From Candidatus Saccharimonadota bacterium (GTDB lineage: Bacteria > Patescibacteriota > Saccharimonadia > Saccharimonadales > Saccharimonadaceae): a stretch of DNA of 44,436 nt. Below are positions 1 to 44,436 of the stretch, piece after piece (position 1 is the stretch's first letter; each line of letters starts with the position of its first letter). Below the pieces are notes generated by a model. That model saw only the letters and a list, made by a program, of their open reading frames with translations, made no database searches and was not told the DNA's origin. Where the stretch lies: the NCBI GenBank assembly GCA_027312225.1, contig DAICXK010000001.1:1-44436 (forward strand), in the 5' to 3' direction. Made by a program: the position numbers and the translations under genes.

Positions 1-695
1 AGAAAGGCCACCTATACGGAGCTTGTCAGCGGGATCTGCAAGAATGTAGAAATAACAAATACCTTCGTGAAGAATTAGCGCACGATACCCTTACCGAGAA
101 ACTAGACGAGTTAATTTGTCCTTCACCGGAGATCGTAGAATGGCTCGTCAATCAGCTAGAGGATGAATACAAACACTCAAATGATGCCGCGGAAGAATAT
201 CGCAAATCCCTTGAGATTAAGCTCGAGAGACTGTCTAGGATGGATGAGATGCTGTACGACGACAAGCTGGCTGGCGACATAACCAAGGAGCGCTATGAGG
301 CCAAGCACAAGAGCATCCTAGAGCAGATCCAGACAGTCAAGGATGACCTGTCTATAGCTGATTCTACGAGCGCTCAGCGACACGAGGAAGCTATAGACCT
401 AATCAAGCTAACTCAAACCGCAAAAGACGAGTATTTGGACTCGGATATCACTAGCGAGGCAAAACGCTCAATTTTAACCGAACTGTTTGAATCTGTGACC
501 TTAAAAGACAATTCTGTATCTGTTAAATACACTTTCTTTGCTGAATCAGTTGCCAAAAGAAGCCGCAAAACTAAGGAAATTATGGAGGGGCAAAATATGC
601 TTAACCGAACCGACAAAAATAACGAAAATAACAGAGGTGAAATAAACAAAAAAGACCTCAAAAATGAGATCTATCCTGTTTGGCAGGGGCACTAG
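1..695 (+). CDS. Large serine site-specific recombinase, C-terminal part (5' end outside window)
   Basis: The frame is open from base 3, before any start codon, so the gene begins upstream of the window; 230 residues are visible. Near the visible start two cysteines lie in CQRDLQEC followed by YLREE, the zinc-ribbon signature of large serine recombinases. A long charged coiled-coil region with YDDKLAGDITKERYE follows, typical of the C-terminal part of these enzymes. The catalytic serine domain is not in view. The last codons (VWQGH, stop) are written on the 3' end of the tRNA-Trp gene on the other strand, so the reading frame crosses a likely attachment site. The family integrates and excises mobile DNA; the element itself should lie to the left of the window. 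Confidence 0.85.
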   Translation, partial: KGHLYGACQRDLQECRNNKYLREELAHDTLTEKLDELICPSPEIVEWLVNQLEDEYKHSNDAAEEYRKSLEIKLERLSRMDEMLYDDKLAGDITKERYEAKHKSILEQIQTVKDDLSIADSTSAQRHEEAIDLIKLTQTAKDEYLDSDITSEAKRSILTELFESVTLKDNSVSVKYTFFAESVAKRSRKTKEIMEGQNMLNRTDKNNENNRGEINKKDLKNEIYPVWQGH

Positions 696-755
696 GAATC
701 GAACCTAGGTCGCTGGTTTTGGAGACCAGAATACTAACCGCTGTACTATGCCCCT
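681..755 (-). tRNA. tRNA-Trp (anticodon CCA)
   Basis: The reverse strand folds as a full cloverleaf. The acceptor stem is AGGGGCA/TGCCCCT with discriminator G and an encoded CCA end. The anticodon stem-loop CTGGT-CTCCAAA-ACCAG carries anticodon CCA. The T-arm holds GGTTCGATTCC. The CCA end (681-683) and acceptor stem overlap the last codons of the recombinase on the plus strand. Confidence 0.96.
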
Positions 756-772
756 TCAATTCGTACTGTAAC

Positions 773-781
773 AGTGTAGCA
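773..781 (-). promoter_or_regulatory. Extended -10 promoter of tRNA-Trp
   Basis: The reverse strand reads TGCTACACT, an extended -10 element, 17 bases before the first base of the tRNA (755). No convincing -35 box is seen. Confidence 0.45.
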
Positions 782-816
782 AATTTTCTCTCAATTGACG
801 AGGGTTAACTATCTTT

Positions 817-1785
817 TTAGAGACGCACTGCGCGCTTGAACTTCTTCTCAGCAACTGGATCGGCGTTGCGTACAATTGGGTCGTATACAAAAATACGATC
901 GCTCTTTTTACGCTTGCCCTCGTCTACCTCTTTGATAGCCCCTGCAAGATAATTCTCAATCAACCATTCGCGGCCAGGCACTGTCTGGGCCACGACCGTC
1001 AGGCGCGACATATCGCTACCCCATTGCTCGACCTTGGTAATCTTTGGCGCTTTGCTGAGCAGGGACGCGCTCGACGGCAATGTCGAAAGAATCTCCTGCA
1101 AGACAACTTTCGCCTTTTCTTCATCACGAGTAAACACCTCAATCGCCAATGTACGCACACCTCGCGGTGTGACGTGAACTGCCTGGATTTGCTGGTTATG
1201 TACCCATACAACTTCACCGCTGAGACTACGTAGCTTGGTTGATCGCAGCGTGAATCGCTCGACGACACCCGTAACGTCCAAGAACGGTTCGATTTTAATA
1301 TAGTCACCGACGTGAAACCACTGCTCGGTAATCATGATAACACCAGCTGTAATATCACGAAGAATCATACCCAGCGTTTGACCAGCAAACACGATAAAGA
1401 AAGCGCTGGCACCAATTGCTGCCGCACCACTACTTGCCTGCGGGCTGATGAGACGCCATACGATATACGCAACGACCGCAACAACTGCCGCACGTACAAT
1501 TGCGACAGTAATGCTGAGGTAGGTCTCAACCTGGCGTAGCTTGATTGCCTTGGTCTCGTCAGAGACGGAATCGCTGCGCAGCGCCACCCACTGGGCAAGC
1601 AATATAATTCCACGGGCCAAAAACCGACTGACAATATATGCAACCAGGATAGCAGCAATTAAAATCAGTACCGAACGATACGCATTCGGCTGTGAGAAAA
1701 AATAGATAATGTCTTCAGTTGCTTCGTCGATAACTGTATTCATGGCCTCGAGTAGTATAACGACAACAGAGGTATTTTGCAACAC
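817..1785 (-). CDS. MscS-family small-conductance mechanosensitive channel
   Basis: A 322-residue membrane protein. Three hydrophobic segments lie in the first 150 residues. They are followed by GQTLGMILRDITAGVIMITE and a beta domain containing GDYIKIE and VVERFTLRSTKLR, the conserved pore-helix and MscS beta-domain pattern. The family opens under membrane tension to release solutes during hypo-osmotic shock. The long frame starts with GTG at 1785, but an ATG fifteen codons in (1743) is an alternative; neither has a strong Shine-Dalgarno site. It is divergent from the flavoprotein gene at 1828. The C-terminal tail is short and basic. Confidence 0.88.
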   Translation of the reverse strand: MLQNTSVVVILLEAMNTVIDEATEDIIYFFSQPNAYRSVLILIAAILVAYIVSRFLARGIILLAQWVALRSDSVSDETKAIKLRQVETYLSITVAIVRAAVVAVVAYIVWRLISPQASSGAAAIGASAFFIVFAGQTLGMILRDITAGVIMITEQWFHVGDYIKIEPFLDVTGVVERFTLRSTKLRSLSGEVVWVHNQQIQAVHVTPRGVRTLAIEVFTRDEEKAKVVLQEILSTLPSSASLLSKAPKITKVEQWGSDMSRLTVVAQTVPGREWLIENYLAGAIKEVDEGKRKKSDRIFVYDPIVRNADPVAEKKFKRAVRL

Positions 1786-1827
1786 GCGGATAGGATGATA
1801 TTATTAACCATAAAGGGGATATAATTA

Positions 1828-2988
1828 ATGCACACAGTAATTGTTGGTGGTGGTTTTGCGGGTGTAAAAGCGGCACTTGAAATCAGTAAGCGAAGTCTAG
1901 GAAAAGTAACACTCATCTCTGATGAAGATCATTTTCTTCATCATGCAACACTCTATGCAACAGCAACAGGCCGTAACATGGCAGAATCCGTCGTTCCACT
2001 GAACGAAATGTTTGCGGGCAATAAAAATGTGACTGTTGTTCAAGACCGCATAAAATCGCTCGATATCGATCGCAAGATCATTGTCGGCAATAACAAGTCA
2101 TATGAATATGACAAATTAATTCTTGCGATAGGATCAGTCACAACATTCTTTGGCATTAGCGGCGTGGCAAAGCACGCGTTTGGCATCAAGACACTCGATG
2201 AAGTCAAAGATTTCAATGGCCACATCAAAAGCGAAATCATCAAGAATCGTCGCCTTGATAAGAACTATGTTATTATCGGTGCCGGCGCAACTGGTATCGA
2301 GCTAGCAGGTGCCTTACACGAATACCTTGAACACCTTAGTACCGTTCATCAAGTCCACCGTCCAAACGTCAAAATAACGATTGTCGAAGCCGCGCCTCGT
2401 ATCCTTCCTCGTCTTTCAAAGACGGCAAGCAAGGTGGTTAGTAAACGGCTAAAGGAAATGGGCATCAAAGTACTCGTCAATCACAAAGTCGAAGCATTGG
2501 GCCGAGATTACATTACTATCGAGGGCAAGAGAGTCCCAACCGAAACGGCAATTTGGACATCCGGCGTCGCAAATAACCCATTCTTTGCCGAACATGCAGA
2601 CATGTTCCACCTCGCGCCAAATGGCCGCGTTGAAGTTAACCAATATCTTGAGGCAAACCGTGATATCTTTGTCCTCGGCGACAATAACACCGTACGGTAC
2701 AGTGGTATGGCATGGCCGGCCCTCGACCAGGCAACCTTTGTTGCAAAACATCTCGCACGACTCAAGGCCAAGCAGCCAACTCTTGCGTTCAAACCAGCTC
2801 AACCACCCAGCGGAATCCCCGTTGGATCAAACTGGGCATATGTCGAATGGCATGGTATATACGCCGCGGGTCTCACGGGGCATTTGATACGTCGTAAGAT
2901 GGAATTACGTGGCTACAAGCAGCTATTGCCTAAAGACGCTGCGGTTGCTGCATGGCGCGCACATGATATTCCTGAAATTGAGGCATAA
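1828..2988 (+). CDS. NAD(P)/FAD-dependent oxidoreductase, type II NADH dehydrogenase-like
   Basis: A 386-residue pyridine-nucleotide disulfide oxidoreductase fold. The N-terminus VIVGGGFAG binds FAD, a second Rossmann motif YVIIGAGATGIELAG near residue 150 binds NAD(P)H, and IFVLGDNN near residue 290 is the C-terminal FAD contact. No CxxC redox pair is present, which favours NDH-2 over disulfide reductases. NDH-2 oxidises NADH at the membrane without pumping protons. No quinone-biosynthesis gene or partner complex is visible here, so the electron acceptor is unknown. GGGG lies nine bases before the ATG, and a TATAAT at 1820-1825 sits too close to the start to serve this gene in the usual way. 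Confidence 0.82.
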   Translation: MHTVIVGGGFAGVKAALEISKRSLGKVTLISDEDHFLHHATLYATATGRNMAESVVPLNEMFAGNKNVTVVQDRIKSLDIDRKIIVGNNKSYEYDKLILAIGSVTTFFGISGVAKHAFGIKTLDEVKDFNGHIKSEIIKNRRLDKNYVIIGAGATGIELAGALHEYLEHLSTVHQVHRPNVKITIVEAAPRILPRLSKTASKVVSKRLKEMGIKVLVNHKVEALGRDYITIEGKRVPTETAIWTSGVANNPFFAEHADMFHLAPNGRVEVNQYLEANRDIFVLGDNNTVRYSGMAWPALDQATFVAKHLARLKAKQPTLAFKPAQPPSGIPVGSNWAYVEWHGIYAAGLTGHLIRRKMELRGYKQLLPKDAAVAAWRAHDIPEIEA

Positions 2989-2993
2989 TACGC

Positions 2994-3022
2994 TTGTAAA
3001 AGCTAATGCTTAGGCATATAAT
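2994..3022 (+). promoter_or_regulatory. Sigma-70-type promoter of the glucan operon
   Basis: TTGTAA at 2994-2999, a 17-base spacer and TATAAT at 3017-3022. Transcription from about 3029 would give a leader of roughly 68 bases before the GT4 start at 3097. Confidence 0.75.
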
Positions 3023-3096
3023 CGTAAGTAATATTGCGGCTTGAAAGAGGAAAGGGTGAAGTCGGCTGACTCTACAGGGTCATTCGTTAAAAGGGT

Positions 3097-4320
3097 ATGA
3101 AGATTTTAATGCTAGGGTGGGAGTTACCTCCGCATAATAGTGGAGGACTCGGCGTTGCGTGCTATTACATGGCAAAGGCTCTCGCCGCCAAAGGCACCGA
3201 AATCGACTTTATTGTACCCTACGAAGCAGAACACCCTACTGTTGACTTCATGAACGTCAGGTCTGCCTCTCGCCTCTCGCCTCTTGAGCGCTATGGGCTT
3301 AATGCCTATGACGGCAGCACTGTCTACAAACGCCTTTCCGAGGCGGACGCGGGAGATCTGCGTGATATGCGAGGTGTCCAAAGAAAATATGTGCAATTTG
3401 TCGAACATATTCTTGAAACAGAGAAATATGACGCGATTCACGCACACGACTGGCTCACCATGGAAGCAGGTATACGCGCCAAAGAGGTTTGCGATCTGCC
3501 GCTTATTGTCCATGTTCACGCTACCGAATTTGACCGTTCGGGATCTGACAGTGGTAATCCGTTGATTCATGAGATCGAATATCAGGGGTTAATGATGGCC
3601 GACCGTATCATCGCCGTCAGTAACATCACCAAAAGCATCATTGTGCACAAATACAATATCCCCGCCGATAAAATAGAAGTCGTTCACAACGCCATCGACG
3701 CCTCTAGTTTTGATGATGGGTACGACTACGACGACAGTACCTACACCTATCTCGAAAGCCTTAAGTCTGAAGGGTACACTATTGTCTCGACCGTTACTCG
3801 CTTTACCGTCCAAAAGGGACTCACCCACCTTGTGCACGCCGCCGCGCGTGCTGTCGAACGCTATGACCGCCTTGCGTTCCTCTTCGCTGGTGACGGCGAG
3901 CAACGAGATGAGCTCATCCACCTTGCCGCAGAGCTAGGTATCGCTGACAAAGTATTCTTCACCGGCTTTGTCCGAGGCAAGCAGTGGAGAGATGCCTATA
4001 GTGTTGGCGATATCTTCGTGATGAGCAGCGTCAGCGAGCCCTTTGGCTTGACCGCGCTCGAGGCAGCACATCATGATAATGCTCTCATTATCACCAACCA
4101 ATCAGGCGTCGCCGAAGTACTCGACAATATCTATCGGTATGATTTTTGGGACGTTGACGCCCTAGCCGATCGAATTGTCGCCATCGCCACCTCTCCTGCC
4201 CTAAAGAAGGAAATGAAACAAAATGCCAAGCAAGAATACGCCCGGATATCATGGGATGACGTGGCCAAGCGTTGCGTAGAAATATACCAGACCACGCACT
4301 CACGAGGAGCACTCGTATGA
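3097..4320 (+). CDS. GT4-family glycosyltransferase, glycogen-synthase-like
   Basis: A 407-residue GT-B enzyme. The N-terminus MKILMLGWELPPHNSGGLG is the substrate loop shared by glycogen/starch synthases and their GT4 relatives. HAHDWLT follows near residue 115. The C-terminal half has a TRFTVQKGL region and the nucleotide-sugar site EPFGLTALE with the E-x7-E pattern. It likely transfers glucosyl units to an alpha-glucan. It is the first gene of an operon with GH57 and GH15 hydrolases, overlapping the next gene as ATGA (4317-4320), so translational coupling is likely. The exact donor (ADP- or UDP-glucose) cannot be read from the sequence. Confidence 0.85.
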   Translation: MKILMLGWELPPHNSGGLGVACYYMAKALAAKGTEIDFIVPYEAEHPTVDFMNVRSASRLSPLERYGLNAYDGSTVYKRLSEADAGDLRDMRGVQRKYVQFVEHILETEKYDAIHAHDWLTMEAGIRAKEVCDLPLIVHVHATEFDRSGSDSGNPLIHEIEYQGLMMADRIIAVSNITKSIIVHKYNIPADKIEVVHNAIDASSFDDGYDYDDSTYTYLESLKSEGYTIVSTVTRFTVQKGLTHLVHAAARAVERYDRLAFLFAGDGEQRDELIHLAAELGIADKVFFTGFVRGKQWRDAYSVGDIFVMSSVSEPFGLTALEAAHHDNALIITNQSGVAEVLDNIYRYDFWDVDALADRIVAIATSPALKKEMKQNAKQEYARISWDDVAKRCVEIYQTTHSRGALV

Positions 4321-5546
4321 GCCAGCGCGGTATCGTCTTATACCTACAGATTCATCAGCCGTATCGCGTACGCCCATACAGCGTTTTCGACACAGGTACA
4401 AGGCATGATTATTTTGCCGGACACGGTGATGCTGACTGGGATAACCAGCGCATCTTCATGAAAGTTGCTGACAAGTCATACCGTCCAATGAGTCGTCTTC
4501 TTACCCAACTCCTCAATACATATCCAGAATTTCGTGTTTCACTCGGTATCTCTGGCGTGTTTATCGAGCAAGCCCGCCAGTGGGCGCCGGATTTGCTCGA
4601 TAGTTTTAAGGCACTGGTTGATACGGGCCGCGTCGAGATACTCGCCGAGACGTACCATCACAGTCTGTCGTTCTTTTACAGTCAGGATGAATTTGAACGG
4701 CAAGTAGAACTTCACCAGTCACTGGTGTTTGAGACATTCGGCGTCCTACCGCGCGTGTTCCGCAATACCGAACTTGCCTACAATGACGAACTTGCCGCAT
4801 GGGCAGAGCAAAAAGGCTATGTCGGTATTCTCGCAGAAGGCTGGGACCCAGTACTTGAATGGCGGAGCCCTAACTACGTCTACCGTCCGCATGATACGTC
4901 CTCTCTGTCGCTACTACTGAAGAATTATCGCCTTAGTGATGATATCGCCTTCCGTTTTAGCAACAAAGCATGGGCCGAGTGGCCGCTCACGCCGCAGAAG
5001 TTTCACGATTGGACCCAGACAACGCTTGATGGCGACCAGCAAGTGCTCAATCTTTTTATGGATTTTGAGACCTTCGGTGAACACCAGTGGGAAGATACCG
5101 GTATCTTTGACTTTTTCGAGCAGTTTGTCGGCGCGTGGATCCGCGAACCGGGCAACACGTTCTATACAACCAGTGAGGCTATTGCAGCTCATCAACCGAC
5201 GGGCAGCATTAGTATGCCACATACCGTCACCTGGGCCGACAGCGGCCGTGACCTCTCTGCCTGGACGGGCAACAAGCTACAACGCGAATCATTGCGTTAT
5301 CTTTACAATCTCGAGCAAGATATCCTGCGGACTGACGACCAACAGCTCATCGACGACTGGCGACACTTACAAACTTCAGATCATTTCTACTATATGTGCA
5401 CCAAGGGCTTTAACGACGGTGACGTCCATGCCTATTTTAGTCCGTATGATTCACCGTATGTTGCATTTCTTTATTACCTTAATGCTATTCGTGACCTCAG
5501 ATGGAGGCTTCATGTGCACCATCAGACAGGAGGCTTAGGTGGCTAG
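4317..5546 (+). CDS. Glycoside hydrolase family 57 (alpha-amylase-type)
   Basis: A 409-residue GH57 enzyme with no signal peptide visible. HQPYRV at residues 13-18 is family motif 1. AEGWDP supplies the predicted nucleophile, Glu174, and LFMDFETFGEHQW the predicted acid/base, Asp249. The ATG at 4317 is chosen because it overlaps the stop of the GT4 gene as ATGA and the protein begins just before motif 1; a longer frame from 4272 lies wholly inside the GT4 gene. GH57 enzymes cut or rearrange alpha-1,4-glucans, and several act intracellularly on glycogen or maltodextrin. It overlaps the GH15 gene by eight bases. Confidence 0.9.
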   Translation: MSQRGIVLYLQIHQPYRVRPYSVFDTGTRHDYFAGHGDADWDNQRIFMKVADKSYRPMSRLLTQLLNTYPEFRVSLGISGVFIEQARQWAPDLLDSFKALVDTGRVEILAETYHHSLSFFYSQDEFERQVELHQSLVFETFGVLPRVFRNTELAYNDELAAWAEQKGYVGILAEGWDPVLEWRSPNYVYRPHDTSSLSLLLKNYRLSDDIAFRFSNKAWAEWPLTPQKFHDWTQTTLDGDQQVLNLFMDFETFGEHQWEDTGIFDFFEQFVGAWIREPGNTFYTTSEAIAAHQPTGSISMPHTVTWADSGRDLSAWTGNKLQRESLRYLYNLEQDILRTDDQQLIDDWRHLQTSDHFYYMCTKGFNDGDVHAYFSPYDSPYVAFLYYLNAIRDLRWRLHVHHQTGGLGG

Positions 5547-7497
5547 ACCAATCGTATTATCAAACGGAGAACTTCATGTCGGCCTTAACAAGTGGGGCCT
5601 TGTCCATGATTTCTATTTCCCCTATGTTGGCCTCGAAAATCACTCGGCTGGCCAATCACTTCGCCACAAGGTGGGCGTATGGGTTGACGGGACGTTGTCA
5701 TGGCTCGACAACGGCGACTGGGAGATTACTTCACGCTACCCGCACAGTGCCCTCGTTGGTCATACCATCGCAAAAAATGAGAAAATAGGGCTCGTCCTCG
5801 AATTCAACGACTTTGTCGATTCAGCGATGAGCGCCCTGATTCGCAACATTCATATCATCAATATTCAGGGTACTGCACGTGAGGTTCGACTCTTTATGCA
5901 CCAAGCATTCGCAATCGGTGATAGCCGCAGTAACACCGACACAGCACAGTATCTGCCAAGTAGCGATGCATTGCTGCACTACCGCGGGCGCCGTGCCTTC
6001 GTTATATCAGGCGAGTACCACGGAGCACCGTTCGACCAGCATACTGTCGGCTTATTCGGTATCGAAGGTCGCGAAGGGACCTTCCGTGACGCAGAGGACG
6101 GTGAACTGTCATTCGGTAATATCGAGCATGGGCGCGTTGACTCTGTCATTCGCTTTACCGTAAACCTTGATGCCCACAGCTCTGATCGCGTTCATTACTG
6201 GATCGCCGCCGGCACCTCAACCCGTGAGGCATTGTATGTCCATAAAGAGTTGCAACAGCAAGGTGTTCAGCATCGCCTTGATGAAACGGCCAACTGGTGG
6301 CACAAGTGGCTTGAGCCAGCCTACAGTATCGTTGACAGGTTGCCGGCACACCACCGCTCAAGTTTCATTCGCAGCATGATGCTCGTCAAATCTCAAATTG
6401 ACAAACGAGGTGCCATTATCGCCAGCACCGACACGACGATGTTGAACTATTCCCGCGATGCGTACGGATACTGCTGGCCACGCGACGGGTCACTCGTTAT
6501 CTGGCCACTCATCCGACTTGGATACGTTGACGAGCCGCGCCGGTACTTTGATTTCTGTAAGCGCGTGCTCACCCCTGAGGGTTATCTCATGCACAAATAT
6601 CGCGCCGATGGCGCACTCGGAAGCAGCTGGCATCCCTATGTCCATAGTAACGGTATCGTTGGGCCTCCTATCCAAGAAGATGAAACAGCATTAACTCTCT
6701 TCTCATTTGCGCAGTTTTACCACAAACAAAAAGATGCACGCCTTCTGAGGGACTTTTACTCATCAATGATTGTTCCAATGGCCAACTTCCTGACGGACTA
6801 TATTGACCGTGGTACTGGCCTGCCTAAGCCAAGTTACGACCTCTGGGAAGAGGTGTACCTCACGACTACCTTTTCGGTTGGCGCGACTTACGGCGCCTTG
6901 ATTGCCGCGTCCGAACTTGCCACAGAATCTGACGACAACGAGAATGCCGTGAAATGGCGCGCCGCTGCCGAAGATATTCAGGCGGCTGCGCACAAACATC
7001 TCTTTAACGAATCACGGCAAGCATTCTACAAGGGGGTTCTTCCGCATAATGGCGAAATCCTCGAGCGTAACGGTACCATCGATATGTCAAGTATCTTTGG
7101 TGCATTCATGTTCGGCCTCTTTTCGGTCGATGGTGAGCACGTTAAAAGTGCCGTGACGACCGCCAAGAACACCTTTAATTTTAATATCGAACGCCCTGGA
7201 CTACCACGGTACGAGAACGATTACTATCACCGGGTCTCTGATTCAGTGACGGGTAACTGGTGGTTCATCACCTCACTCTGGCTTGCTCAGTACGAGTTAG
7301 AGACAGGTAATCCAGAGGCCACCCTGCGTATCCTTGATTGGGCAAAGGATCTCATGCTGCCAAGCGGCGTGCTGTCCGAGCAGATCAGCCCTCTTACTGA
7401 TGAGACAATTTCCCCGTCACCTCTCACGTGGAGCCATGCCGAATACATTGCAACCCTGCTCGATATGATTACCGAAGCCGACCAGACAGACGATTAG
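5539..7497 (+). CDS. Glycoside hydrolase family 15 (glucoamylase-type)
   Basis: A 652-residue protein with the usual two parts of prokaryotic GH15: an N-terminal beta-sandwich (residues 1 to about 270, with LNKWGLVHDFYFPYVG) and a C-terminal alpha/alpha barrel. YCWPRDG at 311-317, QEDETAL at 379-385, DLWEE at 434-438 (candidate catalytic acid) and TWSHAEY with Glu635 (candidate base) are all present. The GTG start at 5539 overlaps the GH57 stop by eight bases. No signal peptide is seen, so action on cytoplasmic dextrins is likely, releasing glucose from non-reducing ends. It is the last gene of the operon. Confidence 0.92.
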   Translation: MARPIVLSNGELHVGLNKWGLVHDFYFPYVGLENHSAGQSLRHKVGVWVDGTLSWLDNGDWEITSRYPHSALVGHTIAKNEKIGLVLEFNDFVDSAMSALIRNIHIINIQGTAREVRLFMHQAFAIGDSRSNTDTAQYLPSSDALLHYRGRRAFVISGEYHGAPFDQHTVGLFGIEGREGTFRDAEDGELSFGNIEHGRVDSVIRFTVNLDAHSSDRVHYWIAAGTSTREALYVHKELQQQGVQHRLDETANWWHKWLEPAYSIVDRLPAHHRSSFIRSMMLVKSQIDKRGAIIASTDTTMLNYSRDAYGYCWPRDGSLVIWPLIRLGYVDEPRRYFDFCKRVLTPEGYLMHKYRADGALGSSWHPYVHSNGIVGPPIQEDETALTLFSFAQFYHKQKDARLLRDFYSSMIVPMANFLTDYIDRGTGLPKPSYDLWEEVYLTTTFSVGATYGALIAASELATESDDNENAVKWRAAAEDIQAAAHKHLFNESRQAFYKGVLPHNGEILERNGTIDMSSIFGAFMFGLFSVDGEHVKSAVTTAKNTFNFNIERPGLPRYENDYYHRVSDSVTGNWWFITSLWLAQYELETGNPEATLRILDWAKDLMLPSGVLSEQISPLTDETISPSPLTWSHAEYIATLLDMITEADQTDD

Positions 7498-7526
7498 TTG
7501 ACATTTTATACTATATTTGTTATAAT
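7498..7526 (+). promoter_or_regulatory. Consensus sigma-70 promoter predicting a leaderless mRNA
   Basis: TTGACA (7498-7503), 17 bases and TATAAT (7521-7526) form a full-consensus promoter. The ATG at 7533 follows after six bases, where transcription should start, so the mRNA would have no 5' leader. Confidence 0.85.
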
Positions 7527-7532
7527 ATAAGT

Positions 7533-7799
7533 ATGAAATCAATTCGCGCATTCCTTGCCAACTGGAATACAACCTATAGTGACCGCACCAAGCTGCAGCA
7601 TGGCTATGCTGTCCTTGCTATCATCTCATTGATTGTCGCCGGACTCGTCAGCCTGATTAACTATAGCCTTGGGCAGAGTCTTCTCTTTATCGCTATTATT
7701 ACGGTTCTCGTGTTTATAGGTAACGGTATCGTGTGGGCCCTGATTAATACCTTCGTTATTCCCTCTTCATCTCACCGCCCGCGCCAGAACAAAAAGTAG
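7533..7799 (+). CDS. Small two-helix membrane protein, unknown function
   Basis: An 88-residue protein with two hydrophobic segments (about residues 25-46 and 52-76) and short basic ends, the last residues being RPRQNKK. The ATG at 7533 is chosen over the longer frame because it lies exactly downstream of a consensus promoter; the longer frame runs into the GH15 gene. No family is recognised. It is followed closely by the promoter of tRNA-Thr. Confidence 0.7.
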   Translation: MKSIRAFLANWNTTYSDRTKLQHGYAVLAIISLIVAGLVSLINYSLGQSLLFIAIITVLVFIGNGIVWALINTFVIPSSSHRPRQNKK

Positions 7800-7806
7800 C
7801 TGCTTT

Positions 7807-7835
7807 TTGCATCAGTTACCTCTTTTTGGTACAAT
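7807..7835 (+). promoter_or_regulatory. Promoter of tRNA-Thr(GGT)
   Basis: TTGCAT at 7807-7812, a 17-base spacer and TACAAT at 7830-7835, about 20 bases before the mature tRNA start. Confidence 0.7.
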
Positions 7836-7854
7836 TATCAGGTGTAAATGACAT

Positions 7855-7930
<76 letters not shown>

Positions 7931-7957
7931 TAGAAAACTACCTTTATTGATACCGAG

Positions 7958-7986
7958 AAATCTCCCTCATACAAGGGAGATTTTTT
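7958..7986 (+). terminator. Rho-independent terminator after tRNA-Thr(GGT)
   Basis: The stem AAATCTCCCT/AGGGAGATTT with a six-base loop ends in a run of T. Confidence 0.85.
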
Positions 7987-8017
7987 GGATTACACAGTAG
8001 GCTTGCGAATACAATAG

Positions 8018-8300
8018 TATGGACAAGATCTTCCCTACGCGTGGCATCTCAGTAAGGTTACCGACCTCGCGACGCGACTAGGTTACTCTGAATCAGTACA
8101 AGCCGCGGGATGGCTGCATGATACCGTTGAGGATACAGATACGTCGCTGGATGAAATCTGCCGCCCTTGAGGGCGCACCCCAAAAGATGGGACAGTGGGC
8201 GGCGGCAGTTGATCGATATGGCAGCTTTATCGCCCGCCTCCAACCCGATGTGCCAACTCCAGAGCAAGTTGATGCATGGCTAGCAACTATCAAAGATTAG
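8018..8300 (+). pseudogene. Broken HD-domain ((p)ppGpp hydrolase-like) gene
   Basis: In the frame from 8018 to the stop at 8168-8170 the translation contains PYAWHLSKVTDLATRLGY and then GWLHDTVEDTDTSLDEI, the HD motif (LHDxxEDT) of RelA/SpoT/MESH1-type hydrolases. This frame has no start codon: a TAG lies at 8015-8017, and the only nearby ATG (8019) is in another frame. A second frame, 8118-8300, continues with AALEGAPQKMGQWAAAVDRY and ends in a plausible C-terminus. At least two frameshifts, probably with an internal deletion, separate these pieces. The original product would have hydrolysed an alarmone or a similar nucleotide; it should now be inactive unless the breaks are sequencing errors. 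Confidence 0.65.
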
Positions 8301-8329
8301 CCGCCATTTCGTAGTACAATATAATACAT

Positions 8330-8812
8330 ATGCTTACCGCACATCCTTACCGCTATCTTCTCGTTGCCATTCTGTCACTTGTCGTTGCCGTTACCTGGAC
8401 ATATGTCACAAAGCATATGTACGACTACAACCTACCTTTTGCTAGTATGTTCGGCGTCAGTGTCTTCCCTGCTGTTGCTTGGACGCTCGCACTTGTTGCT
8501 GGCTATTTTATTGTCGAGAGCATCGTAAAGCATGTCGGCGCAAAACATCCGCTGGTGCAGTTCATCGTTGTCGTTGGTGCATATGCCGTCGCTGTTATTA
8601 TCGCTGAGACGGTTGGCTACCATCTGCTGGGGATCCACAACATCGGCACCAGCCAGTACGTCGGACTGCCACTATGTGACTGCCTTCATGCGCCGATCTG
8701 GATGCAAATCGGGTATTTCTCTCTTGGCCCCTTGCACTGGCTTTTGGTGAAAATGATAATTGTCACCTCAAACCTCTGGTATTTTTCCATCAGATCTGAT
8801 AAAATAGTTTAG
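8330..8812 (+). CDS. Four-helix membrane protein, unknown function
   Basis: A 160-residue protein with about four hydrophobic segments (residues 8-25, 38-62, 74-97 and 120-150). The stretch GLPLCDCLHAPIWMQ between helices 3 and 4 has two closely spaced cysteines and a histidine that may bind metal or form a turn. No family is recognised. The start has no Shine-Dalgarno site; TACAAT (8315-8320) and TATAAT (8320-8325) lie just before it, suggesting little or no leader. Codon use matches its neighbours. Confidence 0.7.
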   Translation: MLTAHPYRYLLVAILSLVVAVTWTYVTKHMYDYNLPFASMFGVSVFPAVAWTLALVAGYFIVESIVKHVGAKHPLVQFIVVVGAYAVAVIIAETVGYHLLGIHNIGTSQYVGLPLCDCLHAPIWMQIGYFSLGPLHWLLVKMIIVTSNLWYFSIRSDKIV

Positions 8813-8843
8813 ATTGTAAATAACAACTGTTAAGTGAGAAGAT

Positions 8844-9050
8844 ATGGCAAAGAAGAATACAAAGCGTAAGTTAGTAGGTTTGGTGAGCGACGATTCTGGC
8901 GCTCGTGTCTACTACACTACCAAAAATACGCAGAACACCCCAGACAAGCTAACGTTAAAGAAGTATGACCCAAAGCTACGCAAGCACGTGACGTTTACGG
9001 AGACTAAGAAGAATCTTGGCCGTAACGAAGTCAAGGCACGCAAGAGCTAG
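8844..9050 (+). CDS. rpmG: 50S ribosomal protein L33 (bL33), cysteine-free form
   Basis: A 68-residue basic protein with [20 protein letters not shown], the central signature of bL33. The four zinc-binding cysteines of the C+ form are absent: the first pair is replaced by SDDSG and the second by DPKLRKH, so this is the zinc-independent form. The mature fold usually needs about 50 residues; this version has some extra N- and C-terminal sequence. It is monocistronic, with GAGAAG before the ATG and a strong terminator after the stop. TAAAAT at 8800-8805 is a possible -10 box. Confidence 0.9.
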
Positions 9051-9068
9051 TCTGCAACTGCACCAACC

Positions 9069-9099
9069 AAAAGACCTCCCCATCTGGGAGGTCTTTTTT
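9069..9099 (+). terminator. Terminator after rpmG
   Basis: The stem AAAAGACCTCCC/GGGAGGTCTTTT with a five-base loop and a T run. Confidence 0.88.
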
Positions 9100-9113
9100 A
9101 TGCCTCTATCCCC

Positions 9114-9878
9114 TTATTGCAATGGAATGTTAAACACCGCGCCACCGCCCATGTAGGTAGGCAGCTTACCGTCCCACTTCTCAATAGCCTGCTTTTGCAA
9201 ATATTCACTGGTCAGCGTTTCGCTTTGTGCGCGCTGCGCCTCTGCATCAGTCTTTGCCGCCTCAAGGTTAAACTTGGCCCGCTCTGCATTCTGCTGGGCA
9301 ACCTGCTTTTCTTCGATTGCCTTACTGAAATTGTCGCTAAACTGGAAATCGACAATGCTTAGCTCTGACACTTTGATTCCGTATCGTGCGAGACGCTCGG
9401 TCAGCGCAACTTGTGCCTTTGTTTTAAGCTCGCTACGTTCGGTAATCAACTGCGAAGCAGTATATTCAGCTGATGCGGCCTTGAAAATTTCATTGATAGC
9501 TGGCGTCACGATCCGGTCGACGTACTGAACACCAATTTTCTGATGTATATCGCTAACGCTTCCGCGCTCGAGATTGTAATTGAGCACAATTTCACTCGTT
9601 ACATCCTGAAGGTCTTTGCTAGCAGCAGTACTTCGTACTGATTCTTTCTGTACTTTGATGTCATAGATTGCAACACGCTCAACGCCCCATGGCGCAACAA
9701 GAGAAAGCCCCTCGTCGAGCTCGCGACCCGTCACTTTACCATACATTGTTACAACTCCGACCTGACCCGTCCCCACCATCTTGACACTGGTAAGTAGTGT
9801 AATAAATAGAAACAGCAACACTGCGCCAATAATTATCATGCGTCGCCTATTCTTTGCTTTTGAAATTAATTCAGCCAT
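9114..9878 (-). CDS. SPFH/band-7 (prohibitin-like) membrane protein
   Basis: A 254-residue protein with one N-terminal transmembrane helix (about residues 13-33). The band-7 domain follows (VGTGQVGVVTMYGKVTGREL through SELSIVDFQFSDNF), then an alanine- and glutamine-rich coiled coil (EEKQVAQQNAERAKFNLEAA). This order is that of prohibitin/HflK-C-type scaffolds, which oligomerise at the membrane and often bind proteases. No FtsH or NfeD partner gene is adjacent. AAGGAGAGGT stands directly before the ATG. A promoter with TTGCAA, an 18-base spacer and TACTAT lies upstream (9902-9931). Confidence 0.88.
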   Translation of the reverse strand: MAELISKAKNRRRMIIIGAVLLFLFITLLTSVKMVGTGQVGVVTMYGKVTGRELDEGLSLVAPWGVERVAIYDIKVQKESVRSTAASKDLQDVTSEIVLNYNLERGSVSDIHQKIGVQYVDRIVTPAINEIFKAASAEYTASQLITERSELKTKAQVALTERLARYGIKVSELSIVDFQFSDNFSKAIEEKQVAQQNAERAKFNLEAAKTDAEAQRAQSETLTSEYLQKQAIEKWDGKLPTYMGGGAVFNIPLQ

Positions 9879-9901
9879 ACCTCTCCTTATCTTATGTCTC
9901 C

Positions 9902-9954
9902 ATAGTACTACACATGAGACAGGGGTTGCAATCTGTTAGTTCACCATGTATCAT
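9902..9954. promoter_or_regulatory. Divergent promoters sharing a palindromic -35 box
   Basis: TTGCAA at 9926-9931 is its own reverse complement. On the plus strand it is 17 bases from TATCAT (9949-9954), serving tRNA-Thr(TGT). On the minus strand it is 18 bases from TACTAT (9902-9907), serving the SPFH gene. Both spacings are in the normal range. Confidence 0.55.
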
Positions 9955-9999
9955 ATACGAGTACCTTAACGACTGTACGCACCTTTCATACCACATTAT

Positions 10000-10076
10000 G
10001 CCGCTTTAGCTCAGTTGGTTAGAGCAACTGTTTTGTAAACAGTAGGTCCACGGTTCGAATCCGTGAAGCGGCTCCA
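10000..10076 (+). tRNA. tRNA-Thr (anticodon TGT)
   Basis: A 77-base cloverleaf. The acceptor stem is GCCGCTT/AAGCGGC. The anticodon arm ACTGT-TTTGTAA-ACAGT carries anticodon TGT. The T-arm has GGTTCGAATCC. The discriminator is T and CCA is encoded. It is the second Thr tRNA in 2.2 kb and lies 40 bases before tRNA-Tyr. Confidence 0.95.
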
Positions 10077-10116
10077 TGATACGTTAATGAACCATTCGTT
10101 ATCGTATCTAGGCCAT

Positions 10117-10201
10117 GCCGGAGTCGTCTAGTGGCAATGACAGGAGACTGTAAATCTCCCGGTGTAAACCTTCGTAAGTTCGAGTCTTACCTCCGGCACC
10201 A
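10117..10201 (+). tRNA. tRNA-Tyr (anticodon GTA)
   Basis: An 85-base class II tRNA. The acceptor stem is GCCGGAG/CTCCGGC. The anticodon arm GGAGA-CTGTAAA-TCTCC carries anticodon GTA. It has a long variable arm, the T-arm AGTTCGAGTCT, discriminator A and an encoded CCA. It probably shares a transcript with tRNA-Thr(TGT). Confidence 0.95.
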
Positions 10202-10204
10202 AAT

Positions 10205-10232
10205 AAAAAATCCACCTTATGGGGGATTTTTT
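10205..10232 (+). terminator. Terminator after tRNA-Tyr
   Basis: An AAAAAATCC...GGATTTTTT stem, with a T run on either strand. It can also end transcription of the TPR gene on the minus strand. Confidence 0.8.
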
Positions 10233-10259
10233 ATTTACGTCGATAAAATGGAGGCCTAG

Positions 10260-10913
10260 CTACATGACTACGCGACGGGGTTGCCTAATACGCTTTACTT
10301 GCCCCTCAGGAATAATCAATTTGGCAGCTTTTTTGCGCAGTTCTAACGCGAGATCTGCCTGGTCAGTTCGCTCGTAGGCATCTGCCAAGATATTTAATGT
10401 TTGAGGGATTGGATCAAGTTCAACCGCACGCTCTAGGGCATCAATCATCTTCTTTTTATTACCGAGCTTTTCCTGGACTTTGGCATAGGCAATATGACGT
10501 GAGGCAAGTTCGCTGTCGATTTCGAGTGCTTGTTCGAAGGCCAGTGCCGCTTTCTCGAAGTCACCTGTCTCGAAATAAATCAAACCGACATTGTGAAGGC
10601 TTGACGCACTTGGCTCGAGGCTCTGGGCAATCTCAAAACATTCAATCGCATCTTTGTACTGCTGCTGCTTAACGTACAGTATCCCTAGGCGGTTATAGGC
10701 GCTGGCGTTACGTTCATCAACGCGTAAAATCGTCAGCAAGGCCTTCTCAGCACGCAGGAACCTGTTATCTTGCAGCGATTCCTGAGCAATAGACCATAGT
10801 TGGTCGAGCTTTTCAGATATCTTAGACGGGAGGTCGGTTGCCACTTCGGCAATCGTCTGCTTTTGGTAGAGCACCCATGCACCGAGTAGCGCAATTAATA
10901 GTAATGCTATCAT
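10260..10913 (-). CDS. Membrane-anchored TPR protein
   Basis: A 217-residue protein. An N-terminal hydrophobic helix (MIALLLIALLGAWVLYQKQ) is followed by tandem tetratricopeptide repeats from about residue 60 to 195, for example AYNRLGILYVKQQQYKDAIE and SLHNVGLIYFETGDFEKAAL. The C-terminus is basic (RIRQPRRVVM). The start at 10913 is chosen because AAGGA precedes it at normal spacing; the longer frame begins inside the upstream gene. TPRs mediate protein-protein contacts; the partner is unknown. It is the last gene of the vanX-trpS-RluA-delta' operon. Confidence 0.8.
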   Translation of the reverse strand: MIALLLIALLGAWVLYQKQTIAEVATDLPSKISEKLDQLWSIAQESLQDNRFLRAEKALLTILRVDERNASAYNRLGILYVKQQQYKDAIECFEIAQSLEPSASSLHNVGLIYFETGDFEKAALAFEQALEIDSELASRHIAYAKVQEKLGNKKKMIDALERAVELDPIPQTLNILADAYERTDQADLALELRKKAAKLIIPEGQVKRIRQPRRVVM

Positions 10914-10935
10914 TTCGTTCCTTATTGTATCATAT

Positions 10936-11775
10936 TTATAGCATTGCCGCAGCAAGCGTCAGCCGTACGTTTCCGTTTGCCTCAAGACGTACCTGCGCTG
11001 CCTCAAGCTGTTCGAGTAGGCGTACGGTCTCGGCAGTTGCCGTTCTTTTGCTTGAGACTTCTCGCCGTAGCAACACAATCATGTATGAGACGACTTCAAG
11101 TGCGGCCCCCCTGTCGTCCTTTAGTCCTTGAATAATGGCCAGTCGCTCGTATGCCGAGCCTTGCACCATGGCCCGTGCTTGACGAAGTTTGGCCGCTTCC
11201 TTCTCTAGTAGTTCAGGCGAAGACGCCAACGCCGTCATACGTCCAGGTAGCCCCTCAGCAATGAAAAGAATTTGGGAACGGGTTGCCGCATCCTTGATGG
11301 TCAATGAATCAAGTAGCGCCTCGGACTGATGCCGGTCAATGCGTCGAATCTGTAGTTGTTGCACTCTTGAAAGTACCGTTGGCAGCAATCGCTGCGGATC
11401 ATGACAAAGCAAGATAAATGTCGTGTTGCCAGTTGGCTCTTCCAAGAGTTTCAGAAAAGCATGCTGGGCCTCTGTCGTTATTGTATCTGCCGCTGTAATG
11501 ATAATACATCGCGGCCGATCACTTTTGGTGCGAACGAGTTCGTACAGGCGTCGCACGACCCCGATCGTAATACGGCCTTTCTCGGTGTCCACCTTCTCAT
11601 TATATTCAGGCAGAATGCGAATGGTTGATGCATGTGCATAATGGGCTAATTGTTGGGCTGCGGTCTCTAGCCCTACGCCCGCCTTGCCGTACAAAAGGAT
11701 ACCGTGCGGCAACTGTCGTCCGTACGCTTCAAGCTCTGCCGCCGTTGCCGGATGAAACAGCGGTCGCTTGGTCAT
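10936..11775 (-). CDS. holB: DNA polymerase III delta'-like clamp-loader subunit
   Basis: A 279-residue AAA+ protein. HGILLYGKAGVGLE occupies the P-loop position but has Leu-Glu in place of the Lys-Thr/Ser of Walker A, as expected for a non-ATPase delta' subunit. IIITAADTITTEAQHAFLKL is the sensor/Walker B region, LLEEPTGNTTFILL follows, and PTVLSRVQQL keeps the Ser-Arg of the SRC arginine-finger motif. This resembles HolB, which supports clamp loading; gamma/tau (dnaX) and delta (holA) are not in the window. The start overlaps the RluA-type gene's stop as ATGA. Confidence 0.78.
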   Translation of the reverse strand: MTKRPLFHPATAAELEAYGRQLPHGILLYGKAGVGLETAAQQLAHYAHASTIRILPEYNEKVDTEKGRITIGVVRRLYELVRTKSDRPRCIIITAADTITTEAQHAFLKLLEEPTGNTTFILLCHDPQRLLPTVLSRVQQLQIRRIDRHQSEALLDSLTIKDAATRSQILFIAEGLPGRMTALASSPELLEKEAAKLRQARAMVQGSAYERLAIIQGLKDDRGAALEVVSYMIVLLRREVSSKRTATAETVRLLEQLEAAQVRLEANGNVRLTLAAAML

Positions 11776-12932
11776 GATTCGTGCGCCTTTTCGGTAAATA
11801 ACCGCGGTACCGGTGACTCGAATACCTTGCGCTCACCACCAGGGATGGTCACCTCCAATGACGCAGCGTGCAGATACAGCCTATCGGCCGCAGCTCCACC
11901 GTAAACCCTGTCGCCTACGATAGGTGTCCCAAGATATTGCATATGAACGCGCAGCTGGTGCGTGCGCCCCGTTCGCGGTCGCAGCCGCAATAGCGAATAG
12001 CTGGGGCCTGACACCTCAACTTTATATGTTGTCTGCGCCTCTTTGCCACCGGTATCAACTCGGAAAGTGCTCGGGGCAGTGGGGTTACGCCCAATTGGCA
12101 AATCGATCAAGGCTTCATCTTGTTTAGGGTGCCCCGTCACAACTGCTGCATATTCCTTTTTTGTCTTGCGATCGGCAAATTGCTTTTGCAACGCTGTCGC
12201 TGCTTCCTCATTGCGCGCACCAATCATGACACCGCTGGTATCACGGTCTAATCGATGGACGATGCCAGGACGGTTTGTATCCAATCCTACAGTTGTATAG
12301 CGCCTAAAGAACTCCGCAACTGTAAACTCATCGTTCAACGCGCCCTTACTATGCGTTAAAACACCAATAGGCTTGTCGACGACAATCACGTTATCATCAA
12401 TGTAAATAATCGGCAGCTCGCGGTCCGAGAAATCAGTCTGACGTGGTACGTCAACAGCAATAACGTCGTTCTCGGTGACTTCGAACTTTGGTGATTCCTG
12501 CAGAGCACCGTTTACCTTTACATGGCCGGCACGTACATGCTTTTGCCAAGTACTACGCGAAGTTTCCGGGTAGCGCTCGGCCAGCTCAATGTCGAGACGC
12601 TTCTTGTCTGATAGCGCCACGAATAGATACGTGTCCTTCCCTTTAAACGGCAGTCCGTAGGTCATCAAATGGTCATTAGGATTTTGCACAACCTCACCCG
12701 TTTCGTCTTGCTTGACTGTTCGTACCTGGTCGATAATCACCTGGGTATTATCCTCGGCAGTGTCATCAAATAGAATATAATATTTTCGCTTCATGAACCG
12801 AAACGATACCATCGTACTGGTCGGGATGGGGTGATAAAACGCCAATTGTTCAATGTGGCGCGGTACGTGCTCGTCCCCCGCTATGTCAAAGCGGCGGAGG
12901 ATTGCCAGCGCATCACTCGAAGTTACTTTCAC
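11772..12932 (-). CDS. RluA-family pseudouridine synthase with N-terminal extension
   Basis: A 386-residue protein. Residues about 107-165 form an S4 RNA-binding domain (LDIELAERYPE...HVKVNGAL). The catalytic domain has HRLDRDTSG with the catalytic Asp, then RPRTGRTHQLRVHM and GDRVYGG. It should isomerise uridine in rRNA or tRNA. The first ~105 residues are not part of the usual RluD architecture (normally about 300-325 residues) and contain no motif I recognise. The GTG start at 12932 sits two bases after the trpS stop with GAGG six bases upstream. Confidence 0.85.
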   Translation of the reverse strand: MKVTSSDALAILRRFDIAGDEHVPRHIEQLAFYHPIPTSTMVSFRFMKRKYYILFDDTAEDNTQVIIDQVRTVKQDETGEVVQNPNDHLMTYGLPFKGKDTYLFVALSDKKRLDIELAERYPETSRSTWQKHVRAGHVKVNGALQESPKFEVTENDVIAVDVPRQTDFSDRELPIIYIDDNVIVVDKPIGVLTHSKGALNDEFTVAEFFRRYTTVGLDTNRPGIVHRLDRDTSGVMIGARNEEAATALQKQFADRKTKKEYAAVVTGHPKQDEALIDLPIGRNPTAPSTFRVDTGGKEAQTTYKVEVSGPSYSLLRLRPRTGRTHQLRVHMQYLGTPIVGDRVYGGAAADRLYLHAASLEVTIPGGERKVFESPVPRLFTEKAHES

Positions 12933-12934
12933 AC

Positions 12935-13966
12935 TTAACCTCGCAGACCTACTGCGCGTTGGACACGAAGCAATGTTGCATTAGCCACCTCTCGTGCCGC
13001 ATGTTCGCTGTTTTCGAGTTTCGCCAGGATGGCCGCGTCGTCTACCCCTGCCAAACGCGTCTGAAAATCAGTCAAAAATGCTGCCATCTCGTCAGCCACG
13101 ATTTTCTTGAAATCACCATAGCGCGTCTCATTACTAAACTCATCAGCGACATTCTGCACCATATCACCGCGTAGTAGCGCCAATAACTGAATCAAGTTAC
13201 TGATGCCTGGCTGCGCTGCCGGTAAGTATGCCACCCTGGCCTGGTCGTCTGTAGTGGCGCTCATAATTTTCTTGTGAGCAACAGCCGGGTCATCGTTGAG
13301 GAATATTACTCCACGGCCACTTTCGTCACTTTTACTCATCTTCTTAGTCGGATCTATGAGATCTTTGATGCGCAAACCTTGCTCTTTACCAAAGAACTCA
13401 TGCTGCTTGGCAACTGACTCGGGTACTGTAAATAGCTCGCCGAACTTACCATTCATGCGTTCGGCGATATCACGCGTAATCTCAAGGTGTTGTGTCTGAT
13501 CGTCTCCGACGGGCACATACGCTGCATTATAGAGCAGAATATCTGCCGCCATCAGTACGGGATAGTCAAATAACCCGACGCTAATCTGGCTGTCACCTAG
13601 CTTGGCCGACTTGTCCTTAAACTGTGTCATGCGGCTCATTTCGCCAAATCCAGTAAAATTGTTCAGCAAGATAGTTAGCTCGCTATGTGCTGGGACATAG
13701 CTCTGCCGATACAGTAAAATATTATCATTATCCAGTGGCAGTCCAGCGGCCGTATAGACGCGCGCGTTGTTCATGATGCTGTCATGCAGCTGGCTATGGT
13801 CAATCGGGGTTGTAAAGCTGTGGAGGTCAGGAATAAACAGATTAACGGTATACTCATCCGAGTGATGACGCGCCATGTCAATTAGCGGCAACATCGCACC
13901 AAAATAATTGCCAATATGAAGGTCATTGTTGGCGCGGATGCCTGTCAGAATAGTTGGTTTACTCAT
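12935..13966 (-). CDS. trpS: Tryptophanyl-tRNA synthetase
   Basis: A 343-residue class I synthetase with ILTGIRANNDLHIGNYFGAM at the N-terminus (HIGN is the HIGH motif) and KKMSKSDES (the KMSKS loop) near residue 215. YRQSYVPAHSEL and MAADILLYNA are also typical of TrpRS. It charges tRNA-Trp in the cytoplasm. The gene follows the vanX-like gene after 11 bases. A TATAAT-like box near 13976-13981 could give an internal promoter. Confidence 0.95.
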   Translation of the reverse strand: MSKPTILTGIRANNDLHIGNYFGAMLPLIDMARHHSDEYTVNLFIPDLHSFTTPIDHSQLHDSIMNNARVYTAAGLPLDNDNILLYRQSYVPAHSELTILLNNFTGFGEMSRMTQFKDKSAKLGDSQISVGLFDYPVLMAADILLYNAAYVPVGDDQTQHLEITRDIAERMNGKFGELFTVPESVAKQHEFFGKEQGLRIKDLIDPTKKMSKSDESGRGVIFLNDDPAVAHKKIMSATTDDQARVAYLPAAQPGISNLIQLLALLRGDMVQNVADEFSNETRYGDFKKIVADEMAAFLTDFQTRLAGVDDAAILAKLENSEHAAREVANATLLRVQRAVGLRG

Positions 13967-13977
13967 ACTACCTATAA

Positions 13978-14721
13978 TTATACCTTAATCAGGTCATAAA
14001 GTGTCGTCTGGTGTCCATAAAACGCCGCCCAGTACGTCTCGCCGTACTGATAATGCCACCATTCGTGAGGGTTTGGCGCAAAACCGGCTGCGAGCATTGC
14101 CCGTAGTAACATCATCCTGTTCTGGTGTTGCTCGGGCGTTACCAGATCACTATGCAGGTACGATATCTCGCTGTCAGTGTTTGGCGGACATCCCATATCG
14201 ATATATTCTCCTGTCCTTTTGTCCTTCACGTCTATATCAACAGCACCGCCCGTGACATGCGGGGGACAGACAATCCTGGGATCAGCCACAAATGTTCGTG
14301 CCTGCATAAGGTGCCGTGCATCACTCCAGTCAGGATGACGCATATGGCTTGCATGTATAAAAGCATCCAATACTGCTATTTGGACTTCATATGGACGAAA
14401 TCCCGCCTTCAGTACAATTTGCCAATTACGAGGTAATTGTCGGCTTGCATCTTTTAGGCGGCTGAATACCCCCTCCCGTACTGATAATTCAAATCCTGGG
14501 TGCTCGGCAACATATGACGCATAACATACGCCCTCCGTATCACCTGGCGTTTCCCAGAACGGTGCAACCAAAAAGCCTGCATCTAACAGGGCCTCGGTAC
14601 CAACGAGGGATTCATCGTTATCTTGCCCCGTGACAATACCCGCCATATCTTGAAAACTGAACTTTGACCGCCGGACGGGGTCGAGCTGTAAATCATCAGG
14701 GGTGGCGTCGCGAATCGTCAT
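13978..14721 (-). CDS. D-alanyl-D-alanine dipeptidase, VanX/M15D family
   Basis: A 247-residue metallopeptidase. Zinc ligands are present in PPHVTGGAVDIDV (His and Asp) and in HEWWHYQYGE (catalytic Glu and His), the VanX-family signatures. VLKAGFRPYEVQIA lies upstream as in the family. These enzymes hydrolyse D-Ala-D-Ala; with no van ligase nearby, peptidoglycan dipeptide turnover is more likely than glycopeptide resistance. No signal peptide is visible, so it is cytoplasmic. An extended -10 (TGGTATGAT, TATGAT at 14731-14736) lies nine bases before the ATG. It is the first gene of the operon. Confidence 0.87.
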   Translation of the reverse strand: MTIRDATPDDLQLDPVRRSKFSFQDMAGIVTGQDNDESLVGTEALLDAGFLVAPFWETPGDTEGVCYASYVAEHPGFELSVREGVFSRLKDASRQLPRNWQIVLKAGFRPYEVQIAVLDAFIHASHMRHPDWSDARHLMQARTFVADPRIVCPPHVTGGAVDIDVKDKRTGEYIDMGCPPNTDSEISYLHSDLVTPEQHQNRMMLLRAMLAAGFAPNPHEWWHYQYGETYWAAFYGHQTTLYDLIKV

Positions 14722-14744
14722 ACTTATATCATCATACCATCATA

Positions 14745-14775
14745 CAAAATACCCCGCGAGTAGCGGGGTATTTTG
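14745..14775 (-). terminator. Bidirectional terminator after rpsI
   Basis: A perfect 13-bp stem (CAAAATACCCCGC/GCGGGGTATTTTG) with a five-base loop. It ends the infA-to-rpsI transcript and insulates the dipeptidase promoter. Confidence 0.9.
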
Positions 14776-14793
14776 TTGTTTTCTCGTTCGTCA

Positions 14794-15192
14794 TTAACGC
14801 TTCGAGAATTGTTCGCGCTTACGAGCAGAACGAAGACCGTATTTCTTGCGTTCTTTTTCGCGTGGGTCGCGAGAAAGCAAGTCAGCTTTCTTCAGTGTTG
14901 GGCGTAGGTCTGGCGCGTCAACCGTAATTGCCTTGGCAATTGCGAGCTTGATTGCGTCAACCTGACCTGATGTGCCACCGCCTTTTACAAGGATAGTAAC
15001 ATCAAAGTCCTTCTGCTTCTGAACCGCTGCGAGCGGATCAGTAATCTCTGCAAGGTAGGTTGTGTTCCCGTCAAGGTATTCCTTTGCAGTCTTACCGTTG
15101 ATAGTGATATTACCCTTACCCTTGTAAAGACGTGCAGTAGCCGTCGCGCTCTTGCGTCGTCCGAGGCCGTAAAAATACTTACCTTCAGCCAT
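14794..15192 (-). CDS. rpsI: 30S ribosomal protein S9
   Basis: A 132-residue uS9. GRRKSATATARL starts the fold, GGGTSGQ lies centrally, and the protein ends in the highly conserved basic tail with GLRSARKREQFSKR, whose last residues contact P-site tRNA. It follows rplM after one base and is the last gene of the infA-rpmJ-rpsM-rpsK-rpsD-rpoA-rplQ-rplM-rpsI run. Confidence 0.97.
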   Translation of the reverse strand: MAEGKYFYGLGRRKSATATARLYKGKGNITINGKTAKEYLDGNTTYLAEITDPLAAVQKQKDFDVTILVKGGGTSGQVDAIKLAIAKAITVDAPDLRPTLKKADLLSRDPREKERKKYGLRSARKREQFSKR

Positions 15193-15193
15193 A

Positions 15194-15628
15194 CTACTTT
15201 ACCTCTACTTTCTCTGGTGTCTGTGCAGTGTGAGCGTGCTCGGCGCCAGCGAAAACACGAAGTCGTGCCATACGCTCTGCCTGCAGCTTATTCTTTGGAA
15301 GCATACCGCGAACTGCAGCTTCGATGATTCGTTCTGGGAACTTCTCACGAACCTCGGCAACACTTGCATCCTTGATACCACCAGGGAAACCAGTGTGTCG
15401 GTAATACTTCTTATCGGTCTCTTTGTCACCTGTGAATACTGCATCCTTGGCATTGATAACCACAACATAGTCGCCGGCATCAATGTGCGGAGTGTAGGTT
15501 GGCTTGTACTTGCCAGTTAGGTAGGTTGCAATTTGCGTTGCAATACGACCAACCGGTGCCTCTGAGGCATCAACAAGTAGCCAACGGCGGGTGATTTCAG
15601 ATGGTTTCTGTGAATAGGTCTTAGCCAT
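15194..15628 (-). CDS. rplM: 50S ribosomal protein L13
   Basis: A 144-residue uL13 with RRWLLVDASEAPVGRIATQI, GDYVVVINA, KKYYRHTGFPGG and AVRGMLPKNKL, all family hallmarks. It is two bases after rplQ and one base before rpsI; the L13-S9 pair attached to the alpha operon is also seen in Firmicutes. Confidence 0.97.
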   Translation of the reverse strand: MAKTYSQKPSEITRRWLLVDASEAPVGRIATQIATYLTGKYKPTYTPHIDAGDYVVVINAKDAVFTGDKETDKKYYRHTGFPGGIKDASVAEVREKFPERIIEAAVRGMLPKNKLQAERMARLRVFAGAEHAHTAQTPEKVEVK

Positions 15629-15630
15629 AA

Positions 15631-16023
15631 TTATGCCTTAGCCTCCTCTTTTGGTGCAGCCGTTAGCTCATCGACAAACTCGATTGTGGCAAGTTGCGCA
15701 CCGTCGCCCACGCGAATACGTGTACGAGTGACGCGAACGTGACCGCTGTTACGAGCTGTCAGCTGCGGAGCAATCTCATCAACCAACTTGTTTGCCACAT
15801 CCAGCGTACTAAGCGCTGCGATAACGCGGCGTCGGTTTGCGAGGTCACCCTTCTTTGCCTTTGTAATTACCTTTTCAATATAACGCGAGGTCTCTTTCGC
15901 TTTTTCAAGCGTCGTCTCGATCTTGCCATGCTCGACAAGACTCGAGGCGAGTCCCTTTAGCAACGCGCGGCGCTGATCGCGTTCGCGACCAAACTTGCGC
16001 CCTTTGTATCCGTGTCTATGCAT
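15631..16023 (-). CDS. rplQ: 50S ribosomal protein L17
   Basis: A 130-residue bL17 beginning MHRHGYKGRKFGRERDQRRA, with TTLEKAKETSRYIEKVITKA in the middle. The C-terminus (TAAPKEEAKA) is a short acidic/Ala extension. It sits two bases after rpoA. Confidence 0.97.
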   Translation of the reverse strand: MHRHGYKGRKFGRERDQRRALLKGLASSLVEHGKIETTLEKAKETSRYIEKVITKAKKGDLANRRRVIAALSTLDVANKLVDEIAPQLTARNSGHVRVTRTRIRVGDGAQLATIEFVDELTAAPKEEAKA

Positions 16024-16025
16024 GA

Positions 16026-16949
16026 TTAAAGTTCCAATTCCGCCAATTTATCTTTAACTTCATCGAGTGCCTTTGAGCCAAAACCCTTTAGCTCACGAAG
16101 ATCTTGCTCACTGAGCGTGACAAGGTCATGAACCGTGCGAATGTCGTTGTTAATCAACGCATTTGCTGTTCGGGCAGTCAGGTTTAACTCTTCGATCGAT
16201 GTATTAAGTTCGCTTACCTCATCCTCAGTGTCTTGGCCAAGCGCAGGTGCTGCCTCAACAGTGGTGCTACCAGCAAGTGCAGTATATTGGTTCACCAAGA
16301 TAGCTGCAGCTTCCTCAAATGCCTCACGTGGAGTGATAGAACCGTCAGTTTCGACGATAAGAACAAGCTTGTCAAGGTTCGTCTCTTGACCGACACGCGT
16401 ACCGTCAACCTTGTAGCGTACACGAAGTACAGGGCTGAAAACAGCGTCAAGCGCGATGTGATCACTGTGAAGACGTGACTCAGATGACTCTTCGATCGTG
16501 CGGTAGCCGCGGCCTGCCTCAACAACGAGGTCAATCGTTACTGAGCCCTTTGGATCATCGATTGTTGCAATGACCTGATCAGGGTTAACGACTTCAACGT
16601 CAGCTGTTGTCTTAATGTCAGCAGCAGTAACGACACCGGCGCCCTTCTTTTCGAGGCGTAGTTCAACTGGCTCGTCCGTGTGGGCAATCAAGCGAACGTT
16701 CTTAAGGTTCAACATGATATCAACGACATCTTCTTTAACACCCTTTACTGTCGTGAACTCGTGCGTTGCGCCCTCGATCTTGAATGATACGATGGCAGCA
16801 CCACGAATGCTCGAGAGCAGGACGCGACGAAGACTGTTACCGAGTGTATTACCATATCCAGCCTGCAACGGCTCGACAACAAACTCTGATACGTTGGTAC
16901 TCTGGTCGTTGACGCTCGCGAGTGCAGGGTTGTGAATAACTTTCGACAT
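16026..16949 (-). CDS. rpoA: RNA polymerase alpha subunit
   Basis: A 307-residue protein. The N-terminal assembly domain has GYGNTLGNSLRRVLLSSI. The C-terminal DNA-binding domain (about 245-307) has LNLTARTANALINNDIRTV and LKGFGSKALDEVK, the alphaCTD helix-hairpin-helix. The start at 16949 is chosen because AAGGAG precedes it and the protein then begins MSKVIHNPALA; the longer frame from 16985 overlaps rpsD. Both domains are intact, so UP-element and activator contacts are possible. Confidence 0.96.
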   Translation of the reverse strand: MSKVIHNPALASVNDQSTNVSEFVVEPLQAGYGNTLGNSLRRVLLSSIRGAAIVSFKIEGATHEFTTVKGVKEDVVDIMLNLKNVRLIAHTDEPVELRLEKKGAGVVTAADIKTTADVEVVNPDQVIATIDDPKGSVTIDLVVEAGRGYRTIEESSESRLHSDHIALDAVFSPVLRVRYKVDGTRVGQETNLDKLVLIVETDGSITPREAFEEAAAILVNQYTALAGSTTVEAAPALGQDTEDEVSELNTSIEELNLTARTANALINNDIRTVHDLVTLSEQDLRELKGFGSKALDEVKDKLAELEL

Positions 16950-16965
16950 ATATCTATGCTCCTTC

Positions 16966-17583
16966 TTAGCGTGAGTAGTACTCAACGATTAGTTGTTCGT
17001 TAATATCAGCCTCAGCCTCTTCACGCTTTGGCAAACCAGTAATCTCAATCTTCAACTTCTTCTCGTCAACCTTCAACCATGAAAGTGGACCAGCGTTAGC
17101 ATTTGCGATCACATCGGCAATATTCGTAAAGTAACCAGACTTTACACTCTTTGGACGAACAGTGATTACATCACCTGCCTTTACGCGGATTGATGGAATG
17201 TCAACACGACGGCCGTTCAGTTCAAAGTGTCCATGACCAACGAGCTGGCGTGCAGCACGGCGGCTGGTTGCAAGACCTGATCGGTATACGACGTTATCAA
17301 GACGGCGCTCAAGGAGCTGGAGCAGGTTCTCACCCGCCAAGCCCTGTCCGCGGCTTGCTTCGTTCATCAGGCGTGCGAATTGCTTTTCAAGAAGACCGTA
17401 TGCGCGGCGAACCTTTTGCTTTTCACGCAGTTGCGTGAGGTAAAGGCTTGGCTTGCCAACGCGACCATGCGCGTGCTGACCAGGAATGCCACTCTTACGA
17501 GCCATGATTTTGTGTGCTTTTGGATGAAGCGCGTACCCTTCGCGGCGACTTTGCTTCACAATTGGAGAAGTATCTCGTGCCAT
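16966..17583 (-). CDS. rpsD: 30S ribosomal protein S4, cysteine-free
   Basis: A 205-residue uS4 with GIPGQHAHGRVGKPSLY, REKQKVRRAYGLLEKQF and an S4 RNA-binding domain (RLDNVVYRSGLATSRRAARQ, then GHFELNGRRVDIPS). The N-terminal zinc-binding cysteines of C+ S4 proteins are absent. It nucleates 30S assembly. It follows rpsK after three bases. Confidence 0.96.
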   Translation of the reverse strand: MARDTSPIVKQSRREGYALHPKAHKIMARKSGIPGQHAHGRVGKPSLYLTQLREKQKVRRAYGLLEKQFARLMNEASRGQGLAGENLLQLLERRLDNVVYRSGLATSRRAARQLVGHGHFELNGRRVDIPSIRVKAGDVITVRPKSVKSGYFTNIADVIANANAGPLSWLKVDEKKLKIEITGLPKREEAEADINEQLIVEYYSR

Positions 17584-17586
17584 ATC

Positions 17587-17976
17587 CTAGCCCCTCCTCT
17601 GTCTCTTAGGACGAACACCACCGTGTGGTACGCCTGTTACATCTTTAATACTGTCAACAGCAATATCAAAGGTACTTAGTGCGCGAATTGCCGCGTCACG
17701 GCCGAGTCCGACGCCCTTTACATATACATCGACTGACGAGAGACCATAAAGGCTCTTTGCTGCTTCGGCTGCTTTTTCAGCTGCAACCTGTGATGCGTAT
17801 GCTGTACCCTTCTTACTACCACGGAAACCAACAGCACCAGCGCTACTTGCAGCAAGCGCGTTGCCCTTCTTGTCCGTGAAGGTAATAATAGTGTTATTGA
17901 ATGTTGCTTGAACGTGCACCTGACCAGAAGGAACTGATCGACGCTGCTTTTTACGAGTTGTCTTTGCATCTGCCAT
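17587..17976 (-). CDS. rpsK: 30S ribosomal protein S11
   Basis: A 129-residue uS11 with GQVHVQATFNNTIITFTDKK, SSAGAVGFRGSKKGTAYA and the C-terminal DVTGVPHGGVRPKRQRRG. It is part of the small-subunit platform next to S18 and the Shine-Dalgarno helix. It lies between rpsM and rpsD. Confidence 0.97.
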   Translation of the reverse strand: MADAKTTRKKQRRSVPSGQVHVQATFNNTIITFTDKKGNALAASSAGAVGFRGSKKGTAYASQVAAEKAAEAAKSLYGLSSVDVYVKGVGLGRDAAIRALSTFDIAVDSIKDVTGVPHGGVRPKRQRRG

Positions 17977-17991
17977 ATCTCAAATCCCTTT

Positions 17992-18378
17992 CTACGTCTT
18001 AGACGCCGCTTTCTTTTGTGTACCACCAACAGCAACAGCTTTACCCTTGCGAGTTCGTGCATTCGTACGAGTACGCTGACCGTTTACTGGTAGACCCGCC
18101 TTGTGACGCAGACCGCGATAGGCGTTGACGTCCTTGAGGCGCTTAATATTGTTGGTTACGAGACGTTGGAGATCGCCTTCGGTCGTATAATCTGCATCGA
18201 TTATCTCGCGAAGTCGCTGTTCTTCAGCCTCGGTGAGATCCTTCACCCGAGTGGTCGGCTCTACTTTTGCCGCCGCAAGGATGTCCCTGGCAAATTTTGG
18301 ACCGATGCCGTAGATATACGTCAAAGCGATCTGAACTTGCTTCTCATTTGGGATAACTACCCCAGAGATTCGAGCCAT
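17992..18378 (-). CDS. rpsM: 30S ribosomal protein S13
   Basis: A 128-residue uS13 with [34 protein letters not shown] and [20 protein letters not shown], the conserved tail that reaches the P site. It follows rpmJ after two bases. Confidence 0.97.
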
Positions 18379-18380
18379 GC

Positions 18381-18497
18381 TTAACCCTGCCTTTGCTTAT
18401 TCTTAGGTTTTTTCTTGTTGATAACACGAAGGCGGCCTTTACGACGCACCAACTGGTCATCAGGACTGATTTTCTTTACGCTCGCACGAACTTTCAT
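18381..18497 (-). CDS. rpmJ: 50S ribosomal protein L36, cysteine-free form
   Basis: A 38-residue ORF. It begins [10 protein letters not shown] and ends NKQRQG, the invariant ends of bL36. Where C+ forms have their zinc ligands (C-x2-C ... C-x4-H) this one reads [20 protein letters not shown], so all three cysteines are gone. It is placed between infA and rpsM exactly as in other bacteria, which fixes its identity despite the size. Confidence 0.92.
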
Positions 18498-18525
18498 GAG
18501 CTGCTAGAAACCCTTTCCGTTAAAA

Positions 18526-18750
18526 TTAATCTCGTAGGCGGAAGCTGATTCGTCCCTTTGTAAGATCGTAAGGGGTTAGCTCAACTTCAACCTTATCGCC
18601 CGGCACCAAACGGATATAATGCTTGCGCATCTTACCGCTGATATGAGCAATAATCGTATGACCGTTCTCCAGTTCGACCTTAAATTGCGTATTAGGCAGT
18701 GCTTCCACTACCTTACCTTGCAATTTGATCACTTCCTTTTGACTAGCCAT
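18526..18750 (-). CDS. infA: Translation initiation factor IF-1
   Basis: A 74-residue S1/OB-fold protein beginning [20 protein letters not shown], with [19 protein letters not shown] and [18 protein letters not shown], the IF-1 signature. The inner ATG at 18750 is used because it gives the family's standard N-terminus and lies 15 bases downstream of a -10 box; the longer frame would begin upstream of the predicted transcription start. First gene of its transcript. Confidence 0.95.
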
Positions 18751-18765
18751 AGATATCAACTGCTG

Positions 18766-18794
18766 ATTATACAGCAAAAATCACTGCAGCACAA
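18766..18794 (-). promoter_or_regulatory. Promoter of the infA-rpsI operon
   Basis: On the minus strand TTGTGC (18789-18794), 17 bases and TATAAT (18766-18771). The predicted transcript would start about eight bases before the infA ATG. Confidence 0.7.
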
Positions 18795-18892
18795 GATAAA
18801 TATCAGAGTAATTTTCACGTCCATGACAACCGTGAAACAAACTTATTACCACCATTGTACCAACCACATGCTGTACGTCAAGAATAATAGTG

Positions 18893-19316
18893 CTATTCCT
18901 CGACCAACACCGCCCGTAACATAATACGGTGATCAAACCGCCCCAGGCGTGGCACCCATTTTCCATCACAAGTAATCAAGTTCAGCGCCTCTTTGCCCGC
19001 TCCAGCAGATTGCAGCATGATTTTCATTCCCTCGGTATTAACATCGTCAAGGTGCATGCTTTTGTTCTCACGGACTGCGTAACGAAATACCTCACCATCA
19101 CCACGTTCGCGTCTTGCTAACCCCCAGTGTGGGGATTGAGACATAGCGTGGCTGTAGGGGTGGTACCGTGTGGCTATCAATCAATGTGGCCGTCACCTCA
19201 GACTCGTCAACACTGGGATCTGCCATCACAAAGGCCGGGAACTCGACAGGCAGGTCGTCACCATACATGTACCACCGATAGGTATACCAGCAGCTGGCAA
19301 TCAACGACAGCGCCAA
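18893..19316 (-). pseudogene. Broken class E/F-like sortase gene
   Basis: Two overlapping minus-strand frames hold sortase pieces. The upstream piece (19098-19316, open in frame back to about 19398) has a transmembrane helix (WLVGAILALSLIASCWYTY) and then YVSIPTLGVSKTR, the start of the sortase barrel. The downstream piece (18893-19180) has ALNLITCDG, the catalytic Cys motif, and RIMLRAVL with a candidate catalytic Arg. The middle of the barrel with the catalytic His is missing and the two pieces are out of frame, so both a deletion and a frameshift occurred. The enzyme would have anchored surface proteins; it is very unlikely to work now. Confidence 0.72.
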
Positions 19317-19399
19317 GATGGCACCAACCAGCCACTGCCATAGGGCGGCACTACTATGCCTGCCGTGTTGAACTGCTAACGCCGCCCTAATCGTCCGCC

Positions 19400-20812
19400 T
19401 TACTTGTAGTCGTCGTACGTTACCATCAACGCGCGTGAGTTTATCTGACGCAAAGCCTCAATACCAACTGACACAACAATCAGGAGCCCTGTACCACCGA
19501 TAGCAAGATTGCTGTTCTGAACACCGGCGAAGTTATACAGCAAATACTCTCCAGCGAACGGCATCACTGCGATAAGACCAAGGACGGTCGCACCAAACAA
19601 GTTAAGACGATTGACCGTGCGCGACAGATATTGCTCGGTCTGGCTTCCGGGGCGAACACCCTCGATGAATCCACCTTGTTTTTGTAGGTTTTCTGAGATT
19701 TCAGTGCTATTGAATACAATACCCGTATAGAAATAGGTAAACAAGATTACCAGTGCGAAATACACAACTGGATAGATAAACGCCTCGGCAGTCGTACCCG
19801 TAAACTCACCCGGATTTGGCGCCTGGAACCAGGTAATCAAATTATTTGCGAGCACAATCAGTGCTTCATTGCCCGTTGCAAGCATCACCTGGCCGATAAA
19901 CGCAGGGAGTGACAAGAACGATACGGCAAAGATGACCGGAATCACACCCGCAGCAATCAGCTTGATCGGCAAAATACTTTTAACACCACCATAACTGCTG
20001 TTACCCTGCACGCGCTTGGCGTAGTTAATCGTCACTACACGTTGCGCCTCATTAATCTTGACGAGTATATACAACACCGCTAACGACACGGCCGCCATAA
20101 ACAGCGTCACCCAGAATGCCAGCGGGTTGACTGGTAGTGTAAACCAACCGAAGATACTCATACCACCCTGGCTGGTATCAACCAGTGAGGTGCCTAGCGT
20201 CGAAAGTGTTTGCGGCAACTGGCTAATAATACCTGCGAAAATAAGGAGGCTGATACCATTACCCACACCCTGTTCGGTGATTAATTCACCCAACCACATC
20301 AAGATAATCGAACCGGCTGTCATTGCCGTTACCGCAACCGTCCATTCTGACAGTGTCGGATCAGTAAGTACTGTCGTGTTACCGGCAAGAACGGACTCGC
20401 GCAGGATGTAGATAAAAGCAATCGACTGGATAATTGCAAGCGGCAGGCTGATGATACGCGTCCACTGATTAATCTTGCGACGTCCTGACTCGCCGTCCTT
20501 ATGAAGTTCTTCAAGCTTTGGAATCGCCTTGGTAAGTAGCTGCGAGATGATACTTGCGGTAATAAACGGGCTAAGACCAACCAAAACGATAGAAAAGCTC
20601 GCCAACGCACCACCAGAAAGGAGGTTCAAGAATCCACCAAAATCAGTGGCACTAATGACACTGTTGATAACTTCCTTGAGTTGCGTTGGTTCCGCCAGCG
20701 GCACAGGGATGTGCGCCAGCAGACGATACACGATAATAATGCCAAGAACGATCAAAAGCCGCTTTTGCATGTCTTTGTTTTTAAACGATTTGAATATTGT
20801 TTTCCAGTTCAT
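19400..20812 (-). CDS. secY: Protein translocase subunit SecY
   Basis: A 470-residue polytopic membrane protein with about ten helices. IVYRLLAHIPVPLA, LLSGGALASFSIVLVGLSPF and GVGNGISLLIFAGI are SecY hallmarks, as is IEGVRPGSQTEQYL before the last two helices. It forms the Sec channel in the cytoplasmic membrane. It is transcribed alone, separated from rplO by a GC-rich cassette and from infA by a dead sortase. The Shine-Dalgarno site is GGGAAGG just before the ATG. Confidence 0.97.
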   Translation of the reverse strand: MNWKTIFKSFKNKDMQKRLLIVLGIIIVYRLLAHIPVPLAEPTQLKEVINSVISATDFGGFLNLLSGGALASFSIVLVGLSPFITASIISQLLTKAIPKLEELHKDGESGRRKINQWTRIISLPLAIIQSIAFIYILRESVLAGNTTVLTDPTLSEWTVAVTAMTAGSIILMWLGELITEQGVGNGISLLIFAGIISQLPQTLSTLGTSLVDTSQGGMSIFGWFTLPVNPLAFWVTLFMAAVSLAVLYILVKINEAQRVVTINYAKRVQGNSSYGGVKSILPIKLIAAGVIPVIFAVSFLSLPAFIGQVMLATGNEALIVLANNLITWFQAPNPGEFTGTTAEAFIYPVVYFALVILFTYFYTGIVFNSTEISENLQKQGGFIEGVRPGSQTEQYLSRTVNRLNLFGATVLGLIAVMPFAGEYLLYNFAGVQNSNLAIGGTGLLIVVSVGIEALRQINSRALMVTYDDYK

Positions 20813-20856
20813 AACCTTCCCTATGTCAGTCTGTCAGTAGTAGATAATTCTTGTAT

Positions 20857-20865
20857 AGTATAGCA
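20857..20865 (-). promoter_or_regulatory. Extended -10 promoter of secY
   Basis: TGCTATACT on the minus strand, giving a leader of about 38 bases before secY. No clear -35 box. Confidence 0.55.
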
Positions 20866-20884
20866 CATCTTGGCAGATTAAAAT

Positions 20885-20926
20885 ACGAAAACACCCCGCC
20901 ATCCCCACGCGGGAGACGGGGGGTGT
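20885..20926 (-). terminator. Terminator of the GC-rich 82-residue ORF
   Basis: On the minus strand ACACCCC and GGGGTGT pair around a GC-rich inner hairpin and are followed by TTTTCG. It insulates the secY promoter. Confidence 0.7.
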
Positions 20927-20952
20927 CTCGACCGCGCCAGGAACAAGCGGGG

Positions 20953-21201
20953 TTAGGTGGTCACAGGGACCGGGGAGAGCACGTGGAAGGTCCGGTCGCC
21001 GATGCGAACCTCGACCGGGATGTTGCCCTGCAGACTGACCTGACGAGGTACGCCCAAGCCAGTACTCTCCAGCGCGCCGAGCGAGTACGGCTTGATGCCG
21101 TATTCGGTCCAGTTGAGTCCCAGACGGATCTCGATGCGCTCACCGTCATCACTGACTCGCGTCATCAGCATCTCTTGGCGCGTCTTCAGCTTTACTGCCA
21201 T
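20953..21201 (-). CDS. GC-rich orphan small protein (82 residues)
   Basis: A soluble 82-residue protein with no recognised domain. The sequence alternates charged and beta-prone stretches (VSDDGERIEIRLGLNW, GIKPYSLGAL, VEVRIGDRTFHVLSP), suggesting a small beta fold. It has every mark of an expressed gene: a strong promoter, a 50-base leader with a possible hairpin, AGGAGG four bases from the ATG, and its own terminator. Its codons are clearly more GC-rich (CTG, CGG, GTC, ACC) than the ribosomal genes on either side, suggesting a different origin. It sits between rplO and secY, where most bacteria have nothing. Confidence 0.72.
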   Translation of the reverse strand: MAVKLKTRQEMLMTRVSDDGERIEIRLGLNWTEYGIKPYSLGALESTGLGVPRQVSLQGNIPVEVRIGDRTFHVLSPVPVTT

Positions 21202-21258
21202 CTCTCCTCCTACGAAGAGCTATCGCATACGTCCGGTTGACATGTGCTCTATCTCTTT

Positions 21259-21287
21259 ATTATATCATACTTTTGTAATATAAGCAA
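21259..21287 (-). promoter_or_regulatory. Strong promoter of the 82-residue ORF
   Basis: On the minus strand TTGCTT (21282-21287), 17 bases and TATAAT (21259-21264), with TG one base before the -10 (extended -10). Confidence 0.82.
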
Positions 21288-21314
21288 ATACCCCGGCTTT
21301 TCGTCCGGGGTATT
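21287..21314 (-). terminator. Terminator of the rplF-rplO transcript
   Basis: The stem AATACCCCGG/CCGGGGTATT with an eight-base loop, just after rplO. Its 3' edge touches the -35 box of the next promoter, and the T tract is short and interrupted. Confidence 0.72.
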
Positions 21315-21337
21315 ATACTGCAGAGAAGCCACGTGGC

Positions 21338-21820
21338 TTACTTTTTGTCAGCCTTTTCAGCCTCTTTGCTGCTTTGCTTGATAGGTGTTGCGATCTTTTC
21401 AAATGTTCCGCCAGCCTTCTTGATAGCTGCTTGGACACTAGCAGATGCTGCCTGCACCTTCAAGTCAACCTTTTCAGTCAGCTCACCACGAGCGATAACT
21501 TTTACCGTGTGGAACGGCGTTGCAATCAGACCAGCCTCAAACAACGTAAAGTTGTCAGCCAGCTTGCCCTTAAATGCATTGAGATGATCGGCGTAGACAA
21601 CCTGCGCAGGAGTCTTGAGTGACTTGAACCCGCGGTTCTTTGGAATCGCCTGTGCCAATGGTCGTTGACCACCCTGGAACATCGCGCGAAGCTTCTTGCC
21701 AGTACGGGCATTTTGTCCTTTGGTACCACGGCCGGCCGTCTTACCGCCACCAGCGGCAATACCACGACCAACACGCTTGCGATCTTTGTTAGCTGCGATT
21801 TGGAGTTCGTTGTACTTCAT
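21338..21820 (-). CDS. rplO: 50S ribosomal protein L15
   Basis: A 160-residue uL15 beginning MKYNELQIAANKDRKRVGRG, followed by the Gly/Lys-rich GGGKTAGRGTKGQNAR and the later GGQRPLAQAIPKNRGF. It overlaps the rpsE stop by one base (TAATG), so there is no room for rpmD (L30), which normally lies between the two. The C-terminal tail (SSKEAEKADKK) is a lineage-type extension. Confidence 0.96.
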   Translation of the reverse strand: MKYNELQIAANKDRKRVGRGIAAGGGKTAGRGTKGQNARTGKKLRAMFQGGQRPLAQAIPKNRGFKSLKTPAQVVYADHLNAFKGKLADNFTLFEAGLIATPFHTVKVIARGELTEKVDLKVQAASASVQAAIKKAGGTFEKIATPIKQSSKEAEKADKK

Positions 21821-22404
21821 TACTTAGCCTCCTTCTTTGCAGCGGCTTTCTTCGGAGCCTTCTTTTCAGTGTTGAGCCACTGATCACGCGGGACAAGGCT
21901 ACGAAGCGCTTCGATGGTTGCATAAGCAATGTTCACCTTGTTGGTTGAACCAAGGCTCTTTGACAACATGTTGCGGATACCGGTGACACCAATCACTTGG
22001 CGAACAACACCGCCGGCGATAATACCAGTACCAGGCGCAGCAGGCTTGATAAGCACGCGAGCACCGGTGAACTTCACCTCGGCATCATGCGGGATTGTAT
22101 CACCTTGAAGTGGAATCGTAATAAGATGCTTCTTGGCAACATCAGTAGCCTTGGCGACTGCTGTCTGCACGTCGGCACCCTTAGCAACACCAACACCGAC
22201 CTTGTCCTTCTTGTTACCAACCACAACCAGTGCTTTAAAGCGGAAACGACGTCCACCCTTTACCACACGGGCAACACGGTCGATATTAATAACGATTTCC
22301 TCAAACTCCTTTGGCTCGGCGGGCGCCTGATCACGACGATTGTCGCGGCGCGGGCCACGTGGAGCGCGAGGGTTCTGGGTAGCTGTAGCGTTTTGTTCAG
22401 CCAT
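21820..22404 (-). CDS. rpsE: 30S ribosomal protein S5
   Basis: A 194-residue uS5. An Arg/Pro-rich N-terminal extension (about 30 residues, RAPRGPRRDNRRD) is followed by FEEIVINIDRVARVVKGGRR, GVGVAKGADVQTAVAKA and RNMLSKSLGSTNKVN. It has a Lys/Ala-rich tail (KKAPKKAAAKKEAK). It is two bases after rplR. Confidence 0.96.
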   Translation of the reverse strand: MAEQNATATQNPRAPRGPRRDNRRDQAPAEPKEFEEIVINIDRVARVVKGGRRFRFKALVVVGNKKDKVGVGVAKGADVQTAVAKATDVAKKHLITIPLQGDTIPHDAEVKFTGARVLIKPAAPGTGIIAGGVVRQVIGVTGIRNMLSKSLGSTNKVNIAYATIEALRSLVPRDQWLNTEKKAPKKAAAKKEAK

Positions 22405-22406
22405 GA

Positions 22407-22760
22407 TTAAAACTCCAATCCTTCCTTACGAGCAGCGTCAGCAAGTGCGCTCAGGCGGCCAGCGTACTGGCGTCCGTTGCGGTCAAATACGACGGTCGTA
22501 ATCTTTGCCTTCTTAGCTTTCTTTGCGATGTCACTACCGACAAATGCGGCAAGTTCGGTAACAGTACCAGTTTGCTTGGCACCAACAGTTGTACTAGCAA
22601 CAAGTGTATGTTGTCGGGTATCATCGATAATCTGGGCACTGACATGCTTGTTACTGATGGTAACCGTCAGGCGTGGTCGCTCGGCAGTACCAGTTACCTT
22701 CGCTCGAACTCGGTTCTTGCGCAAGCGCGCGTTGAGATTCTTTTTTGCAAGATCACTCAT
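22407..22760 (-). CDS. rplR: 50S ribosomal protein L18
   Basis: A 117-residue uL18 with RLRKNRVRAKVTGTAERPRL, TISNKHVSAQIIDD and FDRNGRQYAGRLSALADAAR. It binds 5S rRNA together with L5. It follows rplF after two bases. Confidence 0.96.
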   Translation of the reverse strand: MSDLAKKNLNARLRKNRVRAKVTGTAERPRLTVTISNKHVSAQIIDDTRQHTLVASTTVGAKQTGTVTELAAFVGSDIAKKAKKAKITTVVFDRNGRQYAGRLSALADAARKEGLEF

Positions 22761-22762
22761 AA

Positions 22763-23296
22763 TTACTTACCAGCCTTTCCTGCCTTGCGAAGCAGTACTT
22801 CGTCAGCATACTTAATACCCTTGCCCTTATATGGTTCAGGTTTCTTTAGTGAGCGGATCTCCGCAGCAACCTGGCCAACAGCTTGCTTGTCGATACCATT
22901 GACGATAATCGTCATCTTGTCATTACTGACATTCACACCTTCTGGTGCTTTGTACTTCACCTCGTGGCTAAAGCCGAGGCTCATTGTTAGCTCGTTATTG
23001 CTACTGGCAACACGAAAACCAACACCGTTTACTTCAAGCTTCTTCTCAAAGCCCTTTGTCACGCCTTCAACAGCATTCGCCAGTAATGCGCGCTGCAAGC
23101 CGTGCTGTGCCTTTGCAATGCGCTCGTCATCCTTGCGTGTCACAATAGCCTGTGTACCTTCAAGGGTAACGGTCACGTCGCTGAGATGAGGTACGGTCAG
23201 TTCGCCTTTAGCGCCCTTGACGGTAATTTCATCATTGCCGACCGTGATTGTCACACCTGCAGGTACGTCAATTGGTAGTTTTCCGATTCGACTCAT
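22763..23296 (-). CDS. rplF: 50S ribosomal protein L6
   Basis: A 177-residue uL6 beginning MSRIGKLPIDVPAGVTI, with VKGAKGELTVPH and the C-terminal KKPEPYKGKGIKYADEVL signature. It is normally directly after rpsH; here it heads its own transcript, 4.3 kb away, with a promoter and a leader of about 100 bases. AAAGG lies seven bases before the ATG. Confidence 0.96.
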   Translation of the reverse strand: MSRIGKLPIDVPAGVTITVGNDEITVKGAKGELTVPHLSDVTVTLEGTQAIVTRKDDERIAKAQHGLQRALLANAVEGVTKGFEKKLEVNGVGFRVASSNNELTMSLGFSHEVKYKAPEGVNVSNDKMTIIVNGIDKQAVGQVAAEIRSLKKPEPYKGKGIKYADEVLLRKAGKAGK

Positions 23297-23435
23297 GTCT
23301 TACCTTTCGTTATAGCAAGTGAGTCATGGTCGCCTCGGGCTGAGCATCCTGAGGGGACGCAGCGCAAAATCTCCGTGATTTCACTCGCAATTTATATATC
23401 CGTATTATCGTACCACAGATGGATGCTTTATTCAA
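23297..23435 (-). promoter_or_regulatory. Promoter and structured leader of rplF-rplR-rpsE-rplO
   Basis: On the minus strand TTGAAT (23430-23435), 17 bases and TACGAT (23407-23412). The leader of about 104 bases contains GCGAGTGA near its start and TCACTTGC near its end, which can pair over eight positions (one G-U) around a GC-rich inner region. This could be an autoregulatory fold, which is inference only. Confidence 0.5.
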
Positions 23436-23455
23436 GCTATTCGGAGCGTCCTCGC

Positions 23456-24088
23456 CTACTTTTTAAATTTATAAACGATTGCCAAGGTCACCGCACTCGC
23501 AACGGCAACCCGGGCTGTCTCAGCCAGCACGCGCGATGCAATTCGTTTAACCCGACGGTGAGGTGATTCATATTCAGCATTTGCCAGCCTTGCAACGAGA
23601 TCGTCGTCCTCAGACAATATCTCATTAAAGTGTGCGAGTACGTGCGCCACAAACGCCTCATGATCGGCATCATCTCCCGCGTCATGCCCTCCCATCTCAA
23701 GACAACCGACCAATCGGTCGCGCATATCCCGGTAGGTCTTCGGATCCACCGCCAAGTCATCATCATATTCGGCAAACAGTGCGCCGTGCTTTTCTGTCGT
23801 GTCAATCAGTAGTGTACTGGCAATTTCAATGTCAGCTGCCCGCTGGTCATCATCAGGAGCAGTGCCACCGTCACCTTCAAGACTTACTAATACTGTTTCG
23901 AGATCGGTGATTAAGGTGTCGCGTGCCTTGCTAAGCTCTCGATACCGAGCATCTGTCGAGTTTTCGATGTATCGATCATAGGCCATCACCAATCGGCTGT
24001 CACTCGCATCAAACTCTCGGATTACATCGCCAAGACTGCGCGGCGCGTCATCAAATGCGTCAAATTGTTCGGGGTTTACAGATGTCAT
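23456..24088 (-). CDS. Acidic protein with C-terminal membrane anchor, unknown function
   Basis: A 210-residue protein, strongly acidic and helical over residues 1-175 (for example EGDGGTAPDDDQRA and LSEDDDLVARLANAEYES), then basic (RRVKRIASR), then one hydrophobic helix (VAVASAVTLAIVYKFKK) at the very end. The layout is that of a tail-anchored protein facing the cytoplasm. No family is recognised. It has its own promoter and stands between a GC-rich cassette and the rplF leader. Codon use fits the host better than the cassette does. Confidence 0.72.
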   Translation of the reverse strand: MTSVNPEQFDAFDDAPRSLGDVIREFDASDSRLVMAYDRYIENSTDARYRELSKARDTLITDLETVLVSLEGDGGTAPDDDQRAADIEIASTLLIDTTEKHGALFAEYDDDLAVDPKTYRDMRDRLVGCLEMGGHDAGDDADHEAFVAHVLAHFNEILSEDDDLVARLANAEYESPHRRVKRIASRVLAETARVAVASAVTLAIVYKFKK

Positions 24089-24096
24089 TTCAGTGT

Positions 24097-24125
24097 ATTA
24101 TTTGGTAGTTACGTGCAATACGCAA
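24097..24125 (-). promoter_or_regulatory. Promoter of the tail-anchored acidic protein
   Basis: On the minus strand TTGCGT (24120-24125), 17 bases and AATAAT (24097-24102). The ATG at 24088 comes eight bases later, so the mRNA would be leaderless or nearly so. Confidence 0.55.
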
Positions 24126-24136
24126 GCATAAGCATG

Positions 24137-24162
24137 GAAAAGGACGCCTGTGAGGGCGTCCT
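24137..24162 (-). terminator. Terminator of the 186-residue GC-rich ORF
   Basis: The stem AGGACGCC/GGCGTCCT with a six-base loop, followed by TTTTCC on the minus strand. Confidence 0.75.
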
Positions 24163-24199
24163 CGTCCTATTCAGTTGTGCCCCTCGGCAGGCCACGTTG

Positions 24200-24760
24200 T
24201 CACGCAATGGCGACACCGCGACCCGGCAGGAGGTCGGGGAGGCTAAACCTTGACGACAGCGGCTTCCGCTGGCGCTTGCGCCTTCGACCACTGGCCGAAC
24301 GATGAAGGTTCATGACCATCACCGTGCAGTATTCCTGGCAGGCGCCGACATCAGCGTGCAGGCAGCGTACGTTCGGATCGTACTGTAGCTGCCACCAGCG
24401 CTTGATCTGTCCATACTGCAACAGACCGATTGCGTAGGGCTGTTCCCGCAGGACTGTCGTCATGTCGCACAGCGTCATGCCGTCGCCCCAATCATGGATC
24501 GGGCGTCCGTCCACCCGCTGGGGCCATCCGGCCTCTAGGGCGGCGAACATGTCTCCGTCGTCATTCGCCCACACACGCTCCTTGTCCAGCCTGAACATCT
24601 GCTCAAATGCCAGTGACTGTTCGCCACCAGTGCTAAGCTTCACCTCCAGAACGCCGGGCGTCACAGCGGCATACGCCTCGTACGGGGCAGGCTTGACCGT
24701 CATCGAGCGGATGATGCTGCGTACCGCCCCTCGAACTAACCAACCTATCAGCAGGGACAT
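24200..24760 (-). CDS. GC-rich orphan protein (186 residues)
   Basis: A 186-residue protein with no recognised family. The N-terminus MSLLIGWLVRGAVRSIIRS is amphipathic and may touch the membrane. The middle (PGVLEVKLSTGGEQSLAFEQ, WANDDGDMFAALEAGWPQR) looks globular. Four cysteines fall between residues about 96 and 145, three of them in CLHADVGACQEYC, which could bind metal. The tail is very basic (SGRRRKRQRK). GGAG stands five bases from the ATG. It has its own promoter and terminator. Codon use is GC-rich like the 82-residue ORF at 20953 and unlike its neighbours. Confidence 0.65.
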   Translation of the reverse strand: MSLLIGWLVRGAVRSIIRSMTVKPAPYEAYAAVTPGVLEVKLSTGGEQSLAFEQMFRLDKERVWANDDGDMFAALEAGWPQRVDGRPIHDWGDGMTLCDMTTVLREQPYAIGLLQYGQIKRWWQLQYDPNVRCLHADVGACQEYCTVMVMNLHRSASGRRRKRQRKPLSSRFSLPDLLPGRGVAIA

Positions 24761-24798
24761 TTCGTCTCCACCTCTCTCTCAACCAACAGGACTTGTGT

Positions 24799-24827
24799 AT
24801 TATATACATTCAGATAGGAAGCCGCAA
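24799..24827 (-). promoter_or_regulatory. Promoter of the 186-residue GC-rich ORF
   Basis: On the minus strand TTGCGG (24822-24827), 17 bases and TATAAT (24799-24804), giving a leader of about 32 bases. Confidence 0.72.
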
Positions 24828-24871
24828 ATGAGCACTTTACGTCATGCTACACTAAGGAAAAGGAGATACCT

Positions 24872-25276
24872 ATGCCAACATTTCGCTACGCAAAATTAGT
24901 ACGTGATAACATACCAAGTTTTCACATTGAATCTGGCCACACGTTCACAGGGCGCACGCTGAAAGGTAAGGAGCTAGTGGATGCGCTTGTGACTAAGCTT
25001 CATGAAGAAGCTGACGAAGTCGACGGTGCACTAAACCCCGATGAATTGATCGAGGAGCTGGCGGACGTGCAACAGATTATTGATGATCTTTGCACCGTCA
25101 GTGGTATCAGAAAAGAAGATATGACTACCGTCATGGCCAAAAAAGCCGCGCGAAAAGGTGGGTTCTTGCAAGGCAAATATATCGAGACGGTCACGATGCC
25201 AACCGAGGACGATAAATGGGTCGCCTACTGTCGAAACACGCCTGACAAATATCCGGAAATCAAGGAAGTCGTATGA
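24872..25276 (+). CDS. MazG-like / phosphoribosyl-ATP pyrophosphohydrolase-like protein
   Basis: A 134-residue all-alpha NTP pyrophosphohydrolase. It starts with YAKLVRDNIPSF, the mark of a MazG-like subgroup often labelled phosphoribosyl-ATP pyrophosphohydrolase. The metal-binding motif KLHEEADEV (ExxE) is followed by ELIEELADVQQIIDDL (ExxD). No his genes are nearby, so nucleotide-pool cleaning is likelier than histidine synthesis. AAGGAG precedes the ATG, and an extended -10 (TGCTACACT, TACACT at 24848-24853) is upstream. Its stop overlaps the next start as ATGA. Confidence 0.8.
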   Translation: MPTFRYAKLVRDNIPSFHIESGHTFTGRTLKGKELVDALVTKLHEEADEVDGALNPDELIEELADVQQIIDDLCTVSGIRKEDMTTVMAKKAARKGGFLQGKYIETVTMPTEDDKWVAYCRNTPDKYPEIKEVV

Positions 25277-25821
25277 AGCCTGTTTTTATAACCGGTAATG
25301 CCGACAAGGCTACGTACCTGGCCCAGCATCTTGGCGTTCACCTGGAACACCAAAAGGTTGATCTCGACGAAATCCAGTCAACCAGCCTGGAAGAAATTGT
25401 CGAACATAAGGTACGTCAGGCGTATGACCTCATCGGAAAACCCGTGCTGGTCGAGGATGTGGCCCTGGGATTTGACGCGCTGAATGGCCTGCCTGGACCA
25501 TTTATTAAGTTCTTTGTAGATGCGCCTGACGGACTGGAAAAGCTATGCCGTACACTAGATACGCTCAAAAACCGAAGGGCCAGTGCCGCTTGCGTCTACG
25601 GGTACTACGATGGTACGCGCCTTGAGTTGTTTCGTGGCGGCCTCGATGGCGAGATTGCCGATTCACCACGCGGCGATGGTGGCTTTGGCTGGGACAAGAT
25701 ATTTTGTCCTGATGGATATAATGGCCGGACTCGGGCTGAACTTCACCCAGATGAAGACCGGGCAACATACGCCACTATCAAGCCATACGCTGCCTTGAGA
25801 GAATTCCTCTCGACGCTATAA
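25273..25821 (+). CDS. HAM1/RdgB-type non-canonical purine NTP pyrophosphatase
   Basis: A 182-residue protein. The N-terminal ITGNADKATYLAQHLG corresponds to the (S/T)xNxxK substrate loop. LVEDVALGFDALNGLPGPFI is the family's central D-x2-L-xx-GLPG signature, and GDGGFGWDKIFCPDGY near residue 137 is the FGYDP-like loop with Trp-Asp-Lys instead of Tyr-Asp-Pro. It removes dITP/XTP from the nucleotide pool. It is coupled by ATGA to the MazG-like gene, so the two form a house-cleaning pair. Confidence 0.85.
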   Translation: MKPVFITGNADKATYLAQHLGVHLEHQKVDLDEIQSTSLEEIVEHKVRQAYDLIGKPVLVEDVALGFDALNGLPGPFIKFFVDAPDGLEKLCRTLDTLKNRRASAACVYGYYDGTRLELFRGGLDGEIADSPRGDGGFGWDKIFCPDGYNGRTRAELHPDEDRATYATIKPYAALREFLSTL

Positions 25822-25823
25822 AT

Positions 25824-25858
25824 AAAATACGGCCGCGATACAATCACGGCCGTATTTT
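25824..25858. terminator. Bidirectional terminator between convergent genes
   Basis: The stem AAAATACGGCCG/CGGCCGTATTTT with an eleven-base loop. It ends the HAM1 transcript (plus) and the GlsB transcript (minus). Confidence 0.88.
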
Positions 25859-25876
25859 TGATAGGCGTAATCCAGC

Positions 25877-26131
25877 CTAGTCTTTTTTACCCGTTACCAA
25901 ACGGATGATCCAGATTAAGATGACGGCGCCAACGACAGCGACAAGCAAGCTCCATACCCAGCTGGCATCACCAAAGCCGTCTGCCCCAAACGTTTCAAAC
26001 AGCCACCCACCGAGGAGCGCGCCGAGGATACCAACAATAATATTCTTTATCAATCCGCCCTCCTCTTTCATGATTGCCTTGGCAATCAGGCCGGCGAGAC
26101 CTCCGATTACGATCCATCCCAACCAAGTCAC
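25877..26131 (-). CDS. GlsB/YeaQ/YmgE-family membrane protein
   Basis: An 84-residue protein with three hydrophobic segments and the Gly-rich GWIVIGGLAGLIAKAIM and GILGALLGGWLFE of the transglycosylase-associated (GlsB) family. These small membrane proteins are stress-linked; their biochemistry is unknown. The GTG start at 26131 follows AAAGGAGGTG, an almost ideal Shine-Dalgarno site. The extended -10 TGCTATAAT (TATAAT at 26162-26167) lies upstream. Confidence 0.88.
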   Translation of the reverse strand: MTWLGWIVIGGLAGLIAKAIMKEEGGLIKNIIVGILGALLGGWLFETFGADGFGDASWVWSLLVAVVGAVILIWIIRLVTGKKD

Positions 26132-26161
26132 AATGCACCTCCTTTATTATTTGACAGGTCT

Positions 26162-26170
26162 ATTATAGCA
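26162..26170 (-). promoter_or_regulatory. Extended -10 promoter of the GlsB-like gene
   Basis: TGCTATAAT on the minus strand, about 24 bases before the predicted leader's AAAGGAGG. Confidence 0.6.
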
Positions 26171-26216
26171 CAAGTATTGTTTTCAATTTTAAGGTTATGT
26201 TGTAGACTAAAAGCAT

Positions 26217-26861
26217 ATGCATATTAGAATAGCTAATAGAAGTACGCATGGCTTTACTATCGTGGAGCTCCTTGTTGTTATCATAGTCATTGGAATCTTG
26301 GCTGCGATTACGATTGTCAGCTACAACGGTATCCAGCAACGAGCATACAACACAAAAACCATTGCACTCGTAAACCAATGGACAAAGACAATACGCTTAT
26401 ACCAGGTAAGCTCAGGAAGCTTGCCAGAAGATTGGACGTGTCTCGGAGTGTCTGCTAGCGAATTTGAAGCAATACCCAGTGAGCAAATTGGTGTTGGACA
26501 ATGCGAGCGTAACATTATCGTCATCAATCCTTCCCCAGACTGGACATCAGAGCTAAAGACAGTTCCAACCGTAGGATCGGAACAGCCAACGAGTATGCTT
26601 CTTGCTCAGGAGGCCACCCCATCGCCCGGCCTACTACCTATGCAGCGTGCTGGCACAAATGGCTATATCAGGGGCATCGTATATGCCGTAATTTTTGACC
26701 CTGCCCAAGCGCCAAATTCTCAACCAGGAGCCTACATTTTTTATGCTCTCAAGAATCAAGACTGTCCACCCACCAAAGATTATCGAATTATCGATAATCT
26801 TTCGGTATGCGCCGAGAAACTAACGACAGATAACTACGCCCAAGAGATATTTCAACCGTAA
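26217..26861 (+). CDS. Type IV pilin-like protein
   Basis: A 214-residue protein with a class III prepilin leader. The short basic N-terminus MHIRIANRSTHG is followed by FTIVELLVVIIVIGILAAIT, with cleavage expected between Gly and Phe, Glu at mature position 5, and a hydrophobic alpha1 helix. The globular part has two cysteine pairs (CLGV...QCERN, CPPT...VCAEK), likely disulfides. Type IV pilins build thin fibres for adhesion or DNA uptake. No pilus assembly genes (pilB/C/D/M) are in the window, so it would rely on a remote machine. TAGACT (26203-26208) ends eight bases before the ATG, suggesting a leaderless start. Confidence 0.85.
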   Translation: MHIRIANRSTHGFTIVELLVVIIVIGILAAITIVSYNGIQQRAYNTKTIALVNQWTKTIRLYQVSSGSLPEDWTCLGVSASEFEAIPSEQIGVGQCERNIIVINPSPDWTSELKTVPTVGSEQPTSMLLAQEATPSPGLLPMQRAGTNGYIRGIVYAVIFDPAQAPNSQPGAYIFYALKNQDCPPTKDYRIIDNLSVCAEKLTTDNYAQEIFQP

Positions 26862-26920
26862 TTAGTTATCTCACAGTTTACGACGCAAGTTCGAGCTCTC
26901 GCTCGGCAAGTTGCTTGAGG

Positions 26921-26929
26921 TGGTATGAT
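26921..26929 (+). promoter_or_regulatory. Extended -10 promoter of the Nudix gene
   Basis: TGGTATGAT, with TATGAT at 26924-26929 and the ATG starting at 26936, six bases later. A leaderless mRNA is predicted. Confidence 0.65.
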
Positions 26930-26935
26930 AGTTCT

Positions 26936-27385
26936 ATGAGAACTATTCATAGGGATATTGTGGGCGGTTTTATCTTCTCAAAAGACGGCAAGCTGCTACT
27001 CGGTAAAAATCGCGAGGGCGGCGTTTACGAAGGTTCCTACGTTGTGCCAGGCGGTGGTGTTGATGACGGCGAGACAAGAGAGGCCGCCCTCCGTCGTGAG
27101 ATGCAAGAGGAAACAGGCATTGATATCGACCAGGCGGTTGTTACCGCGTTTAATCAGTCTTCGGGGGAACATGAAAAAACGCTCCGCGATACTGGCGAGC
27201 GTGTGTTCGTAAAAATGAATTTCTATGATTACCGCATTGATATCAATCAGGATGCTGCCGACATCCAGTTATCTACCGAGGACGACTGGCACCAGCCCCG
27301 CTGGTTCAGTATTGACGAACTAAAGGATGCGAACCTGAGTACCGCAACGCGTAATACCCTCGTCATGACACAGATCCTAAATTAA
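26936..27385 (+). CDS. Nudix hydrolase
   Basis: A 149-residue protein. The Nudix box runs from GGGVDDGETREAALRREMQE into ETGID (pattern Gx5Ex7REUxEExGU). The N-terminal HRDIVGGFIFSKDGKLLLGK and the loop YVVPGGG resemble GDP-mannose mannosyl hydrolase (NudD/Gmm) type members. The start at 26936 fits both the promoter spacing and the fold; the longer frame from 26915 would begin inside the promoter. It hydrolyses a nucleoside diphosphate-linked substrate, which the sequence does not define. Confidence 0.88.
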   Translation: MRTIHRDIVGGFIFSKDGKLLLGKNREGGVYEGSYVVPGGGVDDGETREAALRREMQEETGIDIDQAVVTAFNQSSGEHEKTLRDTGERVFVKMNFYDYRIDINQDAADIQLSTEDDWHQPRWFSIDELKDANLSTATRNTLVMTQILN

Positions 27386-27562
27386 AAAATCCCCTTTCTG
27401 GGGTAGGGCACCCTCGGAACAGATAGTCCTGTCCGGGAGCGGCGGGGTGAACTCAGGCAGACGTACCCGAGGCGACAGCGCACTCCGGACGCCACAATCG
27501 ACGAGGTCAGGGCCTCTATCGATCAGGTGCGCCCGGAGTGCACCGTAGTAAACCATCTTCAT
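27377..27562 (-). CDS. Possible GC-rich small ORF between two terminators
   Basis: A 61-codon frame from the ATG at 27560-27562. GGGGAGG lies nine bases upstream, but inside the 3' arm of the rpsH terminator, and no separate promoter is seen, so translation would need read-through. The codons are GC-rich like the orphan ORFs at 20953 and 24200. The last codons run into a second terminator and overlap the Nudix stop. The opposite strand also has an open, coding-like frame with TIDEVRASIDQVRPECTVV but no start codon. The DNA can fold into nested stems: GCACTCCGG (27480-27488) with CCGGAGTGC (27533-27541), and inside it ATCGA/TCGAT and GAGG/CCTC. Small protein, gene remnant or RNA cannot be decided here. 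Confidence 0.3.
   Translation of the reverse strand: MKMVYYGALRAHLIDRGPDLVDCGVRSALSPRVRLPEFTPPLPDRTICSEGALPQKGDFLI
27384..27403 (-). terminator. Minus-strand terminator downstream of the GC-rich segment
   Basis: A CCCC/GGGG stem with a five-base loop, followed by ATTTTTT on the minus strand. It overlaps the Nudix stop codon. Confidence 0.55.
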
Positions 27563-27565
27563 GCA

Positions 27566-27597
27566 AAAATGCCTCCCCATTTCTGGAGAGGCATTTT
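27566..27597. terminator. Bidirectional terminator after rpsH
   Basis: The stem AAAATGCCTC/GAGGCATTTT with a twelve-base loop. It ends the rplC-to-rpsH transcript. Confidence 0.85.
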
Positions 27598-27621
27598 ATT
27601 TATGCGTATAGTGCCGTAGCT

Positions 27622-28023
27622 CTAGTACACCTTTAGCAGCACTTCACCACCAAGACGAGCCTTCACAGCCTCTTGGCCAGTAATCACACCCTTCGATGTC
27701 GAGATAAGCACGAGACCGCGCCCGCTCTTCACGCGTGGGATGTCGTTTGCACCAACGTAGACACGGCGGCCAGGCTTTGACACGCGAGTGATCTCATTGA
27801 TAGCACTGTTCTCGCCTGGTTTGTTGATCGTGACGACCAACGTATCACGCGGAGAACCTGCCTCTACCTTGACATCTGCAAGATAGTTGTTTTTCTTTAG
27901 TTGTTCTGCAACAACCTTCTTCAGCTTGCTACTTGGGACACGAACTTCGTGTTTGCCAACCGCTGCCGCGTTACGAATACGGGTCAGAAGGTCGGCGATT
28001 GGGTCAGTTGATTGTAGTGACAT
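27622..28023 (-). CDS. rpsH: 30S ribosomal protein S8
   Basis: A 133-residue uS8 beginning MSLQSTDPIADLLTRIRNA, with the C-terminal GLVLISTSKGVITGQEAVKA. S8 binds 16S helix 21 and in many bacteria represses the spc operon. Here it is the last gene of the rplC transcript; rplF, which usually follows at once, is 4.3 kb away. Confidence 0.97.
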   Translation of the reverse strand: MSLQSTDPIADLLTRIRNAAAVGKHEVRVPSSKLKKVVAEQLKKNNYLADVKVEAGSPRDTLVVTINKPGENSAINEITRVSKPGRRVYVGANDIPRVKSGRGLVLISTSKGVITGQEAVKARLGGEVLLKVY

Positions 28024-28041
28024 ATATCTTTCCTTTCCTTC

Positions 28042-28311
28042 TTACCAACTACTCTTTGTAACGCCAGGGATTTCACCTTTTGATGCTTTTTCACGGAAGT
28101 TAATGCGGTTAAGACCGAACTTGCGCATGTAGCCACGTGGACGACCGGATAGCACATCGCGGTTCTTCCAGCGGGTTGGTGACGAGTTGCGCGGAAGCTT
28201 CTGCAGGCCGTCCTGATCACCAAGCTCTTTTAGCTCAGCACGCTTGGCTGCATATTTCTGGATCATTTTCTTACGCTTTTCGTCGCGTGCGATCATAGAT
28301 TTCTTCGCCAT
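28042..28311 (-). CDS. rpsN: 30S ribosomal protein S14, zinc-free form
   Basis: An 89-residue uS14 of the long C- type, beginning [20 protein letters not shown] and ending with CPR-typical [20 protein letters not shown]. There is no CxxC pair. The ATG at 28311 overlaps the end of rplE by spacing only (TAATATG) and gives the family start; the longer frame from 28347 lies in rplE. Confidence 0.95.
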
Positions 28312-28312
28312 A

Positions 28313-28888
28313 TTATCGGCCTCCCTTCTTTTCAAACGGAACACCAAACTTCTCTAGCAATGCGCGAGAGTTCGCCTCTGACCCGTTCTTAACTGCGATC
28401 GTGACTTGTAGCCCATGAACCACCTGAGTTTCCTCAAATGTTAGCTCTGGGAAGATTGACTGATCAGTAATACCAAGGTTGTAATTACCGCCCTTGTCAA
28501 ACTTCACACCGACACCGTGAAAGTCACGGACACGTGGAAGACTCACATTTACCAGGCGATCCAAGAACTCGTACATACGAGCACCACGCAGTGTTACCAT
28601 AACACCAACTGGGGCACCCATGCCTGCGCGAATCTTAAATCCAGCGATTGATTTCTTTGCAAGCTTTTCGACTGGCGCCTGACCAGTGATCTTGATAAGC
28701 GTGTTCTTCACAACTTCAAGATGACGCTTGTCTTCTTTGCTCTTACCTGTTCCTACGCTTACTACAATTTTCTCGAGTTTTGGTACTTGATTGATATTCT
28801 CAAGCCCTAGTTCGGCTTGCAGTTCCTTGGCATACGTATCACCGTACAAGGCTTTCAAGCGAGGAGCAGTATTGACAGCTTTTGCCAT
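28313..28888 (-). CDS. rplE: 50S ribosomal protein L5
   Basis: A 191-residue uL5 with [40 protein letters not shown] and [18 protein letters not shown]. It binds 5S rRNA. It is one base after rplX. Confidence 0.97.
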
Positions 28889-28889
28889 A

Positions 28890-29210
28890 TTACTTGATCT
28901 CCTTATTCTTTAATGCGCGGGCTACGCGCGTTTTAACACCGTCTGCGTTTGGTACAAGACCAACACGGCTTGTCTGGCCAGTCTTCTCGTCAACCACAAG
29001 GGCAACCTTGCTAATGTCAATCGCGACGTGGATGTCTTTTTTACCGCCACGTGGGTTGAGCTGGCTCGGCTTGACGTGTCGGTGACCAACACCAACACCC
29101 TCGACAAGTACTGTACCCTCCTTGGCGTTAACTTTTACAACCTTACCGGTCGTGCCCTTCTTGGCACCGGCAATAATCTTTACCAAATCATCTTTGCGAA
29201 TACGTGGCAT
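28890..29210 (-). CDS. rplX: 50S ribosomal protein L24
   Basis: A 106-residue uL24 with the KOW motif RKDDLVKIIAGAKKGTTGKV, then VEGVGVGHRHVKPSQLNPRG. An assembly-initiating large-subunit protein. It is one base after rplN. Confidence 0.96.
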   Translation of the reverse strand: MPRIRKDDLVKIIAGAKKGTTGKVVKVNAKEGTVLVEGVGVGHRHVKPSQLNPRGGKKDIHVAIDISKVALVVDEKTGQTSRVGLVPNADGVKTRVARALKNKEIK

Positions 29211-29211
29211 A

Positions 29212-29580
29212 TTAGAGTACCTCCGGAGCTAGGCTGATAATCTTGGCATACCCAAGGTCGCGCAGTTCGCGGGGAACTGGACCGAACACACGGGTTGCCT
29301 TTGGTGTCTTGTCATCATTGATGATAACGCAAGCGTTGTCATCGAAGGCAATCGTGCTGCCGTCTTTTCGCTTGATCTGATCACGCGTACGGACAACCAC
29401 CGCCTTCTGAACTGACTTCTTCTTTACGTTTCCTGTTGGGGACGCTTGCTTCACCGAAACGACAACAATGTCGCCAACACGCGCATAACGACGTCCTGTA
29501 CCACCGAGTACTCGGATGATCAGGGCTTCTTTTGCGCCGCTGTTGTCGGTTACTTTCATGCGAGATTCTTGCTGTAACAT
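29212..29580 (-). CDS. rplN: 50S ribosomal protein L14
   Basis: A 122-residue uL14 beginning [20 protein letters not shown], with [25 protein letters not shown] and [20 protein letters not shown]. It lies at the subunit interface. It is one base after rpsQ. Confidence 0.97.
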
Positions 29581-29581
29581 A

Positions 29582-29860
29582 TTACACCTCTACCTCGTCT
29601 TGCTTTAGCTCAACTGAACCACGCGCCTTCTCAACAACCGAAGTTAGCGTGAAGCTCTTCGTCTTTGAGATAGGACGTGTTTCAGTAATCACCACTTTGT
29701 CGCCTTCACCTGCCTCGTTGTTCGCATCATGAGCCTGGTACTTACGGTTCACAGTATACTGTTTGCCATAAATAGGGTGAGTCTCACGACTAGTAACAGT
29801 GACGGTGATGGTTTTATCGCGCTTCGAAGAAGTCACGATACCGGTCAATGTCTTGGCCAT
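29582..29860 (-). CDS. rpsQ: 30S ribosomal protein S17
   Basis: A 92-residue uS17 OB-fold with [28 protein letters not shown] and [18 protein letters not shown]. It is one base after rpmC. Confidence 0.96.
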
Positions 29861-29861
29861 A

Positions 29862-30083
29862 TTATTTACTCTCCTTTTCTTGTGCCAGCTCGGCTGCGCG
29901 AATTGCAGTCGAAATACGGGCGATTTCTTTACGAGTCTTGGTGATAACCCGTGGGTTCACCAACTCACCCGCTGCGTTTGAACGTTTTGCTTCCAAAAGG
30001 TCAGTTTGCTTTTCAGCAAGCGTGGCACGGAGTTCATCAAGAGTTGGTGCTGGGGCAGCTTTCTTTACAGTCTTATCAGCCAT
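29862..30083 (-). CDS. rpmC: 50S ribosomal protein L29
   Basis: A 73-residue uL29 with TLDELRATLAEKQTDLLEAK, GELVNPRVITKTRKEIARI. An N-terminal extension (ADKTVKKAAPAP) and a charged tail make it longer than the usual 60-66 residues. It is two bases after rplP. Confidence 0.93.
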   Translation of the reverse strand: MADKTVKKAAPAPTLDELRATLAEKQTDLLEAKRSNAAGELVNPRVITKTRKEIARISTAIRAAELAQEKESK

Positions 30084-30085
30084 AA

Positions 30086-30499
30086 TTATGCATCCTCTCT
30101 AACAATGAACTTTGTCTTTACCGGCAGCTTGTGAGCCGCAAGACGCATCGCCTCGCGCGCTACTTCCTCTGGTACACCCTTCATCTCAAACAAGACAGTC
30201 CCAGCCTTTACTTTTGCAGCAAAGAACTCTGGCTGACCCTTGCCGCCGCCCATCTTGAGACCAAGTGGCTTGCGGGTTCGAGGAGTCTGAGGAAAGATGC
30301 GGATCCAAATCTTACCACCACGCTTGATATAGCGAGTCATTGCTTGACGAGCTGACTCGATCTGGCGTGAGGTAATGTCGTTGTTTTCTTGTGATTGCAG
30401 AGCGAAATCTCCAAAGGCAATGTAATTACCGCGCGTTGCCACGCCGTCGTTCTTGCCTTTACGAACCTTTCGATACTTAGTTTTCTTTGGTAACAACAT
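30086..30499 (-). CDS. rplP: 50S ribosomal protein L16
   Basis: A 137-residue uL16 beginning [15 protein letters not shown], with [30 protein letters not shown] and [20 protein letters not shown]. It sits near the A site and peptidyl transferase centre. It follows rpsC after five bases. Confidence 0.97.
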
Positions 30500-30504
30500 A
30501 TCGA

Positions 30505-31137
30505 TTAGCTCCTTTCACCCTTATAGATCCATACTTTTACACCGATGATACCGACACCAGGTGCGTTTGCGCGTGCAGCGTGAAAATCAATATCAGCGCG
30601 AAGTGTATGAAGCGGCACAGAACCTTCAATAAGCTTTTCGCGGCGAGCCATCTCGGCGTTGTTGAGACGGCCGGCGACCTGAATACGGATACCCTTGGCA
30701 CCAGCATTCATGGTATTTTGTGCTGCCATCTTCATAGCGCGGCGGAAGTTGCCACGGCGCTCGAGCTGGCGAGCGATGTTTTCGGCAACCAGCTTGGCGC
30801 TCAGTTCTGGACGCTTGATTTCTTCAATATTAATGCGAACTGGAAGTGTTGCAATCTTTTCGATCTGACCCTTCAGTTCAGTCACGCCTGCTCCGCCACG
30901 ACCAATCACCACACCAGCCTTAGCCGTATGAATGGTAACAGTGACAAGATTTGCAGAACGCTCGATCTCGATAAGACCGATAGTTGGGCGAGCCTCGAAT
31001 CGCTTTTCGATCAGCTCGCGGATCTTGATATCCTCGGCAAGCCACGTGGCAAAGTCCTTCTTGCCAGCAAACCAGCGTGAATTCCAGTTTTTGTGAACTT
31101 GCAGACGGAAGCTAATTGGGTTTACTTTCTGGCCCAT
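30505..31137 (-). CDS. rpsC: 30S ribosomal protein S3
   Basis: A 210-residue uS3 beginning [20 protein letters not shown], with the KH domain [18 protein letters not shown] and the C-terminal domain [20 protein letters not shown]. It is part of the mRNA entry helicase. It abuts rplV directly. Confidence 0.97.
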
Positions 31138-31548
31138 TTATTTGCTCTCCTTCTTTTCAGCCTTCTCAGCTGGTTTTGCTGCTGGCTTTTTCTTAGGTTT
31201 CTCGGTACCTGTCACTTCCACTAAGATGTTTGACGTCTTCTTCTGGAATGGCAGTGCCATACCGCGCATGTGCGGCTTGAAACGCTTTAGGCGGTTGCCG
31301 ACTGTCACTGACATGGTTGAGATCACCAGTGTCTTGCCATCAAGGCCGTGATTGTTAGTGGCGTTCGCCTTTGCGCTTTCGATAGCTTTCTTGATAGGTT
31401 GCGCGCTACGGCGTGGAACGTGCTCGAGAATGACAAGTGCATCAGCAACGGTACGATTGCGTACGAGGCTTGCAACGATACTTACCTTACGTGGAGCAAG
31501 ATCTACACCTTTAATGTATGCGCGAACTTTCTGTGGAGTAGCTGCCAT
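31138..31548 (-). CDS. rplV: 50S ribosomal protein L22
   Basis: A 136-residue uL22 with RKVSIVASLVRNRTVADALV, the extended loop FKPHMRGMALPFQKKTSN and a Lys/Ala/Glu tail. The loop lines the exit tunnel. The start overlaps the rpsS stop as TAATG. Confidence 0.96.
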   Translation of the reverse strand: MAATPQKVRAYIKGVDLAPRKVSIVASLVRNRTVADALVILEHVPRRSAQPIKKAIESAKANATNNHGLDGKTLVISTMSVTVGNRLKRFKPHMRGMALPFQKKTSNILVEVTGTEKPKKKPAAKPAEKAEKKESK

Positions 31549-31808
31549 TACTTCTTACCTCCGTGCTTGCGGAACTTACGGGTTGGGCTAAACTCACCGA
31601 GCTTATGTCCAACCATGTTTTCCGAAATCAACACTGGTACGTGCACACGACCGTTGTGAACAGCGATCGTTCGGCCTACCATCTCTGGGGTGATCGTGCT
31701 AGCACGGGCCCAGGTCTTGATGATTGTGCGGTCTTCGAGACCAAGCGCCGCCACTTTCTTAGCGAGCTTAGCGTCGATGAATGGGCCTTTTTTGAGTGAT
31801 CGACTCAT
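31548..31808 (-). CDS. rpsS: 30S ribosomal protein S19
   Basis: An 86-residue uS19 with [39 protein letters not shown] and [16 protein letters not shown]. It follows rplB after three bases. Confidence 0.97.
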
Positions 31809-31811
31809 AGA

Positions 31812-32651
31812 TTACCTCTTCCTCTTCGCATCATGGCGACTCTTTACAATTAGCTTGCCGGTGTCTTTACGGCGACGTGTACGATAGCCGAGTGTCAATT
31901 GACCCCATGGCGTACGTGGCGGTTTACCACTACCGTGACGACCGCCGTCACCACCACCGTGCGGGTGATCCGCGGCGTTCATAACAACACCACGAACAGT
32001 CGGGCGAATACCCTTGCGTCGGTTGCGACCAGCTGAACCAATCTTGACGTTCTGATGCTGGATGTTGCTTACCACACCAAGTGCAGCTGTTGCTTCGAGG
32101 CGGAATTTGCGGACTTCACCAGATGGCAAGCGCACCTGTGCATAGTCGCCTTCTTTTGCCATTAGCTGAGCCTTAGCACCAGCTGAACGAACCATTTGTG
32201 CGCCGCGGCCCGGATTGATCTCGATCGCATAGATCTGAGAACCAACAGGGATATTCGCAAGTGGCATGCGGTTAGACGTTTCGATCGGCGCATCAGGACC
32301 ACTGGTAATTACCTTACCCTTGGTCATGCTGGTGTCAGCGAGGATGTAGTGGTACAGACCGTGCTGATCCTTGACTCGGGCGATACGTGCCGAACGGTTT
32401 GGATCGTACTCGATCTCTTCAACCGTCACGGTCAGGCCTGCTGCCAATTTATGGTTCATCAGACGGTAATGTCGCTTGACACCACCGCCACGGTGACGAA
32501 CCGTGATGCGACCTGTGTTATTACGACCAGCATTTTGCTTTTTACTCTTTGTCAGGCTCTTGAGAGGCTTCTTAGTAGTAATCTGGCTGTAATCTTCGGT
32601 CGTCATACCACGACGAGCAGGAGTAGTTGGGTTATATGCTTTTACTGGCAT
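31812..32651 (-). CDS. rplB: 50S ribosomal protein L2
   Basis: A 279-residue uL2. It begins MPVKAYNPTTPARRGMTTED and has GRNNTGRITVRHRGGGVKRH, RPTVRGVVMNAADHPHGGGD and a basic tail. The HPHGGG loop is the family signature near the peptidyl transferase centre. TAATG overlap with rplW. Confidence 0.97.
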   Translation of the reverse strand: MPVKAYNPTTPARRGMTTEDYSQITTKKPLKSLTKSKKQNAGRNNTGRITVRHRGGGVKRHYRLMNHKLAAGLTVTVEEIEYDPNRSARIARVKDQHGLYHYILADTSMTKGKVITSGPDAPIETSNRMPLANIPVGSQIYAIEINPGRGAQMVRSAGAKAQLMAKEGDYAQVRLPSGEVRKFRLEATAALGVVSNIQHQNVKIGSAGRNRRKGIRPTVRGVVMNAADHPHGGGDGGRHGSGKPPRTPWGQLTLGYRTRRRKDTGKLIVKSRHDAKRKR

Positions 32652-32968
32652 TACTTCTTCTCCTCTTCAGCTGGCACATCGAAGACCTGAATGCTGTCAC
32701 CCTCGGCCAATGTTACGTACGCCTTCTTTGAATCTTTACGTGTCGTCGTACCTGGGTAGCGGTTCTTGCCGCGGCTGTAGCGAACTGCTTTACCGCTTTG
32801 TACCAATGTCTTAATATTTGTTACCTTGACATCAAACTGCGACTCAACTGCGTCAACAATCTGTTGCTTGTTTGCATCAAGAGGCACGCTGAATACATAG
32901 GTATTCGTCGCTAAGCTTTGTGCGTAGGCTTTTTCAGTTGCGCGGGGGATGATTAATAGTTGTGACAT
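32651..32968 (-). CDS. rplW: 50S ribosomal protein L23
   Basis: A 105-residue uL23 beginning MSQLLIIPRATEKAYAQS, with YVFSVPLDANKQQIVDAVES and VKVTNIKTLVQSGKAVRYSR. It docks SRP and trigger factor at the exit tunnel. The ATG at 32968 is chosen for the family start and a GGAGG upstream inside rplD; the longer frame from 32989 overlaps rplD. Confidence 0.95.
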   Translation of the reverse strand: MSQLLIIPRATEKAYAQSLATNTYVFSVPLDANKQQIVDAVESQFDVKVTNIKTLVQSGKAVRYSRGKNRYPGTTTRKDSKKAYVTLAEGDSIQVFDVPAEEEKK

Positions 32969-32969
32969 A

Positions 32970-33578
32970 TTACGCCTCCTCCTTTGCAATTAGCCAGTCA
33001 GTGATCACTGGAATAGCGCTCGGCGCGATCACAATGTGATCAGCGTTCAGGATGTGATACACGTTAAGGTACGTGGCGCTCACAAGAAGAACTTGCTGAA
33101 TATTGTTAGTTGCGCGGATGATCTCTGGCGTCTTCTCGCTCACAACGACCAGCACCTTGCGATCAAGCTTGTTATCAGCAAGGAACTTGACGACTTCTGA
33201 TGTCTTACCGGTTGTCTTGACATCCTTGACAAGGATGTTCTTTGCTTCGTTGGCTAGTGAGAGAGCTTGGCGAACTGCCACGCGCTTGCTGGTTTTAGTC
33301 AGCTTCTTCGTGTAGTTTTCGTTGCCTCGTGGGCCGAAGACGACACCACCACCACGCCAAATTGGGTTACGAGTCGAGCCAAATCGTGCACGACCAGTAC
33401 CTTTTTGCTTCCATGGCTTTTTACCACCACCACGAACCTCACCACGTTGCAGTGTGGTTGCGCTTGCCTGGCGGCTGTTTGCGAGGAAAGAATCATACGC
33501 AAGCTTTAGCAGCTCGTGATTCTTTACTTCTACGTTAAATACTTCCTTCGGAAGGGTTGTCTTGGTTGTCTCAGCCAT
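32970..33578 (-). CDS. rplD: 50S ribosomal protein L4
   Basis: A 202-residue uL4 with RGGGKKPWKQKGTGRARFGS, the tunnel loop, then NPIWRGGGVVFGPRGNENYT. L4 autoregulates the S10 operon in gammaproteobacteria; whether it does so here is unknown. TAATG overlap with rplC. Confidence 0.97.
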   Translation of the reverse strand: MAETTKTTLPKEVFNVEVKNHELLKLAYDSFLANSRQASATTLQRGEVRGGGKKPWKQKGTGRARFGSTRNPIWRGGGVVFGPRGNENYTKKLTKTSKRVAVRQALSLANEAKNILVKDVKTTGKTSEVVKFLADNKLDRKVLVVVSEKTPEIIRATNNIQQVLLVSATYLNVYHILNADHIVIAPSAIPVITDWLIAKEEA

Positions 33579-34189
33579 TATGCCTTTCCTCCGATCACGA
33601 CCAAGCCCTTACGAGGACCAGGTACGGCGCCCTTAAGACCAATCAGGTTGTTGACCGTATCAACATACGCAACCTCAAGGTTCTTTACTGTCACGCGGTC
33701 ATGGCCCATGCGGCCTGGCATCTTCTTGCCCTTAAAGACCTTTTGTGGGTACATCGAACCAATTGATCCGACGCGGCGTACCACGCCGTTACCACCGTGT
33801 GACTTTGCGCTGGTGTTAAAGTTGTGTCGCTTTACCGTACCGGCAAAACCCTTACCTTTGCTGGTGCCTGTCGCATCAACGACATCGCCCAGTGCAAACG
33901 CACTTACGTCGATTTGATCACCAACCTTAAGGTCGGCGAGGTCATCGACACGAAATTCCCGAATAAACTTCGGAGATACTTTGGCTGTTTTTGTATGACC
34001 AGCCACGGCCTTGCTCAGGTTCTTACCCTCACCATATGCTACCTGCACTGCGTTGTAACCGTCGGTTTCGACAGTCTTTACCTGAGTCACAGTCACAGGG
34101 CCAGCTTGAATCAAGGTCACCGGAACGGTGCGCCCATCTTCGCTGATGATTTGGGTCATACCAATTTTGGTACCGAGAAGTGCTTTCAT
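33578..34189 (-). CDS. rplC: 50S ribosomal protein L3
   Basis: A 203-residue uL3 beginning MKALLGTKIGMTQIISEDG, with GKGFAGTVKRHNFNTSAKSH and KKMPGRMGHDRVTVKNLEV. The ATG at 34189 gives the family start; a TTG three codons upstream is less likely. GGGAG precedes the ATG by about ten bases. It is the first gene of its transcript, since rpsJ has been separated from it. Confidence 0.96.
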   Translation of the reverse strand: MKALLGTKIGMTQIISEDGRTVPVTLIQAGPVTVTQVKTVETDGYNAVQVAYGEGKNLSKAVAGHTKTAKVSPKFIREFRVDDLADLKVGDQIDVSAFALGDVVDATGTSKGKGFAGTVKRHNFNTSAKSHGGNGVVRRVGSIGSMYPQKVFKGKKMPGRMGHDRVTVKNLEVAYVDTVNNLIGLKGAVPGPRKGLVVIGGKA

Positions 34190-34283
34190 TGCCTTCAAAC
34201 TCCCATTTAAAATCTCCGGTGACGAGTGGTATCCGTCGGGTTCTACCCCTGCTGGACCTGCTCATTCACGCGGAAACAAGTTG

Positions 34284-34338
34284 TTATTACGTAATAAGTT
34301 ACCCAGCTATCCTAGCACAAATAACCCCCGTAAGTCAA
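34284..34338 (-). promoter_or_regulatory. Promoter and palindrome of the rplC-rpsH operon
   Basis: On the minus strand TTGACT (34333-34338), 18 bases and TAGGAT (34309-34314), with TG one base before the -10 (extended -10). Just downstream, at 34284-34297, lies the perfect 14-bp palindrome TTATTACGTAATAA, over or right after the predicted start of transcription. It may be an operator. The leader to rplC is about 110 bases. Confidence 0.7.
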
Positions 34339-34506
34339 GAGTTTGAGAGCGTTAAGAGTCAGGCTGTCGAGAGCGTTGCTGAGCAGTCAAAGATCGTCGG
34401 CGAAATCAAAGGCAATGCTGACAGCATAAAGGACACTATCACTTCTGAGGTTTCAGGTGTCGTCACTGAAGCCAAAGAAGCATTCAAGGGCTCTACCCAA
34501 AACTAA
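34330..34506 (+). pseudogene. 3' remnant of a coiled-coil ORF
   Basis: In this frame the last ~57 codons before the TAA are coding-like: VSQEFESVKSQAVESVAEQS, then KGNADSIKDTITSEV and VTEAKEAFKGSTQN, an amphipathic helix. No credible start codon exists; the frame runs back through the rplC promoter and into rplC. It is probably the tail of a gene whose 5' part was lost when the rplC promoter region came to lie here. A non-standard start cannot be excluded. Confidence 0.4.
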
Positions 34507-34560
34507 GCATATTTAGTATACTGACGAATATACTATTATTCACCAAAGGGAGCATACGTC

Positions 34561-34869
34561 ATGGTGGCAAAAAAGGAAGCTGCAAAGACAACTAAAAAAG
34601 CAACGACAAAATCGACAGCATCAAAATCAAAGTCCGTAACTACTAAGAAGCCCGTGTCACGGCCTGCCGCAAAGTCTAAGAAGGCTGCACCGGTCCAATC
34701 ATTCCGCCTCAGCCGAGAAACCGAGAAGTTTATCTCTTCACGCATCACCAGGCAAACTGTTTACTGGCTTATCCTTGCGCTCGCGATACTCGCCATGGGG
34801 CTCCTCGTGCTCAAGGCACAGCTTGATATCCTCCAGACATTAAACGAGATCTCAGAAGGCCTTTACTAA
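34561..34869 (+). CDS. Lys/Ala-rich protein with one transmembrane helix
   Basis: A 102-residue protein. Residues 1-45 are almost only Lys, Ala, Thr and Ser (KKEAAKTTKKATTKSTAS), like histone H1-type tails. A helix with LSRETEKFISSRITRQT follows, then one membrane segment (VYWLILALAILAMGLLVL) and a short end. The basic tail should stay in the cytoplasm and could bind DNA or RNA near the membrane; that is inference. AAAGGGAG lies seven bases before the ATG, and a TATACT at 34517-34522 is a possible -10 box. No family is recognised. Confidence 0.75.
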   Translation: MVAKKEAAKTTKKATTKSTASKSKSVTTKKPVSRPAAKSKKAAPVQSFRLSRETEKFISSRITRQTVYWLILALAILAMGLLVLKAQLDILQTLNEISEGLY

Positions 34870-34886
34870 AGATTATTTGCTAATTT

Positions 34887-34915
34887 AAAATACCTCCCGC
34901 ACTGGGAGGTATTTT
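34887..34915. terminator. Bidirectional terminator between convergent genes
   Basis: The stem AAAATACCTCCC/GGGAGGTATTTT with a five-base loop, serving both the Lys-rich gene and rpsJ. It shows that rpsJ is transcriptionally separate from rplC. Confidence 0.9.
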
Positions 34916-34932
34916 AATATACCGCAATACAA

Positions 34933-35250
34933 TTACATTCGGATTTCTGCATCCACGCCAGCTGGAAGGCTGAGGTTCTGCAGGCTGTCGATCGTCTTCG
35001 GCGTTGCACCCGTGATATCAATCAAACGCTTGTGAATACGCATCTCAAATGCTTCACCCCCTGTCTTATAGACGTGCGGGCTCTTCACGACAGTATATGT
35101 GCTCTTACGAGTTGGTAGTGGCACAGGACCCGCGACAACAGCACCGGTACGAATAGCCGTGTCGATAATTTGCTTTGCTGACTGGTCGATGACCTTGTGA
35201 TCATATGCCTTAAGACGAATACGGATCTTTAGTCCTTCTTCTTTTGCCAT
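34933..35250 (-). CDS. rpsJ: 30S ribosomal protein S10
   Basis: A 105-residue uS10 with [40 protein letters not shown] and the C-terminal [27 protein letters not shown] precedes the ATG. TACAAT at 35292-35297 on the minus strand is a probable -10 box. It is monocistronic here, 740 bases from rplC, instead of leading the S10 operon. A truncated second copy of its 5' end lies at 37256-37358. Confidence 0.96.
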
Positions 35251-35335
35251 TTCTGACTCCTTTTATGTACTATTCCGTAACCTCTGCTCGCATTGTATCT
35301 TGTCACAGCTGGCCGAGTTCTCGGAATCATTAATA

Positions 35336-35821
35336 TTACTGAGTGATTGTATCAGATTTTGACGCTGTTGTAAATCGGCTCTGGCGCCGAGTCACACCCC
35401 AAAATACTAGCCCCACACCAATCGCCGCACCTACCGTATCAATCAATACATCCCGCACCTCGCCGCTACGACCAGGAATGAACGTTTGATGAATCTCATC
35501 AGAAACCGCATAGATACACGCGATAGTAATACCGATGACAGCTACTCGCCAGGTTATTCTCCGATGTGCTGCCAACGCCCACATGATCAGCGCGCCCAGC
35601 ACCGCATAGGCCATTGCATGTGCTGACTTGCGGACAATTGTTGATAACAATTCTGATGAACCATCCAGACCGATTGCCTGGAGTATCGCCACCAATGTGT
35701 CGCTGCGTCCTTGTGACCCATCGGCAGATTCATTCGATAACAGAAAAATGAGTATCATCCATATCAAAACGATAGACCACCTCACTATTGCTTTGGTCCT
35801 GTATTTTATTTTAAAATGCAT
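35336..35821 (-). CDS. VanZ-family membrane protein
   Basis: A 161-residue protein with about four hydrophobic segments. SDEIHQTFIPGRSGEVRDV is the VanZ-family signature, followed by DTVGAAIGVG. VanZ is linked to teicoplanin resistance, but most homologues have unknown, probably envelope-related roles. No van cluster is nearby. The start at 35821 follows TATGAT by six bases, predicting a leaderless mRNA. Confidence 0.87.
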   Translation of the reverse strand: MHFKIKYRTKAIVRWSIVLIWMILIFLLSNESADGSQGRSDTLVAILQAIGLDGSSELLSTIVRKSAHAMAYAVLGALIMWALAAHRRITWRVAVIGITIACIYAVSDEIHQTFIPGRSGEVRDVLIDTVGAAIGVGLVFWGVTRRQSRFTTASKSDTITQ

Positions 35822-35827
35822 ATTTTT

Positions 35828-35875
35828 ATCATAGCAAAGTGCGAAAACAATTAAGTGACAAGATGATGCTATAAT
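35828..35875. promoter_or_regulatory. Divergent extended -10 promoters for the vanZ-like gene and galE
   Basis: Minus strand: TGCTATGAT, with the -10 at 35828-35833, six bases from the ATG. Plus strand: TGCTATAAT, with the -10 at 35870-35875, seven bases from the ATG of galE. Both predict transcripts starting at or next to the start codon. Confidence 0.75.
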
Positions 35876-35882
35876 ATCTCAT

Positions 35883-36893
35883 ATGAATATTCTTGTTACT
35901 GGTGGGGCTGGCTATATTGGATCGCATACGATTATTGAATTACAAAATGCTGGTCACGTCGTTACCACTGTCGACAACTTATCCAACAGCAACCAAGAAG
36001 CTCTGCGACGTGTCGAGAAAATTACAGGCAAGCCCATCGAATTTCATCAGTTCGCCGTCCAAAATCGGGCAAAACTAGAAGATCTATTTTCGTCCCATGC
36101 ATTTAATGCCGTCATTCACTTCGCAGGGCTGAAATCCGTCGGCGAGTCTGTCGCAGAACCTCTTCAGTATTACCAAAATAATATCGACTCAACCCTGTCT
36201 CTACTTGATGCCATGAATCGCCACGGCGTTAAAAAATTCCTCTTCAGCTCCAGTGCCACTGTGTATGGTACCCCCGAGGAACTGCCCCTAAAGGAAACGA
36301 GCCGCGTTGGAATTGGCATCACCAACCCGTACGGGCAGACAAAATATATGATCGAGCAAATTCTTAAAGACACCTGTGTAGCCGATGAGTCATTCGAGTG
36401 TACGTTACTACGCTACTTCAACCCAGTCGGCGCAGATCCAAGCGGAACAATTGGTGAAGACCCAAGTGATACGCCAAATAACCTTTTGCCCTATGCTGCA
36501 CAAGTGGCGGTCGGAAAACTCAAGGAAGTAAAGGTATTTGGCAACGACTACGACACGGTCGACGGAACGGGCGTCCGTGACTATATCCACGTTGTCGATC
36601 TCGCAAAGGGGCACGTTGCTGCGCTTAACCACACGTCACAGGGCGCAAATGCCTATAATCTATGCACCGGCAAAGGGACCTCCGTTCTTGAACTCATCAA
36701 CGCCTTCAGTAAAGCTGCGGACAGGGAAATTCCCTATGTTATCACCGACCGACGGCCAGGCGATGTCGCCAGTTGCTACGCCAGCCCGGCAAAGGCTAAT
36801 CGCGAGCTTGGCTGGTACGCCGAGCGGACCATTGAACAGGCATGCGCTGACTCATGGCGATGGCAGAAAGGCAATCCAAATGGGTATAATTAA
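35883..36893 (+). CDS. galE: UDP-glucose 4-epimerase
   Basis: A 336-residue short-chain dehydrogenase. LVTGGAGYIGSHT binds NAD, SSSATVYG provides the catalytic Ser/Thr region, YGQTKYMIE the YxxxK pair, and RYFNPVGADPSG and DYIHVVDLAKGHVAAL are GalE signatures. It interconverts UDP-glucose and UDP-galactose for the surface polysaccharide made by the locus downstream. It has its own leaderless-type promoter. A decayed paralogue lies at 38200. Confidence 0.93.
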   Translation: MNILVTGGAGYIGSHTIIELQNAGHVVTTVDNLSNSNQEALRRVEKITGKPIEFHQFAVQNRAKLEDLFSSHAFNAVIHFAGLKSVGESVAEPLQYYQNNIDSTLSLLDAMNRHGVKKFLFSSSATVYGTPEELPLKETSRVGIGITNPYGQTKYMIEQILKDTCVADESFECTLLRYFNPVGADPSGTIGEDPSDTPNNLLPYAAQVAVGKLKEVKVFGNDYDTVDGTGVRDYIHVVDLAKGHVAALNHTSQGANAYNLCTGKGTSVLELINAFSKAADREIPYVITDRRPGDVASCYASPAKANRELGWYAERTIEQACADSWRWQKGNPNGYN

Positions 36894-36918
36894 GTTCAAT
36901 AAAATCACTACTAGCAAG

Positions 36919-37293
36919 TAGGGAGCCCTACTTACGGGCCTTATACTCGCGGTAATCCTCATCAAAACTTTTCTACTTTTTCACCCCGATTACTATACGT
37001 CGGTGTAGTTTGTATTTTTACGAATCGTTATTGTATCGGCAATCACCTACCTATGTATATTCTGGCGGAACGACCATTCTACTTTTATCAAAAATTTTAT
37101 CACCCTACTCGTACCAGTATCGGCGTTGGCAATTTTCGCAGGCCTTCTTCTGGCGCCACAATATTTCGATTTTTTAGCCAGCGAAGATCGACTATTCGAA
37201 GACCTATCCGCTTATTTCCTGCTGGCTTCAAGTCTTTTGCTTTTTATTGCCGCCTGGAGGCGAATACGGATCTTAAGTCCTTCTTCTTTTTGA
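36919..37293 (+). pseudogene. Decayed membrane-protein gene
   Basis: One frame, with no start codon and with an in-frame TAG at 37006-37008, encodes hydrophobic segments: LTGLILAVILIKTFLLF before the stop, and after it FLRIVIVSAITYLCIF, FITLLVPVSALAIFAGLLLA and FEDLSAYFLLASSLLLFIAA. The frame then runs into the antisense of an rpsJ fragment and stops at 37291. The gene is truncated at both ends. I do not recognise the family. The wider 36894-37415 interval holds nothing else except that rpsJ fragment. Confidence 0.6.
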
Positions 37294-37358
37294 GCCATAG
37301 CTCCTCCTCTTATGTGCTATACCATAACCTCCACCACGATCTTGTCGTGACAGAGTTA
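37256..37358 (-). repeat. Truncated second copy of the rpsJ 5' end and upstream region
   Basis: The minus strand from the ATG at 37296-37298 encodes [16 protein letters not shown], matching the true S10 start [15 protein letters not shown], and then diverges into a stop at 37212-37214. The non-coding part also matches: GGAGG-type ribosome site, then the equivalents of ATGTACTATTCCGTAACCTC. The full copy is at about 35208-35310. The copies have diverged, so the duplication is old or came from a related strain. Confidence 0.75.
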
Positions 37359-37415
37359 TCAGTATGATGAAATATTACCATAGGTTTATAACACAATTAA
37401 TAGTCTAGTTAAAGG

Positions 37416-38147
37416 TTATTGTAGACGATTCGTACGGCGATACGCAGGCTGAGAGCGCTTCTTTTCTTCACTATCAGTCTTTGCATATTTATATCCAACT
37501 CTACGTATCACAGGTTCTTCCTCTTTCTTGGGCACCTCATCCTCGAAGAAGCGGGGATCAAGCTCATCATCATCGAGCAAACTCTTCTCACTTCGTGCAA
37601 CTTTTTTCTGTTTCATATTCTCTTTTTCAACCTTTTTGGGGTCGTAAAATATAAAGGCAGCCGCAGCAGCCACAATAACCCCCGCAAACGCCCCCATGAG
37701 TGCTGCTTTCCCGGCAGAGATACCGGAGACAGACGATCCCTGAGAAGCTTCATCTACAACCTTTATATTATTCTTACCATAAAGACGCTCCACTTGTTTG
37801 CCCAGCTCTTCTGAAACAGCAACGACAATACGACGACTCTTTTCACCGGTACTGGTTGTGGCGCTCAGTGTAATAATATTCGTACCGGTCGTATTTGTGG
37901 CCGTCACCATCGCCAACAAGCTACTGTACGACTCATTTATGCTATCACGCCGCCCCACAGCTTCTAGCACACTTCGTGACTTTGCAATCTCGGCAAAATC
38001 CTTTGGCTGATTTACTGCTTCTGGCGTCAAAACTGCAAGCGTACCATTGCTTGTGTACTCAATAGTTTGAAAATAAGCAGCATAAACATAGCCAGCCACT
38101 CCGCCCAAAAGCCCAAGAATGATTCCTGTGATAATATATTTCTTCAT
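37416..38147 (-). CDS. Wzz/YveK-type polysaccharide chain-length or export regulator
   Basis: A 243-residue protein with two membrane helices flanking an outer domain: ITGIILGLLGGVAGYVYAAY at the start and AGKAALMGAFAGVIVAAAAA near residue 150. The outer part has LTPEAVNQPKDFAEIAKSRS, similar to Wzz domains of capsule synthesis proteins. The long cytoplasmic tail is charged and ends in Arg/Tyr-rich RRVGYKYAKT, with no Walker motifs and no clear Tyr cluster. Such proteins control polymer length with the polymerase and flippase, both encoded nearby. Confidence 0.78.
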   Translation of the reverse strand: MKKYIITGIILGLLGGVAGYVYAAYFQTIEYTSNGTLAVLTPEAVNQPKDFAEIAKSRSVLEAVGRRDSINESYSSLLAMVTATNTTGTNIITLSATTSTGEKSRRIVVAVSEELGKQVERLYGKNNIKVVDEASQGSSVSGISAGKAALMGAFAGVIVAAAAAFIFYDPKKVEKENMKQKKVARSEKSLLDDDELDPRFFEDEVPKKEEEPVIRRVGYKYAKTDSEEKKRSQPAYRRTNRLQ

Positions 38148-38158
38148 AGTCAGGTTGA

Positions 38159-38191
38159 ATTATAACTAAAAATAGCACTTTAGTCTATAAT
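38159..38191. promoter_or_regulatory. Divergent -10 boxes for the Wzz-like gene and the galE pseudogene
   Basis: Minus strand: TATAAT at 38159-38164, eleven bases before the Wzz-like ATG. Plus strand: TATAAT at 38186-38191, eight bases before the ATG of the galE pseudogene, so its promoter appears intact. Confidence 0.6.
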
Positions 38192-38199
38192 TGACCAGT

Positions 38200-39203
38200 A
38201 TGGATATCCTGTTACAGGCGAAGCTGGACATATCAGGCTCCGACACACTCGTAGAACTCATAAAAGGCGGCCACACCCCCCATTGTCATAGACATCTCAG
38301 CAATAGTAGTGAAAAAATCGCTTCGACGTGTAGAGAAAATTACTGGCCAACCCATCACCTTCTACGAAGCAAATGTGCGTGATGAAGACGCCCTTCGCAA
38401 CATATCCGAGATTCATTCCTTCGATACCATTATCCACTTAGCAGGAATAAAAGCGGTCGGCGAATCCGTACAGAAACCACTTCTCTACTACAGAAATAAC
38501 CTAGACTCGACTCTTGTACTGGTTGACATGGCAAGCAAATTTGGTTAAAACAAGATCATCTTTAGCTCTTACGCCACAATATATGGCGAACCAAGCAAAC
38601 TACCGCTCAAGGAGACGAGTCATATCGGCACCGGAACTACCCCCACTGCTGGACAAAGTATATGCTAGAGCACAAATACTGGATGACGCAGCAAAGACAG
38701 ACAACGAGTTTGTGATAACGCTACTGCACTAGTTCAATCCAGTTGGTGTACACAAAAGTTGATTGATAGGCGAAAACCCAAACGACATTCCGAATAACCT
38801 CTTACCCTATGTCTCGCGGGTTGCCGCAGGAAAGCTTGCGAGGATTAGTGTATTCGGCGATGATTACGATACGGCTGGCAAAACAGGCGTTCGTGACTAT
38901 ATTCACGTGGTCGATCTTGCAAGAGTTCATATTGCAGCACTCAGCCATTCAAAAGCTGGTGTAAATGTTTTCAGTCTATGCACAGGAAAAGGTACGTCCG
39001 CACTCGAACTTATGGCTACATTCAGCAAAGCCTGCGGAAAAGACATTTCGCATATTATTGTCGGTCGTCGCTCAGGAGATATCGCAGCCTGCTTTGCAAG
39101 CCCTAAAAAAGCGAACGAAGAATTGTCATGGTTTGCAGAAAAAGCCATTGAAGATGCATGTGCTGATGCTTGGAGATGGCAAAGCACCAATCCTAATAGA
39201 TAG
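38200..39203 (+). pseudogene. Second galE, frameshifted
   Basis: The order of similarity to galE at 35883 is kept. The ATG at 38200 starts MDILLQAKLDISGSDTLVEL, where the NAD motif GGAGYIGS is destroyed. After a frameshift comes SLRRVEKITGQPITFYEANV through NLDSTLVLVDMASKFG and a stop near 38547. Scrambled pieces with several stops follow (38550-38760). From 38763 the C-terminal third is intact (IGENPNDIPNNLLPYVSRVA to WRWQSTNPNR). Multiple lesions exclude a sequencing slip as the only cause. It is a diverged paralogue, not a recent tandem copy. Confidence 0.85.
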
Positions 39204-39292
39204 GATACGAAAAGCTGATCCTCATTGAATGCGCTATGTTACTCATAGCTTACTCGACGAGTATTGTCGCCCGCCTACAAGGTGCATACGAC

Positions 39293-40714
39293 TCAAACCT
39301 GGTTGCTTGGTGCCTTAGGATTTTTACGCAATAGCCTTATCACCAAAGATACATAATTCCGATTTATGAGATAAGCTCCCGTAATCGCCACTACAACCGA
39401 CGTAGCCCTCGACCAATTTTCGTCTACATAGTAAAGTGCGGTCAAAAATGCAAAAAATAACCCCAAAAAAAAGAAAATGTTTTTATCGTAAGTTATATTA
39501 ACATACTTCTTCATGTCATAGTGTCTATATATAGCCATTGCTCCGTAGGCCGCGGCCGTAGATATAGCAGCCGCCCAGATACCAATGATACCGATAAAGA
39601 TGATGTTAACTGATATATTTATAGTAGCCGCCAGAATGGACGTATTAGCGACCTGTCTGGTTAGATCCTTTGCGATATATATCGCTGAATAAAAACTAAC
39701 TACGGTATTTAATACCACTCCCAACATCAATGGCGGCAAATATAATAACGCATCATCAAACCTATTATCCACCAATAAAGGAAATATGTATGGAGTTACG
39801 CACATTACAATGACACCGATTGAGCCGAATACCCTTATCATGGCGTTGGCAACTTCAGAGTAAAACTTATCACGATCAGGGTCCTTTGCAAATAATATAG
39901 CGAACTCGCTCCATGCAGTATAAAAGAAAGAGCTGAAGCTGTTCGCTATACCCGAAAACCTATTAGTTATCGCATATATCCCATTTGCAGCGACGCCCAA
40001 TACAGCAGATATTATTGCTCTGTCCGATGCGTTGAATACCCACCAAGATATTGTATTAGGTAATAAAGGTAGAGAGAATGCAAGCAACTGCCGTTTTACA
40101 ATAAGACTGCGCGAGCTCAAGCTTATGAGGCTATATATCCTAAGATACTGAGCGAGCACGAGGGCGGGCACGAACAAACCAAGAGACATACCCAGCAGCA
40201 TACCAGTGGGACCCATTTTAAAATAAACAATGAAGATAATATTCAAAACAATAGTAAGAAGGGCCTGCACAATACCTGTAATCGCAAAGCCCTTTATAGA
40301 TCCCAACCCTCTACTCGTCTGCATAACTAAATCACTGAAAATAAAAGAAATAAAATAAAAGGCCAATATATAGACCAGTGGTAGGGTGAAAAAATAACCT
40401 ACAGCTACGAATAGAACTAGCGCAAGCATGGACAGTATGGCCACGATCTCGAATGCATTGGTCACTATCTCTTTTTTGGCACCGATGTCATTACGTGCGT
40501 CAATGATATACCTGAATACTGACTGCTGAACGTTAAGCATGACGAGTGGGGCTACCAATGCACCCCAAGCGATAGAAAGATCGACCAAGCCAAAATCTTC
40601 TGGTGATAGAGCTGCCGTATATACTGGAAGCATCAGAAAAACCGCAACTTGAGTAGACATTTTGCTAATAGTCACAAGTAGAGTATGCTTTGCTAAATCT
40701 ATTTTTCTGCTCAT
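39293..40714 (-). CDS. Polysaccharide flippase (Wzx, MOP superfamily)
   Basis: A 473-residue protein with 12-14 hydrophobic segments and the N-terminal LLVTISKMSTQVAVFLMLPV, YTAALSPEDFGLVDLSIAWG pattern of Wzx-type flippases (membrane helices with a conserved acidic Pro-Glu-Asp-x-Gly loop). It should move lipid-linked sugar units across the membrane. It is three bases after the pyruvyl-transferase gene and is the last gene of the polysaccharide operon. Base composition is AT-rich compared with the ribosomal region. Confidence 0.88.
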   Translation of the reverse strand: MSRKIDLAKHTLLVTISKMSTQVAVFLMLPVYTAALSPEDFGLVDLSIAWGALVAPLVMLNVQQSVFRYIIDARNDIGAKKEIVTNAFEIVAILSMLALVLFVAVGYFFTLPLVYILAFYFISFIFSDLVMQTSRGLGSIKGFAITGIVQALLTIVLNIIFIVYFKMGPTGMLLGMSLGLFVPALVLAQYLRIYSLISLSSRSLIVKRQLLAFSLPLLPNTISWWVFNASDRAIISAVLGVAANGIYAITNRFSGIANSFSSFFYTAWSEFAILFAKDPDRDKFYSEVANAMIRVFGSIGVIVMCVTPYIFPLLVDNRFDDALLYLPPLMLGVVLNTVVSFYSAIYIAKDLTRQVANTSILAATINISVNIIFIGIIGIWAAAISTAAAYGAMAIYRHYDMKKYVNITYDKNIFFFLGLFFAFLTALYYVDENWSRATSVVVAITGAYLINRNYVSLVIRLLRKNPKAPSNQV

Positions 40715-40717
40715 ATA

Positions 40718-41875
40718 CTAACCTAGTGCAGTCAACAAAAATTTGAGCGACTCTTCTCGCTCAGCCTTAAGCTTTTCTCCAAATTCTTCATAATCAACAG
40801 CCTCTCCCATCCTTGTTGCGAAAGTAGACTCATCGACAATCCTACTGGAGAGGCCCACCCTTCCCAGAAAACCTGTCATCCTATCATCATCCCCAGCCCT
40901 CATACCATCATTCTCAAGTACGACAAAGTTTTTGTGGTATATTGTTGAGAATACAACTCCGTGAAACGAGGAAGTGCATACAAATTTTGCATTTTTCATT
41001 AAATCTAAATACTTCCCCGGGGTTTGGTCGGCGGGGCATTTGACGCCCCTAAAATATCCCAGTTTCTTAACCCATACATCACTATGCCACAGCACAATCT
41101 TTAGACCGTTATGTCTTGCGAAGCTACTAATAATTTTCATATACTCACGAGATAGCGGTTTTGAGTAGACAAATATATAATTATCAGGTTCTATGCCCTT
41201 CAACCCATGAGCCTCTTCGATCGCCGCATAGTCATTGCTTTGCAGTAATAGAGTTGGATCTAGCACTAAAGCATGTTTCTGGCCAGTTAGCGCCTCCAGC
41301 CACTTCTGTCCGTTGCCCTCTCTTGTCGAGATAAAATCAATATCGCTAATATACGATTTAACGTTTTCAACATCTTTAGAATACTTAGATATATCTCTAG
41401 CGCCCTGAGACACTCCATAAGCTATTTTGGGATGCTTCTTAACAAAGTTAAGGAAATAAGCCTCATCATAATCAGCAATTGTTACATTCCACACCTGATC
41501 TGACCCAGTAAGATATTTATCGTAGCTCATATCATCTTCGATAAGCTCCGCGTTGGCATTGTATGACTTAGCCGATAATTGTAAATTATTCAATATATAT
41601 TTGTCATACGATCTCCAATTCCTTATAGTCCGTCTGATAATTAATATCCTTAAGCAGTTCCTGTATATACTCTTAACAAAGCTGCTCAATGTATCGAACT
41701 TTAAGCGCTCAAGCGTTGAATAAAGGTCTTTCTGGCCAGCAGTGGAGAAATCTATAAATTCAGGCTCATAATCATGCCGTCTTAGGATACTCTGCGTCGC
41801 ATAGGCTTGCAGGATAGACCCACAATTATGAGATCTGTGAAAAGTAACTATACCAATTTTATATTTTTTTACCAT
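40718..41875 (-). CDS. Polysaccharide pyruvyl transferase family protein
   Basis: A 385-residue protein. The N-terminus KIGIVTFHRSHNCGSILQAY and the later YLTGSDQVWNV and FVCTSSFHGVVFS (His in SxFHG) are the marks of the CsaB/WcaK pyruvyl transferase family. It would add a ketal pyruvate to a sugar, giving a negative charge to the polymer. The start overlaps the GT2 stop by seven bases. AT-rich. Confidence 0.87.
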   Translation of the reverse strand: MVKKYKIGIVTFHRSHNCGSILQAYATQSILRRHDYEPEFIDFSTAGQKDLYSTLERLKFDTLSSFVKSIYRNCLRILIIRRTIRNWRSYDKYILNNLQLSAKSYNANAELIEDDMSYDKYLTGSDQVWNVTIADYDEAYFLNFVKKHPKIAYGVSQGARDISKYSKDVENVKSYISDIDFISTREGNGQKWLEALTGQKHALVLDPTLLLQSNDYAAIEEAHGLKGIEPDNYIFVYSKPLSREYMKIISSFARHNGLKIVLWHSDVWVKKLGYFRGVKCPADQTPGKYLDLMKNAKFVCTSSFHGVVFSTIYHKNFVVLENDGMRAGDDDRMTGFLGRVGLSSRIVDESTFATRMGEAVDYEEFGEKLKAEREESLKFLLTALG

Positions 41876-42855
41876 CTGATAAGTCTCCTGGTTATTAATA
41901 GTCCATTCTTAACACCGAACAATACCATTAGCAATGCTTTAACCCTGGTATTCCTTTTTGCCCTCGGATCAAAGAGCGTACTTTTTCTATACTTCCTTAT
42001 AAGTCGCAATATATGGTCATACTCACCCGCCCACTTGCGCCGCACGCTCACAGCCTTTGCACCATAATACACGGCATCAGAAAATACCATAGAATCTATA
42101 GCTTTACACAAGCCGGGTATCTGATCCTGTACGCTACGTCCTACCTTCTCTACGTTCGCTATAGCCTCAAAGTGATTCTTATTGAATCTCTGCAGCATTG
42201 CACTCGATGGGTTAAATCTATAGAAATACATCTCTCTTTTATCAACGACAACCCCACTAGAGCAAAGTATAGCTCTAGCAAAAAAATCAAAATCTTCGCC
42301 TACTGCCATAGCTTCATCGTATCGTACGCCATTATCATTAAGCAGCGAAAGACTGAATATCTGCATCCCGTTTCTCGTCCCCTCTAGTGTTCCCCTGTAC
42401 AAATCAAGAATGGCCTCATTACGGCTCAACGCCACCGTACTCGCCTTACGGCTTGGTAGCGCAGCACTAGGCACCTCTGTTATAAAATTAATAGTACCGG
42501 TCGTAGCAATTTGCATATTATAGCTCAGTACGTCATCGAGCAGGTTTTGTATGTAGTCCTGATGAATGATATCATCAGAGTCAACGAAAGCTACATACTG
42601 ACCCAGCGCATTATCTATGCCAACATTACGAGCGACAGAGACCCCTCTATTCTCCTGATGGTAAACTCTGATACGGCCATCTTGCCTACAATAAGAATTA
42701 CAGATTTCTCCAGAGCCATCGGTAGAGCCATCGTTAACCAATATAACCTCGATATCCTCATATCGTTGATCAAGTATACTATCCAGGCACTTAGGCAAAA
42801 ATTCTTCAGAGTCGTACACAGGTACCACTACAGATACCGTAATTTTATTGGGCAT
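41869..42855 (-). CDS. GT2-family glycosyltransferase
   Basis: A 328-residue GT-A enzyme with VSVVVPVYDSEEFLPKCLDS at the start, VILVNDGSTDGS and YVAFVDSDD (the DxD metal site), then GEDFDFFARA. The ATG at 42855 follows GGAGGAG by four bases and overlaps the GT4 stop; the longer frame from 42879 lies in that gene. It adds one sugar to the lipid-linked unit. AT-rich. Confidence 0.9.
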   Translation of the reverse strand: MPNKITVSVVVPVYDSEEFLPKCLDSILDQRYEDIEVILVNDGSTDGSGEICNSYCRQDGRIRVYHQENRGVSVARNVGIDNALGQYVAFVDSDDIIHQDYIQNLLDDVLSYNMQIATTGTINFITEVPSAALPSRKASTVALSRNEAILDLYRGTLEGTRNGMQIFSLSLLNDNGVRYDEAMAVGEDFDFFARAILCSSGVVVDKREMYFYRFNPSSAMLQRFNKNHFEAIANVEKVGRSVQDQIPGLCKAIDSMVFSDAVYYGAKAVSVRRKWAGEYDHILRLIRKYRKSTLFDPRAKRNTRVKALLMVLFGVKNGLLITRRLIRW

Positions 42856-43945
42856 ATATCTCCTCCAATCTATTGACAATTTCCTCTATCGAATAGTCTT
42901 TCACCAATTTAATATCGACAGGATTCCTTCTGTGATCAACACTTTTAATTTTGTTCACCCAATCTTCCGGGTGGCTGTCGATAGAACAATAATCGATGAG
43001 ACCATAGTTTACGGTGGCATCTATAGAATCACTTACTACACACCTCAAGCCATTAGCCTGAGCCTCGACGAGAGAAACAGGCAAACCTTCGTATAGTGAA
43101 GGCATGACAAACACATCGGCGGCCGAGTAGTAATCCTCCGTATTAGAAACCTTACCCACCATGTGCACCGCATCCTCGATACCGTGATTTTTAATCTTTT
43201 CCACAAGACCAGACCTAAGCCGACCATCTCCAATTAGGATCAACTTGGATGATGGATCATTCTTCAAATACTTCCTAAAAACATCGATTAAAAAACCATG
43301 GTTTTTTTGCTTTTCAAACCTGCCTACGTGAAGCAATACCCTATCTTCTAGACCTATGCCAAGCCCCCTGCGCATAAACGCGCGACGATTTACTCTATAC
43401 TCAAATCTTTTAATATCTATACCATTCCTAATAACCTCAAAATCACTCCCGCCAAACATATACAAGCCAGCATCTACGCCACAGGAGATAAGTTTATTTG
43501 CGTAACGATTCATTAATAGTTTCAAAATTCTTAGCCAAACTATTCTTAACAAGTTAAATGTGACAGAACTCGAGGTATTATGTGCATGCACAATACGAAG
43601 CTTGATTCCAGCTAGCTTAGCCGCTAACATCGCATACCCTGAAGAAAAGTCAACATGGCTGTGTACGACATCAATAGACTCATCTTCTATGACTTTCTTT
43701 ATATTGCGAATAAATAATAGGGGGTTGCCCACCCTCGTGTCGGGTATTCTGACGACAGTAGCGCCAAGGCTACTTATTTCTGTCGAATAATCATACTCTC
43801 CGTCAATATAACACAAAAAAATAAACCTATAGTCTGTGCGATTTATGTTACGTAAAACATTCATCAAGAATGTTTCCACGCCTCCCATATTCATACCGCC
43901 AACAACCTGTAGTACTGTAATTGTTTTTTTATATTTATTACTCAT
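42845..43945 (-). CDS. GT4-family glycosyltransferase
   Basis: A 366-residue GT-B enzyme with VLQVVGGMNMGGVETFLMNV at the N-terminus, VVHSHVDFSSGYAMLAAKLA and HAHNTSS, and the C-terminal nucleotide-sugar site PSLYEGLPVSLVEAQANGL. The ATG at 43945 follows AAAGGTG and overlaps the polymerase stop by eight bases; the longer frame from 43987 lies inside that gene. It probably starts or extends the repeat unit. AT-rich. Confidence 0.9.
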   Translation of the reverse strand: MSNKYKKTITVLQVVGGMNMGGVETFLMNVLRNINRTDYRFIFLCYIDGEYDYSTEISSLGATVVRIPDTRVGNPLLFIRNIKKVIEDESIDVVHSHVDFSSGYAMLAAKLAGIKLRIVHAHNTSSSVTFNLLRIVWLRILKLLMNRYANKLISCGVDAGLYMFGGSDFEVIRNGIDIKRFEYRVNRRAFMRRGLGIGLEDRVLLHVGRFEKQKNHGFLIDVFRKYLKNDPSSKLILIGDGRLRSGLVEKIKNHGIEDAVHMVGKVSNTEDYYSAADVFVMPSLYEGLPVSLVEAQANGLRCVVSDSIDATVNYGLIDYCSIDSHPEDWVNKIKSVDHRRNPVDIKLVKDYSIEEIVNRLEEIYAQ

Positions 43946-44336
43946 AATCACCTTTAGCTCTGTATTGTGTTGCCAATTTAGACCCAATCATTACCACAGG
44001 CACAATACTAAGCGGCAGCGTAAACAGTATGGACTCCGACATGAAATACATAGATAACACAAAAATTCCAGCTAGAATTGCCCTATTTCGCACTAAATCA
44101 GTCCTTAGGAATAACATATAGAGAAATACTAGGAACGCCACCCATCCATACCTAGCCAATATCAACAAGTATTGGTTATCTAACGTATATCCAATCTCAT
44201 TATTAATTGTTACGTCATACTTGTCAACGTTGCCAATAATATTTGAATAAGCACCGTTGGACACTCTTAAGTTCCATAGGTAGGGGCGTTTAGACATGGA
44301 TTCGTTAATAAAATTGCCATCATTGTTCCTTGTCAT
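43938..44336 (-). CDS. O-antigen/capsule polymerase (Wzy-type), C-terminal part only
   Basis: About 132 residues of a membrane protein. [20 protein letters not shown] and [20 protein letters not shown] match the large periplasmic loop and following helices of Wzy/O-antigen ligase proteins (conserved R...W and DNxYL). Three or four helices follow. The N-terminal two thirds of the family's usual 400 residues are missing: the frame meets a TAA about 30 bases upstream of the ATG at 44336, and the DNA there encodes another protein on the other strand. The gene is therefore truncated near 44310. Confidence 0.7.
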
Positions 44337-44436
44337 AGAGTAATTGGAAGTGACCGTTCCTTAACAGGATATTCGGGCGGCATGTGGCGAAAAAAATGGC
44401 TATTACAACATGAATTTAAAATTGCCAATGGCGTAC
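44309..44436 (+). CDS. O6-methylguanine-DNA methyltransferase, C-terminal fragment
   Basis: The plus-strand frame reads [20 protein letters not shown], then [17 protein letters not shown] up to the window edge. PCHRV holds the acceptor cysteine of Ogt/MGMT suicide repair enzymes, and GYSGGxxRKxWLLxxE is the conserved part after it. The upstream half of the protein is absent: to the left the same DNA encodes the polymerase on the minus strand. The fragment is in frame to the last base, so its 3' end is outside the window. Confidence 0.75.

Follow-up and report, generated by a model that had tools for sequence, protein, structure and literature searches.

Phage morons are single-gene units that carry their own promoter and terminator and have an odd base composition, and the ribosomal protein genes rpsH (S8) and rplF (L6) are normally neighbours in the spc operon. 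Patescibacteria have been proposed to acquire genes through competence, conjugation and transduction (PMC12455944), com-dependent natural transformation is described for S. epibionticum (PMC10633639), and a type IV secretion system (T4SS) has been reported to be essential for the epibiotic growth of Saccharimonadia (PMC12102498). The stretch of DNA analysed here (the window, 44,436 nucleotides) comes from a genome of Ca. Saccharibacteria, the name also borne by its nearest relatives, and its owner is a tiny bacterium, probably with a host-dependent lifestyle. In this window rpsH and rplF are split by a 4.3 kb accessory insert, which contains a GC-rich one-gene unit of about 0.7 kb (24134–24830, minus strand) encoding a protein of 186 residues. 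We think it probable that this self-contained unit, with its small basic Cys/His accessory protein, enters genomes or is exchanged between them by transformation, persists at operon break points and diversifies fast. The best reading of such genes is that they are accessory, fast-evolving and laterally moving, with a function that we infer only.

The features of the 186-residue unit and of related loci are collected in Table 1. From its predicted signals, the locus is an autonomous single-gene transcription unit whose promoter, ORF and terminator have been kept together across genomes. A TTGNNN-17-TATAAT promoter and a dedicated terminator had been proposed in the first-pass annotation, and both stand: the promoter reads TTGCGG-17-TATAAT and the hairpin (dG −21.3, z −5.7) is followed by a T run of four only. 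Neither was called by a consensus scan, because of the weak −35 hexamer and the shortness of the T run; the case for these putative signals is comparative, since both homologs are preceded by a −10, the 6-nt spacing and the leader decamer. In each of the three copies TATANT is followed, after six nucleotides, by GTCCTGTTGG at the predicted +1, and a search of 131 family genomes for this pattern returned the three family genes and one chance site lacking a promoter-like −10. The hairpin terminators of the three members differ in stem sequence and agree in shape. The common decamer and the hairpin in all three therefore suggest that gene and frame travel together, and in three genomes the ORF keeps its promoter, its terminator and an unchanging 5′ leader, in different slots and orientations. 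No match to the leaders was found in Rfam. A spurious ORF was considered and discarded, as the homologs preserve the frame, the Cys residues and the C-terminus.

Table 1. Locations of the GC-rich units, their signals and related loci (plain positions are those of the window; G000, window genome, to which the contigs belong; G001, sister species; G121, MKSN01000001, 'Saccharibacteria bacterium 49-20')
Feature	Location	Strand	Remarks
−35 hexamer TTGCGG, weak	24822..24827	-	17-nt spacer to −10; 3/6 positions
−10 hexamer TATAAT	24799..24804	-	homologs TATAGT / TATACT at equivalent position
Leader decamer GTCCTGTTGG	24783..24792	-	begins at predicted +1, 6 nt after −10; identical in 3/3 members
Shine-Dalgarno-like GAGGTGG	24768..24774	-	read directly
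186-aa ORF, ATG start	24200..24760	-	family known from Saccharibacteria only; Cys/His cluster and basic tail; C-terminal PxRGxAIA conserved
Hairpin terminator of 186-aa unit	24138..24164	-	7-9 bp GC-rich stem, then TTTT; counterpart hairpins in G001 and G121
Accessory insert splitting rpsH (S8) and rplF (L6)	23297..27621	.	o210, o186, PRA-PH-like, Ham1, YeaQ-like, pilin-like, Nudix-like
82-aa ORF, first GC-rich unit	20953..21201	-	between rplO (L15) and secY; no homologs found
Promoter of 82-aa unit, TTGCTT-17-TATAAT	21259..21287	-	read directly
Terminator hairpin of 82-aa unit	20880..20935	-	dG −31, z −3.7
186-aa family member, G001	L007:10150-10719	+	same S8-L6 insert, other slot, opposite orientation
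186-aa family member, G121	L030:1492-2055		directly after rplJ-rplL
GC-rich unit, 155 aa	contig C1, L016 17060-17900		FAD-oxidase/dnaK intergenic; same slot in G001, L047 1400-2000
GC-rich unit, 241 aa (lipoprotein)	contig C6, L021 6830-7710		G001 counterpart L058
GC-rich units, 179 and 181 aa	contig C6		
GC-rich unit, 85 aa	contig C18		mscL/orn intergenic
GC-rich unit, 96 aa	contig C7		

The Cys cluster and very basic tail that had been noticed at the outset are present (CLHADVGACQEYC plus a KR-rich tail) and conserved in the homologs. The cluster takes the form C-x-H-x5-C-x3-C in G000 and G121 and C-x2-C...C-x-C in G001, so that the family has a conserved putative four-ligand Cys/His set, as in a zinc-binding knuckle; LCD, YGQLKxWW, a KR-rich stretch and the C-terminal PxRGxAIA are also conserved in the three members. 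Protein-family searches with the 186-residue protein gave no match, nor did fold and PDB searches, for which the AlphaFold model was poor (pLDDT 48). The least certain of our conclusions concerns the product, which may fold around a metal-binding C-x-H...C...C knuckle and have a basic tail that binds nucleic acid or serves as a signal for type IV secretion.

The GC-rich composition reported earlier also holds on recalculation. The ORF has a GC content of 0.617 and a GC3 of 0.74, compared with 0.51 ± 0.066 for the genome background (ORFs of at least 150 residues, 317 kb sampled of the same genome), and the other genes of the window, apart from the 82-residue unit, lie between 0.37 and 0.61. GC3 exceeds the genome background in every copy of the family, with values of 0.74, 0.58 and 0.86 against backgrounds near 0.5, and on the compositional test for horizontal acquisition the window gene differs from its host genome.

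The protein had been called an orphan, which is nearly right, but it has two homologs, both in Saccharibacteria. The three known members lie within a single Saccharibacteria family (3/393 relatives), and all three are at ribosomal operon borders. In the sister species the slot that the gene occupies in the window, between o210 and the PRA-PH-like gene, is taken by a phosphatase-like gene. The family proteins are about 35% identical to one another, and between G000 and G001 the identity is 35%, compared with 95% for both L6 and S8, 85% for PRA-PH and 56% for o210. Mobility of the unit rests on few events, because three homologs are known and G000 and G001 share one island. A candidate fourth homolog in G009 (E 0.006) was left out, as a two-member profile did not recover it. 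Searches for a donor or for relatives outside the Saccharibacteria lineage found none: tblastn against 50,697 phage and 72,556 plasmid records, sequence and profile scans of IMG/VR, and about 85,000 species genomes gave no relatives beyond the three known members.

The unit sits in a ribosomal protein operon breakpoint that repeatedly harbours accessory genes in this family, as is evident from a map of the spacing of neighbouring S10-spc cluster genes in 32 genomes. S8-L6 is expanded in 8/32 genomes, L15-SecY in 10/28, and S10-L3 in all 17 measurable genomes; SecY-S13 spacing is wide in every genome because other genes usually sit there. The remaining cluster junctions exceed 350 bp in two of about 400 instances, both in G021 (379 and 398 bp). 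S8-L6 and L15-SecY together are thus expanded in 18/60 instances versus 2/~400 other in-cluster junctions, with a Fisher p of ~1e-15 that is a rough guide only, because related genomes are not independent. In order-level outgroups the S8-L6 gaps are below 300 bp. There are therefore preferred break points in the S10-spc cluster that accept many kinds of genes; the cargo varies by genome, and GC-rich single ORFs are recurrent in G000, G001, G016 and G017.

Several other features of these junctions can be noted. Two plus-strand genes (34199–34932) lie between S10 and L3 in the window. The S8-L6 insert of the window contains PRA-PH-like, Ham1 and Nudix-like genes (24872–27385), of which G001 retains the first two, and the trio is possibly a nucleotide-pool cleaning set. 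The L15-SecY junction of G001 contains, in place of the 82-residue unit, a gene for a 539-residue repeat protein whose start looks pilin-like (L007 1346–2965). At the same junction of G019 (L070 14878–18353) there are four tandem ORFs of similar size (267–274 residues), possibly paralogs, and on contig C20 of G002 the L15-SecY distance is 23 kb, which suggests a large insert or a rearrangement.

The 186-residue unit is one of a wider class of single-gene units that are rich in GC. The similarity of design to the unit at L15-SecY that had been recorded earlier is borne out, the latter having its own promoter and terminator and a GC3 of 0.77. A census of 317 of the 760 kb of the genome found at least six further units; most have no Pfam match, and the 179-residue protein has a bacterial PH domain. 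Most occupy ordinary sites between genes, among them mscL/orn and FAD-oxidase/dnaK. The proposal of a preferred site stands at the level of the operon break points. The companion proposal of a shared mode of entry fares badly: the ends of the 186- and 82-residue units have no above-chance sequence in common, the −10 box alone being shared, no inverted-repeat ends were seen, no linked integrase was recognised among the ORFs of the window, phage and plasmid relatives were not found, and most of the other units lie away from ribosomal borders.

Two of the further units can be compared with the sister species. In the 155-residue unit the region from the −10 to the Shine-Dalgarno is 86% identical between G000 and G001 and the terminator 87%; the proteins are 25–26% identical and the ORF DNA is at the codon-shuffle baseline. 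In the 241-residue lipoprotein unit the promoter, leader and start region, including the signal-peptide start MFNIKR, is 83% identical, and no relatedness is detectable between the mature parts, although GC is high in both genes (0.62 and 0.61). Turnover is therefore much faster in the coding bodies than in the UTRs that flank them.

We propose that units of this type would arrive, and pass between genomes, as linear DNA taken up by natural transformation, that recombination in their flanks, either homologous or illegitimate, would integrate them, and that they would persist where splitting ribosomal protein sub-operons does no harm. Fast diversification would affect their coding bodies, as one would expect of proteins that face a host bacterium or a phage. 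Import by transformation is suggested by the competence of S. epibionticum (PMC10633639) and by the gene gain proposed for Patescibacteria (PMC12455944). A role facing the host cell may be surmised from the fast turnover, the patchiness, the lipoprotein members and the T4SS of Saccharimonadia (PMC12102498).

In-place rapid evolution is a serious rival because donors have not been found anywhere, even if we consider it the less likely of the two. Here the genes would be resident, vertically kept and very fast-evolving, with GC richness arising in place by GC-biased conversion through frequent recombination, or by selection, and composition would therefore be no signal of import. Such an origin fits two units that have syntenic counterparts in the sister species, where the frames are 83–87% identical and the bodies, though at random level, have stayed GC-rich; it also fits the raised GC3 of all three copies of the 186-residue gene in spite of their ~35% identity; and since syntenic units keep their UTRs while their bodies are at random level, a simple recent foreign insert is not clearly what is seen. 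Resident genes would not be expected to behave like the 186-residue unit, however, which is in another slot and orientation in the sister species and in another operon in G121, and occurs in 3/393 relatives only.

A ribosome-linked factor, in the form of a small basic Zn-knuckle protein of ribosomal protein operons that autoregulates through its 5′ leader, is improbable. It would explain why all three copies are at ribosomal protein borders and why a fixed sequence stands at the predicted RNA 5′ end, but not the very patchy distribution, the very low identity between sister species, or the orientation of the G001 copy, opposite to the operon. A complement between leader and 3′UTR would also suit it; however, pairing of the two as a conserved RNA closure was rejected, being significant in G121 only (p ~0.003) with duplex energies within those of shuffles, and the 3′ partner pairs locally within the terminator, whose outer stem is the better explanation of the AGGAY complement. 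We consider it quite improbable that the gene is a remnant of phage or plasmid cargo (a moron), which it resembles in being a single unit of odd composition with its own signals, given the negative phage, plasmid and IMG/VR searches and the lack of structural phage genes nearby. Finally, a site-specific cassette, whether integron-like or a small transposon, that has common ends and is moved by a recombinase or transposase would account for a self-contained unit in differing slots and for the 9-bp direct repeat TCCTTTTCC that brackets it (p ~0.06), but is very improbable, as one copy of the repeat is the terminator tail (also in G001) and the other the Shine-Dalgarno of the next gene, the ends are unlike those of the other GC-rich units, neither inverted-repeat nor attC-like ends were seen, the leader decamer accompanies no other cargo and so is no general cassette end, and, unlike most integron cassettes, the unit has its own promoter and terminator. 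No integrase or transposase was recognised in the window ORF list.

Returning to lateral movement with fast diversification, we speculate, as a long shot, that the dispersed units are 'frames' with fixed promoter, leader and terminator, whose bodies are swapped or hypermutated between sister species as a fast-turnover host-directed arsenal, the GC-rich codons reflecting either capture from actinobacterial hosts that are themselves GC-rich or action inside them. There is no means of ranking most Saccharibacteria genes of unknown role, and the signature of a GC-rich body, a conserved UTR frame and an unrecognisable body in the sister species would help directly by picking candidate host-interaction genes. 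The breakpoint map also shows that in this family accessory genes gather at a small number of fixed break points within an operon that is commonly regarded as a single block.

The closest described systems share some features with these units and differ in others. Like lineage-specific orphan genes of genomic islands they are patchy, fast-diverging, of odd composition and found at recurrent integration spots; unlike those genes, which are usually AT-rich, they are GC-rich, the spot is inside a ribosomal protein operon, and every gene forms a separate transcription unit, the UTR frame being demonstrably conserved in two of them. The 186-residue unit is like phage morons in being a single gene with its own promoter and terminator and a composition unlike its surroundings, but has neither prophage context nor phage homologs. 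Integron gene cassettes are likewise one-gene mobile units, although mostly promoterless and with attC sites, whereas shared ends were not found here and no integrase was seen in the window. The 186-residue protein lacks homology to any T4SS effector, and its likeness to effectors with basic C-terminal tails comes from its own C-terminus, which is basic and probably disordered.
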